In this document: piece by piece, positions 1-53,307 of the stretch | Position numbering within the stretch: the stretch's first letter is position 1 | Layout: each line of letters begins with the position of its first letter | Assembly (NCBI GenBank): GCA_015056925.1 | Contig: SVFJ01000014.1 | Location: 1-53,307, forward strand | DNA from: Lachnospiraceae bacterium | Lineage (GTDB): Bacteria; Bacillota; Clostridia; Lachnospirales; Lachnospiraceae | Reading direction: 5' to 3' | DNA length: 53,307 nt | Translations under genes and position numbers: made by a program | Notes under the pieces: generated by a model | What the model saw: only the letters and a program-made list of their open reading frames with translations | Database searches by the model: none | Told to the model about the DNA's origin: nothing

Positions 1-56
1 GTGTAAGTGCAGTAATGTACTCAGCTGAATGATACTAATAGGTCGAGGGCTTATCC
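1..56 (+). rRNA. rrl: 23S ribosomal RNA, 3' end (partial)
   Basis: The window opens inside a 23S rRNA gene. The segment around 29-50, containing gatactaataggtcgaggg, is the highly conserved 3' terminal part of bacterial 23S rRNA. The mature end is placed at about 56 by analogy with other 23S genes. Only the last few dozen bases are present. No 5S rRNA gene follows; three tRNA genes come next. Confidence 0.9.
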
Positions 57-156
57 TGGAAGGTAATTCTGAGAGAAGTGCTTGGAAGAAATGAACGGAA
101 GAGAGATTTGTGTGTTCGGTTTTGAAGATATAAACCTTTAATAATTAAATAAGTAA

Positions 157-228
157 GGCTCCATGGTCAAGCGGTTAAGACATCGCCCTTTCACGGCGGT
201 AACACGGGTTCGATTCCCGTTGGAGTCA
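157..228 (+). tRNA. tRNA-Glu (UUC)
   Basis: A full cloverleaf can be folded. The seven-pair acceptor stem joins 157-163 with 221-227 and the discriminator is A228. The anticodon loop at 188-194 carries TTC at 190-192. The T arm reads cgggttcgattcccg. No CCA is encoded. It lies about 100 bases after the 23S end and is probably cotranscribed with the rRNA operon. Confidence 0.95.
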
Positions 229-233
229 TTTAT

Positions 234-307
234 GGCCTAGTGGCTCAGTTGGTTAGAGCGCCGCCCTGTCACGGCGGAGGTCGAGGGTTCGAGTCCCTTC
301 TGGGTCG
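234..307 (+). tRNA. tRNA-Asp (GUC)
   Basis: The acceptor stem pairs 234-240 with 300-306, with G307 as discriminator. The anticodon stem is ccgcc/ggcgg around a loop with anticodon GTC. The T arm (gagggttcgagtcccttc) is canonical. It sits 5 bases after tRNA-Glu in the same rRNA-tRNA transcript. No encoded CCA. Confidence 0.95.
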
Positions 308-357
308 TCAGTACAGTTTGTTGTACTACGAATTATATAAAATGTGTGTAAACACTT

Positions 358-430
358 GGGATCTTAGCTCAGCTGGGAGAGCATCTGCCTTACAAGCAGA
401 GGGTCACAGGTTCGAGCCCTGTAGGTCCCA
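358..430 (+). tRNA. tRNA-Val (UAC)
   Basis: The acceptor stem pairs 358-364 with 423-429, with A430 as discriminator. The anticodon loop cttacaa gives TAC. D arm (agctcagctgggagagc) and T arm (acaggttcgagccctgt) are canonical. It is the last gene of the rRNA-tRNA operon, since a strong terminator starts 5 bases later. No CCA is encoded. Confidence 0.95.
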
Positions 431-434
431 TTAG

Positions 435-463
435 AAAGCGATTGCGTATGCAATCGCTTTTTT
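435..463 (+). terminator. Rho-independent terminator of the rRNA-tRNA operon
   Basis: An 11-bp perfect stem (aaagcgattgc / gcaatcgcttt) with a 4-base loop runs into a T tract. It directly follows tRNA-Val. Confidence 0.9.
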
Positions 464-467
464 ATGG

Positions 468-557
468 AATAGGAAAGTGCTCGAAAAGTAGTGGAAGTTA
501 TACAAGAATCAGCGAAGCTGATTCTTGCAGAGTGTTGCCGCCGGGCAACACTTTTTT
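468..557 (+). repeat. Two-hairpin intergenic repeat, copy 1
   Basis: This 90-bp element recurs at 49412-49500 with one single-base gap and a handful of substitutions. It starts with aataggaaagtgctcg. It then has an 11-bp stem (caagaatcagc / gctgattcttg) with a 3-base loop, and a 9-bp stem (agtgttgcc / ggcaacact) followed by T6. The second hairpin therefore looks like a terminator. The 3-base loop differs between copies (gaa versus ttg) while the stem is unchanged. The element begins about 5 bases after the preceding terminator at both sites. Confidence 0.8.
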
Positions 558-731
558 GTGTTTGTAATTCAATTGCTATTAGAATTGATATAGATAAGTT
601 GAATGAAAGCTTAGATTGTTTGAGAGAATTGATGAATGGTTGAGGCAGAGATAAGTTAGTAGGAACATAAATACGAAATTGACGATATATATGTCGTTAT
701 TGATAAGGATGATAAATTTTTGCATAATATT

Positions 732-740
732 TGCTATAAT
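732..740 (+). promoter_or_regulatory. Extended -10 promoter upstream of the GH51 gene
   Basis: TGCTATAAT is a perfect -10 with the TGn extension. No good -35 lies 17 bases upstream. A transcript from here would have a leader of about 80 bases. Confidence 0.5.
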
Positions 741-769
741 ATGAATTGAAAATCATTCACTACGCGTAT

Positions 770-784
770 TATGATACCATCATA
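770..784. promoter_or_regulatory. Candidate operator palindrome before the GH51 gene
   Basis: tatgat-acc-atcata is a perfect 6-bp inverted repeat with a 3-base centre, located about 30 bases after the predicted transcription start. It may be a repressor site for a sugar-responsive regulator, but no regulator gene is nearby, so this is only a suggestion. No gene is seen in 558-827. Confidence 0.3.
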
Positions 785-827
785 GCATAATATCGAATTA
801 ATATGGCATGAATGGGAGGTAATAGAA

Positions 828-2780
828 GTGGAGTTATATGTTTCAAGCAAACGTGGTGTAGATATTCAAGAAGATTTAATTGGTATTTTCTTTGAAGATA
901 TTAATTATGGAGCAGATGGTGGACTATATGCAGAGATGATAGAGAATCGTTCTTTTGAGTTCATGGATTCAAGAGGAAAAAAGAATGATTATTATCAGAT
1001 ATATGATGGTTTATATGGCTGGAAGGGGTATCCGAACGCGATAAGTCCGGAGTTAACGATACAAGAAGATAATCCGCAGAATAATATTAATACGCATTAT
1101 TTGCATGTAGAGCTTCAACAAGGTGAAGGTATTGCCAATAAAGCTTATGATGGATTATACTTAGAGGAAGGAAAGAAATATCATGTAAGCTTTTGGGCAA
1201 GATGTGATAGAGCGACACGTTTACAAGTTGTTGCAATAGATTGCGCATCTGCCGGGGATGAGGCAAATCAGAGTAGTAATCAAATCCAAGTATTAGGCAG
1301 GATAGCAATTGATGGTGAAGAATGGAAGCAATATAAGCTAGAGGTTACACCATTAATAACAGTAGAAAAGGCATTATTTGGTATTTTGGCAGAGGATACA
1401 TGCTCATTTGATATAGATACAGTTTCCATGATGCCGGAAGATGCAGTTTGTGGTTTGTTTAGAAAAGATTTAGCAGAGAAGTTAGAAGAGTTAAGTCCTG
1501 CATTTATCCGTTTTCCGGGAGGATGTGTTATTGAAGGAAATACATTAGCGAATCGTTATCAATGGAAACATTCGATTGGACCGATTGAGCAACGTAAAGC
1601 AAACTGGAATCGTTGGGCAGTTCATAATAACAATGAGGAGAATAATTATACTTCGGAGTTTCGTTATTATAATCAGACACTTGGAATGGGATATTATGAA
1701 TACTTTGTACTTTGTGAGTATTTGAAGGCTAAACCATTACCTGTAGTCAATGTGGGATTGGCATGTCAGTATCAGTCAGATGAATTGGTTGGTAGAGACA
1801 ATCCGGAGTATCAGCAGTACATACAAGATGCTTTAGATTTAATTGAGTTCGCCAATGGAGATGTGTCTACCACATGGGGAAAGGTAAGAGCTGATATGGG
1901 ACATCCTGCTCCTTTTGGATTGGAATTTATCGGAATTGGTAATGAGCAGTGGCAGACTGAAAAGGTAGATTTCTTTGAGAGATATGAAGATTTTGAAAAA
2001 GCGATACATGAGAAATATCCTAATATGAAATTAATAGGTTCTGCTGGACCAACAGTTCATACACCAACCTATGAGGCTGCATGGAAGTTCTATCATGAAA
2101 GGAAGAATAAGGATAATTTTACCTATGCAGTAGATGAACATTACTATATGGAACCAGAGTGGTTCTTGGCAAATACTCATTTTTATGATAATTATCCTCG
2201 TGATGTAAAGGTTTTCTCAGGTGAGTATGCAGCACATGATAGAGAAGTGCAAAAGGCGGAGCTTAGAAATAATTGGAAATGTGCTTTGTCGGAGGCTGCA
2301 TTTCTAACTGGTGTTGAAAGAAATGCGGATGTGGTATATCTGGCGTCATATGCGCCACTGTTTGCTAGAATCGGATATGTACAGTGGTCACCGGATTTGA
2401 TATGGTTTGATGATAAGAGCTGTTATGGAACACCGAATTTTTATGTGCAGATGCTATATCGTAAATATACGGGGACATGCACAGTAGAAAGTAGGTTAGA
2501 AGACGGAGAAGAGAATAAAATCTATCATTGTGTATCAAAGAATGAACAGACGGGAAAGCTTTATATTAAACTTGTTAATGCATCTGATACAGAGCAGGAA
2601 ATAAAATTACATCTTGATGAGAAGTTTTCACGAATGAAAGTTATTACAATGCGTGCAGAGTTACTTGCAACAAATTCTATAGATAAGCCAATGAATGTAG
2701 CGCCGGTGAAGGAAGAATTGCAATTTTCAGAAACATTCACAGTTCAATCCCAAAGTTTTGTAATTATTGAACTTGAATAA
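828..2780 (+). CDS. GH51 family alpha-L-arabinofuranosidase, intracellular
   Basis: This 650-residue enzyme should release terminal arabinofuranose from arabinan or arabinoxylan oligosaccharides. The N-terminus (VDIQEDLIGIFFEDINYGAD) is typical of GH51. Residues about 90-200 resemble an inserted carbohydrate-binding beta-sandwich, as in the longer GH51 members. The expected acid/base is E373 in GIGNEQW and the nucleophile is E466 in FSGEYAAH. A C-terminal all-beta arabinofuranosidase domain follows from about residue 500. No signal peptide is visible, so it should act on imported oligosaccharides in the cytoplasm. The start is GTG, with gggaggt at 814-820 well placed in front. It is a monocistronic gene without an adjacent transporter or regulator. 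Family assignment is firm; the exact substrate is inferred. Confidence 0.92.
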   Translation: MELYVSSKRGVDIQEDLIGIFFEDINYGADGGLYAEMIENRSFEFMDSRGKKNDYYQIYDGLYGWKGYPNAISPELTIQEDNPQNNINTHYLHVELQQGEGIANKAYDGLYLEEGKKYHVSFWARCDRATRLQVVAIDCASAGDEANQSSNQIQVLGRIAIDGEEWKQYKLEVTPLITVEKALFGILAEDTCSFDIDTVSMMPEDAVCGLFRKDLAEKLEELSPAFIRFPGGCVIEGNTLANRYQWKHSIGPIEQRKANWNRWAVHNNNEENNYTSEFRYYNQTLGMGYYEYFVLCEYLKAKPLPVVNVGLACQYQSDELVGRDNPEYQQYIQDALDLIEFANGDVSTTWGKVRADMGHPAPFGLEFIGIGNEQWQTEKVDFFERYEDFEKAIHEKYPNMKLIGSAGPTVHTPTYEAAWKFYHERKNKDNFTYAVDEHYYMEPEWFLANTHFYDNYPRDVKVFSGEYAAHDREVQKAELRNNWKCALSEAAFLTGVERNADVVYLASYAPLFARIGYVQWSPDLIWFDDKSCYGTPNFYVQMLYRKYTGTCTVESRLEDGEENKIYHCVSKNEQTGKLYIKLVNASDTEQEIKLHLDEKFSRMKVITMRAELLATNSIDKPMNVAPVKEELQFSETFTVQSQSFVIIELE

Positions 2781-2844
2781 AATGCATAATATGATAGAGC
2801 AAGTAGATAAAAGATTGAATGTGTGTAAAGTGAATTGAGAGATG

Positions 2845-2884
2845 AAAAAGGTATTGGAGTTTAGAAACTTCAATACCTTTTTTG
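2845..2884. terminator. Bidirectional terminator between GH51 gene and dapL
   Basis: A long stem pairs aaaaggtattg-gagttt with aaactt-caatacctttt (one mismatch), flanked by A tracts on the left and T tracts on the right. It can end transcripts of the GH51 gene on the plus strand and of dapL on the minus strand. Confidence 0.85.
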
Positions 2885-2902
2885 GTGAGTATTTGAGGAC
2901 AT

Positions 2903-4108
2903 TTATATGGATGAGAATATTTTTTTGAAGCGTGTCATGGCTTCTAAAGTGTTTTCGTGGCTGTTAAAGGAAGTGAGGCGGAAGAAATTTTTCCCGTTTT
3001 TGCCAAAGCCAGCGCCTGGAGTACCGACAATCTGTGCGTTGTGAAGGAGGTAGTCAAAGAAATCCCATGATTCTTTGCCGTTTGGGCATTCAAACCAGAT
3101 GTAAGGAGAATTGACGCCACCAAAGCTGCGTATTCCAAGCTGAGAAAGAGTGCTAGATATAATACGGGCATTTTCTTGGTAATAAGCAAGATTTTCTTTG
3201 CATTGAGCCATTCCTTCGGGGCTAAATACTGCGGCAGCTCCTTTTTGGACAATATATGAAACTCCGTTGAATTTAGTGGTTTGTCGACGATTCCACATTG
3301 TGTGCAGTGACATGGATGTGCCATTAGATGCAGTAAATACTAAATCTTTTGGGACTATGGTATATCCGCATCTGGTTCCAGTAAAACCTGCTGTTTTGGA
3401 TAACGAGCAGAATTCAATAGCACATTTCCTAGCACCTGTTATTTCAAAAATACTCCTAGGAAGTGTAGGGTCAGTAATAAAGCTTTCGTAGGCTGCGTCA
3501 AATAAAATAACAGCCTGATTTTTTAAAGCGTAGTCAACCCATTTTTGTAGTTGCTCATGATTATAGACAGCTCCGGTAGGGTTGTTTGGAGAGCATATGT
3601 AGATAATATCTGCGTGAACTTTTGAATCAGGTAAGGGAAGAAAATTATTCTCTGCATTTGCATCAATATAAATGATTTTTCTATTATTCATAAGATTGGT
3701 ATCTACATATACAGGATAAACAGGGTCCGGAATTAAGACGATATTGTCTTTGTCAAATAGGTCTGTTATATTTCCGGTGTCACTCTTTGCACCATCCGAA
3801 ATAAAGACTTCATCGGCAGTAATGTTTACACCATGTTCTGAATAATAAGTGACAATTGAATTTCTTAAGAATTCATAGCCTTGTTCAGGACCGTATCCTT
3901 TGAAAGCTGTTGTACTGGCTAATGCGTCAACACCTGAATGTAGCTCATCTATAATATGAGTACCAAGGGGAAGTGTTACATCACCGATACCGAGACGTAT
4001 GATTTTTTGGTCAGGGTGCTCCTTGCTATAGGCAGTTACCTTTTGGTTAATCTTGGAGAATAAATAGCTGTCTTGCAGATTTAAATAGTTTTCATTTAGT
4101 TTTGGCAT
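2903..4108 (-). CDS. dapL: LL-diaminopimelate aminotransferase
   Basis: This 401-residue, fold-type I PLP aminotransferase converts tetrahydrodipicolinate directly to LL-diaminopimelate, feeding lysine and peptidoglycan synthesis and bypassing the acylated DAP intermediates. Family features include IIRLGIGDVTLPL near residues 36-48, the AFKGYGPEQGYEFLR segment near 68-82, SPNNPTGA at 173-180 and the PLP lysine K238 in SLSKTAGFTGTRCGY. Length agrees with the usual 400-410 residues. The gene stands alone, has its own sigma-A-type promoter at 4166-4194 and ends at the bidirectional terminator. Its leader is only about 50 bases, too short for a lysine riboswitch. A generic class I aminotransferase is the only alternative, and the motifs favour DapL clearly. 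Confidence 0.93.
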   Translation of the reverse strand: MPKLNENYLNLQDSYLFSKINQKVTAYSKEHPDQKIIRLGIGDVTLPLGTHIIDELHSGVDALASTTAFKGYGPEQGYEFLRNSIVTYYSEHGVNITADEVFISDGAKSDTGNITDLFDKDNIVLIPDPVYPVYVDTNLMNNRKIIYIDANAENNFLPLPDSKVHADIIYICSPNNPTGAVYNHEQLQKWVDYALKNQAVILFDAAYESFITDPTLPRSIFEITGARKCAIEFCSLSKTAGFTGTRCGYTIVPKDLVFTASNGTSMSLHTMWNRRQTTKFNGVSYIVQKGAAAVFSPEGMAQCKENLAYYQENARIISSTLSQLGIRSFGGVNSPYIWFECPNGKESWDFFDYLLHNAQIVGTPGAGFGKNGKNFFRLTSFNSHENTLEAMTRFKKIFSSI

Positions 4109-4165
4109 AATAAATCTTCCTTTCTAATATGTAGAATAGTGGTTCTTAAAAGGAATACTAAAAGA

Positions 4166-4194
4166 AAGATAACATTCTTGCATTCTTTTGTCAA
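4166..4194 (-). promoter_or_regulatory. Sigma-A-type promoter of dapL
   Basis: On the minus strand TTGACA (4194-4189) and TATCTT (4171-4166) are separated by exactly 17 bases. The predicted start lies about 50 bases before the dapL ATG. Confidence 0.7.
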
Positions 4195-4326
4195 TAAGGA
4201 TATACTAGATTGCGAGAAAAATGCTTGGAATAGGTTAAAGGGATGATAAGACAGACGTTTAGATTTAGGAAATATCTTTTCAGAACTGTATCCAAGCTTA
4301 AATAGATTAAGAAAAGAGGAAGAGTC

Positions 4327-4878
4327 ATGTATCAGCAGGAAATTACAGATGCAAAGCGTGTTGTGGAAGAGTTTGTAGAGGCAGCCAATATTAAGGCAGG
4401 AGATTTGATAGTAATCGGATGTTCTACCAGTGAGATTGCGGCACAAAAGATAGGTTCTTATTCCAGCGCAGAGTTAGGAGAAGCAGTATTTGTGGCTATG
4501 TATGAGAGCTTTTGCGAGAAGGGAATTCTGATAGCAACACAGTGCTGTGAACATTTGAACAGAGCTTTGATTATGGAAAGAGCTACGGCTGAAAAGTATG
4601 GATATGAGGAAGTAAATGTGGTACCACAGCCGAAAGCAGGCGGTTCTTTCTCAACAGCAGCATGGAAACATATGAAGAGTCCTGTGGCTGTTGAGCGAAT
4701 TCAGGCAAATGGTGGAATAGATATCGGTGATACCTTGATTGGTATGCATTTGAAGTCTGTGGCAGTGCCGGTTAGAATTGAGCATCCTGTTATTGGTAGT
4801 GCGCATATTGTGTGTGCGAGAACGCGTGCAAAGTATATCGGAGGCGAGCGTGCCTGCTACAATGAGGCACTGAATTAA
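4327..4878 (+). CDS. DUF436 / UPF0340 (TIGR01440) family protein, YwlG-like
   Basis: This 183-residue protein matches the conserved Firmicute family typified by Bacillus YwlG. Recognisable segments are DLIVIGCSTSEIAAQKIG near 26-43, CCEHLNRAL near 78-86 and VPQPKAGGSFSTAA near 103-116. No biochemical function is established for the family. It has no signal peptide or membrane segment and is likely cytoplasmic. It is divergent from dapL and separated by about 200 bases containing the dapL promoter; a clear promoter for this gene was not found. The ATG is preceded by aagaggaagag, a reasonable ribosome binding site. Confidence 0.85.
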   Translation: MYQQEITDAKRVVEEFVEAANIKAGDLIVIGCSTSEIAAQKIGSYSSAELGEAVFVAMYESFCEKGILIATQCCEHLNRALIMERATAEKYGYEEVNVVPQPKAGGSFSTAAWKHMKSPVAVERIQANGGIDIGDTLIGMHLKSVAVPVRIEHPVIGSAHIVCARTRAKYIGGERACYNEALN

Positions 4879-5008
4879 GATACAAGATTATGTAAAACAG
4901 AGTAAAAGAACATGTGCTTTTTAAAGTCAGAAAATAGCGTGAATACAAGCGCTTTGGGAGTTTTTCATAATATTCTTGTAAAAAAGTTATGAAACTTAAA
5001 AAACGGAT

Positions 5009-5037
5009 TTGATAAAAGGTGTTATATGTGTTATAAT
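5009..5037 (+). promoter_or_regulatory. Sigma-A-type promoter for the deacetylase-bactofilin-pyrH run
   Basis: TTGATA (5009-5014) and TATAAT (5032-5037) are separated by 17 bases. The predicted start near 5044 leaves a leader of 50-90 bases before the deacetylase gene. It is the strongest promoter seen before the long 5-17.8 kb run of same-strand genes. Confidence 0.75.
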
Positions 5038-5094
5038 TTGCCTTGTATATAGTAAGCGCAAGCGACATATGTAGAAAGAGTGGCTGATTAGGGG

Positions 5095-6144
5095 ATGACA
5101 AAAGAAACAGGGAGCAAGAGGCGTGTAGAGAAGATGAAGCGATTGATTGTTATAATCGCTATATTGGTCGTGCTAATGCCTACGGTGACTTGTTTACTTT
5201 TGGCGGTTCAGGTGTCTAAGCTGGCCGGAGTTCAGATACAGTTACAGGAGGATATTTCGACATATCAGACGAAACAGACGGAGCTAGAAGGCAGGATTGA
5301 TGAATTACAAGCTTTGGTTGATGCAGATAGCAGTTTGCCGACAGGTGATTTGCAAAGGGCGGATGAAGTTGTATTAGATGCCGAAGAGCTGAAGTCAGAG
5401 GGAATCACAGAAGCGGAGCAGACTATTGATTCTGCTGCGATTGAAGCAGTGGAGAATCAGTTGGTTTGGGATAGTGTTTCAGGTGATGTGGAGCCATGGG
5501 ATTCTTCGTCAGGTATCAGGCGGGTATATTTGACTTTCGATGATGGACCGAGTGCGTATACGGACGATATACTGGATATATTGGATGCATATGGTGTGAA
5601 GGCAACGTTTTTTGTTGTGGGAAAACAGGGCTACACTGAGCAGTATCAGAGGATTGTTGACGAGGGACATACTTTGGGGATGCATTCATATAGTCATAAG
5701 TATCAGGAAATTTATAGTTCGCTGGAGGCATATCGACAGGATATGGATAAGCTGCATGACTATTTATATGAGCTGACCGGTGTTGATTGTAAGATAGCGA
5801 GATTTCCTGGGGGTAGCAGCAATAAGAAGACCAGCAGGGTAAACATGCAGGAACTAATTCGTTACCTTGGTGAAGTGGGAATTCAATATTATGATTGGAA
5901 TGTGTCTAGCGGTGACGCAGCAGCGGTGCCTATAGATGCAGAACAGATTGCAGATAATGTATTGGAGCATGTTGACAGATTTAATACTGTCATTGTGTTA
6001 ATGCATGATGCTGCAGGAAAGAAGTCTACGGTTGAGGCTCTTCCTACAATAATAGAGAGTATACTTCAGTCAGAGAATACGGTTTTGCTACCGATTACAG
6101 AGGATACTATTCCTATACAGCATGTTAAGGCACAAGAAGAGTAA
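5095..6144 (+). CDS. Membrane-anchored polysaccharide (peptidoglycan GlcNAc) deacetylase
   Basis: A CE4/NodB-type deacetylase, 349 residues from the first ATG. An N-terminal membrane anchor (about 15-40) is followed by a short coiled coil (about 45-75), an acidic linker and the NodB domain from about 140. Motifs: TFDDGPS (147-153) with the catalytic and metal Asp, HSYSH (197-201) for metal binding, RFPGG, the DWN motif and a closing LMHD. It should act outside the membrane, probably on peptidoglycan N-acetylglucosamine, which would confer lysozyme resistance; the exact substrate is inferred. The ATG at 5134 (MKRLIVIIAIL) is an equally plausible start giving a standard signal anchor. The bactofilin gene follows 24 bases later, suggesting a linked role in wall architecture. 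Confidence 0.9.
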   Translation: MTKETGSKRRVEKMKRLIVIIAILVVLMPTVTCLLLAVQVSKLAGVQIQLQEDISTYQTKQTELEGRIDELQALVDADSSLPTGDLQRADEVVLDAEELKSEGITEAEQTIDSAAIEAVENQLVWDSVSGDVEPWDSSSGIRRVYLTFDDGPSAYTDDILDILDAYGVKATFFVVGKQGYTEQYQRIVDEGHTLGMHSYSHKYQEIYSSLEAYRQDMDKLHDYLYELTGVDCKIARFPGGSSNKKTSRVNMQELIRYLGEVGIQYYDWNVSSGDAAAVPIDAEQIADNVLEHVDRFNTVIVLMHDAAGKKSTVEALPTIIESILQSENTVLLPITEDTIPIQHVKAQEE

Positions 6145-6168
6145 TGTGGAAATTGGAGGAGAGTTACA

Positions 6169-7005
6169 ATGGGTTTTTTTCAGGATTTAAAGCAGGATTT
6201 GTCACAGGCAGTTAATGAGTTAATGCCGGAGGAAACAAGCGCAGATTTGGGGAATGAGATGGTAATGGAGGATGAGAAGGTAGAATCATTATCAGAGGAT
6301 TTATTCGGTACAGAAGGCAATGAGCTTAAGGATTTGGAGGCAATGCTTGAGCAGGAGGTTGCAGCGCTTGACGGTGGTATGACTGATGCAGATGAGACAC
6401 TTGCGCAAGAGGTAAATGAAGAGGTAGAAGAGCTTTTGAATGAAGTTGAGATGAACTTGTCAGAAGCTGAATACATAGAGACAGCATCAGCAGATGCAAC
6501 AGAGTTAAAGGAAGAGAGCGTATTTACAGATAATGTAGAGGTTTCTTCTGACACAGCAGTGATTACTGAGGGGATGACAATCCTTGGAGATATCAGCAGC
6601 AGTGGTAATATGGATGTTATCGGTAATATCAACGGTAATATCGAGATTTTAGGTAAGTTAAATGTGACAGGAAGCGTAAACGGTAATTCATCAGCAGCTG
6701 AGATTTATGCAGAGTCAGCACAGATTAACGGTGAAGTAAAGAGTAAAGGCAGTGTTAAGATTGGACAGAGCTCTGTTATCATAGGTAACATCTATGCAAC
6801 AAGTGCAGTGATTGCAGGTGCGGTTAAAGGTGATATCGATGTACATGGTCCTGTTATTTTAGATACATCAGCAATTGTAATGGGTAATATCAAGTCCAAG
6901 TCTGTACAGATTAACAACGGTGCAGTAATTGAAGGTATGTGCTCACAGTGCTATGCTGAGGTAAGCCCGACATCATTCTTCAGTGATGTTAAGAAGAAAA
7001 AATAG
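6169..7005 (+). CDS. Bactofilin-family polymer-forming cytoskeletal protein
   Basis: 278 residues. Residues about 135-262 form the short repeated beta-helix typical of bactofilins, visible as recurring G-[DN]-[IV] steps (ILGDISSSGNMDVIGNING, VIIGNIYATSAVIAGAVKGD). Bactofilins polymerise without nucleotide and position wall-modifying enzymes. The first 130 residues are a long, strongly acidic, low-complexity arm rich in Glu and Asp; the C-terminus ends in KKKK. There is no membrane segment. The ribosome binding site ttggaggagag precedes the ATG. Position directly after a peptidoglycan deacetylase and 34 bases before pyrH suggests a cell-shape role, inferred from other bactofilin-wall enzyme pairs. 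Confidence 0.88.
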   Translation: MGFFQDLKQDLSQAVNELMPEETSADLGNEMVMEDEKVESLSEDLFGTEGNELKDLEAMLEQEVAALDGGMTDADETLAQEVNEEVEELLNEVEMNLSEAEYIETASADATELKEESVFTDNVEVSSDTAVITEGMTILGDISSSGNMDVIGNINGNIEILGKLNVTGSVNGNSSAAEIYAESAQINGEVKSKGSVKIGQSSVIIGNIYATSAVIAGAVKGDIDVHGPVILDTSAIVMGNIKSKSVQINNGAVIEGMCSQCYAEVSPTSFFSDVKKKK

Positions 7006-7039
7006 TTACAAATAATCATAAGAGTAAGGATGTAGAGAC

Positions 7040-7735
7040 ATGCAAAGAATATTATTAAAATTAAGTGGTGAGGCACTTGCAGGCGATAAGAAGATGGGCT
7101 TTGACGAGGCAACTGTAACCAAGGTTGCAATGCAGGTTAAAGAGCTTGTTGATTCGAATATTCAGGTTGGTATTGTTATCGGAGGAGGTAACTTCTGGAG
7201 AGGACGTACCAGTGAGACGATTGACAGAACAAAGGCGGACCAGATTGGTATGCTTGCAACGGTTATGAACTGTATATATGTGTCTGAGATTTTCAGATAT
7301 GTGGGAATGCAGACGGAAGTTTTTACACCATTCCAGTGCGCGGCATTTACAGAGCTTTTCTCTAAGGACAAGGCAGTTGGTGCCTTGAAGGCAGGAAAGG
7401 TTGTATTCTTTGCCGGTGGTATCGGACATCCATATTTCTCTACGGATATGGGAACAGTATTACGTGCAATAGAGATTGAAGCAGATATGATTTTATCAGC
7501 AAGAGCAGTGGATGGTGTATATGATTCCGACCCTAAGCTTAATCCTAATGCAAAGAAGTATGATACCATTCCGATTAAGGAAGTAGTAGATAAGCAGCTT
7601 GGAGTAATGGACTTGGCTGCAGCAGTTCTTTGCATGGAGAATAAGATGCCAATGACTATTTTCGGATTGAATGAGGAGAATAGTATTGCAAATACAGCAA
7701 AAGGTAAATCAAACGGCACTGTGATTACAGTGTAG
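7040..7735 (+). CDS. pyrH: UMP kinase
   Basis: 231 residues, the usual length for bacterial UMP kinase of the amino acid kinase fold, which phosphorylates UMP to UDP in pyrimidine nucleotide synthesis. The N-terminal nucleotide-binding segment KLSGEALAG (7-15), GGGNFWRG near 48-55, the DQIGMLATVMN segment and GVYDSDPKLNP near 158-168 are all family signatures. Bacterial UMP kinases are hexameric and allosterically controlled by GTP and UTP. rpsB and tsf, which often precede pyrH-frr in Firmicutes, are absent here. Confidence 0.96.
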   Translation: MQRILLKLSGEALAGDKKMGFDEATVTKVAMQVKELVDSNIQVGIVIGGGNFWRGRTSETIDRTKADQIGMLATVMNCIYVSEIFRYVGMQTEVFTPFQCAAFTELFSKDKAVGALKAGKVVFFAGGIGHPYFSTDMGTVLRAIEIEADMILSARAVDGVYDSDPKLNPNAKKYDTIPIKEVVDKQLGVMDLAAAVLCMENKMPMTIFGLNEENSIANTAKGKSNGTVITV

Positions 7736-7758
7736 TGAATATAGGAAGGACGAAAAGC

Positions 7759-8310
7759 ATGGACGAGAGAATTAAACCATATGAAGAGAAAATGCAGAAG
7801 GCATATGACTTCCTTCTTGCAGATTATTTAACAATTAGAGCAGGACGTGCCAATCCACATGTATTGGATAAGTTGAAGGTTGATTACTACGGTTCACCTA
7901 CACCAATCCAGCAGGTTGGTAATATTACCGTTCCGGAAGCAAGAATGATTCAGATTGCACCTTGGGAGAAGAGCCTGATTCGTGAGATTGAGAAGGCGAT
8001 TATGGCATCAGATATCGGAATTACACCAAGCAATGATGGTTCTGTTATCAGACTTGTTTTCCCTGAGTTAACAGAGGAAAGACGTAAGGAACTTGTTAAG
8101 GATGTTAAGAAGAAGGGCGAGGATGCTAAGGTTGCGATTCGTAACATCAGAAGAGATGCGAATGATGCATATAAGAAGCTTGCTAAGACTGAGGTTTCAG
8201 AGGATGAGATTAAGGACTTAGAGGATTCTGTACAGAAGCTTACAGACAAGTATGTAAAGGATATCGATAAGGCAATTGAAGATAAGTCAAAAGAAATCCT
8301 GACTGTATAA
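7759..8310 (+). CDS. frr: Ribosome recycling factor
   Basis: 183 residues, the expected size. RRF splits post-termination ribosomes with EF-G. The sequence has the RAGRANPHVLDKLKVDYYG segment near 29-47 and the long helical bundle ending KDIDKAIEDKSKEIL. The frame opens upstream at a GTG at 7735 overlapping the pyrH stop, but the ATG at 7759 has the ribosome binding site aggaagg (7742-7748) and gives the conserved N-terminus, so it is chosen. A hairpin with a T tract follows the stop codon. Confidence 0.96.
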   Translation: MDERIKPYEEKMQKAYDFLLADYLTIRAGRANPHVLDKLKVDYYGSPTPIQQVGNITVPEARMIQIAPWEKSLIREIEKAIMASDIGITPSNDGSVIRLVFPELTEERRKELVKDVKKKGEDAKVAIRNIRRDANDAYKKLAKTEVSEDEIKDLEDSVQKLTDKYVKDIDKAIEDKSKEILTV

Positions 8311-8324
8311 TTAAGGTTTATAAT

Positions 8325-8361
8325 GAGGGGCATTACATGAGGGATGTACTGCCTCTTTTTT
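8325..8361 (+). terminator. Imperfect intra-operon terminator or attenuator between frr and uppS
   Basis: gagg-gg-ca-t-tacat pairs with atgta-c-tg-cctc around a gaggg loop and is followed by T6. The stem has a two-base bulge and one mismatch, so termination may be partial. It could lower expression of the uppS-polC part relative to pyrH-frr. Confidence 0.55.
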
Positions 8362-8396
8362 CCTTTTATGTTTTTGGAAAGGCAAGGGAACAGATT

Positions 8397-9104
8397 ATGA
8401 AAGTACCTACACATGTAGCGATTATTTTAGATGGCAACGGAAGATGGGCCAAGGCAAAGGGATTGCCTAGAAAGGCAGGTCATGTTCAGGGAGCCAAGAA
8501 TGTAGAGATTATATGTGAAGAAGCATATAAGATGGGAATACAGTATCTGACAGTTTATGCGTTCTCAACAGAGAATTGGAACAGACCGCAGGATGAAGTA
8601 GATGCTTTGATGCAACTGCTTCGTAATTATATGAAGACTTGCCTGAAGACAGCAGAGAAGAATAAGATGTGTGTTCGTGTCATTGGTGATAAGACACGAT
8701 TGGATGATGATATCAGAGCAAGAATTGCTGAGCTGGAGGAGGCAACTAAGGATAATACCGGCTTGCATTTTCAGATTGCGCTGAATTATGGAAGCAGGGA
8801 TGAGATTACCAGAGCAGTAAAGTCGCTTGCAGATAAAGTGGCTGCAGGTGAGTTAAAGGCAGAGAATATTACGGAGGAAAGTATTGCCGGTGAGCTTGAT
8901 ACAGCAGGGATACCTGACCCCGATTTGATGATAAGAACATCAGGAGAGCAGAGAATATCTAATTATCTGCTTTGGCAGCTGGCATATGCGGAGTTTTATT
9001 TTACCGAGGTGCCGTGGCCTGATTTTACAAAGAAAGAATTAGAGAAAGCAATCGAGGCATATAACAAGAGAGATAGAAGGTATGGCTTGGTTAAGGAGGA
9101 ATAA
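8397..9104 (+). CDS. uppS: Isoprenyl transferase (undecaprenyl diphosphate synthase)
   Basis: 235 residues. This cis-prenyltransferase extends farnesyl diphosphate with isopentenyl diphosphate to the C55 carrier lipid for wall synthesis. The catalytic motif LDGNGRWAKAKG is at 11-22, with D12 as the key Asp. The YAFSTENW segment and the C-terminal RTSGEQRISNYLLWQLAYAE box are also clear. The frame is open from 8337, but ATG 8397 gives the conserved N-terminus, while the upstream part lies in the terminator-like hairpin. It is followed after one base by cdsA, so the two are translationally close. Confidence 0.95.
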   Translation: MKVPTHVAIILDGNGRWAKAKGLPRKAGHVQGAKNVEIICEEAYKMGIQYLTVYAFSTENWNRPQDEVDALMQLLRNYMKTCLKTAEKNKMCVRVIGDKTRLDDDIRARIAELEEATKDNTGLHFQIALNYGSRDEITRAVKSLADKVAAGELKAENITEESIAGELDTAGIPDPDLMIRTSGEQRISNYLLWQLAYAEFYFTEVPWPDFTKKELEKAIEAYNKRDRRYGLVKEE

Positions 9105-9105
9105 C

Positions 9106-9933
9106 ATGGCTTCGAAGATTAGTAAGGAGAGAACAATCAGCAGTGTCATATTGGTTATTATTGCACTTGCAACGATATTACCGGGTGGACCTGTGCTTGC
9201 ACTTACATTATATCTGATATCGAATGTGGCTTTTTTGGAGCTGACAAAGGCTTGTGGGATTCATACGGGAGAGAAGCTGAATGTACTGGAGGTTACAGGG
9301 ATTTTGGCGATTGCGGTATACTATCTGCTGATATATTTTGCACAGACACATACCTATTTCATGATTACAGTTATTTTATTACTGATGGCATTGATGATTG
9401 TATATGTATTCTCGTTTCCTAAGTACACTGCCAATCAGGTAATGACTACGTATTTTTCGCTGATTTATGCACCAATTATGCTTTCCTTTGTTTTCTTAAC
9501 AAGACAACTGGGATATGGTGCATATTTGGTATGGATGATATTTATCAGTTCTTGGATTTCGGATACCTGTGCATATTTGGTAGGCGTGCTATTTGGCAAG
9601 CATAAGCTGGTTCCGCATTTGAGTCCGAAGAAGACGATTGAAGGTGCTGTGGGTGGTATTTTCGGTTCTGCTGTCGTAGGCGGTTTGTTTGGATTTTTCT
9701 TATTAGATAAGACCATGGGAGTCAGCCAGTTTGGTCCTATTTTGTTTGTGATTGGAGCGATTGGTTCTGTGATTTCACAGGTGGGAGATTTGGCGGCTTC
9801 GGCAATTAAGAGAAATCATGATATCAAAGATTATGGTAATCTGATTCCGGGACATGGTGGTATTATGGACCGCTTTGATAGTGTGATTTTTACAGCACCA
9901 ATGATTTATTTTTTGATTATTTTGTTTTTATAA
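9106..9933 (+). CDS. cdsA: Phosphatidate cytidylyltransferase (CDP-diglyceride synthase)
   Basis: 275 residues with about eight hydrophobic segments. CdsA makes CDP-diacylglycerol from phosphatidate and CTP in the membrane. The C-terminal family signature is intact: SAIKRNHDIKDYGNLIPGHG, then GIMDRFDS. The segment PKKTIEGAVGG precedes it. The start at 9106 has aaggagg at 9093-9099 within the end of uppS; the alternative upstream ATG at 9082 lies within uppS. dxr follows 24 bases later. Confidence 0.94.
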   Translation: MASKISKERTISSVILVIIALATILPGGPVLALTLYLISNVAFLELTKACGIHTGEKLNVLEVTGILAIAVYYLLIYFAQTHTYFMITVILLLMALMIVYVFSFPKYTANQVMTTYFSLIYAPIMLSFVFLTRQLGYGAYLVWMIFISSWISDTCAYLVGVLFGKHKLVPHLSPKKTIEGAVGGIFGSAVVGGLFGFFLLDKTMGVSQFGPILFVIGAIGSVISQVGDLAASAIKRNHDIKDYGNLIPGHGGIMDRFDSVIFTAPMIYFLIILFL

Positions 9934-9957
9934 AGATAAGAGAGGTAGCAGTGAAGT

Positions 9958-11103
9958 ATGAAGAAGCTGGCAATATTAGGTTCAACAGGTTCTATTGGAA
10001 CACAGACGTTGGAAATTGTGAGAGAGAATGCTGATTTGCAGGTGGTTGCGCTGGCGGCAGGTACCAATGTTGAGCTGTTAGAGAAGCAGGTAAGAGAGTT
10101 TAAGCCAAGGCTTGTTTGTATGCAGACAGAAAGTGCGTGTAAGGATTTGGCGACACGTTTGCAGGATATGCGGGTAGAGATTGTTTGTGGTATGGATGGT
10201 CTGATTCAGATTGCTGAGATGGAAGAGTCAGAGATTCTGGTGACTGCTATTGTGGGAATGATTGGTATTCGGCCTACGATTGCAGCAATTAAGAAGAAGA
10301 AGGATATTGCGCTTGCCAATAAGGAGACTTTGGTAACGGCAGGACATATTATTATGCCGCTTGCGGCTGAGATGGGAGTTTCCATTTTGCCTGTGGATAG
10401 TGAGCATAGTGCGATTTTCCAGTCTATGCAGGGAGAGAAGAAGGAGCGTATTCATAAGCTTTTGATTACAGCATCAGGCGGTCCTTTCAGAGGAAGAACG
10501 AAGGAACAGCTTGCCAATATTCAGGTGGAAGACGCTTTGAAGCATCCTAATTGGGCGATGGGGAGTAAGATTACCATTGATTCAGCAACGCTTGTGAATA
10601 AAGGTCTTGAAGTTATGGAAGCTAAGTGGCTTTTCGATATGGATTTGGACAGAATTCAGGTGGTAGTACATCCACAGAGCATTATTCATTCCATGGTAGA
10701 GTATGTGGACGGAGGTATTATTGCACAGCTTGGTACACCGGATATGAAGCTTCCGATTCAGTATGCACTGTTCTATCCGGACCGTCGTCCGATGGCAGGT
10801 AAGAGAGTAGATTTCTATGAATTGGGTAGTATAACATTTGAAAAGCCGGATATGGAGACTTTTACAGGCTTAAAGCTTGCTATGCGTGCGGCAGGAGAGG
10901 GAGGCAGTATGCCGACAGTATTCAATGCGGCAAATGAGAAGGCGGTTAGTCTGTTCTTGAATAGAAAGATTCGTTTCCTTCAGATTCCGGAGATTATTGA
11001 GATGTGTATGGATTCTCACAAAAGAATTGCAAATCCTGACGTAAATCAGATATTAACCGCGGAGCAGGAAGCATATGATTTGATAAGAACAAAGTTTGAA
11101 TAG
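9958..11103 (+). CDS. dxr: 1-deoxy-D-xylulose 5-phosphate reductoisomerase
   Basis: 381 residues. Catalyses the first committed step of the MEP isoprenoid pathway (DXP to MEP, NADPH- and metal-dependent). The NADPH-binding segment LGSTGSIGTQTL is at 7-18, the metal and substrate loop DSEHSAIFQ at 147-155, HPNWAMGSKITIDSATLVNKG near 199-219, and SMPTVFNAANEKAV near 318-331. It is followed by rseP 11 bases later. Together with ispG and uppS it forms a compact isoprenoid and carrier-lipid block. Confidence 0.96.
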   Translation: MKKLAILGSTGSIGTQTLEIVRENADLQVVALAAGTNVELLEKQVREFKPRLVCMQTESACKDLATRLQDMRVEIVCGMDGLIQIAEMEESEILVTAIVGMIGIRPTIAAIKKKKDIALANKETLVTAGHIIMPLAAEMGVSILPVDSEHSAIFQSMQGEKKERIHKLLITASGGPFRGRTKEQLANIQVEDALKHPNWAMGSKITIDSATLVNKGLEVMEAKWLFDMDLDRIQVVVHPQSIIHSMVEYVDGGIIAQLGTPDMKLPIQYALFYPDRRPMAGKRVDFYELGSITFEKPDMETFTGLKLAMRAAGEGGSMPTVFNAANEKAVSLFLNRKIRFLQIPEIIEMCMDSHKRIANPDVNQILTAEQEAYDLIRTKFE

Positions 11104-11114
11104 AGGAGAACAGA

Positions 11115-12206
11115 ATGTTTGTTACGTTAATTGTATTTATTCTTGTATTTGGCGTGGTAGTTGTTTCTCATGAGCTTGGTCATTTTCTGATTGCAAAGCT
11201 TAACGGAATTAAGGTGGTAGAGTTTTCAGTTGGTATGGGACCTACCTTACTGCAGTTTACAAAGGGCGAGACCAGATATGCCTTGAAACTTTTGCCTTTG
11301 GGCGGAGCGTGTATGTTTGAAGGTGAGGATGGTATTTATACAGAGGATAAGGATGCGAAAGACGCAGATAAGAAGGGAACTTTGGCTGTTGACAGCACGG
11401 AGGGAACCTTTAATGATGCCAATGTATGGGCTAGAATCGCAACGGTATTTGCAGGACCATTCTTTAATATTATTCTTGCATTTTTATTATCGCTGATTGT
11501 AGTTGGCTTCACGGGAGCTATGATTCCACAGATTACATCGCTGATGGAAGGATATCCGGCTGCGGAGGCAGGTTTACAGGAAGGCGATGTGATTACCAGG
11601 ATTAACAATGAGCGTATTTATCTGTACAATGAGGTTACATTTATTTCGTCCATGAATACGGGAGAAGCATTGGAAATAGAGTTTCTGCGTGATGGAGAGA
11701 AGCAGGTAACTACTCTGACACCAAAGTATAGTGAAGAGGATGACAGATATTATATTGGATTTACCATTGGTGAAACAATCGAGTGTAAGGGTTGGAATTT
11801 GATTAAATATAGTGCCTGTGAGGTCAGATACTGGCTGAAGGCTACGATTGAAAGTTTATTAATGCTTGTGCAGGGGAAACTGACAGGTGATGATTTGTCA
11901 GGTCCGGTAGGTATTGCAGTGGCAATTGATGATATGGTAGAACAGGCAACACCATACGGTATTCCGACAGTAGTGCTTACGATGATGAATTTTGCTGTGC
12001 TTTTAAGCGTAAACCTTGGTGTTATGAATTTGCTTCCGTTACCGGCATTGGATGGCGGACGTTTGATTTTCATGTTTATTGAGGTGCTTAGAGGAAAGCC
12101 TGTTCCACCTGAGAAGGAAGGCATTGTTCATTTTATCGGCTTTGTAGCATTGATGATTTTGATGGTATTTGTATTATATAATGATATAACAAAAATCTTC
12201 CGTTAA
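11115..12206 (+). CDS. rseP: RIP metalloprotease, site-2 protease RseP/RasP family
   Basis: 363 residues. A membrane zinc protease that cuts transmembrane segments of anti-sigma factors and leftover signal peptides. The zinc motif HELGH is at 19-23 in the first transmembrane helix and the third zinc ligand is D313 in LPALDGGRL. A single PDZ domain lies at about 150-215, bracketed by membrane segments. The ATG follows gaggagaacag. Substrates cannot be named from this window: no anti-sigma factor is adjacent. Confidence 0.94.
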   Translation: MFVTLIVFILVFGVVVVSHELGHFLIAKLNGIKVVEFSVGMGPTLLQFTKGETRYALKLLPLGGACMFEGEDGIYTEDKDAKDADKKGTLAVDSTEGTFNDANVWARIATVFAGPFFNIILAFLLSLIVVGFTGAMIPQITSLMEGYPAAEAGLQEGDVITRINNERIYLYNEVTFISSMNTGEALEIEFLRDGEKQVTTLTPKYSEEDDRYYIGFTIGETIECKGWNLIKYSACEVRYWLKATIESLLMLVQGKLTGDDLSGPVGIAVAIDDMVEQATPYGIPTVVLTMMNFAVLLSVNLGVMNLLPLPALDGGRLIFMFIEVLRGKPVPPEKEGIVHFIGFVALMILMVFVLYNDITKIFR

Positions 12207-12248
12207 GGAATCTAGGGAGCGGAAGATAGAGAAAGGCATGGTATTGAT

Positions 12249-13307
12249 ATGGTATTTAGAGAGCATACCAAAGTGGTTCAGATTGGAAATAAGGTAATCG
12301 GCGGTGGTAATCCTATTATGATTCAGTCGATGACCAATACAAAGACGGAGGATGTTGCGGCAACTGTGGCGCAGATTAAGCGTTTGCAGGAGGCTGGCTG
12401 CGATATTGTGCGTTGTACTGTGCCAAATCAGGAGGCAGCGAATGCGATTGCCAAGATTAAGAAGCAGATAGAGATTCCGTTGGTAGCAGATATTCATTTT
12501 GATTATAAGATGGCAATTGCAGCAATGGAGAATGGTGCGGATAAGATTCGTATTAATCCGGGTAATATCGGAAGCCGTGAGAAGGTTGCAGAGGTAGTTA
12601 AAGTTGCTAAGGAGAGAAATATTCCGATTCGAATCGGTGTGAACAGCGGTTCCTTGGAGAAAGAGCTGGTAGCCAAGTACAACGGTGTAACAGCGCAGGG
12701 AATTGTGGAAAGTGCGTTGGATAAGGTTGGTATCATCGAAGACCTTGGATATGACAATCTGGTAATCAGTATTAAGTCCTCTGATGTAATGATGAGCGTG
12801 GAGGCTCATGAACTGCTGGCAGGTAAGACACCATATCCGATTCATGTAGGTATTACAGAGTCAGGAACTGTTACAAGCGGTAATATTAAGTCTGCGATTG
12901 GTCTTGGTATTATCTTGAATTCGGGTGTCGGTGATACGATTCGTGTATCATTAACGGGCGACCCGGTAGAGGAAATTAAGTCAGCAAAGCTGATACTTAG
13001 AACACTGGGACTTCGTAAGGGCGGAATAGAGGTTGTATCCTGTCCGACTTGTGGAAGAACCAATATTGATTTGATTGGACTTGCCAATCAGGTAGAGACT
13101 ATGGTGCAGGGCTATGACCTGGATATCAAGGTTGCAGTTATGGGCTGCGCCGTAAATGGTCCGGGAGAAGCCAAGGAGGCAGACATCGGAATTGCCGGAG
13201 GTATAAAAGAAGGACTTTTGATAAAAAAAGGTGAGATTATCAAGAAGGTACCTGAGGCTGAGTTATTAGCAACTTTGAAGGATGCATTGGACAATTGGGA
13301 GAAGTAA
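12249..13307 (+). CDS. ispG: 4-hydroxy-3-methylbut-2-en-1-yl diphosphate synthase (flavodoxin)
   Basis: 352 residues. Performs the reductive ring opening of MEcPP to HMBPP in the MEP pathway with a [4Fe-4S] cluster. The cluster cysteines are visible at C265 and C268 (SCPTCGR) and C300 (MGCAVNGPGEAKEADIG). The N-terminal TIM barrel opens with IGGGNPIMIQSMTNTKT. It is located between rseP and polC, the usual Firmicute order. ispH is not in the window. Confidence 0.96.
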   Translation: MVFREHTKVVQIGNKVIGGGNPIMIQSMTNTKTEDVAATVAQIKRLQEAGCDIVRCTVPNQEAANAIAKIKKQIEIPLVADIHFDYKMAIAAMENGADKIRINPGNIGSREKVAEVVKVAKERNIPIRIGVNSGSLEKELVAKYNGVTAQGIVESALDKVGIIEDLGYDNLVISIKSSDVMMSVEAHELLAGKTPYPIHVGITESGTVTSGNIKSAIGLGIILNSGVGDTIRVSLTGDPVEEIKSAKLILRTLGLRKGGIEVVSCPTCGRTNIDLIGLANQVETMVQGYDLDIKVAVMGCAVNGPGEAKEADIGIAGGIKEGLLIKKGEIIKKVPEAELLATLKDALDNWEK

Positions 13308-13319
13308 AGAAAAGGGATT

Positions 13320-16300
13320 ATGGAGAAGAAGTTTTTTGACGCCTTTCCTAATCTGAATCTTATCGGTATGCAGAAGGAATTATTCGAGCAGGTGGTTGTA
13401 GAAAAAATTACAGCCACCAAGCGAAAAGACCTTCTGCGTATCTATATTCGGAGTGAGAGGCTGATTGAGAAGGAGTTTATTTATCAGACGGAGAAAGAGA
13501 TTAAGAAGCAGTTCTTTCCAAATGATAATATTACAATCAAAATATATGAGAAGTTTATACTTTCCGGACAATACAATCCTAAGACGCTGATGGATGTGTA
13601 TAAGGAAAGTATTTTGTTAGAGCTAAAAGAAGCGGAGCATATGCTTTATACTATGTTTCGTCAGGCGGATATGCACTTCCCTGATAATAATAGTATGGAG
13701 CTGATTCTGGAGGAAAGCGTTATCGCAAGAGCCAAGGAGGATGAGTTTATCGGTATCCTTGATAAGGTTCTGAATGAGCGTTGCGGCTTTATGGTGAAGT
13801 TTGATGTCGGCTATAAGGAGGCTGCTGCAAGCAAGTATAAGGAAGAGGATGAGCAGAAGATTCGTAAGATTGTTGCGGGGATTTCCGGACGAGTCAGCAG
13901 TGGTGATGAGTTTGATGGCGGAGCACCTGTGGCAGAGAGTGAGGAGGCAGCTCAAACGAAGAGTACGGATGTAGCGGTTAAAGAGACGAAGCCGGAGGCA
14001 CCTGTTAAGGCTGCGGACAAAACGGCAGCTAAGCAGCCTGAAAAGAAATTCGAAAAGGGCTCCTTTAGACGTATGCCTAAGAAGTCGGATAATCCTGATG
14101 TTATCTATGGTCGTGATTTTGAGGATGAGGTCATTGCCATTGATGAAATCTGGGGTGAGATGGGTGAGGTTGTCATCCGCGGTAAGGTAAGAAGTTTGGA
14201 TAAACGTGAGATTCGTAATGAAAAGACGATTGTCAGCTTTGAGATTACGGACTTTACAGATACCATTAAGGTCAAGATGTTCGTACATAATGAACAGTTA
14301 GAAGAGCTTCTTGGTGAGTTAAAGGTGGGAGGTTTCTTTAAGGTAAAGGGTGTTACGACCAACGATACCTTTGACCATGAACTGACCATTGCTACTGTGG
14401 TGGGTTTAAAGAAGATTCCGGACTTTACAACAGCCAGAATGGACAATAGTGTAAAAAAGAGAGTAGAGCTGCACTGCCATACCAAGATGAGTGACATGGA
14501 TGCAGTATCTGATGTTAAGACAATTATCAAACGTGCCAAGAAATGGGGACATAAGGCAATTGCCATTACTGACCATGGCTGTGTACAGGCTTTCCCGGAT
14601 GCAAATCATGCGCTTGACCATGGTGATGAGTTTAAGGTGATTTACGGTGTGGAGGGTTATCTTGTAGATGACTTGAAGGAAATGGTTACCAATGACAAGG
14701 GACAGTCTCTTGATGGAACCTATGTGGTATTTGATATTGAGACCACGGGCTTCTCACCTGTGAAGAACAAGATTATCGAGATTGGTGCAGTTAAGGTAGT
14801 TAATGGGGAGATTGCAGACAGATTTTCCACCTTTGTCAATCCACAGGTGCCGATTCCCTTTAATATTGAGAAGCTGACAGGCATCAGGGATGATATGGTA
14901 ATCGATGCGGATACCATAGAGGAGGTATTGCCAAGATTTTTGGAGTTTGTAGGAGATGCAGTGCTGGTAGCACATAATGCAAGCTTCGATATGAGCTTTA
15001 TCATAGAGAATGCAAGACGTATGGAGATACCTACGGACTTTACTTATGTGGATACTGTGGCGCTTGCAAGAGTCTTGCTTACAGGCCAGGCGAAGTATAC
15101 GCTTGATGCAGTTGCAAAGACACTTGGTATCAGCCTTGAGAATCATCATCGGGCAGTGGATGATGCAGAGGCTACGGCAGAAATCTATGTGAAGTTCCTT
15201 GCAATGTTGAAAAAGGATGGCCATGAGAATCTGACGCAGATGAATGAGCTAGGTAAGTCCAGTGTAGAAGCAGTCCGCAAGCTGCATTCGTATCATATTA
15301 TTATTTTGGCAAAGAACCAGACGGGACGAATTAATTTGTATAAATTAGTGTCGGAGTCTCATTTGACCTATTTCTATAAGAGACCGCTGATTCCAAAGAG
15401 CCTGATTATGAAGTACCGTGAGGGACTGATTATTGGTAGTGCCTGTGAGGCAGGAGAGCTTTTTAGAGCGATGCTGGATGGAAAGAGTGATGAACAGATT
15501 GCTAAGATTGTGAATTTCTATGATTATTTGGAGATTCAGCCGATTGGAAACAACCACTTTATGATAGAGTCGGAAAAGCACCCGGATATTCAGAGCGAAG
15601 AGGATTTGATTGCGCTGAATAAAAGAGTGGTGATGCTTGGTGAGCAGTTCCATAAGCCTGTTGTGGGAACCTGTGATGTGCATTTCTTAGACCCTGAGGA
15701 TGAGATATATCGAAGAATCATCATGGCGGGTAAGGGCTTTAAGGATGCAGATGACCAGGCACCGCTGTACCTTAGAACCACAGATGAGATGATAGATGAG
15801 TTTGCTTATTATCTTGGCAGTGAGAAGGCAGAGGAGATAGTTATCACCAATACCAATATGATTGCAGATATGTGTGATTATATTGCACCGGTTAGACCCG
15901 ATAAATGTCCTCCTGTTATCGAGAACAGTGATGAGCAGTTAAGGGAAATCTGCTATCGTAAGGCGCATGAGATGTATGGCGAGGAGCTGCCGGAGATTGT
16001 GCATGCCCGCTTGGAGAGAGAATTAAATTCCATTATCAGTAATGGTTTCGCCGTTATGTATATTATTGCACAGAAGCTGGTATGGAAGTCGGTTGAGGAC
16101 GGTTATCTGGTAGGTTCCCGTGGCTCGGTAGGTTCCTCCTTCGTTGCGACGATGGCGGGAATTACAGAGGTTAACCCTCTTAGTCCGCATTATTATTGTA
16201 AGAAATGTCATTACAGTGAGTTTGAATCAGAAGAGGTAAAGAAGTTCTCGGGTATGGCAGGCTGTGATATGCCGGATAAAGACTGTCCTGTGTGCGGAGA

Positions 16301-17804
16301 GCCTTTGGTAAAGGATGGATTTGATATTCCGTTTGAGACCTTCCTTGGATTTAAGGGAAATAAGGAACCTGATATTGACCTTAACTTCTCGGGAGAGTAT
16401 CAGAGTAAGGCACATAAGTATACAGAGGTTATCTTTGGATATGGTCAGACCTTCCGTGCAGGAACCATAGGTACACTTGCGGATAAGACGGCATTTGGAT
16501 ATGTGAAGAATTATTACGAGGAACGTGGTAAATATAAGAGAACGAGTGAGATTAACCGTATTGTAGAGGGGTGCACCGGTGTACGAAGAACAACAGGTCA
16601 GCATCCGGGTGGTATTGTTGTATTGCCGGTGGGCGAAGAGATTAACTCCTTTACACCGGTGCAGCATCCTGCCAATGATATGACAACAGATACGATTACA
16701 ACGCACTTTGATTACCATTCTATTGACCATAACCTGTTGAAGCTTGATATTCTCGGACACGACGACCCGACGATGATTCGTATGTTACAGGATTTGACGG
16801 GGATTGACCCGGTTACGATTCCCTTGGATGATAAGAAGGTTATGTCTTTGTTCCAGAATACGGATGCATTGGGATTAAAGCCTGAGGATATTGGCGGCTG
16901 TAAGCTTGGCGCTTTGGGTATCCCTGAGTTTGGTACGGACTTTGCGATGCAGATGGTTATTGATGCACAGCCAAAGTATTTTTCAGATTTGGTAAGAATT
17001 TCGGGACTGTCTCATGGTACGGATGTATGGCTTGGTAATGCCCAAACCTTAATTCAGGAGGGAAAGGCAACCATTTCTACCGCTATCTGTACGCGAGATG
17101 ATATTATGATTTATCTGATTAATATGGGAATGGATAGTGAGCTGTCCTTTACCATTATGGAGAGTGTTCGTAAGGGTAAGGGACTTAAAAAGGAATGGGA
17201 AGAAGAAATGCTTGCACATAATGTGCCGGATTGGTATATCTGGTCTTGCAAGAAGATTCAGTACATGTTCCCGAAGGCTCATGCGGCAGCGTATGTTATG
17301 ATGGGATGGCGAATCGCATACTGTAAGATATATTATCCACTGGCTTATTACTGTGCATACTTTAGTATTCGTGCATCAGCGTTTTCTTATGAGATTATGT
17401 GTCAGGGCAGACCTCATTTAGAAGATGTATTGGCAGATTATAAGAAACGTTCTGATACTTTATCGAATAAGGAGCAGGATTGTCTCAAGGATATGCGTAT
17501 CGTGCAGGAAATGTACGCAAGAGGCTTTGAGTTTGAGCCGATTGATGTGTTTAGGGCGCATTCCCGTAACTTCCAGATTATCGATGGAAAGATTATGCCG
17601 TCTCTTAGCAGTATCGACGGCTTAGGAGAGAAGGCGGCGGATGCCATCATGGAGGCAGCAAAGGACGGACCGTTCCTGTCAAAGGATGACTTTAGAAGCC
17701 GTACTAAGGTTTCTAAGACGGTCATTGAATTGATGTCACAATTGAATCTCTTAGGAGATATCCCGGAGTCAAATCAGATAAGTCTGTTTGATTGGGTGGT
17801 GTAA
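13320..17804 (+). CDS. polC: DNA polymerase III alpha subunit, Gram-positive PolC type
   Basis: 1494 residues, close to the usual 1,430-1,500 of PolC, the main replicative polymerase of low-GC Gram-positives. Domain order: an N-terminal domain, a charged Lys/Ala/Pro linker around 205-255, an OB fold (about 270-370), the PHP domain starting at HCH 385-387, and a DEDDh proofreading exonuclease inserted in it (DIETTG from 472, later VAHNASFD). The C-family polymerase core carries catalytic Asp residues at about 1018 and 1020 (PDIDLNF). Four cysteines around 963-992 (CKKC ... CPVCGE) form the zinc-binding module of PolC. The ORF is intact. It ends at a strong bidirectional terminator. Confidence 0.97.
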   Translation: MEKKFFDAFPNLNLIGMQKELFEQVVVEKITATKRKDLLRIYIRSERLIEKEFIYQTEKEIKKQFFPNDNITIKIYEKFILSGQYNPKTLMDVYKESILLELKEAEHMLYTMFRQADMHFPDNNSMELILEESVIARAKEDEFIGILDKVLNERCGFMVKFDVGYKEAAASKYKEEDEQKIRKIVAGISGRVSSGDEFDGGAPVAESEEAAQTKSTDVAVKETKPEAPVKAADKTAAKQPEKKFEKGSFRRMPKKSDNPDVIYGRDFEDEVIAIDEIWGEMGEVVIRGKVRSLDKREIRNEKTIVSFEITDFTDTIKVKMFVHNEQLEELLGELKVGGFFKVKGVTTNDTFDHELTIATVVGLKKIPDFTTARMDNSVKKRVELHCHTKMSDMDAVSDVKTIIKRAKKWGHKAIAITDHGCVQAFPDANHALDHGDEFKVIYGVEGYLVDDLKEMVTNDKGQSLDGTYVVFDIETTGFSPVKNKIIEIGAVKVVNGEIADRFSTFVNPQVPIPFNIEKLTGIRDDMVIDADTIEEVLPRFLEFVGDAVLVAHNASFDMSFIIENARRMEIPTDFTYVDTVALARVLLTGQAKYTLDAVAKTLGISLENHHRAVDDAEATAEIYVKFLAMLKKDGHENLTQMNELGKSSVEAVRKLHSYHIIILAKNQTGRINLYKLVSESHLTYFYKRPLIPKSLIMKYREGLIIGSACEAGELFRAMLDGKSDEQIAKIVNFYDYLEIQPIGNNHFMIESEKHPDIQSEEDLIALNKRVVMLGEQFHKPVVGTCDVHFLDPEDEIYRRIIMAGKGFKDADDQAPLYLRTTDEMIDEFAYYLGSEKAEEIVITNTNMIADMCDYIAPVRPDKCPPVIENSDEQLREICYRKAHEMYGEELPEIVHARLERELNSIISNGFAVMYIIAQKLVWKSVEDGYLVGSRGSVGSSFVATMAGITEVNPLSPHYYCKKCHYSEFESEEVKKFSGMAGCDMPDKDCPVCGEPLVKDGFDIPFETFLGFKGNKEPDIDLNFSGEYQSKAHKYTEVIFGYGQTFRAGTIGTLADKTAFGYVKNYYEERGKYKRTSEINRIVEGCTGVRRTTGQHPGGIVVLPVGEEINSFTPVQHPANDMTTDTITTHFDYHSIDHNLLKLDILGHDDPTMIRMLQDLTGIDPVTIPLDDKKVMSLFQNTDALGLKPEDIGGCKLGALGIPEFGTDFAMQMVIDAQPKYFSDLVRISGLSHGTDVWLGNAQTLIQEGKATISTAICTRDDIMIYLINMGMDSELSFTIMESVRKGKGLKKEWEEEMLAHNVPDWYIWSCKKIQYMFPKAHAAAYVMMGWRIAYCKIYYPLAYYCAYFSIRASAFSYEIMCQGRPHLEDVLADYKKRSDTLSNKEQDCLKDMRIVQEMYARGFEFEPIDVFRAHSRNFQIIDGKIMPSLSSIDGLGEKAADAIMEAAKDGPFLSKDDFRSRTKVSKTVIELMSQLNLLGDIPESNQISLFDWVV

Positions 17805-17807
17805 GTA

Positions 17808-17835
17808 AAAAGGTGTCACAAGGGTGACACCTTTT
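17808..17835. terminator. Bidirectional terminator between polC and ribH
   Basis: An 11-bp perfect stem (aaaaggtgtca / tgacacctttt) has A and T tracts on either side, so it can stop polC transcripts on the plus strand and rib operon transcripts on the minus strand. Confidence 0.88.
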
Positions 17836-17838
17836 CGT

Positions 17839-18306
17839 TTACCCCTCCATCTCACGTATCAGATTCACCATCTCGATAGCCCCGACAGCACAATCATAGC
17901 CTTTATTGCCGGCTTTGGAGCCTGCTCTTTCGATGGCCTGCTCGATATTCTCAGTTGTAAGAACACCGAACATTACAGGAATATCACTTTCGAGGGAAAC
18001 AGAGGCGATTCCCTTTGAAACCTCGCTGCACACATAATCATAATGAGTTGTAGAACCACGAATCACTGCGCCAAGACAAATGATGGCATCATATTTTCTG
18101 CTTTTTGCCATCTTGGATGCGATAAGAGGAATCTCAAATGCGCCGGGAACCCATGCTACGTGGATATTGTCCTCTGATACATCGTGACGAACCAGACCGT
18201 CAATGGCACCGCCTAAGAGCTTGGATGTAATAAACTCGTTGAATCTTGCTGCTACAATTCCTACCTTAATTTCTTTTGATACAAGTTTTCCTTCAAATGT
18301 TTTCAT
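17839..18306 (-). CDS. ribH: 6,7-dimethyl-8-ribityllumazine synthase
   Basis: 155 residues, the usual lumazine synthase length. Condenses the ribityl pyrimidine with the RibB product to form lumazine. Diagnostic segments are [16 protein letters not shown] near 17-32, [10 protein letters not shown] near 51-60 and [19 protein letters not shown] near 77-95 with the catalytic His. It is the last gene of the rib operon, 20 bases after ribBA. Lumazine synthases assemble as pentamers or 60-mer capsids; the sequence alone does not show which. Confidence 0.96.
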
Positions 18307-18326
18307 ATTAATAACCTTACCTTTCT

Positions 18327-19535
18327 TTATTGATAATTTAATATATGTCCCATGCGGTTTTTCTTTGTGACTAAATAAAATAAATCATGAGTGGTTGCCT
18401 CCATTTGGATTGGAACTCGCTTGGTAATTTCTAATCCAAACTCTGAGAGCTGATAAACCTTGTCGGGGTTATTGGTCAGGAGACGGAGACTTTTCACACC
18501 AAGCTCCTTTAAAATCTGTGCGCCGATATAGTATTCTCTTTCGTCACCGCCAAATCCCAGAGCGAGATTGGCATCCAGGGTATCCATGCCCTCCTCCTGT
18601 AACTTATATGCTCTTAGTTTATTGATAAGCCCGATACCTCTGCCTTCCTGACGCATATAGAGTAGGATACCTCTGCCTTCCCTTTCGATTTGAGACATGG
18701 CAGCGGCAAGCTGCTGACCACAGTCACAGCGTAGAGAACCAAATGTGTCACCTGTCAGGCATTCGGAATGAACACGGCATAAGACATCCTGTCCGTCGCC
18801 GATATCACCCTTTACCAGAGCTACATGGTGTTCACCATTGAGGCGGTTTACAAAGCCGTAAGCTTGAAATTCACCGTATTTGGTTGGCATTTTGACAGCT
18901 TCTACCTTGTCTACAAGGAGGTCGTGACATTTTCTATATTCTTGTAGCTGACGAATGGTGATGAATTTCAGGTCAAATTTACGGGCAAGTTCACCTAACT
19001 CATCGGTTCGCATCATGGTTCCGTCTTCACGCATGATTTCACAGCAAAGTCCGCATTCCTTGAGCCCTGCCAGACGGCACAGGTCAACGGTTGCTTCTGT
19101 GTGGCCTGCTCTTTCCAATACACCGTTTTTCTTGGCAAGGAGCGGAAACATATGTCCCGGACGTCTAAAGTCTGTTGGTGAAGCATCTTCTGATACACAA
19201 GACATGGCGGTGATGGAACGCTCAGCGGCTGAGATTCCCGTAGTTGTGGATATATGGTCAATGGATACTGTGAAGGCGGTCTCATGGTTGTCGGTATTTC
19301 GCTGAACCATTTGAGGAATCTGTAGCTTTTCTATGTATTTTTCAGACATAGGCATGCAGATAAGTCCTTTGCCATGTGTCGCCATAAAATTAATGTTTTC
19401 AGAGGTGGCATACTCTGCTGCACAGATAAAATCGCCTTCGTTTTCACGATTTTCATCATCGGTCACAAGGATAATGCGTCCTTTTTTCAAATCTTCAAGA
19501 GCTTCCTCTATAGTGTTAAATGCAATCATATTCAT
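18327..19535 (-). CDS. ribBA: Bifunctional DHBP synthase / GTP cyclohydrolase II
   Basis: 402 residues. The N-terminal RibB half (about 1-203) makes dihydroxybutanone phosphate from ribulose 5-phosphate; the signature [11 protein letters not shown] is at 26-36 with its metal acids. The C-terminal RibA half (about 205-402) opens GTP; its zinc cysteines are C259, C270 and C272 in [14 protein letters not shown], followed by [10 protein letters not shown]. Both catalytic sites look intact. It supplies both branches of riboflavin synthesis and is third in the operon. A second in-frame ATG two codons in is an alternative start. Confidence 0.96.
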
Positions 19536-19559
19536 AATCCTGCCTTTCTGATATTCTAT

Positions 19560-20207
19560 TTAAAATCCGTTCTGCAATAAAAAGTCTCTGGTGATGGTGC
19601 TTTTCGTCGAGGACTTTTGTGATAAGCCTATTAGCTTTTCAACATATTTCCCAATCATATCTGTTTCTAAATTGACAATACTTCCTATCTTAAGTTCCTT
19701 CAAAATGGTTTGTTCCACTGTATGAGGAATGGCGGATATTGCAAAATCACAATCGCTAACCTTCGCGACAGTAAGGCTGATGCCATCTATGGTAATAGAG
19801 CCCTTTTCAACAATATAACGCATGATGTCAGGTGCTGCTTGTATTGTGTACCAGATGGCAATGCTGTCACGTCGGATATTGGAGACTGTACCGATACCGT
19901 CCACATGTCCTGATACAATATGTCCGCCAAATCTACCATTTGCTGCCATGGCGCGTTCGAGGTTTACATGAGTCTGAACGGTGAGAGCGGATAGCGAAGA
20001 GCGGGTCAGGGTTTCGTGCATGACATCAGCAGTAAAACAGTCGGATAGAAGCGAAGTGACTGTTAGACAGATACCATTCACAGCGATACTGTCACCGATT
20101 TTTGTCCCCTCAAGAACTTTGTTTGCACTAATACTGAGCGTTGCATTATCTTTTCCTTTGTTAATATTTTTGATGGTGCCAATTTCTTCAATAATCCCTG
20201 TAAACAT
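19560..20207 (-). CDS. ribE: Riboflavin synthase, alpha chain
   Basis: 215 residues built of two homologous lumazine-binding barrels. It dismutates two lumazines to riboflavin. The N-terminal MFTGIIEEIGTI is diagnostic. Repeat one includes GDSIAVNGICLTV, and repeat two opens with GHIVSGHVDGIGTV and includes GISLTV. The C-terminal helix for trimer formation is present. Its start overlaps the end of ribD by 20 bases in another frame, which implies translational coupling. Confidence 0.95.
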   Translation of the reverse strand: MFTGIIEEIGTIKNINKGKDNATLSISANKVLEGTKIGDSIAVNGICLTVTSLLSDCFTADVMHETLTRSSLSALTVQTHVNLERAMAANGRFGGHIVSGHVDGIGTVSNIRRDSIAIWYTIQAAPDIMRYIVEKGSITIDGISLTVAKVSDCDFAISAIPHTVEQTILKELKIGSIVNLETDMIGKYVEKLIGLSQKSSTKSTITRDFLLQNGF

Positions 20208-21294
20208 TCGGTATTACCTCACTTTCTATCAAAAAGTCTTCACCTAACTGACGGATATTGGAGTTACGCAGTAAAAAGGCAGTAGAAGGGAGATTGACAC
20301 CAAGTCCTCCTACGGGGCCTGTGGATAAGCTGCCGCCAAATAGCTTAGGTGCTATATAAGTTTGAAGTTTATGGACAATACCGCTTTCTAAAGCTGACCA
20401 GTTGAGGGTACTGCCACCCTCCAGCAGAATACTGTCGATTTGCATTTGTCCCAATTGTTTCATAAGCTGTACCAAATCAATATGGTTATCCTTGGAAGAA
20501 ACAGGGAGGATGCGACATCCCAAGTCTTCGTAGGGGATATACCTACTGCGGTCTTCACAGCAGGTTGCAAGAATAGTAGGAAACTGTCGGGCAGTTGTTA
20601 CTATCTGTGCAGTCAAAGGGGTGCGAAGTTTGGTATCACAGATGATACGTACAGGATTTTTGCCACCGTCTATTCGACAGGTAAGAAGCGGGTCATCGGC
20701 GAGCACGGTACCGACCCCAACCATAATAGCAGTGTGCCGGTTTCTTTGGGTATGTACGTGCTGTCTGGCAATCTCTCCGGTAATCCATTTGGAGGCACCG
20801 GAAACGGTAGCGATTTTGCCGTCCATGGTCATGGCATATTTCATCGTAACAAAGGGAGTTTTGGTACGGATGAAATGAAAAAATATTTCGTTGAGTTTAT
20901 CACATTCGTCTTTGAGGCAGTTCTCATACACCTCAATGCCATGCTCCTTCAAAATGCGAATGCCTTTGCCGCTGACAAGGGGATTGGGGTCAAAGGAGCC
21001 GATAAACACCCGGCTGATGTCTGCACCGATAATGGCATCTACGCAGGGAGGCTGCTTGCCCTGATGGCAGCAGGGTTCCAGGGTAACATACATGGTCGCA
21101 CCTTGAGGATTCTTTGAACAGGAGTTAAGGGCATTTCGCTCAGCGTGAGGTCCGCCGTATTCTTCATGCCATCCCTGTCCGATGATTTCTTTGTTCTTTA
21201 CAATGACAGCACCGACCAATGGGTTAGGAGCAGTATGACCGCAGCCTTTCTTAGCCAGATTAATTGCCAGCTTCATATAATCTTCGTCTCTCAT
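20188..21294 (-). CDS. ribD: Bifunctional diaminohydroxyphosphoribosylaminopyrimidine deaminase / reductase
   Basis: 368 residues. The N-terminal deaminase (about 1-145) has the zinc ligands H50, C75 and C84 and the proton-shuttling E52 (HAERNAL, EPCCHQGKQPPC). The C-terminal reductase (about 147-365) has the TMDGKIAT and LLEGGSTLN segments. It carries out the second and third steps of the GTP branch. As first gene of the operon it lies downstream of the FMN riboswitch and two terminator hairpins. The ribosome binding site ggaggtaa sits just in front of the ATG on the minus strand. Confidence 0.96.
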   Translation of the reverse strand: MRDEDYMKLAINLAKKGCGHTAPNPLVGAVIVKNKEIIGQGWHEEYGGPHAERNALNSCSKNPQGATMYVTLEPCCHQGKQPPCVDAIIGADISRVFIGSFDPNPLVSGKGIRILKEHGIEVYENCLKDECDKLNEIFFHFIRTKTPFVTMKYAMTMDGKIATVSGASKWITGEIARQHVHTQRNRHTAIMVGVGTVLADDPLLTCRIDGGKNPVRIICDTKLRTPLTAQIVTTARQFPTILATCCEDRSRYIPYEDLGCRILPVSSKDNHIDLVQLMKQLGQMQIDSILLEGGSTLNWSALESGIVHKLQTYIAPKLFGGSLSTGPVGGLGVNLPSTAFLLRNSNIRQLGEDFLIESEVIPNVYRDY

Positions 21295-21315
21295 AAACAG
21301 TTACCTCCATAATAG

Positions 21316-21353
21316 AAAACAAAAACTCCCGGAACATATTGTTCAGGGAGTTT
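21316..21353 (-). terminator. Second leader terminator before ribD
   Basis: On the minus strand AAACTCCC pairs with GGGAGTTT, one mismatch is followed by GAACA/TGTTC, and the hairpin runs into TTTTTGTTTT. It lies about 22 bases before the ribD start and downstream of the FMN aptamer. Confidence 0.75.
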
Positions 21354-21381
21354 GCACGCAAAAGAAACCTATACGGTAAAT

Positions 21382-21410
21382 AAAAAACTCCGGTATACGA
21401 AATACCAGAG
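21382..21410 (-). terminator. First leader terminator of the rib operon
   Basis: On the minus strand CTCTGGTAT pairs with ATACCGGAG (one U-G pair, 5-base loop), followed by T6. It is a compact intrinsic terminator between the FMN aptamer and the second terminator. Confidence 0.7.
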
Positions 21411-21421
21411 CAACTATAGTA

Positions 21422-21449
21422 ACACAGAGCAATAGAACAAACTCTGTGT
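21422..21449 (-). other. Hairpin between FMN aptamer and leader terminators
   Basis: ACACAGAG and CTCTGTGT form an 8-bp perfect stem with a 12-base loop, starting 6 bases after the aptamer P1 stem and without a T tract. It may be part of the switching platform (an alternative pairing partner) but no complete antiterminator was derived by eye. Confidence 0.5.
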
Positions 21450-21454
21450 ATCAT

Positions 21455-21563
21455 AATCTTCTTTCATCCAGACTGTACTGTCGGCTTCGGAGTTGCACCG
21501 AATCATGCCTTGCGGCTCGTGGGCTATACCACCGGTAGGGAATTGCACCCTGCCCTGAAGATA
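21455..21563 (-). promoter_or_regulatory. FMN riboswitch (RFN element)
   Basis: On the minus strand the aptamer opens with atcttcagggcagggtg, continues with the conserved ccctaccggtgg, agcccacgagcc and ggtgcaactccgaagccgac, and closes with gatgaaagaagat. P1 pairs ATCTTC (21562-21557) with GAAGAT (21461-21456). This is the canonical RFN consensus. It should switch off ribD-ribE-ribBA-ribH when FMN is plentiful, through the downstream terminators. Confidence 0.96.
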
Positions 21564-21707
21564 ATATTCAATTCACAGTCACATTATATGAACCAAGTGG
21601 TGTTTTGTCAACACAAAATAGTATAGATAAGAAATATTAATAAAGAAAAATATCATTTTATGCGGAAAGAGAACACACTATTTACCAATGAAATTTGAAT
21701 ATAATGC

Positions 21708-21736
21708 TTGTTATTTTATATAAAGTCATGTAAAAT
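21708..21736 (+). promoter_or_regulatory. Sigma-A-type promoter of the division cluster
   Basis: TTGTTA (21708-21713) and TAAAAT (21731-21736) are 17 bases apart. The predicted start falls at about 21743, immediately before the first MraZ box. Confidence 0.75.
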
Positions 21737-21743
21737 GTACTTA

Positions 21744-21780
21744 AAAGTGGTGGAAAGTGGAACAAAGTGGTTCAAAGTGG
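21744..21780 (+). promoter_or_regulatory. MraZ operator, four AAAGTGG boxes
   Basis: AAAGTGG occurs four times without a mismatch at 21744, 21754, 21764 and 21774, exactly 10 bp apart, so all boxes lie on one face of the helix. MraZ is known to bind tandem GTGG-containing repeats and repress its own operon. The boxes begin at the predicted transcription start, fitting direct blocking. Confidence 0.88.
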
Positions 21781-21792
21781 GAGATGATTGCC

Positions 21793-22224
21793 ATGTTTAT
21801 GGGTGAATACAATCATACAATCGACGCTAAGGGCAGGCTTATTATTCCTTCAAAATTCAGAGAGGTACTTGGTGATGAATTTGTTGTGACGAAGGGATTG
21901 GATGGCTGCTTATTTGTGTACGATAACCAAGAGTGGACTGCATTTGAAGAGAAGCTTAAGAATCTACCGCTTATGAATAAGGATTCACGTAAATTTGTAC
22001 GTTTTTTCCTGGCAGGAGCAGCAAGCGTTGAGGTGGACAAGCAGGGAAGAATCCTTGTACCGGCAGTTTTGCGTGAGTTTGCCGAGTTGGATAAGGATGT
22101 TGTACTGGTTGGCGTAGCAAGCCGTATTGAAATTTGGAGCAAGGCAAGATGGGAAGAGGCTTCTGAGTATGACGATATGGAGGACATCGCAGAGCATATG
22201 TCTGAACTGGGATTAATGATATAA
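21793..22224 (+). CDS. mraZ: Transcriptional regulator MraZ
   Basis: 143 residues with two SpoVT/AbrB-like halves. MraZ forms a ring and represses the division and cell wall cluster. The N-terminal half starts [20 protein letters not shown] and the second half has [19 protein letters not shown]; each carries the DxxGR motif. The frame is open from 21757 but those codons lie in the operator repeats, so the ATG at 21793 behind gggag (21779-21784) is chosen. rsmH follows 12 bases later. Confidence 0.94.
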
Positions 22225-22236
22225 GGAGTGCAAATT

Positions 22237-23172
22237 ATGGAATTCAAACACAAATCAGTTTTATTAGATGAAGTAATTGAATCACTAAACATAAAGTCGG
22301 ATGGAATTTATCTGGATGGAACACTGGGCGGAGGCGGACATGCCTATCATGTCTGCAAGAGACTTAATGATAAAGGGAGATTCATCGGAATTGACCAGGA
22401 TGCGGATGCGATAAAGGCAGCAAGTGCGAGATTAGAGGAGTTTGGAGATAAGGTAACCATTATCCGTAATAATTATTGTAATGCCAAGGCGGCACTTATG
22501 GAGATTGGCGTGGAGAAGGTAGACGGTATTGTGCTGGATTTGGGGGTATCCTCCTATCAGCTGGATACGGTAGAGAGAGGCTTTACATATAATTATGATA
22601 CTGCACTTGATATGCGTATGGACCAAAGACAGAGCCTGACCGCAAGAGATATTGTAAATGATTATTCCGAGAAGGATTTGTATCGTATTATCAAAGATTA
22701 TGGAGAGGACCAGTTTGCCAAGAATATTGCCAAGCATATTGTGAAGGCAAGGGAGGAAAAGCCGATAGAGACTACCTTTGAGTTAAATGAATTAATCAAG
22801 GCAGCAATACCGGCAAAGATGCGTGCAACAGGCGGACATCCATCCAAGAGAACATTTCAGGCGATTCGTATTGAATGTAATCATGAGCTGGATGTATTGC
22901 GTAATTCTTTGGATGATTTTATTGAGATGTTAAATCCGGGAGGAAGGCTTTGTATTATCACCTTCCATTCCTTGGAGGACAGAATTGTCAAGACGATATA
23001 CAGAGATAAGGAGAATCCATGTACATGCCCGTCGGAATTTCCGGTGTGTGTATGTGGTAAAACACCGCTTGGAAAGGCAACGCCAAGAAAGCCTATTTTG
23101 CCAAGCAAAGAGGAGCTTGAAGAGAATTCACGCTCGAAGAGTGCAAAGTTGAGAGTGTTTGAGAAGTTATAA
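22237..23172 (+). CDS. rsmH: 16S rRNA (cytosine(1402)-N4)-methyltransferase
   Basis: 311 residues. Methylates C1402 in the decoding centre of 16S rRNA using SAM. The SAM loop is [10 protein letters not shown], followed by GIDQDADAI. Further family segments are [15 protein letters not shown], then ERGFTY, and near the C-terminus [18 protein letters not shown]. The ATG at 22237 has aaggag at 22223-22228. An upstream GTG at 22228 is unlikely because it overlaps this site. Confidence 0.95.
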
Positions 23173-23258
23173 GATATGTAAAAGCAGGGAAGCGACGGCA
23201 GGAAGTGTATTCGTAAGGGGAATCGGTGCCGGAAAGGTCATAGCGAGGAGAGCGATTT

Positions 23259-23765
23259 ATGAAAAATGTAGGTTCGTCATCGACGTATACGAACAGACAA
23301 AGCAGGCAAAATACTGATAATCAACAACTCTATATAAATGGAAATACAGTAAGAAAACTGGAAGAGATTCCGCAGATAGCGCCAAGGCAGCCAAGAGTGC
23401 GGGTAGAGACGGAACGTAAGATACGGCGGAGAAAGAAAAGAGTATCCTTTCAGTCTATGGTGTATGTTGCATTTATTGCGGTATCGATTGCAGTTGCCGG
23501 TGGCGTACTGATTGGATACGTTAATTTACAGGCAGATATCACCAATAGAATGAACCATATATCTTCATTACAAAGTGAGCTTAACAGCATGCGGCTTGCA
23601 AATGATGAGGAATATATGCGGATTATGAGTGGCGTGAATCTGGAGGAGATAAAGAGAGTTGCCATACAGGAGCTTGGGATGAAGTACGCAGAGGAAGGTC
23701 AAGTCATCACATATACAGGTGAGGGCAGTGACTATGTAAGACAGTATGGAAGTATTCCTGAGTAG
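23259..23765 (+). CDS. ftsL: FtsL-like division protein
   Basis: 168 residues. A polar and basic cytoplasmic arm (1-62, ending RKIRRRKKR), one membrane helix (about 64-88) and an extracytoplasmic coiled coil (about 90-125) give the FtsL topology. Position between rsmH and the PBP gene is the standard ftsL site. FtsL forms a complex with FtsB/DivIC and DivIB/FtsQ and activates septal synthesis. The sequence is poorly conserved, as usual for FtsL, so the assignment rests on topology and location. Confidence 0.82.
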   Translation: MKNVGSSSTYTNRQSRQNTDNQQLYINGNTVRKLEEIPQIAPRQPRVRVETERKIRRRKKRVSFQSMVYVAFIAVSIAVAGGVLIGYVNLQADITNRMNHISSLQSELNSMRLANDEEYMRIMSGVNLEEIKRVAIQELGMKYAEEGQVITYTGEGSDYVRQYGSIPE

Positions 23766-23782
23766 GAGTCGGGTGATAAGGT

Positions 23783-25777
23783 ATGGCAGCAAGAAATAAT
23801 AATCGAAGAGACAGAAGAAACCGCAGACGGCGGAGAGAACGATATAAGAGTAAAAAGCTGGGAGTTATGGGAATCCTCATACTGCTGGCTTTTGCAGGTT
23901 TGAGCGTAAGACTTGTTATGATTACGACAGAGGACCATGATGAGTATTTAAAGAAGGTATTGTCCCAGCAGAAGTATGATTCCAAGACCCTGCCATTTAA
24001 GAGAGGTATGATTACGGACAGAAACGGAACGATTCTGGCAGTGAGTGAGAAGGTGTATAATGTCGTGCTGGATTGTAAGGTAATGCTTGCCTATGAAGGC
24101 AGTACCCAGCCCACGGTGAATGCGTTGGTAGAGAGCTTTGGCCTGGATAGGGCGGCAATCATGGATTACATAGAAGCAAAGCCGAATTCGCAGTATTATG
24201 TTTTGAAAAAGCATTTAAGCTATGAGGAAGTACAGGCTTTTGAAACCATGGAGGCAATGAATGAGAATATCCATGGTGTTTGGTTCGAAGAAGAATATAT
24301 CAGAAATTATCCAAACGGTGTACTTGCTTGTGATGTGATTGGGTTTACAGGTTCGGATAATAACGGTACCTTTGGATTGGAAGAGTATTACAATGATGAG
24401 CTGAACGGAACCAACGGCAGAGAGTATGGCTATGTTAATGATGATTCCAATGTGGAGCGGACTACGGTTGCTGCGGTGGATGGATATACCCTGCAGAGTA
24501 CAATAGATGCGAATATGCAGTCGATTGTGGAAAAGTATGTGATTCAGTTTAATGAAGAGCATAAGGACTATTACCGTGAGGGGCTTGGCTCTAAGAATAC
24601 CGGATGTATTATCATGAATATTCATACCGGCGAGATTCTTGCAATGGCCAGTTATCCGAATTACGATTTGAACAATCCCAAGGATTTGTCGGCGTATTAT
24701 TCACAGGAAGAAATTGATACCATGATTGAAGAAGAAACTTACTATGAGACGCTGAATCAGCTGTGGAGAAATTTCTGTATATCGGATACCTATGAGCCGG
24801 GTTCAACAGCTAAGGCATTAACGCTGGCAACCGGATTGGAAACAGGAAAGATACAGGGAAATGAAAGCTATGAATGTCCGGGATACCATACGGTGGCGGA
24901 TACAACCATGAAGTGTAATTTGAGAAGAGGTCACGGTGTATTGGATGTCAGCGGTTCATTGGAACAGTCCTGTAACGTTGCTTTTATGAAAATGGCAGAG
25001 AGTATTGGTGAAAATCAGATTTTACGGTTTGAAAATATATTTAATCTTGGATTAAAGACTAATATTGATTTGGTGGGTGAATCAAGAACGGATGCGTTAA
25101 TATATAATGAGGATTCCATGCGTTCGGTGGAGCTGGCAACCACATCCTTTGGCCAGGGATTTAATGTGTCAATGATTCAGATGATATCTGCATATTCTTC
25201 TATTGTAAACGGCGGATATTATTATGAGCCTCATGTGGTGAATAAGATAATGAATTCGGCAGGGGCGACGGTTGAAAATATTGAGCCAAGGGTATTGAAG
25301 CAGACGATTTCCAATACGACCTCAGAGCAGATGCTGGAATATTTGAATGCTGTTGTAGCAGAAGGAACAGGTAAGACGGCAAGGCCGGCAGGTTATGCCA
25401 TTGGCGGTAAGACAGGAACTGCAGAGAAGGTTCCGAGAGATAAAACAAATTATGTGGTTTCCTTTATTGGACATGCGCCTGCGGACGACCCACAGATTGC
25501 AATTTATGTAGTCATTGATGAGCCGAATGAAGAGGAACAGGACCATGCTTATTATGCAACCGGTATTGTGCGTAATATCTTAACAGAGGTACTTCCGTAT
25601 ATGCATATTATTAAGACGGAGGAAATGACAGTTGCTGAGCAGCAGGAGGTAGAGCAGGTTCTTGGTGCAGGTGCATATTATGTTGTGGATTCTCAGACGG
25701 GAGAGCTGGTAGATGCTTTAACCGGTGAAGAAGCAGAAAGAAACGACAGTTATCTCGGAGAAGGAACTGTGCAGTAG
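23783..25777 (+). CDS. Class B penicillin-binding protein (FtsI/PBP2-type transpeptidase)
   Basis: 664 residues. A basic cytoplasmic tail, one membrane anchor (about 30-50), a dimerisation domain and a transpeptidase domain. All three active-site motifs are standard: S341-T-A-K (YEPGSTAK), S396-C-N and K543-T-G (GGKTGTAEK). It crosslinks septal peptidoglycan. No PASTA repeats are visible at the C-terminus, which instead ends in a short acidic tail. A second, related PBP gene follows 81 bases later; this first one, with intact KTG and next to ftsL, is the better candidate for the vegetative division enzyme. Exact role is inferred from position. Confidence 0.9.
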   Translation: MAARNNNRRDRRNRRRRRERYKSKKLGVMGILILLAFAGLSVRLVMITTEDHDEYLKKVLSQQKYDSKTLPFKRGMITDRNGTILAVSEKVYNVVLDCKVMLAYEGSTQPTVNALVESFGLDRAAIMDYIEAKPNSQYYVLKKHLSYEEVQAFETMEAMNENIHGVWFEEEYIRNYPNGVLACDVIGFTGSDNNGTFGLEEYYNDELNGTNGREYGYVNDDSNVERTTVAAVDGYTLQSTIDANMQSIVEKYVIQFNEEHKDYYREGLGSKNTGCIIMNIHTGEILAMASYPNYDLNNPKDLSAYYSQEEIDTMIEEETYYETLNQLWRNFCISDTYEPGSTAKALTLATGLETGKIQGNESYECPGYHTVADTTMKCNLRRGHGVLDVSGSLEQSCNVAFMKMAESIGENQILRFENIFNLGLKTNIDLVGESRTDALIYNEDSMRSVELATTSFGQGFNVSMIQMISAYSSIVNGGYYYEPHVVNKIMNSAGATVENIEPRVLKQTISNTTSEQMLEYLNAVVAEGTGKTARPAGYAIGGKTGTAEKVPRDKTNYVVSFIGHAPADDPQIAIYVVIDEPNEEEQDHAYYATGIVRNILTEVLPYMHIIKTEEMTVAEQQEVEQVLGAGAYYVVDSQTGELVDALTGEEAERNDSYLGEGTVQ

Positions 25778-25817
25778 CAAACCGCAATACTTTTTACAAA
25801 AGAATAAAATCAAACAT

Positions 25818-25870
25818 AACCCCGTAGAAGAGATAATACATTAGTAATAATCACTTTTATGGGGTTTTCT
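25818..25870 (+). other. Long-stem hairpin between the two PBP genes
   Basis: aaccccgtagaag (25818-25830) pairs over 13 bases, with two G-T pairs, to cttttatggggtt (25854-25866), enclosing a 23-base loop and followed by ttct. It covers the first possible ATG (25859) of the next gene and ends just before the second (25871). It may act as an attenuator or control translation of the SpoVD-like gene. Confidence 0.5.
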
Positions 25871-27628
25871 ATGGCAGGAGTTAAAACAAGACATAAGAGA
25901 AAGACCTTTATCATGTGTGTGCTTTGCGTAATGGTACTGCTTATGATGATTATCCGTGTGGGATATTTGATGATTAGCTGTTCGCAGCATTATACAGAAT
26001 TGGCAGAGGAGTTGCATGAAAGAGAAAGAGATATTAAAGCGGCAAGAGGCAGAATTATTGACAGAAACGGCGTAGTGCTTGCGGATAATGAAACGGTATG
26101 TACTGTTTCTGTTATTTATAATCAGATAAAGGAGCCGGAGAAGGTGATTGCTGCTTTGGCAAAGGAGCTTAATCTTAGTGAGGAATATGTACGCAAGCGT
26201 GTGGAAAAGTATTCTTCAAGAGAAAGGATTAAGAGTAATGTGGATAAGGAAACAGGTGACCGGATTCGAAATATGGATTTGGCAGGTGTCAAGGTAGATG
26301 AGGATTATAAACGGTATTATCCGTATGGAAGTCTTGCGTCTAAAGTACTTGGTTTTACGGGAGCGGATAATCAGGGGATTATAGGGCTTGAGGTTAAGTA
26401 TGAAGAGTATCTGACAGGATTAAAGGGTAAGATTCTTACGGTGACGGATGCAAGAGGTGTGGAGATAGAGGATGTTGGCGAGAAAAGAAGAGAGCCTGTA
26501 GCGGGCGGTGATTTGCATATCAGTATCGATGCGAATATACAACAGTATGCGACACAGCTTGCATTGCAGACTTATGAAACAAAACAGGCAGATGCAGTGT
26601 CCATGATTGTCATGGATGTCAACAATGGAGAATTGCTGGCAATGGCGGATGTGCCGGAGTTTGATTTAAATGACCCGTTTACTTTGCAGGAAATCTATGT
26701 ACAGGAGAGTACACACAAGGAAGAAGGAGAAGCTGTAAAAGCGCCAAGTCAACAGGATTTGTTAAATGCCATGTGGAGAAACGGCTGCATTAATGATACT
26801 TATGAGCCGGGGTCCGTATTTAAAATTATTACTACGGCAGCAGGTTTGGAAGAAGGCGTTGTAACGCTTGAGGAGGGATTTCATTGTCCCGGTTATACGA
26901 CTGTGGATGACAGAAGGATACGATGCCACAAGGTGAGCGGTCATGGTTCTCAAACATTTTTGGAGGCATTTGGGAATTCCTGTAATCCTGTGTTTATTAA
27001 TCTGGGACTTCGTATCGGAGCAGAGCGATATTTTGATTACTTTTCAAAGTTCCAGCTGATGAATAAGACGGGGATAGACCTTCCGGGAGAAGCGGGGACA
27101 ATTATGCATAAGCTGGAGAATGTTGGTAATGTAGAGCTTGCGACCATTTCCTTTGGGCAGTCCTTTCAGATAACGCCGGTAAGGCTTATGGCGACGGTTG
27201 CCGGGATTATTAATGGAGGAAACACGGTAACACCCCACTTTGGCAGATATGTAATCAGTGAGGATAAGGAGACGATAGAGGAGTTTGTGTATCCGCAGGT
27301 GGAGGGGATTGTGTCTGAGGATACTTCTAAGAAACTTCGTCTGATGCTGGAAAAGGTGGTATCGGAGGGCGGTGGAAGTAAGGCGTATATAGAGGGATTT
27401 GAGATTGGTGGGAAAACGGCAACCAGTCAGACACTGCCAAGAAGCTCGGGGCGATATATTGCATCCTTTTTAGGCTTTTGGCCTGCAAGCAATCCTAAGG
27501 TTATGGCACTTGTTATTATTGACCATCCTAAGGGAATGTATTATGGTGGACAGATAGCGGCGCCGGTTGTAAAAGAGCTTTTTGAAAATATTCTTCCTTA
27601 TTTAGAAGATATGGATTATAATGGATAG
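25871..27628 (+). CDS. SpoVD-like class B penicillin-binding protein
   Basis: 585 residues from the ATG at 25871 (four more from 25859). It has a membrane anchor (about 12-34), a dimerisation domain with GRIIDRNG, and a transpeptidase domain. The catalytic S-x-x-K lies in EPGSVFKI (Ser about 315) and the second motif is SCN in FGNSCNP. The third motif reads KTA (GGKTATSQ) instead of KTG. There are no PASTA domains. A tandem FtsI plus SpoVD arrangement before murD is common in spore formers, and SpoVD works in spore cortex synthesis; with sigE and sigG nearby a sporulation role is likely but not proven. The ribosome binding site is weak and lies in the upstream hairpin. Confidence 0.85.
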   Translation: MAGVKTRHKRKTFIMCVLCVMVLLMMIIRVGYLMISCSQHYTELAEELHERERDIKAARGRIIDRNGVVLADNETVCTVSVIYNQIKEPEKVIAALAKELNLSEEYVRKRVEKYSSRERIKSNVDKETGDRIRNMDLAGVKVDEDYKRYYPYGSLASKVLGFTGADNQGIIGLEVKYEEYLTGLKGKILTVTDARGVEIEDVGEKRREPVAGGDLHISIDANIQQYATQLALQTYETKQADAVSMIVMDVNNGELLAMADVPEFDLNDPFTLQEIYVQESTHKEEGEAVKAPSQQDLLNAMWRNGCINDTYEPGSVFKIITTAAGLEEGVVTLEEGFHCPGYTTVDDRRIRCHKVSGHGSQTFLEAFGNSCNPVFINLGLRIGAERYFDYFSKFQLMNKTGIDLPGEAGTIMHKLENVGNVELATISFGQSFQITPVRLMATVAGIINGGNTVTPHFGRYVISEDKETIEEFVYPQVEGIVSEDTSKKLRLMLEKVVSEGGGSKAYIEGFEIGGKTATSQTLPRSSGRYIASFLGFWPASNPKVMALVIIDHPKGMYYGGQIAAPVVKELFENILPYLEDMDYNG

Positions 27629-27673
27629 TGAGTTATTATGTTTACTTGAGAGAATCAGAAAGGTATGAATAAG

Positions 27674-29041
27674 ATGATAGATTTACATGGAAAGAAGGTT
27701 CTGGTAGTAGGAACCGGAATTAGTGGTATTGGTTCTACACAGCTGCTTGAAGCAAACGGAGCAGAGGTTGTGTTATATGAGAGCAATGATAAGGTGGCAG
27801 AGTCTGATGTAAGAGCTAAGCTTGGAGAGAACAGCAGAGCAGAGCTTGTGCTTGGTGCATTCCCACAGGAGCTTAGTGATAAGCTGGATTTGGCAGTGCT
27901 TAGTCCGGGTGTGCCGACAGATTTGGATTTTGTTCTTTTACTGAAAGAGAAGAAGGTGCCTGTCTGGGGGGAGATTGAGCTTGCTTATAACTATGCAAAG
28001 GGCAGGGTGCTCGCTATTACAGGTACCAATGGTAAGACAACTACGACCTCATTGGTAGGACAGATTATGCAGGAATATTATGACAGTGTCTATATCGTTG
28101 GTAATATCGGGAATCCTTACACGGAGGCGGCGCCTCTTATGAAGGATGAGACGGTATCTGTAGCTGAGATTTCCAGCTTCCAGTTAGAGACGATAGAGCA
28201 TTTTCATCCTTGTGTATCAGCTATTTTGAATATTACACCGGACCATTTGAACAGACATCATACGATGGAGAATTATGCGGCTGCCAAAGAGGCGGTTACC
28301 ATGAATCAGACAAAGGATGAGTTCTGCGTGCTGAATTATGAGAATGAATATACCAGAGAGTTTGGAGAGAGATGCCCGGCAAGCGTGGTTTATTTCTCTT
28401 CAGCAAGAGAGCTGGAGAACGGTTTATACTATGCAGATGAATATATTTGGCTTGCAAAGAACGGTGAGTCAGAGAAGCTTTTGAATGTGAAGACAGACAT
28501 GAATCTGGTTGGCCTCTGCAATATAGAGAATGTGATGGCTGCAATTGCTATCAGTATGCATGCAGGAGTGCCGATGACGAATATTTTGCAGACGATTAAG
28601 AGATTTGTGGCCGTGGAACATAGAATCGAATACGTAGCTACAAAGAATAATGTTGTATATTATAATGATTCGAAGGCGACAAATACGGATGCTGCAATCC
28701 AGGGAATCAAAGCGATGGACCGACCAACGGTATTAATCGGTGGAGGCTATGATAAGGGCGGTGAGTTTGATGACTGGATTTTGGCCTTTGATAATAAGGT
28801 GAAGAAGCTGGTGTTAATTGGTCAGACAAGAGACAGGATTGCCGAATGTGCAAGAAGAAACGGATTCACGGATATTGTATTTGCGGATTCATTTGAGGAG
28901 GCACTGGATATTTGCGTGAAGGAGGCGCAGCCGGGAGATGCGGTATTGTTATCGCCGGCATGCGCAAGCTGGGGAATGTTCCCGAATTATGAGGTTCGTG
29001 GAAAGATGTTTAAGGAATATGTAAATAAGCTTAGGGGTTGA
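27674..29041 (+). CDS. murD: UDP-N-acetylmuramoyl-L-alanine--D-glutamate ligase
   Basis: About 455 residues. Adds D-glutamate to UDP-MurNAc-L-Ala in the cytoplasm with ATP. A Rossmann-type N-domain opens KKVLVVGTGISGIGS. The ATP loop ITGTNGKTTTTSLVG lies near residues 115-129, followed by NITPDHLNRH and, in the C-domain, YNDSKATNTDA and IGGGYDKG. ATG 27674 is preferred because aaagg (27659-27663) is too close to the ATG at 27665. mraY, which usually sits just before murD, is missing. Confidence 0.94.
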   Translation: MIDLHGKKVLVVGTGISGIGSTQLLEANGAEVVLYESNDKVAESDVRAKLGENSRAELVLGAFPQELSDKLDLAVLSPGVPTDLDFVLLLKEKKVPVWGEIELAYNYAKGRVLAITGTNGKTTTTSLVGQIMQEYYDSVYIVGNIGNPYTEAAPLMKDETVSVAEISSFQLETIEHFHPCVSAILNITPDHLNRHHTMENYAAAKEAVTMNQTKDEFCVLNYENEYTREFGERCPASVVYFSSARELENGLYYADEYIWLAKNGESEKLLNVKTDMNLVGLCNIENVMAAIAISMHAGVPMTNILQTIKRFVAVEHRIEYVATKNNVVYYNDSKATNTDAAIQGIKAMDRPTVLIGGGYDKGGEFDDWILAFDNKVKKLVLIGQTRDRIAECARRNGFTDIVFADSFEEALDICVKEAQPGDAVLLSPACASWGMFPNYEVRGKMFKEYVNKLRG

Positions 29042-29045
29042 TTGT

Positions 29046-30200
29046 GTGAGAGAACGACAGAGTAGACGAAGAGAGGTAAACAAAGGGGAAAATGGTCATT
29101 TTGACTTTGTGCTATTGATTGTTGTACTGTTTTTGGTTGCGTTTGGTTTGTTGATGATTTATTCTGCAAGTTCGTACAAGGCGGGATTGGATTATGGTGA
29201 CCCTGCATTTTTCTTGAAAAAGCAGCTGCTGTCTACGGTGATTGGTTTGGTGGCGCTGGTAATAACTGTCAGGATTCCTTATCGATTCTGGAAGGAATTG
29301 GATATCTGGATTTGTCTGGTAGGCATTCTTGTGATTCCGCTGGTAAAGATTCCGGGACTGGGAGTTACTGCCAACGGCGCAACCAGATGGCTGGATTTGA
29401 AGGTGGTTACGGTACAGCCGGCAGAGATTACCAAGCTCTGTATGATTATTTATATGGCGGCGGTGATTGCCAAGCTTGGAAAGAAGGTACGTACAACGGC
29501 GGGGCTGGCACTGGCATTTGTTCCGCCTGCTATAGCAGCGATTTTGATTTATGCAGTAACAAAGAATCTAAGTTCTGCCATTATTGTTCTTGGTATTGCG
29601 GTAGCCATGCTTTTTGTGGCATTACCTGATTATAAGGTGTTTGTGATTGCCGGGATATCGGTTGTTGCAGTAGTTGTAGGTGTTGTCTTATATGCGGTAG
29701 GTGCTGACGATGTAGAAAGCTTTCGATTGGTACGTGTTCAGGCATGGCTTCATCCGGAGGATTTTAGTACGGATAGGGCATTTCAAACGTTGCAGTCTTT
29801 ATATGCCATAGGCTCTGGCGGTATATGGGGCAAGGGCTTAGGGCAGAGTATGCAGAAGATGGGCTTTTTGCCGGAAGCGCAGAATGATATGATTTTTTCA
29901 ATTTTATGTGAGGAATTGGGACTTTTTGGTGCGATGGCGGTTATTTTGCTGTTTATTGTACTGATTTGGAGCTGTATGATTATAGCCAATAATACAGAGG
30001 ATTTGTTTGGCGCACTTCTGGTGGTGGGAGTTATGGCACATTTTGCGATACAGGTGATTCTCAATATCGGTGTAGTTACCAACACGATACCGAATACGGG
30101 TATTACCCTTCCTTTTATCAGTTATGGAGGTTCGTCGGTAGTTTTGCTTTTGATAGAGATAGGACTGGTGCTGAACGTAAGCCGTGGAATGCGTGAATAA
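29046..30200 (+). CDS. ftsW: SEDS-family glycosyltransferase FtsW
   Basis: 384 residues with about ten membrane helices. SEDS proteins polymerise lipid II into glycan strands and work with a class B PBP, here probably the enzyme encoded upstream. Family segments include LMIYSASSYKAG near 37-48, GATRWLDL with VQPAEITKL in the middle, a long extracellular loop with QTLQSLYAIGSGG and GKGLGQSMQK, and a C-terminal NTGITLPFISYGGSS. The start is GTG, right after the murD stop. It could in principle be SpoVE, but location in the division cluster favours FtsW. murG, expected next, is absent. Confidence 0.92.
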   Translation: MRERQSRRREVNKGENGHFDFVLLIVVLFLVAFGLLMIYSASSYKAGLDYGDPAFFLKKQLLSTVIGLVALVITVRIPYRFWKELDIWICLVGILVIPLVKIPGLGVTANGATRWLDLKVVTVQPAEITKLCMIIYMAAVIAKLGKKVRTTAGLALAFVPPAIAAILIYAVTKNLSSAIIVLGIAVAMLFVALPDYKVFVIAGISVVAVVVGVVLYAVGADDVESFRLVRVQAWLHPEDFSTDRAFQTLQSLYAIGSGGIWGKGLGQSMQKMGFLPEAQNDMIFSILCEELGLFGAMAVILLFIVLIWSCMIIANNTEDLFGALLVVGVMAHFAIQVILNIGVVTNTIPNTGITLPFISYGGSSVVLLLIEIGLVLNVSRGMRE

Positions 30201-30228
30201 TATAGATGCAGATTGAGGGATAGAATAC

Positions 30229-30987
30229 ATGATGACGGGAAGAAGAGAGCGGGGAATACCTTATCTTCGATTGAAAATCCGGCTGATAGTGGTGCTGGGG
30301 CTGATTACTTTGATATTGGGGATTGTGTATTTTCTTCTCATTCATTTTCAGGTGAAGACTGTATATGTGGAAGGAAATAAGCATTACTCGGCAGAGGAAA
30401 TCAGGGAAAAGATTATGACGGGTTATTTGGGAGATAATTCGTTGTTTCTTTCCTTGAAATATTCCAATCGTGAGATTAAGGATATTCCGTTTGTTGAGAC
30501 AATGGATGTGATTATCGAATCCAATGATACGATTCGGATAAAGGTATATGAAAAGTCGATAGCAGGGTATGTGGAGTATCTTGGGAGCTATATGTACTTT
30601 GATAATGATGGTGTGGTTATTGAGTCTACAAAGATACCGACGATAGGGGTACCACAGGTGACGGGGCTGGATTTTGATTATATTGTTTTATATGAGAAAC
30701 TGCCAATAGACAATACTACGATATTTCAGAATATATTGACGATTACAAAGCTGTTGAACAAATACGAGTTAGAGGTACAAAAGATTCAGTTTGACAAGAA
30801 TTATAATGTAATACTGGGATATGGGAAGGTGAAGGTTCTGCTGGGGAAGATGGAGAATCTGGACGATAAGCTGATGCAGCTGCCGGGTATATTGCCTTCT
30901 TTGGAGGGACAAAGCGGAACTCTGAACCTGCAAAACTATTCGTCTGACAAGAAAAGTATCACATTTGAAAAAGATGTGGCGGGGTGA
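30229..30987 (+). CDS. ftsQ: Cell division protein FtsQ/DivIB
   Basis: 252 residues: a short basic cytoplasmic tail, one membrane helix (about 18-42), a POTRA domain (about 45-115, VKTVYVEGNKHYSAEEI ...) and a beta domain. This is the DivIB/FtsQ layout. It joins the FtsL/DivIC complex at the septum. It lies between ftsW and ftsZ. There is no ftsA gene between it and ftsZ. Confidence 0.88.
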   Translation: MMTGRRERGIPYLRLKIRLIVVLGLITLILGIVYFLLIHFQVKTVYVEGNKHYSAEEIREKIMTGYLGDNSLFLSLKYSNREIKDIPFVETMDVIIESNDTIRIKVYEKSIAGYVEYLGSYMYFDNDGVVIESTKIPTIGVPQVTGLDFDYIVLYEKLPIDNTTIFQNILTITKLLNKYELEVQKIQFDKNYNVILGYGKVKVLLGKMENLDDKLMQLPGILPSLEGQSGTLNLQNYSSDKKSITFEKDVAG

Positions 30988-31019
30988 CATAAAAAATATC
31001 AATAAAAGCAAAAAAAAGA

Positions 31020-31048
31020 TTGATAAATTACGCGAAAAATTATATGAT
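31020..31048 (+). promoter_or_regulatory. Sigma-A-type promoter of ftsZ
   Basis: TTGATA (31020-31025) and TATGAT (31043-31048) are 17 bases apart, about 45 bases before the ftsZ start. It lets ftsZ be expressed apart from the MraZ-controlled upstream promoter. Confidence 0.7.
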
Positions 31049-31093
31049 AAACTAAATGGAATTTATTTGGGATTGTGAAGGAGGAAGAAAATC

Positions 31094-32242
31094 TTGCTCG
31101 AGATTATAACTAACGATACAGATGTTGCAGCAAAGATTATTGTTGTAGGTGTCGGTGGCGCAGGTAACAGTGCGGTTAACCGAATGGTAGACCAGAAGAT
31201 TACGGGTGTTGAATTTATTGGGATAAATACAGACAAGCAGGCATTGCAGTTTTGTAAGGCACCTAAGCTTTTGCAGATTGGCGAGAAAGAGACTAGGGGA
31301 CTCGGAGCCGGAGCTAAGCCTGAGAAGGGTGAGAAGGCAGCAGAAGAGAATTCTGAGGATATCAAAGAGGCCATTAAGGATGCGGATATGGTATTCGTAA
31401 CCTGTGGTATGGGTGGTGGTACCGGTACAGGTGCAGCCCCTGTTGTAGCAGCTATTGCTAAGGAAATGGGAATCCTTACGGTAGGTGTAGTAACAAAGCC
31501 TTTCAGTTTTGAGGCTAAGCAGCGCATGACCAATGCTTTGGGAGGCATTGAGAAGCTTAAGAACCACGTAGATACATTGATTGTCATTCCAAATGACAAG
31601 ATTCTTGATATTGTTGACAGACGGACAACCATGCCTCAGGCCTTACAGAAGGCAGATGAGGTATTACAGCAGGCTGTACAGGGTATTACAGACTTGATTA
31701 ATGTTCCTTCTGTTATTAACCTTGACTTCGCAGACGTACAGACTGTTATGAAGAATAAGGGTATCGCACATATTGGTATTGGTCACGGTACGGGCGAAGA
31801 GAAAGCGATGCAGGCTGTTAAGATGGCTGTTGAGTCGCCGTTGCTTGAGACCACGATTAAGGGAGCAACTGATGTGATTCTGAATGTTTCCGGAGAGATT
31901 TCTATCTTTGATGCATCTGATGCGGCAAGCTATGTTCAGGAGTTAACCGGTTCTGATGTTAATATTATCTTTGGTGCGATGTTCAACGAAGAGATGAAGG
32001 ATGCATGTACGATTACTGTGATTGCAACAGGACTTGACCAGAATGCGGCTAATGCGCCTGTGAATAAGATAGGAAGTGGATTCTCGGTAACACCTAAGAC
32101 ACCGATCAAACCGATTCCGGGCATTAATACAGTACAGTCTCAGCAGGTGGCACCGAAGCCAATGCTTCAGCCAAAGCCAACTGAGTTGAGAAGTAATGTG
32201 AAGCCTCAGTCGATTAACATACCTGATTTTTTAAAGAAATAA
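31094..32242 (+). CDS. ftsZ: Cell division GTPase FtsZ
   Basis: 382 residues. The tubulin homologue that forms the Z ring. The GTP-binding glycine loop [10 protein letters not shown] is at 107-116, preceded by [14 protein letters not shown] near 18-31. The T7 loop is in [12 protein letters not shown] Pro/Gln-rich linker leads to the conserved C-terminal peptide NIPDFLKK that binds partner proteins. The start is TTG, behind gaaggagga (31078-31086); a TTG start may keep translation moderate. A terminator follows. Confidence 0.96.
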
Positions 32243-32257
32243 ACATATTGGACAAGC

Positions 32258-32287
32258 AAAAGGATTGCCATTAAGGTAATCCTTTTT
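32258..32287 (+). terminator. ftsZ terminator
   Basis: aaaaggattgcc pairs with ggtaatcctttt around attaa (one G-T type pair), followed by a T tract. Its 3' edge merges with the left arm of the next palindrome. Confidence 0.85.
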
Positions 32288-32415
32288 AGTTTGATAGGAA
32301 ATTCCTATCAAACTAAAAAGCAGCTCTGCGAGGATGCACACGCAAAAGCAAGGAAGATGTCGCATAAATGCGACGCTTTTGCGGTGCGGAATGTGCTTTC
32401 AGCACATTCTTTTTT
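32282..32415. repeat. Hairpin-rich intergenic block, candidate dispersed element
   Basis: No gene is seen in 32243-32550. The block contains a perfect 19-bp inverted repeat with a 1-base centre (32282-32300 and 32302-32320). Next is a two-part stem pairing cgcaaaagc (32341-32349) with gcttttgcg (32375-32383) and gtcgca (32359-32364) with tgcgac (32369-32374). It ends with a terminator-like hairpin gaatgtgc / gcacattc plus T6 (32389-32415). A small gaaac/gtttc hairpin follows near 32424-32438. Such density of structure resembles a non-autonomous repeat or a structured RNA. No second copy exists in this window. Confidence 0.5.
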
Positions 32416-32490
32416 CATATATTAGGAAACTTCGTTTCTATTATACAAAAACGCTCCGCGAGGGGGCGAAAAAACTCGAGAATTATTGAT

Positions 32491-32532
32491 AAAGCCTGCT
32501 CATATTATGACAAAATATGAGCAGGCTTTTTT
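32491..32532 (+). terminator. Strong terminator 19 bases before spoIIGA
   Basis: A perfect 16-bp stem (32491-32506 with 32514-32529) encloses a 7-base loop and runs into T6. It ends 19 bases before the first possible spoIIGA start codon, leaving almost no space for a separate promoter. Confidence 0.85.
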
Positions 32533-32550
32533 GTATACTTAAGCAAAGAG

Positions 32551-33342
32551 GTGGTTGCTATTTATACGGTATATTTGGATACGTATTTTATAGAGAATGT
32601 ATTGCTGGATGCGACGGTGCTGATTCTGACTACGCTTGTATGGGATAAGCGTGTGAAGTGGAAGAGGATTCTGGCAGCCTCTGTGACAGGTGCACTTCTG
32701 GCATGCGGTTTTCTATTGGTTCAGATACGAGGGGGGCGAAGCGTTGGATTTTGTAATTTGCTGCAAGGGTATGTTGTGTTGAAAATAGCATATCGTGGCA
32801 GCAAGGCTTCTAAGCTACTACGGGGTGCATTATATTTCTATACAATTAGTTTTGTTTATATAAAGGTCTATGAAAAAATGCGGATGGAGCTGGAGGAACT
32901 TCATGGATTGGTGATTAGCGCTGCAGTATTGGTTTTACTTGGTGTGGCGGTGGTTTATCTGAGATATTGCAAAAGAAAGGATACAGAGGATGTGTATTGT
33001 GATGTAGAGATATTAAGCGGAGGGAAGAAGATACAAGTGAGAGCATTATATGATACCGGTAATATTTTACGGGAACCGGTTAGCGGAAAGCCTGTATCCA
33101 TTGTGGAGAAAGCATTGATGGAAGAAGCAGGGGGGTTAGAGCAGAATAATGATTGCACATATATTCCTTTTCACAGCATAGGGGAGGAGAACGGTGTGCT
33201 GATGGGGATAGAAGTAGATGGATTAAAGATTTGGAAAAGGGATGAATGTATAGAGCGGTATTGCGAAATGGTTGCATTATATGACGGGCAATTATCGACT
33301 GATGGCAGGTTTAGAATGATATTGCATCAGGAATTACTATAA
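32551..33342 (+). CDS. spoIIGA: Sigma-E processing peptidase SpoIIGA
   Basis: Up to 263 residues. A membrane aspartic protease that removes the pro-sequence of sigma-E in the mother cell. Five hydrophobic segments fill residues about 1-145, followed by a soluble protease domain with the active-site Asp D168 in ALYDTGN, then REPVSGKPVSIVE. sigE follows 21 bases later, the invariant arrangement. The first possible start is GTG 32551, but agaggtgg at 32548-32554 would serve an ATT codon at 32560 (giving M-Y-T-V-Y-L-D), so the true start is uncertain. A TATACT at 32534-32539 is the only promoter-like sequence close by. Confidence 0.9.
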   Translation: MVAIYTVYLDTYFIENVLLDATVLILTTLVWDKRVKWKRILAASVTGALLACGFLLVQIRGGRSVGFCNLLQGYVVLKIAYRGSKASKLLRGALYFYTISFVYIKVYEKMRMELEELHGLVISAAVLVLLGVAVVYLRYCKRKDTEDVYCDVEILSGGKKIQVRALYDTGNILREPVSGKPVSIVEKALMEEAGGLEQNNDCTYIPFHSIGEENGVLMGIEVDGLKIWKRDECIERYCEMVALYDGQLSTDGRFRMILHQELL

Positions 33343-33363
33343 CAGTAGAAAAGAGGAAAGACT

Positions 33364-34098
33364 ATGATTTTAAAGATTTATTTACCGGGAAGAATGAAGC
33401 TGTGTCTGAGAAAGAAGGAAGCTGCAGCGTTGACAGGACACCAGGAGGTTCACTATATTGGCGGGACAGAAGTATTACCGCCGCCTTTGGAGGGGATGGA
33501 AGAGCTGGAAGTGATTAATGGTTTGGATAGTGAGGATGCCATGGAGGCAAGGGCAACCTTGATAGAGCATAACCTTCGTCTGGTTGTATATATAGCAAAG
33601 AAATTTGATAACACAGGAGTAGGAGTAGAGGATTTGATTTCGATTGGGACAATTGGCTTGATTAAGTCTATTAATACTTTTAACCGTGATAAAAATATCA
33701 AGCTGGCGACCTATGCATCAAGGTGTATTGAAAATGAGATTCTTATGTATCTGAGAAGAAATAATAAAACCAGATTGGAGGTTTCCATAGATGAACCGTT
33801 AAATGTGGATTGGGATGGAAATGAGCTGCTGCTGTCGGATATTTTGGGAACGGATGAAGATGTGATTTATAAGGATTTGGAGAAAGAGGCAGAGCGAAAG
33901 CTTTTAAGAAAGGCAATTGCGAAGCTAAGTGAAAGAGAGCAGGTAATCATTAAGCTTAGGTTTGGAATAGGAAATGCTTCCGGGACAGAAATGACGCAGA
34001 AGGAGGTTGCTGATTATCTGGGGATTTCGCAATCCTATATTTCAAGACTGGAAAAGAAAATCATGAAAAGATTAAAAAAGGAAATGATGAAGGAATAA
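33364..34098 (+). CDS. sigE: RNA polymerase sporulation sigma factor SigE
   Basis: 244 residues. The early mother-cell sigma factor. It is made as an inactive precursor; the pro-sequence should be cut by SpoIIGA near [12 protein letters not shown] (residues about 31-42). Region 2 has [32 protein letters not shown] and [18 protein letters not shown]. Region 4 ends with a helix-turn-helix ([20 protein letters not shown]). The ribosome binding site aagaggaaag precedes the ATG. Clustered with spoIIGA and sigG. Confidence 0.95.
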
Positions 34099-34181
34099 TT
34101 TGGAAGGCTGTATTTGCACCTCTTGTACATATGTGTTGTGACGAATTACGTCGTGATGCATAGAAAATAGGAGGAAGAGTT

Positions 34182-34961
34182 ATGGCACAGGGTAAGGTTG
34201 AAATATGTGGTGTAAATACAGCAAAGCTGCCAATGTTAAAGAATGAAGAAAAAGAAGAGCTGTTTCTGAAAATAGAGGAGGGAGACAGGGAAGCAAGGGA
34301 ATTATATATCAGGGGAAATCTTAGACTGGTTCTGAGTGTGATTAAGCGGTTTTCGCAGGCGAACGAAAATGCCGATGATTTATTTCAGATTGGATGTATT
34401 GGTTTGATTAAGGCGATAGACAATTTTGATAGAAGTCTGGGAGTAAAATTCAGTACCTATGCAGTTCCGATGATTGCGGGAGAGATAAAACGTTTTTTGC
34501 GTGATAACAGTGCGATTCGTGTGAGCCGTTCATTGAAGGATACAGCTTATAAAGCGATTTATGCAAAGGAAAGCTTTATGAAGAAGAATCTGAGAGAACC
34601 GACTATTATGGAAATAGCGACAGAGATAGGTGTGGCGAAGGAAGACGTTGTGTATGCTTTGGATGCCATACAGAATCCTATGAGTCTCTATGAACCGGTA
34701 TTTTCGGAAGGCGGTGACACATTATATGTTATGGACCAAATCAGTGATAAGAAGTGTAGGGAAGAGCATTGGGTGGAGAATATTTCGCTAAGCGAAGCGA
34801 TGAAGAGGTTGAATGAGAGAGAAAATGAGATTATCATGCTGCGTTTTTTTGAGGGGAAGACACAGATGGAGGTTGCGGAGATGATAGGGATATCTCAGGC
34901 GCAGGTTTCACGGCTGGAAAAGAATGCGTTGGAGAGTATGAAAAAATATTTAATATATTGA
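34182..34961 (+). CDS. sigG: RNA polymerase sporulation sigma factor SigG
   Basis: 259 residues. The late forespore sigma factor. The N-terminus KVEICGVNTAKLPMLKN is diagnostic for SigG against SigF. Regions 2 (RLVLSVIKRFSQANENADD, GCIGLIKAIDNFDRSLGV), 3 and 4 (QMEVAEMIGISQAQVSRLEK) are complete. The 83-base gap after sigE holds a small gacg/cgtc hairpin near 34141-34153 but no clear sigma-F/G promoter was recognised, so read-through from sigE is possible. The ribosome binding site ataggaggaag is strong. Confidence 0.94.
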   Translation: MAQGKVEICGVNTAKLPMLKNEEKEELFLKIEEGDREARELYIRGNLRLVLSVIKRFSQANENADDLFQIGCIGLIKAIDNFDRSLGVKFSTYAVPMIAGEIKRFLRDNSAIRVSRSLKDTAYKAIYAKESFMKKNLREPTIMEIATEIGVAKEDVVYALDAIQNPMSLYEPVFSEGGDTLYVMDQISDKKCREEHWVENISLSEAMKRLNERENEIIMLRFFEGKTQMEVAEMIGISQAQVSRLEKNALESMKKYLIY

Positions 34962-35014
34962 TAGAAAAGTATTAATAAAACAAAAAAAGTAATAAAGAGC
35001 GACAAATACAAGTA

Positions 35015-35043
35015 TTGACTTTAAAGAATAAACAATTTACAAT
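35015..35043 (+). promoter_or_regulatory. Sigma-A-type promoter of the chemoreceptor gene
   Basis: TTGACT (35015-35020) and TACAAT (35038-35043) are 17 bases apart. No flagellar sigma-28 motif was seen. Confidence 0.65.
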
Positions 35044-35124
35044 ATATTATAGTAAGTTAAATTATTGTCCAATAAGGTACCATGCAAAGCGTGGTGGCGT
35101 TTGGCGTGAAAGGATGTCGCTTTT

Positions 35125-36921
35125 ATGGGAATGCAAATGAAAAAAAGAGATAAAAAAGCAAGAAAGATAGGGTTGAGAGTAATGCTTCTGCTACTTTCAT
35201 CAACGGCTGTTGCAATTACAGCGATTACAGTTACGTTGTTAGCATCAATGGCGTTGCGGCAGGGAATGCAGGATAAAGCATTAGATGGTTTGAGAGCAGT
35301 GGCAACGACAGTTGCGTATTCCATTAATGAATTGTCGGCTGGAGGTTTTTCTATGCAAGGCGAAGATATGTACAAGGGTGAATACAATATCACGGCCAAT
35401 ATGGAATACCTTGATAATATAGCGACGCAGAATAATGTAGATATTACGTTCTTCTATGGAGATGTCAGACGCGCAACTACAATGACAGACTCCACAGGCG
35501 AGAGAATACTTGGAACGAAAGCTGATTCAGATGTTGTGAATACTGTTTTAAATAATAGAGGCGAATTTGAGTCTACAAATATGATGATTAATAATCAAAG
35601 CTATTATGCGTATTATTTGCCACTTGTTGAGAATAACGGAGAGTGCGTGGGAATGCTCTTTGCGGGACAGCCTTCTGAAGAGAATGAACACTATATCAGT
35701 TCGAGAAGCAATTTTCTGATTATTATGGCGATTGTGATTACTGTAATCTGTGTAGGGCTTGCAGGTTTTACGATTGATAAGGAAGTGTTAAAACCATTTT
35801 TGAAGCTTGCAGGTATTGCAAAAGAGATGGCAAAGGGTAATATTGGGGTAGATACGAAATGTGTTACAACGATTCATGAAATCGGTGATATGGCAGATGC
35901 GTACACGGATATGGTTGGACATATAGGTAACCAGGCTCGTGTGGCAGAAAAGGTTTCCGATGGTGACTTGACTGTTGTATGTCCTCAGGCGAGCGAAGAG
36001 GATGTGATGGGTAAGTCGTTAAAGAAGATGCTTCGTGATAACAATAAGAATCTTTCGGTGATTCGTGATTCTGCAAACCGTATGGCATCCGGTGCGAATG
36101 AAGTGGCAAGTGCAAGTAATTCATTGGCACAGGGAACTACAGAACAGGCAAGTGCAATTGAAGAAATTACAGCATCTATTGAAGAAATTGCAAATGGTGC
36201 TAAAATAAATGCAGAGGATGCAAACACAGCAAATGAATTGGTACAGAATACCAAGGAGGGTGCAATTCGCGGAAATGAACAGATGAACAAGATGATAGCA
36301 GCAATGCAGGATATTAATGAGTCATCTGAGAATATTTCTAAGATTATGAAGGTGATTGATGATATTGCATTCCAGACAAATATTCTTGCATTAAATGCGT
36401 CTGTAGAGGCGGCAAGAGCAGGGGTTCATGGTAAGGGCTTTGCAGTGGTTGCAGAAGAAGTAAGAAATCTTGCGAGCAAGTCAGGAGAAGCAGCAAAGGA
36501 TTCTGCTGAGCTGATTGATGATTCTATCCGTAAGGTAGAGATAGGCTCTAAGCTGGCAGCAGATACAGCAAAGGCATTAGAGGAAATTTTGGGTTCGGTT
36601 GAGAATATTGCGACATTAGTGAGCCGTATTGCAGATGCATCGGCAAATCAGGCAACATCAGTTGGACAGGTGAATGCCGGTATCACTCAGATTGCAGATG
36701 TTGTACAGACGAACTCAGCAACCAGCGAACAGTGTGCGGCAGCGAGTGCGGAATTATCTAATCTTGCAGGTCAGCTGTTACATGCAGTTGGTAAGTACAA
36801 GCTTTTATCAGCAAGAATGCGTAAGCCGGTGATGGAAGAGGACTTCTTTGAAGAGGAAGAAGATTCTTTTGTAGATAATGAGGATATTATTTCCTTAGAT
36901 GGTGATTTTGGAAAATATTAA
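35125..36921 (+). CDS. Methyl-accepting chemotaxis protein
   Basis: 598 residues. Layout: a basic tail, TM1 (about 18-42), an extracytoplasmic sensor (about 45-190) of single-cache character, TM2 (about 192-214), HAMP (about 215-270) and a signalling domain to about 560. The receptor tip [20 protein letters not shown] starts near residue 410 and is the CheA/CheW contact. The C-terminus is acidic ([12 protein letters not shown]) and lacks the NWETF-type tether for CheR. The ligand cannot be told. No other chemotaxis gene is adjacent; its presence suggests a motile organism. Confidence 0.93.
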
Positions 36922-36933
36922 TGATAAAGTGAA

Positions 36934-36960
36934 GATAGCCCCGATTATGTCGGGGCTATC
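36934..36960 (+). terminator. Hairpin after the chemoreceptor gene
   Basis: gatagccccga and tcggggctatc form an 11-bp perfect GC-rich stem with a 5-base loop, just after the stop codon. There is no T tract after it, so termination may be weak and the next gene could be read through. Confidence 0.5.
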
Positions 36961-36981
36961 ATCGAATGGAAGGATTTACAA

Positions 36982-37650
36982 ATGAAGATATATGCAGCGA
37001 ATACAGCATGGGTAAGGACAGAAGACGAGGGAAAGCTGCTGGCTATGTTGGATGAAGAGAGAAGAGAACGTGTGAAAAGACTGAGAAAACAGCAGGATAG
37101 AGAAAGAGGAATATGCGCAGGTCTTTTGCTGAGACACAGCTTTTTGGAACAGGGATATACAAAGGAAGAGTGGGAACAGGTAGAGGTGGCTTTGGGGCCA
37201 TATGGAAAACCTGCATTGAAAGGATATGCTAATTTTTGTTATTCACTGTCTCATTCAGGAGAATGGGTAGTGTGTGCAGTGGATAACACACCGGTAGGAG
37301 TCGATATTCAGGTGATGAAGGAAGTGAAGCTGACATTGGCGAAACGCTTTTATCATGCCAAAGAATATGAGAGACTTATTGCGATAAATAATGAGGAATT
37401 ACAGAAAAAAGAATTTTATGCTATGTGGGCAGCAAAGGAAAGCTATGTGAAGCTGACAGGTCGCGGCATAGGTGAGGGGATAGAGCAGTTTGTAACGGAA
37501 CATAAATATCAGCAGATACAGGATGAAGCCGGAGAGAGGCTTGCTGATATCAAAATATATGAAACAATACCGGACTATATTGTCTGTGTTTGTACGAGAG
37601 AAGAGACGAAAGCAGAACAGCTTGAAATCGTAGCGGGAATACAGGAATAG
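36982..37650 (+). CDS. 4'-phosphopantetheinyl transferase, Sfp type
   Basis: 222 residues, the Sfp-class length (two pseudo-repeats), against about 120 for AcpS. It transfers phosphopantetheine from CoA to a carrier-protein serine. Metal and catalytic residues are in VGVDIQ (D108) and WAAKESYVKLTGRG (W149-xx-K152-E153). Substrate-binding HS appears in YSLSHSGEW. No NRPS, PKS or carrier protein gene is in the window, so the partner is unknown. It lies 60 bases after the chemoreceptor and 21 bases before the 773-residue CNB-like gene, and may be cotranscribed with the latter. Confidence 0.9.
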   Translation: MKIYAANTAWVRTEDEGKLLAMLDEERRERVKRLRKQQDRERGICAGLLLRHSFLEQGYTKEEWEQVEVALGPYGKPALKGYANFCYSLSHSGEWVVCAVDNTPVGVDIQVMKEVKLTLAKRFYHAKEYERLIAINNEELQKKEFYAMWAAKESYVKLTGRGIGEGIEQFVTEHKYQQIQDEAGERLADIKIYETIPDYIVCVCTREETKAEQLEIVAGIQE

Positions 37651-37671
37651 TCCTCGGAATGGAGGCATGCT

Positions 37672-39993
37672 ATGCTAAGTGTAAATGGGAAGAATGCTGT
37701 AAAGAAGAATGAAGTAATCTTTATGCAGGGGGAACAGGTAAAACAGGTAGGTATCGTGTTGTCAGGCAAGGTGCTCATGGAAGGTGGGTATTTTAAGCTG
37801 GTAAGACCACAGGGTTCCTTTTTGGCGTTAAATGATTTAAACAGAGAAGAGTACAGTGGTACCTACACGGCAATGGAGGATTCGGTTATTTATGCTTTGC
37901 CTGTAGTAGGACAGGAGCCGCTTAGAGATATTATTAATAAAAATGCAGATTATCGTGCAATTATGATTGCATCACAGTTTAAATATGTGACGGCGGTAGC
38001 AAGAATTCGTCAGGACTTATATGACAGAGTCAGCAGATTTTATACCTTTGCAAAGAGAAGCTATGAGAATTATCAAAGTGCGTGTCTTAATGCAGATATG
38101 CCTGTGATTGATTTTGAGGAGCTGAGTGAACTGCCAATGTATGAGAGGATAGAGGCGGTTGGTGAGGATAAGCTTGGATATTATGCAGCGGCAGCAAAGA
38201 TTCCGTTAGGAGCAAATAAGCTTTACTTTTCATATAGTGAAGAGATGGTGGACTATCAGGTAATGGAGGTTCTTGAATTGGTAGATTCCTTTAAGGAAGA
38301 TATTACCGCTATGGTGGAATATTTGAAGGATTTACTATCCTTGATAGCGCATAGGGACAACCATAATTTGCTGGAGTATGCCTGCGTGCAGGGACAGGAA
38401 ATGCGCCGAAACGGTAAGGTGCCGGAGGATATGCAGGAGCTTTTGTCAGATATTGTCAGAGAGGTTGACTTCCAGTACAATGCATTAAAGAAGCAGATTA
38501 AGAATGTGGCACAGATTGATATGGAAGCCATGCGTGCAAGAGTATCCGATGTTATTACAAAAGAAATGACGGAGACGGAGAAGAAGGATAAGGAAGAAAA
38601 GGAAGCTACCGTAAAGAGAGATGTATTGTCATTAAAGGGTTCTATGGAGCAGGTAATCAAATATGGCGGCTTGGAAGAGGAAGCGGCAGAAAAGCTACGC
38701 ACCAATGTGGAATATTTGGTAAAGGCGCCTGACAGATTATCAGTGGAGGATGATGTAAAGAAGGCGAAGAAGACAATTACACCGATTGTATTTGAGTTAT
38801 ATCTGGCATGCTTCCGCAAAATGTATATAGAGAATCGCGGTGTGCCAAAAGCAGTTGAGCTTTTCTTAAACTTTGGAATGTTAGATGAGCGTTTATTGGA
38901 GCAGGAGCAGTTAGAGTTCTTGTGCGGTATAGAGATTGCAGAGGATGATGGTCCTTGTAATGTATATACCATGGTAGAGTGGCTGACAGCAATTCAGGAG
39001 GGAAGAAGAGAGGCATCCAAGAGCGAGTTTGATGAGGATTACATAGAGAATCTTCGTACCTTAAAGAAACAGGGCGATATTACAGAAGAGGAGATGAAGA
39101 AGTTTGGCAATGATATGGACCGTCGTGTAGAGTATGAGGTTCGTAACATGATGATGAGCAATATGCGAGTGGTATATGGACAGCCGACAGCATATATGCC
39201 GATTCTGTACAAGGAAGCAATCTACGGATATTTGGATAAGATTCTGGTTACAAAGAAGGCGATTAACGAAAGTGTAATCCGTCTTATGAAGATTGATTAT
39301 TCGGCATTCTATCGAGAGGTTATTTATTCGAATAATGATTTGAAGATTATCAACGAAACGACGATGAAGAATGTATATCCGGATGTTATTCTCTTTCCGC
39401 TCTTTGGTATTAATGCATCCATGTGGCAGGAAGTAGGAGGCAAGAGTAAATCTACACCGGGACGTTTTGTGTTCCCTATGCTGACTAATACCAATATCGA
39501 TGATATGATGGTGAAGATGTTTGGAAGATTCCGTTGGGAGCTTTGCAGAAACATTCAGGGTATGCAGTGGAATGATATCAAGGTGAAGTCACTTACTTCA
39601 GAATATATGGATTATATTCAGTTCTATCGTAAGAACAGAGAGCTTTCGGAGGAGTGGCGTGAGAAGGTTAAGCTGCAGATTCAGAAGGGTAGAAATAATA
39701 CAAGAGAAATCTTCTTGATGGATTATGAGGCATGGGTGAAGAATGAATCTAATGGTTCAATGAAGCTTAATAAGGTGTCAAGAGAGCTGCTTGCAACGTA
39801 TTGTCCGTTTGAAAAGGGGTTAAGAACTAAGCTTAATGGGCAAAGAGCATATGAATTGGCACAGGCAAGACATGGACGTAACTGTCAGAAGAAGACACAG
39901 GAATTTGAATTAAAAATGAAAGCGTTGCAGAAGGAGACGGATGATATTCCGAAGGAAATCATGGATACATACAAGTTCTTTTCTGAAATGTAA
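37672..39993 (+). CDS. Large protein with N-terminal cyclic-nucleotide-binding-like domain, function unknown
   Basis: 773 residues. The first 115 residues resemble a Crp/Fnr-type effector domain (FMQGEQVKQVGIVLSGKVLM, then PQGSFLALNDL and a final YALPV strand). No Crp-type DNA-binding helix-turn-helix follows. The middle (about 120-330) is helical and highly charged, with a Glu/Lys-rich likely coiled coil around 285-320. The rest contains an aromatic, soluble region (KRVVYGQPTAYMPILYKEAI-like core near 500-520, PGRFVFPMLTNTNIDDMMVK near 600) that I cannot place in any family. There is no signal peptide or membrane helix. Codon use looks like its neighbours. It ends at a bidirectional terminator and probably shares a transcript with the Sfp-type gene. 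Ligand and function are unknown. Confidence 0.7.
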   Translation: MLSVNGKNAVKKNEVIFMQGEQVKQVGIVLSGKVLMEGGYFKLVRPQGSFLALNDLNREEYSGTYTAMEDSVIYALPVVGQEPLRDIINKNADYRAIMIASQFKYVTAVARIRQDLYDRVSRFYTFAKRSYENYQSACLNADMPVIDFEELSELPMYERIEAVGEDKLGYYAAAAKIPLGANKLYFSYSEEMVDYQVMEVLELVDSFKEDITAMVEYLKDLLSLIAHRDNHNLLEYACVQGQEMRRNGKVPEDMQELLSDIVREVDFQYNALKKQIKNVAQIDMEAMRARVSDVITKEMTETEKKDKEEKEATVKRDVLSLKGSMEQVIKYGGLEEEAAEKLRTNVEYLVKAPDRLSVEDDVKKAKKTITPIVFELYLACFRKMYIENRGVPKAVELFLNFGMLDERLLEQEQLEFLCGIEIAEDDGPCNVYTMVEWLTAIQEGRREASKSEFDEDYIENLRTLKKQGDITEEEMKKFGNDMDRRVEYEVRNMMMSNMRVVYGQPTAYMPILYKEAIYGYLDKILVTKKAINESVIRLMKIDYSAFYREVIYSNNDLKIINETTMKNVYPDVILFPLFGINASMWQEVGGKSKSTPGRFVFPMLTNTNIDDMMVKMFGRFRWELCRNIQGMQWNDIKVKSLTSEYMDYIQFYRKNRELSEEWREKVKLQIQKGRNNTREIFLMDYEAWVKNESNGSMKLNKVSRELLATYCPFEKGLRTKLNGQRAYELAQARHGRNCQKKTQEFELKMKALQKETDDIPKEIMDTYKFFSEM

Positions 39994-40028
39994 AAATCAG
40001 GCTTCCGAAAATTCGGGAGCCTGATTTT
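39993..40028. terminator. Bidirectional terminator between CNB-like gene and corC-like gene
   Basis: aaaatcaggct-t-ccgaa pairs with ttcgg-g-agcctgatttt (one mismatch), flanked by A and T tracts. It serves both convergent genes. Confidence 0.88.
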
Positions 40029-40029
40029 A

Positions 40030-41325
40030 TTATGCTTCTGCAGCTTCAGTTTCTTCGTCGGCTTCATCAGTCTGTAAAGGTAATAGAATCGTAACTTTTT
40101 CGATACGGTTCTGAATAACCTCGGTAGCTGTGAGAGTAATACCGGATTCGGTTACTACCTGCTCGCCCTCAGAAGGAAATCTATCTAATAATTCAATGAT
40201 AATACCGCCAATGGAGTCAAAGTCCTCAGAACTAAACTCTGTATGAAGAACATCATTGATATCGTCCAGCTTCATGCTGGCATCTACCAGATACTCAAAC
40301 TCATCAATCTTCTGAATAAGGTCTTTCTCGTCTTCATCATATTCATCACGGATTTCACCAACAATTTCTTCTAACAAATCTTCCATGGTAATCATACCAA
40401 CAGTGGCACCGTATTCGTTAAGCACCAAAGCGACATTGGCTGCGATATTTCGCATCTCCAATAATAAATCGGCAGTTTTCTTAAATTCGTAGGTGTAATA
40501 TGCTTCACGCATAATGTCCTGAATCTTGAAAAGCTTCTTGTTGGGAACCAACAGAAAATCTTTTACATTGATAATACCGATAATATTATCACTCTCGTTT
40601 TCATATACCGGAATACGGGTGTACATAGATTCTTTGAATACATTTAATAATTCGGAGTAAGATGCATTCACATCAATGCTCGTCATATCGATTCTTGGAA
40701 TCATAATATCCTTGGCAACAGAATCACTGAAATCAAATACGTTATAAATCAGTTTCTTCTCTTCCTGTTCAATAACACCATCCTCGTGACTGACATCTAC
40801 GTAGGTCTTAAGCTCGCTTTCTGTCATGGTTGTCTTCTGGGTTGGGTCAATATGTAATAAGCGCAAAATTGCACCGGAAATAATATCTACTACAAAAATA
40901 ACCGGGGTAAGTATTTGCATTAATGCATATATGATAGGAGCATAGGCAAGTGCCAGCTTCTCGTTATTATACATAGCCCATGTCTTAGGAACAATCTCAC
41001 CAAATAAAAGTACCAAAAGCGTTAAGACACCGGTTCCGATACCGACGGCAGTATTGCCAAATACCTTAATGACGAATACTGTGGTAAGGGAAGAGGCACT
41101 GATATTAACAATATTGTTGCCAATCAGAATAGCGCTAATCAGCTTACCCTTGTTATCCAGAACTTTCTGTAAGGTAAGCATACGTTTACTTGGATTCTCC
41201 TCAAGCATGGAACGAACCTTTACGATGCTTAAGGTAGTCAGTGCAGTCTCAGCAGATGAGAAGAAGCCTGACAAAAATAATAAAATAACTAAAGTACAAA
41301 GTTGTATGACACCAGTGGTATCCAA
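40030..41325 (-). CDS. CNNM/CorC (HlyC) family transmembrane protein with CBS pair
   Basis: 431 residues. The N-terminal CNNM domain (about 1-185) has four hydrophobic segments with SGFFSSAETALTTLS near 19-33 and EIVPKTWA near 108-115. A CBS pair (about 200-320) follows and then a CorC_HlyC domain (about 335-420). Relatives are implicated in magnesium or other divalent cation efflux; the old hemolysin name is misleading. There is no signal for DNA binding or secretion beyond the membrane segments. The gene is transcribed alone, from its own promoter at 41383-41411. Confidence 0.9.
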   Translation of the reverse strand: MDTTGVIQLCTLVILLFLSGFFSSAETALTTLSIVKVRSMLEENPSKRMLTLQKVLDNKGKLISAILIGNNIVNISASSLTTVFVIKVFGNTAVGIGTGVLTLLVLLFGEIVPKTWAMYNNEKLALAYAPIIYALMQILTPVIFVVDIISGAILRLLHIDPTQKTTMTESELKTYVDVSHEDGVIEQEEKKLIYNVFDFSDSVAKDIMIPRIDMTSIDVNASYSELLNVFKESMYTRIPVYENESDNIIGIINVKDFLLVPNKKLFKIQDIMREAYYTYEFKKTADLLLEMRNIAANVALVLNEYGATVGMITMEDLLEEIVGEIRDEYDEDEKDLIQKIDEFEYLVDASMKLDDINDVLHTEFSSEDFDSIGGIIIELLDRFPSEGEQVVTESGITLTATEVIQNRIEKVTILLPLQTDEADEETEAAEA

Positions 41326-41382
41326 AATAAAATTCCTCCTTTTATAAATGAAAGTAGTATTAAATATAAAATATATGCATAG

Positions 41383-41411
41383 ATTATATCAGTGGTAAAA
41401 GAAAAAAACAA
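41383..41411 (-). promoter_or_regulatory. Sigma-A-type promoter of the CNNM/CorC-type gene
   Basis: On the minus strand TTGTTT (41411-41406) and a perfect TATAAT (41388-41383) are separated by 17 bases, about 55 bases before the ATG. The leader contains aaaaggagg as ribosome binding site. Confidence 0.72.
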
Positions 41412-41462
41412 TAATATGTTCATAATATGAAAATGAAATAATTATAAAGTGAGGAAAAGAAA

Positions 41463-41825
41463 ATGAAGAATTATGAGAGAGTGATAAGTTTATTAAAAGG
41501 GGTACTGATAGCATACATAATCACTGCCGTGATGCTTTTTCTAATGGCATTTTTGCTTTATCAATTTAACTTAAGTGAAACAATCGTAGACATTGGAATA
41601 TTGATATGCTATGTTGCTTCTTCTCTGATGGCAGGTTTATGCTATGCAATCAATGCCAAGAGCAGGAAGTTTGCGTGGGGGATGCTGGCGGGATTTGTGT
41701 ATTATGCTGTATTACTCGGAATATCCGTCGCTATAGAGGAGGATTTTGAAATTTTTTCTACATCTTGTATTACTACACTGTTTATATGTACGGGAAGCGG
41801 GATGTTGGGCGGAATGCTTCGATAA
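41463..41825 (+). CDS. Small membrane protein, TIGR04086 / DUF3792 (YrzE-like) family
   Basis: 120 residues with four predicted membrane helices (about 10-32, 40-62, 68-90, 98-118) and short loops. The pattern and length fit the TIGR04086 family of clostridial and bacillary membrane proteins. That family is often encoded near yajC, the SCIFF peptide and secDF, and here it lies 2.4 kb before scfA. Function is unknown. The ribosome binding site gtgaggaaaag precedes the ATG. A terminator is not obvious before the next gene's promoter. Confidence 0.75.
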   Translation: MKNYERVISLLKGVLIAYIITAVMLFLMAFLLYQFNLSETIVDIGILICYVASSLMAGLCYAINAKSRKFAWGMLAGFVYYAVLLGISVAIEEDFEIFSTSCITTLFICTGSGMLGGMLR

Positions 41826-41860
41826 TTTGTAAAATCTTTACCCTTTCTTAGCTGTATTTG

Positions 41861-41869
41861 TGTTATACT
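41861..41869 (+). promoter_or_regulatory. Extended -10 promoter of the DUF1538 gene
   Basis: TGTTATACT has the TGn extension and TATACT. No good -35 is seen. The predicted start near 41876 lies after the first ATG of the open frame (41858), which argues for a later start codon. Confidence 0.45.
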
Positions 41870-41911
41870 GGAAGTAATATATACGAAAGGTGCTTGATAT
41901 TTTTGCAGTCA

Positions 41912-43441
41912 ATGAAATCTACATTTGAAGAGAAACTAAGAGAAACCGTTAAGGCAGTGTTCCCCATATTAATTATCGTGCTGTTGTTGTGCTTTACAAT
42001 AGCACCGATACCACCTAGCGTTCTTATGACGTTTTTGGTGGGGGCAGTTTTATTAATTGTGGGAATGCTGTTTTTTAATGTGGGCGTGGATTTGTCCATG
42101 ACGCCTATGGGAGAGCGTGTCGGCTCCATTATGACAAAGTCCAAGAATGTTTTTATCGTAATTTTAATCAGTTTTATCATGGGTTTTGTGATTACCATAT
42201 CGGAGCCGGATTTGCAGGTGCTTGCACAGCAGGTTTCTTCAGTTCCGAATCTGACGATTATATTGGCGGTGGCATTGGGCGTTGCAGTATTTTTGGTGAT
42301 TGCCATACTGCGTATGCTTTTGGGAATTCCACTTTCACGGATTTTGTTATTCTTCTATATTATTGTATTTGCAATGACATTGTTTGTGCCGGGTGATTTT
42401 TTAGCAATTGCTTTTGATTCCGGTGGTGTTACTACTGGACCTATGACGGTACCGTTTATTATGTCCTTTGGTATCGGTATTTCTGCAATCCGAAGTGATA
42501 AGCATGCAGAGGACGATAGCTTTGGTCTGGTATCTATGTGTTCTATAGGGCCGATTATTGCAGTACTGATATTAGGAATGGTATTTAAGCCCGGGCAGAC
42601 AGAGGCGGTATCTGAGTCGATACCGATGATTGATAATACTGTAGATTTGTGGAAGCTGTTCTCAAAGGAGCTTCCGACATATATTCATGAGATGGCGGTT
42701 TCCTTATTCCCGATTATTGGCTTTTTTGCTTTATTTCAGCTTGTGGCGAGGGATATTAATAAGAGAACCCTGATTCGTATTGGTATTGGTCTGGTTTATA
42801 CATATATTGGTCTGGTATTATTTTTAACAGGTGTTAATGTAGGTTTTATGCCTGCAGGTAACTATCTTGGACAGACTATGGCGGGGCTGGATTACAGGTG
42901 GATTATTGTTCCAATTGGTATGATTATCGGCTACTTTATTGTAAAGGCAGAGCCTGCGGTATTTGTGTTGACAAGACAGGTAGAAGAGATGACCTCGGGA
43001 GCCATTTCAGCTAAGGCAATGGGTATGAGTTTATCTATCGGTGTAGCAGTGTCGGTGGGACTTGCAATGACGAGAGTTTTGACAGGTATATCTATTTTGT
43101 GGTTACTGGTACCTGGATATTTTGTAGCATTGGTGTTAACCTTCTATGTGCCAAAGATATTTACGGCGATTGCGTTCGACTCCGGTGGAGTTGCATCAGG
43201 TCCGATGACAGCGACATTTTTACTTCCTTTTGCCATGGGAGCCTGTGAAGCAGTAGGTGGTAATATTATCACGGATGCTTTCGGTATTGTTGCAATGGTA
43301 GCGATGACACCTTTGATTACCATTCAGGCAATGGGACTTATCTTTAAGATTAAAGAGAGCAAGATGCGTAAGTTGGCAGCAGTGGAGGCAGAGTTTGTTG
43401 CAGCAGTTGCGAGTGATGACATGGAGATTATCGAATTATAG
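41912..43441 (+). CDS. DUF1538 family polytopic membrane protein
   Basis: About 510 residues with ten or more membrane helices. The two halves are homologous: each carries a re-entrant-looking signature, AIAFDSGGVTTGPMTVPF in the first and AIAFDSGGVASGPMTATF in the second. That internal duplication is typical of secondary transporters or channels, but no substrate is known for DUF1538. The frame opens at 41858; ATG 41912 (MKSTFEEKLRETVK) is given, while TTG 41903 behind gaaaggtg (41885-41892) is equally likely. A P-II-like gene follows 35 bases later, suggesting a transporter plus its signalling regulator. Confidence 0.82.
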   Translation: MKSTFEEKLRETVKAVFPILIIVLLLCFTIAPIPPSVLMTFLVGAVLLIVGMLFFNVGVDLSMTPMGERVGSIMTKSKNVFIVILISFIMGFVITISEPDLQVLAQQVSSVPNLTIILAVALGVAVFLVIAILRMLLGIPLSRILLFFYIIVFAMTLFVPGDFLAIAFDSGGVTTGPMTVPFIMSFGIGISAIRSDKHAEDDSFGLVSMCSIGPIIAVLILGMVFKPGQTEAVSESIPMIDNTVDLWKLFSKELPTYIHEMAVSLFPIIGFFALFQLVARDINKRTLIRIGIGLVYTYIGLVLFLTGVNVGFMPAGNYLGQTMAGLDYRWIIVPIGMIIGYFIVKAEPAVFVLTRQVEEMTSGAISAKAMGMSLSIGVAVSVGLAMTRVLTGISILWLLVPGYFVALVLTFYVPKIFTAIAFDSGGVASGPMTATFLLPFAMGACEAVGGNIITDAFGIVAMVAMTPLITIQAMGLIFKIKESKMRKLAAVEAEFVAAVASDDMEIIEL

Positions 43442-43476
43442 AACAAGCTTGGTGAGATGGAAAGGCATGGGGTTAT

Positions 43477-44151
43477 ATGAGTATTAATTTGATGACAACA
43501 ATCATAGATAGGAAAGCAGTAAAGCGTTATCATGAATTATATGAGCAGTGTGGTCATACGGTGATGTTTGCCTGTTTAGGTGAAGGAACTGTATCGAATG
43601 ATGTTCTTGATTATTTGGGGCTTGATTCTTCAGAGAAGGCGGTGCTCTTTCATGTGGTGCAGGATGCAGACTGGGTTGAGATTAAGAGACAGCTTGAACG
43701 AACACTTAAGATTGATGCACCGGGAGAGGGAATTGCATTTACGATACCGTTAAGTAGTATTGGTGGCAAAAAGCCAATGCAGTTTTTGCTAGAGGGACAG
43801 GAATATCAGAAGGAGGAGGAATCGACCTTGAAGAATACATCACATGAGTTAATTATTGCGATAGCAGAAGCAGGATATACAGAGTTGATTATGAGTGCAG
43901 CAAGAGAGGCAGGTGCTTATGGGGGAACGGTAGTTCATGCTAAGGGAACCGGTATTGCGGCAGCGGAGAAATTTATGGGCGTAACTATAGCAGCTGAGAA
44001 GGAAATGGTGTTCATTGTTACGAAGACGGAGCTTAAGAATCCGATTATGAAGGCGATTATGGAGAAAGCGGGCTTGAACAGTAAGGCAAAGTCAATTGTA
44101 TTTTCACTTCCTGTAACAGATACGGCTGGTCTGAGACTGGTAGAAGACTAG
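43477..44151 (+). CDS. Tandem P-II-like protein, putative regulator of the DUF1538 protein
   Basis: 224 residues with two copies of a P-II-like fold. The N-terminal copy (about 8-105) has ACLGEGTVSNDVLDYLGL, and the C-terminal copy (about 125-222) has AREAGAYGGTVVHAKGTG and later VFSLPVTDTAGLR. These match P-II family segments (AREAGA..GTV.H..G), but not the classic GlnB uridylylation loop. P-II-like proteins sense small molecules (ATP, ADP, AMP, cyclic nucleotides, 2-oxoglutarate, bicarbonate) and bind transporters. Only 35 bases separate it from the DUF1538 gene, so a joint operon is likely. Neither glnA nor amtB is near. Family call is by eye; the ligand is unknown. Confidence 0.75.
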   Translation: MSINLMTTIIDRKAVKRYHELYEQCGHTVMFACLGEGTVSNDVLDYLGLDSSEKAVLFHVVQDADWVEIKRQLERTLKIDAPGEGIAFTIPLSSIGGKKPMQFLLEGQEYQKEEESTLKNTSHELIIAIAEAGYTELIMSAAREAGAYGGTVVHAKGTGIAAAEKFMGVTIAAEKEMVFIVTKTELKNPIMKAIMEKAGLNSKAKSIVFSLPVTDTAGLRLVED

Positions 44152-44199
44152 GTTTTATCTAAAAATATTGCAAAAACACTTTTCGCATTGAAAAATGTA

Positions 44200-44208
44200 T
44201 GATATACT
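44200..44208 (+). promoter_or_regulatory. Extended -10 promoter of scfA
   Basis: TGATATACT carries the TGn extension and TATACT. The -35 region (ttttcg at 44180) is poor. The predicted start is about 50 bases before the scfA ATG. Confidence 0.5.
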
Positions 44209-44225
44209 ACATAAAGTATAAGAGA

Positions 44226-44241
44226 AAGTCTGTTCAGACTT
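44226..44241 (+). other. 5' leader hairpin of scfA
   Basis: aagtct-gttc-agactt forms a 6-bp stem with a 4-base loop close to the predicted 5' end of the scfA transcript and about 10 bases before the strong ribosome binding site aggagg. It may stabilise a short, highly expressed mRNA. Confidence 0.4.
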
Positions 44242-44264
44242 AAATATGTTAGGAGGCTTATGTT

Positions 44265-44408
44265 ATGAAACACATCAAAACATTAACCACAAGAGATTAT
44301 AAAGAGTCTATGAAGAAGGGTGGATGTGGCGAGTGCCAGACATCCTGCCAGTCAGCTTGTAAGACATCTTGCACAGTTGGAAACCAGAGCTGCGAACAGG
44401 TTAAATAA
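44265..44408 (+). CDS. scfA: SCIFF (six cysteines in forty-five) ranthipeptide precursor
   Basis: 47 residues. The peptide has six cysteines at 21, 24, 28, 32, 36 and 43 (GGCGECQTSCQSACKTSC, then VGNQSCEQVK), interleaved with Thr and Ser. This is the signature of the SCIFF family, nearly universal in Clostridia. A basic leader of about 18 residues (MKHIKTLTTRDYKESMKK) should be recognised by the maturase. Known maturases of the family make a thioether between a Cys sulfur and a non-alpha carbon of a Thr. A strong aggagg ribosome binding site precedes the ATG. The maturase gene lies 126 bases downstream, past a hairpin. The mature product's role is unsettled, though it is linked to signalling in some clostridia. 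Confidence 0.93.
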   Translation: MKHIKTLTTRDYKESMKKGGCGECQTSCQSACKTSCTVGNQSCEQVK

Positions 44409-44442
44409 TTTAGATTAAGAAGTTTCGCATACTAGACTTGGA

Positions 44443-44471
44443 AAGCAGCGATGAATATCGCTGCTTCTTTG
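44443..44471 (+). terminator. Intrinsic terminator or attenuator between scfA and scfB
   Basis: aagcagcgat and atcgctgctt form a 10-bp perfect stem with a 4-base loop, followed by ctttg. The short T tract suggests partial termination, which would give more peptide mRNA than maturase mRNA. Confidence 0.65.
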
Positions 44472-44534
44472 TGGAGTGGGGACATTCCTCAAATGTGTGA
44501 TTAGAGTGAGTAAGTTAGAAAGGAAAGAAGTACA

Positions 44535-45914
44535 TTGATACATCAATATAAAAACAACGGCTATAACATTGTGCTGGATGTAAACAGTGGTTCGGTACAT
44601 GTAGTGGATGATATCGTTTATGATATGATTGCATGCATTGACGAGCATCATTTTGAGTCGGAGGATAAAGAGACTGTTAAGGAGAAGCTTTGTGGATATC
44701 TATCCTATGAGAAGGATGTGATTAGCGAAGCAGTAGATGAGATTTTTGAGTTAAAGGAAGCTGATATGCTTTTCTCAGAGGATATTTACGAGAAGAGTGT
44801 GGAAGCATTTATGAATAGACAGACAGTTGTGAAGGCACTTTGTCTTCATATTGCGCATGATTGTAATCTTGCCTGCAAGTATTGTTTTGCGGAAGAGGGC
44901 GAGTATCATGGCAGACGTGCGCTTATGAGCTTTGAGGTGGGTAAGAAGGCACTTGATTTCTTAGTTGCCAATTCAGGCAGCCGTGTGAATCTTGAGGTAG
45001 ACTTCTTTGGCGGAGAGCCGCTTATGAACTGGCAGGTAGTAAAGGACCTGGTTGCGTATGGCAGAAGTCTTGAGGAGCCTAATCATAAGAAGTTCAGATT
45101 TACATTGACAACCAATGGCGTACTTTTGGATGATGAGATTTTAGAGTTTGCCAATAAAGAAATGAGTAATGTGGTATTAAGTATTGATGGACGTAAAGAA
45201 GTTCATGACCATATGCGTCCGTTCAGAGGCGGTCAGGGAAGCTATGATATGATAGTTCCTAAGTTCCAGAAGGTTGCGGAGAGCCGTAATCAGATGGATT
45301 ACTATGTAAGAGGAACCTTCACACATCATAATCTTGATTTTGCAGCAGATGTATGTCATCTTGCAGACTTAGGCTTTAAGCAGATTTCAGTAGAGCCTGT
45401 AGTTGCACAGCCTACCGATGATTATGCGTTGAAGGATGAGGATATTCCACAGATTCTTGCAGAGTATGATAAGCTTGCGAAGGAGCTGATTGAGCGTCGT
45501 AAGGCAGGTAAGGGAGTGAATTTCTTCCACTTTATGGTTGATTTATCAGGTGGCCCTTGTGTATATAAGAGATTATCAGGCTGCGGTTCCGGTACAGAGT
45601 ATCTTGCGGTAACTCCTTGGGGAGATTTTTATCCTTGCCATCAGTTTGTTGGTCAGGAGGAGTTCCTGTTAGGTAATGTAGATACAGGAATCACGAATAC
45701 CAAGGTTCGCGATGATTTTAAGAGCTGTAATGTATATTCCAAGGAGAAGTGTAAGAATTGCTTTGCTAAGTTTTATTGCAGTGGGGGCTGCGCGGCAAAT
45801 TCCTATAACTTCCATGGTAACATTCATGATGCCTATGACTTAGGCTGTGAGCTTCAGAGAAAGCGTGTGGAATGTGCAATTATGATAAAGGCAGCATTAG
45901 CTGAAGAAGAATAA
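44535..45914 (+). CDS. scfB: Radical SAM SCIFF peptide maturase (thioether-forming)
   Basis: 459 residues. Residues 1-85 resemble a PqqD-like peptide recognition domain. The radical SAM core follows with CNLACKYC (C110, C114, C117) binding the SAM cluster, GGEP near 160-163 and a TTNG segment. The C-terminal SPASM-type region has further cysteines for auxiliary clusters (GPCVYKRLSGC, YPCHQF, KCKNCFAKFYCSGGC). This matches TIGR03974, and in characterised relatives it forms Cys-Thr thioether links in SCIFF. The start is TTG 44535 behind aaaggaaag. secDF starts 14 bases after the stop codon. Confidence 0.94.
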   Translation: MIHQYKNNGYNIVLDVNSGSVHVVDDIVYDMIACIDEHHFESEDKETVKEKLCGYLSYEKDVISEAVDEIFELKEADMLFSEDIYEKSVEAFMNRQTVVKALCLHIAHDCNLACKYCFAEEGEYHGRRALMSFEVGKKALDFLVANSGSRVNLEVDFFGGEPLMNWQVVKDLVAYGRSLEEPNHKKFRFTLTTNGVLLDDEILEFANKEMSNVVLSIDGRKEVHDHMRPFRGGQGSYDMIVPKFQKVAESRNQMDYYVRGTFTHHNLDFAADVCHLADLGFKQISVEPVVAQPTDDYALKDEDIPQILAEYDKLAKELIERRKAGKGVNFFHFMVDLSGGPCVYKRLSGCGSGTEYLAVTPWGDFYPCHQFVGQEEFLLGNVDTGITNTKVRDDFKSCNVYSKEKCKNCFAKFYCSGGCAANSYNFHGNIHDAYDLGCELQRKRVECAIMIKAALAEEE

Positions 45915-45928
45915 AGGAGAGCTATATA

Positions 45929-48181
45929 ATGAAGAAGAGTAAGGGTATTATCACTCTGGTCGTTACTTTGATTGTAACATTGGCATTGGGCTATGTTGCA
46001 GTATTTGGTATCGGAACAGAGAAAGCAGGAGCAGCATCAGAGATTAAGCTTGGTCTTGATTTGGCAGGCGGTGTTAGTATTACATATCAGGTAGTTGGCG
46101 ATGAGGAGCCTTCTGTTGAGGATATGAACGATACAGCTTATAAGATGCAGAAGAGAGTTGGAGTGTACAGTACAGAGGCGGTTGCATATCAGGAGGGTAC
46201 GGACCGTATCAATATTGAGATTCCGGGTGTATCGGATGCCAATGCGATTTTGCAGGATTTGGGAAGACCGGGTGCTTTGTACTTTATTTCGCAGACAGAT
46301 GCGTCAGGTAATCAGAATTATGCTCTGACAGGTGTTACTGAAGCAGGGGAACCTGTTTATGAGTTGAACAAATCCATAGATGAGCTTCTTGCAGACGGCA
46401 GTGTTGTATTACTTGGTACAGACGTATCGGCAGCACAGGCAGGTACACAGCAGGATTCTATGGGTAACAGCCAGTTTGTAGTTTCTTTAAGTCTTACAGA
46501 GGAAGGAACACAGAAGTTTGCAAATGCAACTGAGAAGGCTTACTATGCAGGTGAGTCTATCGGTATCTATTATGACGGCGAGTTTATCAGTGTTCCGGGA
46601 GTAAACAGTATTATTACAGGTGGACAGGCGATTATCACAGGTCAGAAGACCTTTGAAGAGGCAGATATTCTTGCAAGTCAGATTCGTATCGGTGGTTTGA
46701 AGCTTGAGCTTGAAGAGCTTCGTTCTAATGTGGTTGGAGCACAGCTTGGTTCTGCAGCGATTAAGACAAGCTTAATGGCAGGTGCTATCGGTCTTGTGCT
46801 GGTTATGCTTTTTATGATTTTTGCATATCGTATACCGGGTCTTGTATCTGCATTTGCACTGATTATTTATACGATTTTAACAGTTCTTTGTTTGAACATG
46901 TTTGAGCTTACACTGACATTACCGGGTATCGCAGGTATTATCCTTTCTATCGGTATGGCGGTAGATGCTAATGTTATTATCTTTGCACGAATTAAAGAAG
47001 AGATTGCAACCGGTAAGACAGTTCGTTCTTCTATTGATATCGGTTTTAAGAAAGCATTGTCAGCGATTGTGGATGGTAATGTAACAACCTTGATTGCAGC
47101 GTTAGTGCTTGGAATTAAGGGAACAGGTACTGTAAAGGGCTTTGCTCAGACTTTGGCACTTGGTATTGTGTTATCGATGTTTACTGCACTTGTTATTACT
47201 AAGTACTTGTTAAAGGCGTTCTATGCAATCGGCTTTAAGGATATTAAGTTCTATGGTATGACACAGGAGAAGAAGCCAATCGATTTCCTTGGCAAGAAGA
47301 AGTGGTTCTTTAGTATTTCAACTGCAGTGATTCTTCTTGGATTTGTGTTTATGGGTGTGAATAAGGCATCAGATGGCAATGCGTTGAATTACAGTCTTGA
47401 TTTTGTTGGCGGTACAGCAACCAATGTAACCTTTAATGAAGATATGACAATTGAAGAAATTGATGAGAAGGTTACACCTGAGATTGAGAAGATTACAAAG
47501 GATGCCAATGTACAGCCTCAGAAGGTAGCGGGTACGACACAGGTTATTTTTAAGACAAGAACTCTTGAGGTTGAGGAGAGACAGGCTTTATCCGATGTAT
47601 TGGTTGAGAAGTTTGCAGTAGATGCAGACCTTATCACAGCAGAGACAATCAGTGCAACAGTCAGCGGTGAGATGAGAAATGATGCAATTATTGCAGTTTT
47701 GATTGCAACTGTATGCATGTTGATTTATATTTGGTTTAGATTTAAGGATGTTCGCTTTGCAACAGCAGCGGTAGTGCCGCTTGTACATGATGTATTGGTA
47801 GTACTTGCATTCTATGCAGTTGCAAAGGTTTCTGTGGGTAGTACATTTATTGCCTGCATGTTAACAATTGTAGGTTATTCAATTAATGCAACCATTGTTG
47901 TATTTGACCGTATCAGAGAGAATCTTGCCGAGATGCGTAAGAAGGATACGCTGGCAGATGTGGTAAACAGAAGTATCGGTCAGACACTTACAAGAAGTAT
48001 CTTTACTTCATTAACTACCTTCCTTATGGTAGCAGTACTCTTTATTATGGGCGTATCATCTATTAGAGAGTTTGCATTGCCATTGATGGTAGGTATTGTA
48101 TGTGGTACATATTCTTCAGTATGTATTGCAGGTGCGCTTTGGTATGTATTAAAGTCTAAGATTGCATCAAAGGGGGAGTAA
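45929..48181 (+). CDS. secDF: Fused protein translocase subunit SecDF
   Basis: 750 residues, a natural SecD-SecF fusion with 12 predicted membrane helices. SecDF uses proton motive force to pull proteins through SecYEG. The SecD part has LGLDLAGGVSITYQV near 40-54, the P1 domain with INIEIPGVSDANAI, and GMAVDANVIIFARIKEE in a membrane helix. The SecF part starts around 450 with YSLDFVGGTATNV and carries VGYSINATIVVFDRIREN. Coupled to scfB by a 14-base gap; yajC is not in the neighbourhood. A ctgacag/ctgtcag hairpin (48186-48208) without T tract follows. Confidence 0.95.
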   Translation: MKKSKGIITLVVTLIVTLALGYVAVFGIGTEKAGAASEIKLGLDLAGGVSITYQVVGDEEPSVEDMNDTAYKMQKRVGVYSTEAVAYQEGTDRINIEIPGVSDANAILQDLGRPGALYFISQTDASGNQNYALTGVTEAGEPVYELNKSIDELLADGSVVLLGTDVSAAQAGTQQDSMGNSQFVVSLSLTEEGTQKFANATEKAYYAGESIGIYYDGEFISVPGVNSIITGGQAIITGQKTFEEADILASQIRIGGLKLELEELRSNVVGAQLGSAAIKTSLMAGAIGLVLVMLFMIFAYRIPGLVSAFALIIYTILTVLCLNMFELTLTLPGIAGIILSIGMAVDANVIIFARIKEEIATGKTVRSSIDIGFKKALSAIVDGNVTTLIAALVLGIKGTGTVKGFAQTLALGIVLSMFTALVITKYLLKAFYAIGFKDIKFYGMTQEKKPIDFLGKKKWFFSISTAVILLGFVFMGVNKASDGNALNYSLDFVGGTATNVTFNEDMTIEEIDEKVTPEIEKITKDANVQPQKVAGTTQVIFKTRTLEVEERQALSDVLVEKFAVDADLITAETISATVSGEMRNDAIIAVLIATVCMLIYIWFRFKDVRFATAAVVPLVHDVLVVLAFYAVAKVSVGSTFIACMLTIVGYSINATIVVFDRIRENLAEMRKKDTLADVVNRSIGQTLTRSIFTSLTTFLMVAVLFIMGVSSIREFALPLMVGIVCGTYSSVCIAGALWYVLKSKIASKGE

Positions 48182-48229
48182 TCGCCTGACAGTGCAGTTT
48201 GCTGTCAGAGTCCCAGAGGATGTGTAAGA

Positions 48230-49369
48230 ATGAAAAGTGAGTCTATGAGAGGAAAGAATATTGCAGGAAATGTAGCGTTATATGTAGTAGAAGTGATATT
48301 TCTTGTGTTGGGAATTGTATTTTATTTCTTTTCTTCCAAATTGGCTGACAATGTACAAAGAGTATCCTTGAATATACAGGAAAAGGATATGACAATCTAC
48401 GCCGGTGAGGTTGTAGGAGAAGAAGATATAGCAAATGGACAGCCGGCAGATACGGACTTATCGACGCAGGAGCCTATCGTAACGCCGGGGGAAGAAGAGG
48501 GAATTACCTATCGGAATATTGCTTTGTTTGGAGTAGATTCCAGAGAGGGACAGCTTCTTGCCGGAACACGTTCAGATACGATTATGATTGCATCTATTAA
48601 TGAAAAGACGAAGGAGATTAAGCTGATTTCTGTTTATCGAGACTCGTTTTTGAATGTAGGTGAGGATACTTATAATAAGGCAAATGTAGCATATGCTAAG
48701 GGTGGACCGGAGCGTGCGATTCAAATGCTGAATGAGAATCTGGATTTGAATATTTCTGATTATGTAACGGTGGGGTTCCGTGGTCTTATTGATACGGTTG
48801 AGTCTGTGGATGGGATTGAGATGGAGATATCGGAAGAAGAAATCGATTATCTGAACTCCTATCAGATGATGATGGCTCAGGAGCTGGATTTGGAGTTCAC
48901 GCCGATAGAGGAACCGGGTTTACAGCTTTTGAACGGTATGCAGGCAACAGCATATTGCAGAATCAGATATACAGCCGGAAGTGACTTTATGAGAACGCAG
49001 AGACAGCGTAATGTTTTGATTGCAGTACTGGAAAAGGCAAAGACAAAGTCTTTGGTAGATATTAATAATGCGATTAATGCGGTTCTTCCGTCAGTATCTA
49101 CTTCTTTTAGCTCAGCGGAGATTTTGGAGCTGGCATCATCATTGACTTTATACAGGGTTGTAGATAACACGGGAATGCCGTTTCAGAAGTATAGAGCAAA
49201 TGCTTTTGTAAGTAATAAAGGAAGCTGTGTGATTCCATATGATTTGGAAGCAAATGTGACAGAGCTTCATAGATTTCTTTTTGATGTACAGGATTATATT
49301 CCTTCAGATACGGTAAAGCAGTATAACCAGGAGATTCGCAGGCAGACAGAAGGATATCTTGAGTGGTAA
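48230..49369 (+). CDS. LytR-CpsA-Psr (LCP) family cell wall polymer ligase
   Basis: 379 residues: a short cytoplasmic tail, one membrane helix (about 14-36), an acidic linker (about 60-90) and an extracytoplasmic LCP domain (about 95-260). Family motifs visible: LFGVDSREGQLLAGTRSDTI, ISVYRDS, KANVAYAKGG and the later RIRYTAGSDFMRTQRQRNVL. LCP enzymes move undecaprenyl-linked teichoic acid or other glycopolymers onto peptidoglycan. It stands between secDF and a strong terminator, without polymer biosynthesis genes nearby. Confidence 0.9.
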   Translation: MKSESMRGKNIAGNVALYVVEVIFLVLGIVFYFFSSKLADNVQRVSLNIQEKDMTIYAGEVVGEEDIANGQPADTDLSTQEPIVTPGEEEGITYRNIALFGVDSREGQLLAGTRSDTIMIASINEKTKEIKLISVYRDSFLNVGEDTYNKANVAYAKGGPERAIQMLNENLDLNISDYVTVGFRGLIDTVESVDGIEMEISEEEIDYLNSYQMMMAQELDLEFTPIEEPGLQLLNGMQATAYCRIRYTAGSDFMRTQRQRNVLIAVLEKAKTKSLVDINNAINAVLPSVSTSFSSAEILELASSLTLYRVVDNTGMPFQKYRANAFVSNKGSCVIPYDLEANVTELHRFLFDVQDYIPSDTVKQYNQEIRRQTEGYLEW

Positions 49370-49375
49370 TAATTA

Positions 49376-49407
49376 AAGAAGCCGCAATGAATTGCGGCTT
49401 CTTTTTT
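49376..49407 (+). terminator. Terminator after the LCP gene
   Basis: aagaagccgcaat and attgcggcttctt form a 13-bp perfect stem with a 2-base loop, followed by a T tract. Repeat copy 2 begins about 5 bases later. Confidence 0.9.
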
Positions 49408-49411
49408 AAGA

Positions 49412-49500
49412 AATAGGAAAGTGCTCGAAAGTGGTGGAAGTAAAACAAGAATCAGCTTGGCTGATTCTTGCAGAGTGTTGCCGCTGGGCAACACTTTTTT
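49412..49500 (+). repeat. Two-hairpin intergenic repeat, copy 2
   Basis: 89 bases nearly identical to 468-557: the same opening aataggaaagtgctcgaaa, the same 11-bp first stem (caagaatcagc / gctgattcttg), the same 9-bp second stem (agtgttgcc / ggcaacact) and T6 end. Differences are one deleted A, a few substitutions in the linker and changed loop bases. As in copy 1, it lies directly behind a gene's own terminator. The TraX-family gene starts 24 bases after it. Confidence 0.82.
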
Positions 49501-49523
49501 AAAAGATGGGTAGCAGGTGTAAA

Positions 49524-50240
49524 ATGAGCAGAAGAGGGATAAGTGGTAACGGATTAAAGTGGATAGCGATTCTTACAATGCTGACAGACCATGCAGGATT
49601 GGTCCTGTATGCACACATGCAGGGCGCGATTTATGAGTATTATCAGGTGTTTCGATATATTGGCAGAATTTCTTTTCCGATTTATTGCTTTTTACTGGTA
49701 GAGGGTTTTTATCATACTCACAATGTGCATAATTATATTTGGAGATGTTTTTTGTTTGGATTGATATCAGAAGTTCCTTTTAATTTTGCATTGATGCAGA
49801 CGGCGTTTTATCCGCAGTCACAGAATGTTTATTTTTCGTTAACAACGGGATTGTGTACAATATACTGTTTGGAACGTATAAAAGGAATGTGGAAGGTTCC
49901 AAAGCCTTTGGCGGGCAGATTGGATATTGGACAGTATCGGGTGCTTGCGTCGGTGTTATGCGTAGCAACCGGTGCAGGTTTGGCAGAGCTTTTGGAAATG
50001 GATTATCATTGGATGGGGATTGTGCTGATTGTTTTGTTATATTATTGCAGGGATTATCCGCCGCTCATCCGAAGTTTGGTGGGGGCAATTGCATTTTCTT
50101 TTGAAAAGACAGCGCCTATCGCATTTATTCCTATTTATTTTTATAATGGGGAAAGAGGAAGGCAGAATAAGAATTTCTTTTATTTGATTTATCCGATACA
50201 TTTGATTTTGTTTGGTGTGATTCGATATATTTTCTTATAG
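49524..50240 (+). CDS. TraX-family membrane protein
   Basis: 238 residues with about seven membrane helices. The N-terminal ISGNGLKWIAILTMLTDHAG and the later RIGRISFPIYCFLLVEGF-like stretch (here YIGRISFPIYCFLLVEG) fit the TraX family, named after the F-plasmid pilin acetylase. Chromosomal copies in Firmicutes are widespread and their function is unknown, so this does not indicate a conjugative element. The ATG at 49524 behind gcaggtg is preferred to the ATG at 49506, which lies 5 bases after a terminator-like T tract and has no ribosome binding site. Confidence 0.85.
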   Translation: MSRRGISGNGLKWIAILTMLTDHAGLVLYAHMQGAIYEYYQVFRYIGRISFPIYCFLLVEGFYHTHNVHNYIWRCFLFGLISEVPFNFALMQTAFYPQSQNVYFSLTTGLCTIYCLERIKGMWKVPKPLAGRLDIGQYRVLASVLCVATGAGLAELLEMDYHWMGIVLIVLLYYCRDYPPLIRSLVGAIAFSFEKTAPIAFIPIYFYNGERGRQNKNFFYLIYPIHLILFGVIRYIFL

Positions 50241-50280
50241 AGAGTACAAGAAAGTTCAGTGGAGAGAGGCAGGTTAAAGT

Positions 50281-50988
50281 ATGTATTCGATGGAGAGGAC
50301 AGTAAGTTATAGTGAAATAGATATGGATTTGAATTTATCGATACCGGGATTGGTAAGATATTTACAGGACGTAGTAATATTTGATTCAGAGAGCAGAGGT
50401 GCTGATATTGAGTATTTGGCAAAGGTACACAGAGCATGGGTGCTTGGAGCATGGCAGATTGTGATTGACCGTATTCCAAGATTTCGTGAGGAAGTACGTA
50501 TTACTACATTTCCTTATGATTTTAAAGGATTTATCGGATATCGTAATTTTGTGATAGAAAGCATGGATGGAGAGTGCCTGGTAAGAGTGAACTCCATGTG
50601 GAGTCACATGGATACAGAAGCGATGCGTCCGGTGAAACCGACGGATGAAATGATGCAGCATTATCAGACAAGTGAAAAGCTGGATATGGATTATGCGCCC
50701 CGTAAGATAGCTGTATCAGGAGAGGGCGTAGAGATAGAACATATCAAGGTTCGTAAGTCTCAGATAGATACCAATCATCATGTGAATAATACGGAATATA
50801 TTGCTATGGCATATGAGTATCTGCCGGATGGTGTGACGGTAAAGCAGCTTAGGACAGAGTATAAGAAGCCGGCTCTTATGAATGATGAAATTGTACCGAT
50901 TGTATATCAGACAGAAGACAGAATGATTGTACAGCTGGATTCGATAGAGCAGGAAGTGTATGCGGTAGTGGAGTTTACATATGAGTAA
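50281..50988 (+). CDS. Acyl-ACP thioesterase (FatA/FatB-like)
   Basis: 235 residues with two hot-dog domains, the size of bacterial acyl-ACP thioesterases. The N-domain has YSEIDMDLNLSIPGLVRYLQD and the conserved HRAWVLGAWQI; the C-domain has the likely catalytic segment DTNHHVNNTEYI near 161-172, with Asn and His. It releases free fatty acids from acyl-ACP. The last 8 bases overlap recJ (ATGAGTAA), so the two are translationally coupled, although the functions have no evident link. Confidence 0.9.
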   Translation: MYSMERTVSYSEIDMDLNLSIPGLVRYLQDVVIFDSESRGADIEYLAKVHRAWVLGAWQIVIDRIPRFREEVRITTFPYDFKGFIGYRNFVIESMDGECLVRVNSMWSHMDTEAMRPVKPTDEMMQHYQTSEKLDMDYAPRKIAVSGEGVEIEHIKVRKSQIDTNHHVNNTEYIAMAYEYLPDGVTVKQLRTEYKKPALMNDEIVPIVYQTEDRMIVQLDSIEQEVYAVVEFTYE

Positions 50989-52762
50989 GTGGATGGTTAC
51001 AGCCAAAAGAGCTGATTTTAATGGGATTGCAGAGCGTTTTGGGATTAGCCCTGTGTTAGCAAGACTGATTCGTAACAGAGATGTGATAGAGGAAGAAGAT
51101 ATCCGCAAGTTTTTGTATGGGGACAGTGAGGATTTGTATGACCCGTTACTGTTGTGCGATATGGAGAAGGCGGTAGGAATTATACTGGAGAAGATTGAAC
51201 AGGAGAAGCAGATTCGTATTATTGGGGATTATGATATTGATGGAATCTGTTCCACTTATATTTTGTATAAAGGTCTGTCCTATTGTGGGGCGAGGGTTGA
51301 TACAGCAATACCGCACCGTATTAAGGATGGTTATGGCTTGAATGAGAATCTGATAGAGGAAGCCAAAGATGCCGGAACAGATACGGTAGTAACCTGTGAC
51401 AACGGAATTGCAGCATATAGCCAGATTGCCTATGCCAATGAGCTTGGTATGACAGTTGTGGTAACGGACCACCATGAGGTGCCGTATGAGGATACTGCGG
51501 AAGGAAGAATGTATAAGCTCCCGCCGGCTGCGGCTGTGGTAGACCCGAAGCGTCAGGATTGCAGCTATCCTTTTTCGGAGATTTGCGGTGCGGTGGTGGC
51601 ATATAAGCTGGTGTTGGCACTGATTGCTGCAAAACAGGAGATTTCATGGAAGGAAGTTTTATATTCAGACCTCGGACAAGAGCTGTTGGAACTGGCGGCT
51701 TTTGCAACCATTGGTGATGTCATGGAGCTTAAGGATGAGAACCGTATTATTGTCAAATGCGGTCTGGCACTGATGTCTGATACAAGAAATACAGGACTAA
51801 AGGCATTGATTGATGTGACGGGAGTGGATGCAGGACATATTAAGCCATATACAGTGGGATTTGTACTGGGACCTTGCCTGAATGCAACAGGAAGACTGGA
51901 TACGGCAGTACATGCGTTGGAGCTTTTTAAGACCACAGATAAATCATTGGCTGCGAAGCTGGCGGGAGACCTGAAGGCAATGAATGACAGCCGTAAGGAA
52001 TTGACACTGGAAGGTGTGGAGGAGGCAGTACGACAGATAGAGACAGGAGAGCTTGGGAAGGACAAGGTGCTGGTCATTTATCTGCCGGATGTACATGAGA
52101 GCCTTGCGGGAATCATAGCCGGACGTATTAGGGAAAAGTACGGGAAGCCAACCTTTGTATTAACGAATGCAGAGGAGGGGGCAAAGGGCTCGGGGCGTTC
52201 CATAGAAGCATTTCATATGTATGAGGAAATGACTAAGTGCAAAGAGCTCTTTACCAAGTATGGCGGTCATAAACTTGCGGCAGGTCTTTCTCTTCGTAAG
52301 GAAGACATTGATACATTTAGAGAGACGATTAATCGTAATGCAAATCTGACGGATGAGGATTTTGAAGAGAAGGTAGTGATTGATGTTGCAATGCCGATGA
52401 GCTATGCAGATACGGCTTTTGTAAAGGAACTGGATAAATTAGAACCCTTCGGAAATGGCAATCCAAAGCCGCAGTTTGCACAGAAGAATGTTAGATTTAT
52501 AAAGGGAAGACTTTTGGGACAAAATAAGAATGTCGGAAAGTATACGGTTGCGGATGAGGCAGGTAAGCTTTATGAAATGATTTATTTTGGTAACATAGAA
52601 GGCTTTCATGAATATTTGGAAACGAAATACACATCACAACAGGTGGCGGCGCTTTATAACGGAAGAACTGAAGATATTAGTCTGTCTGTAGTGTATTATC
52701 CTGAGATTAATGAGTTCCGTGGAAATGTAACAGTGCAGATGGTGATGAAATACTACCAGTAA
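50981..52762 (+). CDS. recJ: Single-stranded-DNA-specific exonuclease RecJ
   Basis: 593 residues, the usual size. A 5'-3' ssDNA exonuclease in recombination and mismatch or base excision repair. The DHH phosphoesterase motifs are clear: DYDIDG (D83, D85, D87), CDNG (139-142) and DHH at 163-165. The DHHA1 domain contains GSGRSIEAFHM and GGHKLAAGLS. An OB-type domain (about 455-590, KPQFAQKNVRFIKGRLLG) follows. The start overlaps the thioesterase stop. No terminator directly follows; the first hairpin is at 52890. Confidence 0.94.
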   Translation: MSKWMVTAKRADFNGIAERFGISPVLARLIRNRDVIEEEDIRKFLYGDSEDLYDPLLLCDMEKAVGIILEKIEQEKQIRIIGDYDIDGICSTYILYKGLSYCGARVDTAIPHRIKDGYGLNENLIEEAKDAGTDTVVTCDNGIAAYSQIAYANELGMTVVVTDHHEVPYEDTAEGRMYKLPPAAAVVDPKRQDCSYPFSEICGAVVAYKLVLALIAAKQEISWKEVLYSDLGQELLELAAFATIGDVMELKDENRIIVKCGLALMSDTRNTGLKALIDVTGVDAGHIKPYTVGFVLGPCLNATGRLDTAVHALELFKTTDKSLAAKLAGDLKAMNDSRKELTLEGVEEAVRQIETGELGKDKVLVIYLPDVHESLAGIIAGRIREKYGKPTFVLTNAEEGAKGSGRSIEAFHMYEEMTKCKELFTKYGGHKLAAGLSLRKEDIDTFRETINRNANLTDEDFEEKVVIDVAMPMSYADTAFVKELDKLEPFGNGNPKPQFAQKNVRFIKGRLLGQNKNVGKYTVADEAGKLYEMIYFGNIEGFHEYLETKYTSQQVAALYNGRTEDISLSVVYYPEINEFRGNVTVQMVMKYYQ

Positions 52763-52889
52763 CTTCCTTTATGGATTGTTTATAAAGATAATTCATTTTT
52801 TATGATTTGTACACAAAAGCGACACATTTATATCGTATAGTAGGTTACAGGTAGTTGAAACACTCACTATCTCCCCCTCATAAGAAAAT

Positions 52890-52925
52890 ATAACGAAAGC
52901 TCGGCAATGCCGGGCTTTTGTTATA
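52890..52925 (+). terminator. Terminator downstream of recJ
   Basis: ataac-aaagc-cggc pairs with gccg-gcttt-gttat around aat, with minor mismatches, and is followed by a T-rich stretch. Nothing else is recognised in 52763-52890. Confidence 0.7.
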
Positions 52926-52931
52926 TTTTAG

Positions 52932-52960
52932 TTGACATAAGAACACCGCAATCGTAAGAT
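52932..52960 (+). promoter_or_regulatory. Sigma-A-type promoter of the last gene
   Basis: A perfect TTGACA (52932-52937) is followed after 17 bases by TAAGAT (52955-52960). The predicted start is about 30 bases before the GTG of the partial gene. Confidence 0.65.
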
Positions 52961-52998
52961 GAAATTACTACAAAGGATGAAATATGGAGGAAAGAGTA

Positions 52999-53307
52999 GT
53001 GAGAGAGCAAGATTTAACAGCGATGTCATCCGCTCAGTTACAGGAGGAGCTGGAGAAGGCATTGCAGTCTGTGGAGCAGGCAAAGACAGCATATGCAGAA
53101 GCCTGCAAGCAGGGAATCTTTGCACGCTTTGGTGAAGCGGCGAAGGAGAAAAAGGGACTTGTAGCAGATGCGGAGGCATATGAAACACAGGTAAGAGGCG
53201 CATTATTTAAGGCAAATCAGTCAGAGACACTAAGCAGTCTGTCTAAGGAGAGTCTGGATGCACTGGCGATGTATTATGATTCGTCGAATCCGGATACACC
53301 CGTAACA
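52999..53307 (+). CDS. Unrecognised protein, 5' part only (truncated by window end)
   Basis: An open frame runs to the window edge (103 codons) without a stop. GTG 52999 is chosen because ggagg at 52986-52990 is at the right distance; the ATG at 52984 in the same frame has the site inside its coding part. The visible part begins MREQDLTAMSSAQLQEELEK and is a charged, Ala/Glu/Lys-rich helical region (likely coiled coil, residues 8-75), then KESLDALAMYYDSS near the edge. No signal peptide or family was recognised. It has its own good promoter. Confidence 0.6.
   Translation, partial: MREQDLTAMSSAQLQEELEKALQSVEQAKTAYAEACKQGIFARFGEAAKEKKGLVADAEAYETQVRGALFKANQSETLSSLSKESLDALAMYYDSSNPDTPVT

Follow-up and report, generated by a model that had tools for sequence, protein, structure and literature searches.

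Near-constant gene neighborhood of DUF1538 membrane proteins and PII-like proteins points to a possible, little-known transport system equipped with its own cytoplasmic regulator

INTRODUCTION

Control of ammonium, bicarbonate, and nitrogen metabolism is the textbook role of PII proteins. Two described systems bring proteins of this type to membrane transporters, namely, GlnK-AmtB, in which a PII-fold protein is located on the transporter, and SbtB-SbtA of cyanobacteria, in which a PII-like protein is the partner of a Na+-dependent transporter. The closest described system on the transporter side is UmpAB of Halomonas zhaodongensis. According to the corresponding paper, UmpA and UmpB form a DUF1538 pair that jointly confers Na+(Li+,K+)/H+ antiport activity on vesicles and whose members co-immunoprecipitate (PMC5484666). 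UmpAB is functional in E. coli, and a term search of the main text retrieved no mention of P-II, suggesting that UmpAB can transport without a PII partner (PMC5484666), a point that speaks against the proposal made below. The P-II term search gave 0 matches in the searched text of each of PMC5484666, PMC10030654, and PMC12093952, and no description of a DUF1538-PII pair was found in the open-access literature searched.

Here, we analyze a locus of this composition found in the window, i.e., the whole 53,307-nucleotide stretch of DNA under study, which stems from a relative of gut Lachnospiraceae. As in UmpAB, in which two homologous membrane subunits act jointly according to the main text of the paper (PMC5484666), the locus specifies a DUF1538 pair. 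Unlike UmpAB, which is encoded by two separate genes, the pair is here encoded by one fused gene, and, in contrast to the main text of the UmpAB paper, where P-II is unmentioned (PMC5484666), a PII gene adjoins. The locus resembles GlnK-AmtB in the coupling of a PII-fold protein with a membrane transporter and differs from it by the transporter family, the replacement of the residues at the K90 and R101 positions, a shorter T-loop, and the presence of two PII domains per chain. It resembles SbtB-SbtA in having a PII-like partner of a transporter and differs from it by the transporter, the PII subfamily, the tandem domains, and a C-terminal tail peptide. PII-regulated transporters and the neighboring annotations "DUF1538" and "P-II family nitrogen regulator" are already known. 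What is new is the transporter family, an invariant IIEL or IIDL tail, and a c-di-AMP riboswitch upstream of two operons.

RESULTS AND DISCUSSION

The locus consists of a gene for a two-domain, UmpAB-like DUF1538 membrane protein (positions 41912 to 43441, forward strand; assigned from Pfam, from UmpA and UmpB models scoring below cut-off, and from a structure model) and a gene for a tandem PII-like protein of 224 residues (43477 to 44151, forward strand; assigned from the ORF, Pfam P-II, and a structure model). The coordinates and spacing given in a preliminary description of this DNA were correct, the first ORF stopping at 43441 and the second starting at 43477 after a gap of 35 bases. The two genes are the sole Pfam matches of either family in the host genome, which is 96.6% complete. 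A TTG codon at 41903 is a possible start instead of the ATG at 41912, since an AAAGGTG sequence ahead of it ends at 41892. The preliminary description had also attributed to the pair a promoter of its own, which found no backing in a scan of the gap from 41826 to 41902, as no sigma-70-type site was listed. An extended -10-like sequence, TGTTATACT (41861 to 41869, forward strand), was noticed by eye, is absent from the promoter scan list, and is an unproven promoter element. A DUF3792/TIGR04086 membrane protein is encoded upstream of the DUF1538 gene (41463 to 41825), and no homologue of it was found in the flanks of the window's relatives (80-locus set).

Searches with hidden Markov models identified both proteins as proposed, the DUF1538 family being matched twice and the P-II family in the second half of its protein. 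The match to Pfam DUF1538 (PF07556) reached 469.4 bits for a cut-off of 22.6 (E = 1.3e-141) and covered two stretches. Domain 1 (41966 to 42583, forward strand) belongs to the D1 clade and carries the SEP and FDSGGVTTGPMT motifs, and domain 2 (42713 to 43342, forward strand) belongs to the D2 clade and carries the AEP and FDSGGVASGPMT motifs; thus, each half has a signature of the FDSGGV..GPMT type, as had been noted. The structure model (41906 to 43438, modeled as 511 residues; pLDDT 80.8, pTM 0.81) predicted helix breaks in both halves, at or beside the EP motifs (residues 100 to 101 and 349 to 350) and within the FDSGG..GPMT motifs (residues 170 to 181 and 424 to 435). Broken helices bearing acidic residues are a frequent feature of cation/proton exchangers. 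The acidic residues of the motifs are near-invariant, with E in 156 of 160 DUF1538 domains and D or E in 161 of 161. No PDB chain provided a confident match to the model of the DUF1538 protein.

The window protein scored 168.7 and 137.9 bits against the UmpA and UmpB equivalog models (NCBIfam NF041627 and NF041628), whose cut-offs are 490 and 500 bits, respectively. Because these scores are far below the cut-offs, the protein is a relative of UmpA and UmpB rather than an equivalog. The substrate had been called unknown, a statement that overlooked UmpAB, a DUF1538 pair published as an Na+(Li+,K+)/H+ antiporter (PMC5484666). It is nevertheless conceivable that the DUF1538 proteins of this clade move another substrate, such as an organic acid or an amino acid, and that the PII protein couples its transport to metabolism, since the window protein scores so far under the UmpA and UmpB cut-offs and since UmpAB is the sole characterized DUF1538 pair that was found in the open-access literature. 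We consider this unlikely, as the acidic motifs are common to nearly all DUF1538 halves and as two c-di-AMP riboswitches point to a potassium/osmotic regulon (see below). For a monovalent cation/proton antiporter, the ions would most likely be Na+, Li+, or K+ exchanged for H+, by homology to UmpAB.

The Pfam P-II match of the 224-residue protein is confined to its second half (residues 125 to 220; E = 1.6e-11), and the first half alone gave no match to Pfam P-II. Profile-profile comparison nonetheless connected the first half with single-domain relatives (E = 8.2e-15, probability 98.4), and profiles seeded from either half converged on the same number of matches (370). In the structure model, the two halves have the same main order of strands and helices. 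Modeling predicted a PII (ferredoxin-like) fold, in keeping with membership of the PII superfamily, and chains of SbtB and of PDB entry 2ns1, which we take to be GlnK-AmtB, were among the structure matches. The presence of two P-II-like domains in one chain was thus borne out, for the second domain by Pfam and for the first by profile-profile comparison and by the model. Domain 1 (43489 to 43767, forward strand) has kept the PGxGIAF loop and has lost the second glycine and the histidine of the RGTGxHE loop. Domain 2 (43846 to 44133, forward strand) has kept (K/R)GTG; the histidine and the glycine that precedes IxF have been lost.

The association of the two families was analyzed in 299 genomes evenly drawn from the phylum, in which the presence of the PII subfamily was defined as a match at E ≤ 1e-20 to a single-domain PII profile built from DUF1538-PII loci. 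DUF1538 was present in 101 genomes, a strong PII match in 101, and both in 100, so that either family predicts the other in 100 of 101 genomes. The exceptions are a decayed DUF1538 gene with internal stops in a genome without PII (G056) and a partial PII match in a genome without DUF1538 (G049). At a loose limit (E ≤ 1e-3), 39 genomes had a PII match without DUF1538, the strongest after G049 being that of G001 (4e-12), as expected from ordinary PII proteins. In the window's own family, DUF1538 was found in 46 of 150 genomes and a PII match in 45 of these 46. The miss is a partial DUF1538 match (G308); in addition, a weak PII match occurs without DUF1538 in G311, and G343 carries a further PII copy located apart. 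For all 45 pairs, coordinates compared by eye placed the PII match on the strand of DUF1538, no more than about 400 bases downstream of it.

In the fetched regions, the PII gene was directly downstream in 109 of 112 DUF1538 systems, the remaining three being that of G218, in which DUF1538 and PII are on different contigs, a 100-residue fragment (L117), and one copy in a small contig (L116). The decayed copy of G056 lies outside the 112 systems, its region having been read for that copy only. Regions were fetched for 97 DUF1538 genomes, 95 of which have a linked system, the others being G218 and G107, in the latter of which the PII gene is at a contig start; for G163 and G230, for which no region was fetched, coordinates place the PII match beside DUF1538. 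Conversely, starting from PII queries, DUF1538 was upstream in 80 of 80 loci, these being the best 80 of 128 confirmed. PII copies without adjoining DUF1538 were found at L229, L198, and L200, the last of which begins at a contig end. Both families also occur in nine plasmid records, including three alphaproteobacterial ones; five of these records were read for gene order. An apparent natural DUF1538-PII fusion (L214) was dropped as evidence because the stretch contains runs of N; it is still counted among the 109 linked systems. In genome G218, the tandem PII gene without adjoining DUF1538 (L233, positions 4392 to 5114) is divergent from a 455-residue transporter-like ORF.

Conserved adjacency, proposed in the preliminary description as a check of its pairing, was found in 109 of 112 systems, with co-occurrence in 100 of 101 genomes, and a P-II fold was predicted, so that neither of the outcomes named there as refuting was observed. 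The partnership of the DUF1538 protein and the PII-like protein is well supported by the comparison of genomes. This near-constant neighborhood points to a little-known transport system that comes with its own regulator in the cytoplasm. We regard it as fairly probable that the locus specifies an UmpAB-like monovalent cation/proton antiporter with a dedicated regulatory cytoplasmic subunit of PII fold; exchange is proposed by homology, and we infer binding and gating. The two genes would form a module comprising a DUF1538 antiporter with fused subunits and its own PII-fold regulatory subunit. The PII protein would be seated on the cytoplasmic face of the antiporter, like GlnK on AmtB or SbtB on SbtA, and would open or block transport depending on a small ligand. 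If this is true, PII control would be extended to ion and pH homeostasis in about one-third of the sampled genomes of the phylum (101/299), and the separately annotated "DUF1538" and "P-II family nitrogen regulator" would become one testable complex.

The number of domains was tallied in the fetched regions of the phylum. Fused double DUF1538 genes were accompanied by a tandem PII gene in 44 cases and by variants with two PII domains in 5, consisting of two PII genes (L123), a cut gene (L125 and L153), or an odd DUF1538 arrangement (L168 and L186); one fused double DUF1538 gene had no adjoining PII (L151). Split DUF1538 pairs had a tandem PII gene in 14 cases, two PII genes in 6, and one PII gene in 23, and each of the 10 lone DUF1538 genes had one PII. 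The remainder comprised 9 entries whose DUF1538 was truncated at a contig end, interrupted by runs of N, or without PII, as well as 4 entries with PII alone. In this tally, a single PII domain never accompanied a complete fused pair, nor did two PII domains accompany a lone DUF1538. Domain matching is not strictly one to one, since 23 of the 43 split pairs have one PII domain. Thus, the double P-II domain noted at the outset is real but is not special to this locus, as it accompanies duplicated DUF1538 across the phylum. An apparent rule breaker, a lone DUF1538 gene with a tandem PII gene at one of the 80 PII-query loci (L054), was discarded, because the first part of domain 1 passes directly into domain 2 at the repeated FDSGGV motif; this membrane protein (L054, positions 3916 to 4689) looks like the product of a deletion or of a repeat collapsed during assembly of the metagenome-assembled genome. 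At L099, only a 78-residue DUF1538 ORF is present, near the locus start.

Trees were built from 84 systems, which included only 4 of the 80 PII-query loci plus the window; a system was left out if it lacked one of the two kinds of domain or had three or more of either. In the DUF1538 tree (midpoint root), the first and second copies formed two clades (support of 99 and 100), the seven lone copies were set apart as a third group (97), and within each of the two clades the fused genes formed one clade (99). In the PII tree, a quick tree with many weak forks, the 65 second domains and the 19 lone domains were on one side of a branch with a support of 90, where no first domain was found, and the longest branches were those of first domains. 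The two trees agree with a stepwise duplication.

The PII subfamily has three motifs in the order (G/A)RGTGxHE, EPEKE, and KPGxGIAF, and its T-loop is shorter than those of the aligned solved PII chains. Residues of the ligand site were located by alignment at the positions that we take to be the canonical K90, K58, R101, and R103 (E. coli numbering). The K90 position, that of the canonical ATP-site lysine, is occupied by I, V, or L in 149 of 149 domains, and the R101 position by G in 132 and by R in 2 of them, a departure from GlnB and GlnK in both cases. At the K58 position, a K58-like residue has been retained, with K in 137 and R in 12 of the 149 domains and K in both domains of 69 of 69 relatives of the window. 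The R103 position is variable across the 149 domains (R in 11) and is basic in the window's relatives, with K or R at residue 99 of domain 1 in 68 of 69 and R at residue 220 of domain 2 in 68 of 69. Sequence set A1 retained 69 of 81 and set A2 64 of 81, near-copies and truncated sequences having been skipped before counting.

These replacements bear on the possibility that the protein is an ordinary nitrogen-sensing PII of the GlnB/GlnK type located here by chance, as its status as the sole Pfam P-II match of the host genome and the public annotation of its relatives as "P-II family nitrogen regulator" might suggest. The near-perfect linkage to DUF1538, the replaced K90 and R101 positions, and the T-loop shorter than in the aligned solved PII chains make this very improbable. 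The nucleotide sensing put forward in the preliminary description fared unevenly, being weakened by the replacement at the K90 and R101 positions and sustained by the K58-like residue and the basic R103 position. The latter, in the window's relatives, would speak against a simple loss of the ATP site, and the PII ligand is probably bound not quite in the canonical ATP/2-oxoglutarate manner.

The loop histidine has been kept in 17 of 19 lone domains, in 41 of the 65 second domains, and in 9 of the 65 first domains. In domain 1 of the window's relatives, PGxGI is kept in 68 to 69 of 69 sequences, the second loop glycine (residue 39) is replaced by A, V, or T in 69 of 69, and the position of the loop histidine (residue 41) is occupied by S, N, G, or D in 69 of 69. 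In domain 2, GTG is kept in 66 to 69 of 69 sequences per position, no sequence (0 of 69) has the histidine, and the glycine preceding IxF is replaced by S, A, or T in 69 of 69. The loss of different loop residues by each PII domain of these relatives, together with the uniform I, V, or L at the K90 position (149/149) and the prevalent G at the R101 position (132/149), would also fit a structural subunit that has decayed ligand sites and stabilizes or caps the transporter without acting as a sensor, a reading compatible with the transport part of our proposal. We judge this reading somewhat doubtful in view of the histidine retained by most lone domains (17/19) and many second domains (41/65), the K58-like residue present in 149 of 149 domains, and the basic R103 position, which 68 of 69 relatives of the window show in each of the two domains.

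The membrane protein of the window ends with the peptide DMEIIEL (43418 to 43438, forward strand), a candidate docking motif that follows a variable linker. Among the 80 PII-query loci, the 76 DUF1538 proteins read to the stop codon all had a C-terminal IIEL or IIDL (76/76), with L at position -1 and I at positions -3 and -4 in 76 of 76 sequences and a linker entropy exceeding 3 bits at positions -14 to -20. Codons vary at the invariant positions, with six Leu codons and three Ile codons, indicating that selection acts on the tail peptide. Similar acidic-x-I-I tails, for the most part not terminal, occur in several remoter proteins of this clade, and the sister clade of fused genes has mostly short tails without an IIEL-type motif; the pattern used for this wider search was loose and caught some other stretches. 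L181 is near the tail-motif clade and lacks the motif. To judge from its conservation, the tail may dock the PII protein, or it could serve another partner instead. For the regulated antiporter that we favor, the IIEL tail would tether the PII protein in the window's clade, probably via the diverged first PII domain. Association of the tail motif with the loss of PII motifs was rejected as independent evidence of coevolution, since both follow one clade split within the fused systems.

c-di-AMP riboswitches mark the potassium/osmotic regulon, and those of this class usually turn off uptake genes. The 100 DUF1538 genomes contained 97 c-di-AMP riboswitches over the cut-off (stricter filters), two of which are directly upstream of DUF1538 operons on the same strand, in two families, at distances of 18 bases (L139) and 50 bases (L183). 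The number expected by chance is 0.049 (P = 0.0012 for two), an estimate that assumes 2.2e5 genes, a rough guess, and random placement, which does not hold for riboswitches. The two upstream riboswitches point to a place in the potassium/osmotic regulon in some hosts. The usual switch-off of uptake genes by such riboswitches fits K+ uptake better than efflux, which speaks against the antiport proposed here. No c-di-AMP riboswitch was found in the window's own genome, and no Na+ or Li+ riboswitch reached the threshold in positions 40000 to 46000 of the window or in the 115 loci compared with Rfam, three of which (L117, L139, and L183) have a c-di-AMP riboswitch. Taken jointly, the observations raise the tentative, if quite possible, broader reading of a class of PII-gated cation/proton antiporters linked to c-di-AMP and K+, whose domains would have been duplicated and fused in step, with an IIEL tether in one clade. 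As part of the same tentative reading, this class would be common in the window's phylum and also present in Alphaproteobacteria.

Other elements were observed around these operons. At L117 (positions 5991 to 6163), a c-di-AMP riboswitch follows the operon; it has the PII gene on one side and an asparagine-synthetase-like gene on the other. RNase P RNA is located at most about 1 kb from the DUF1538-PII operon at five loci belonging to two families (L124, L131, L146, L157, and L224). In the window, a short Cys-rich reading frame (44265 to 44400; KKGGCGECQTSCQSACKTSC...) is followed by a gene for a radical-SAM-like protein (44535 to 45914), the two resembling what we take to be a six-cysteine (SCIFF-type) peptide and its maturase.
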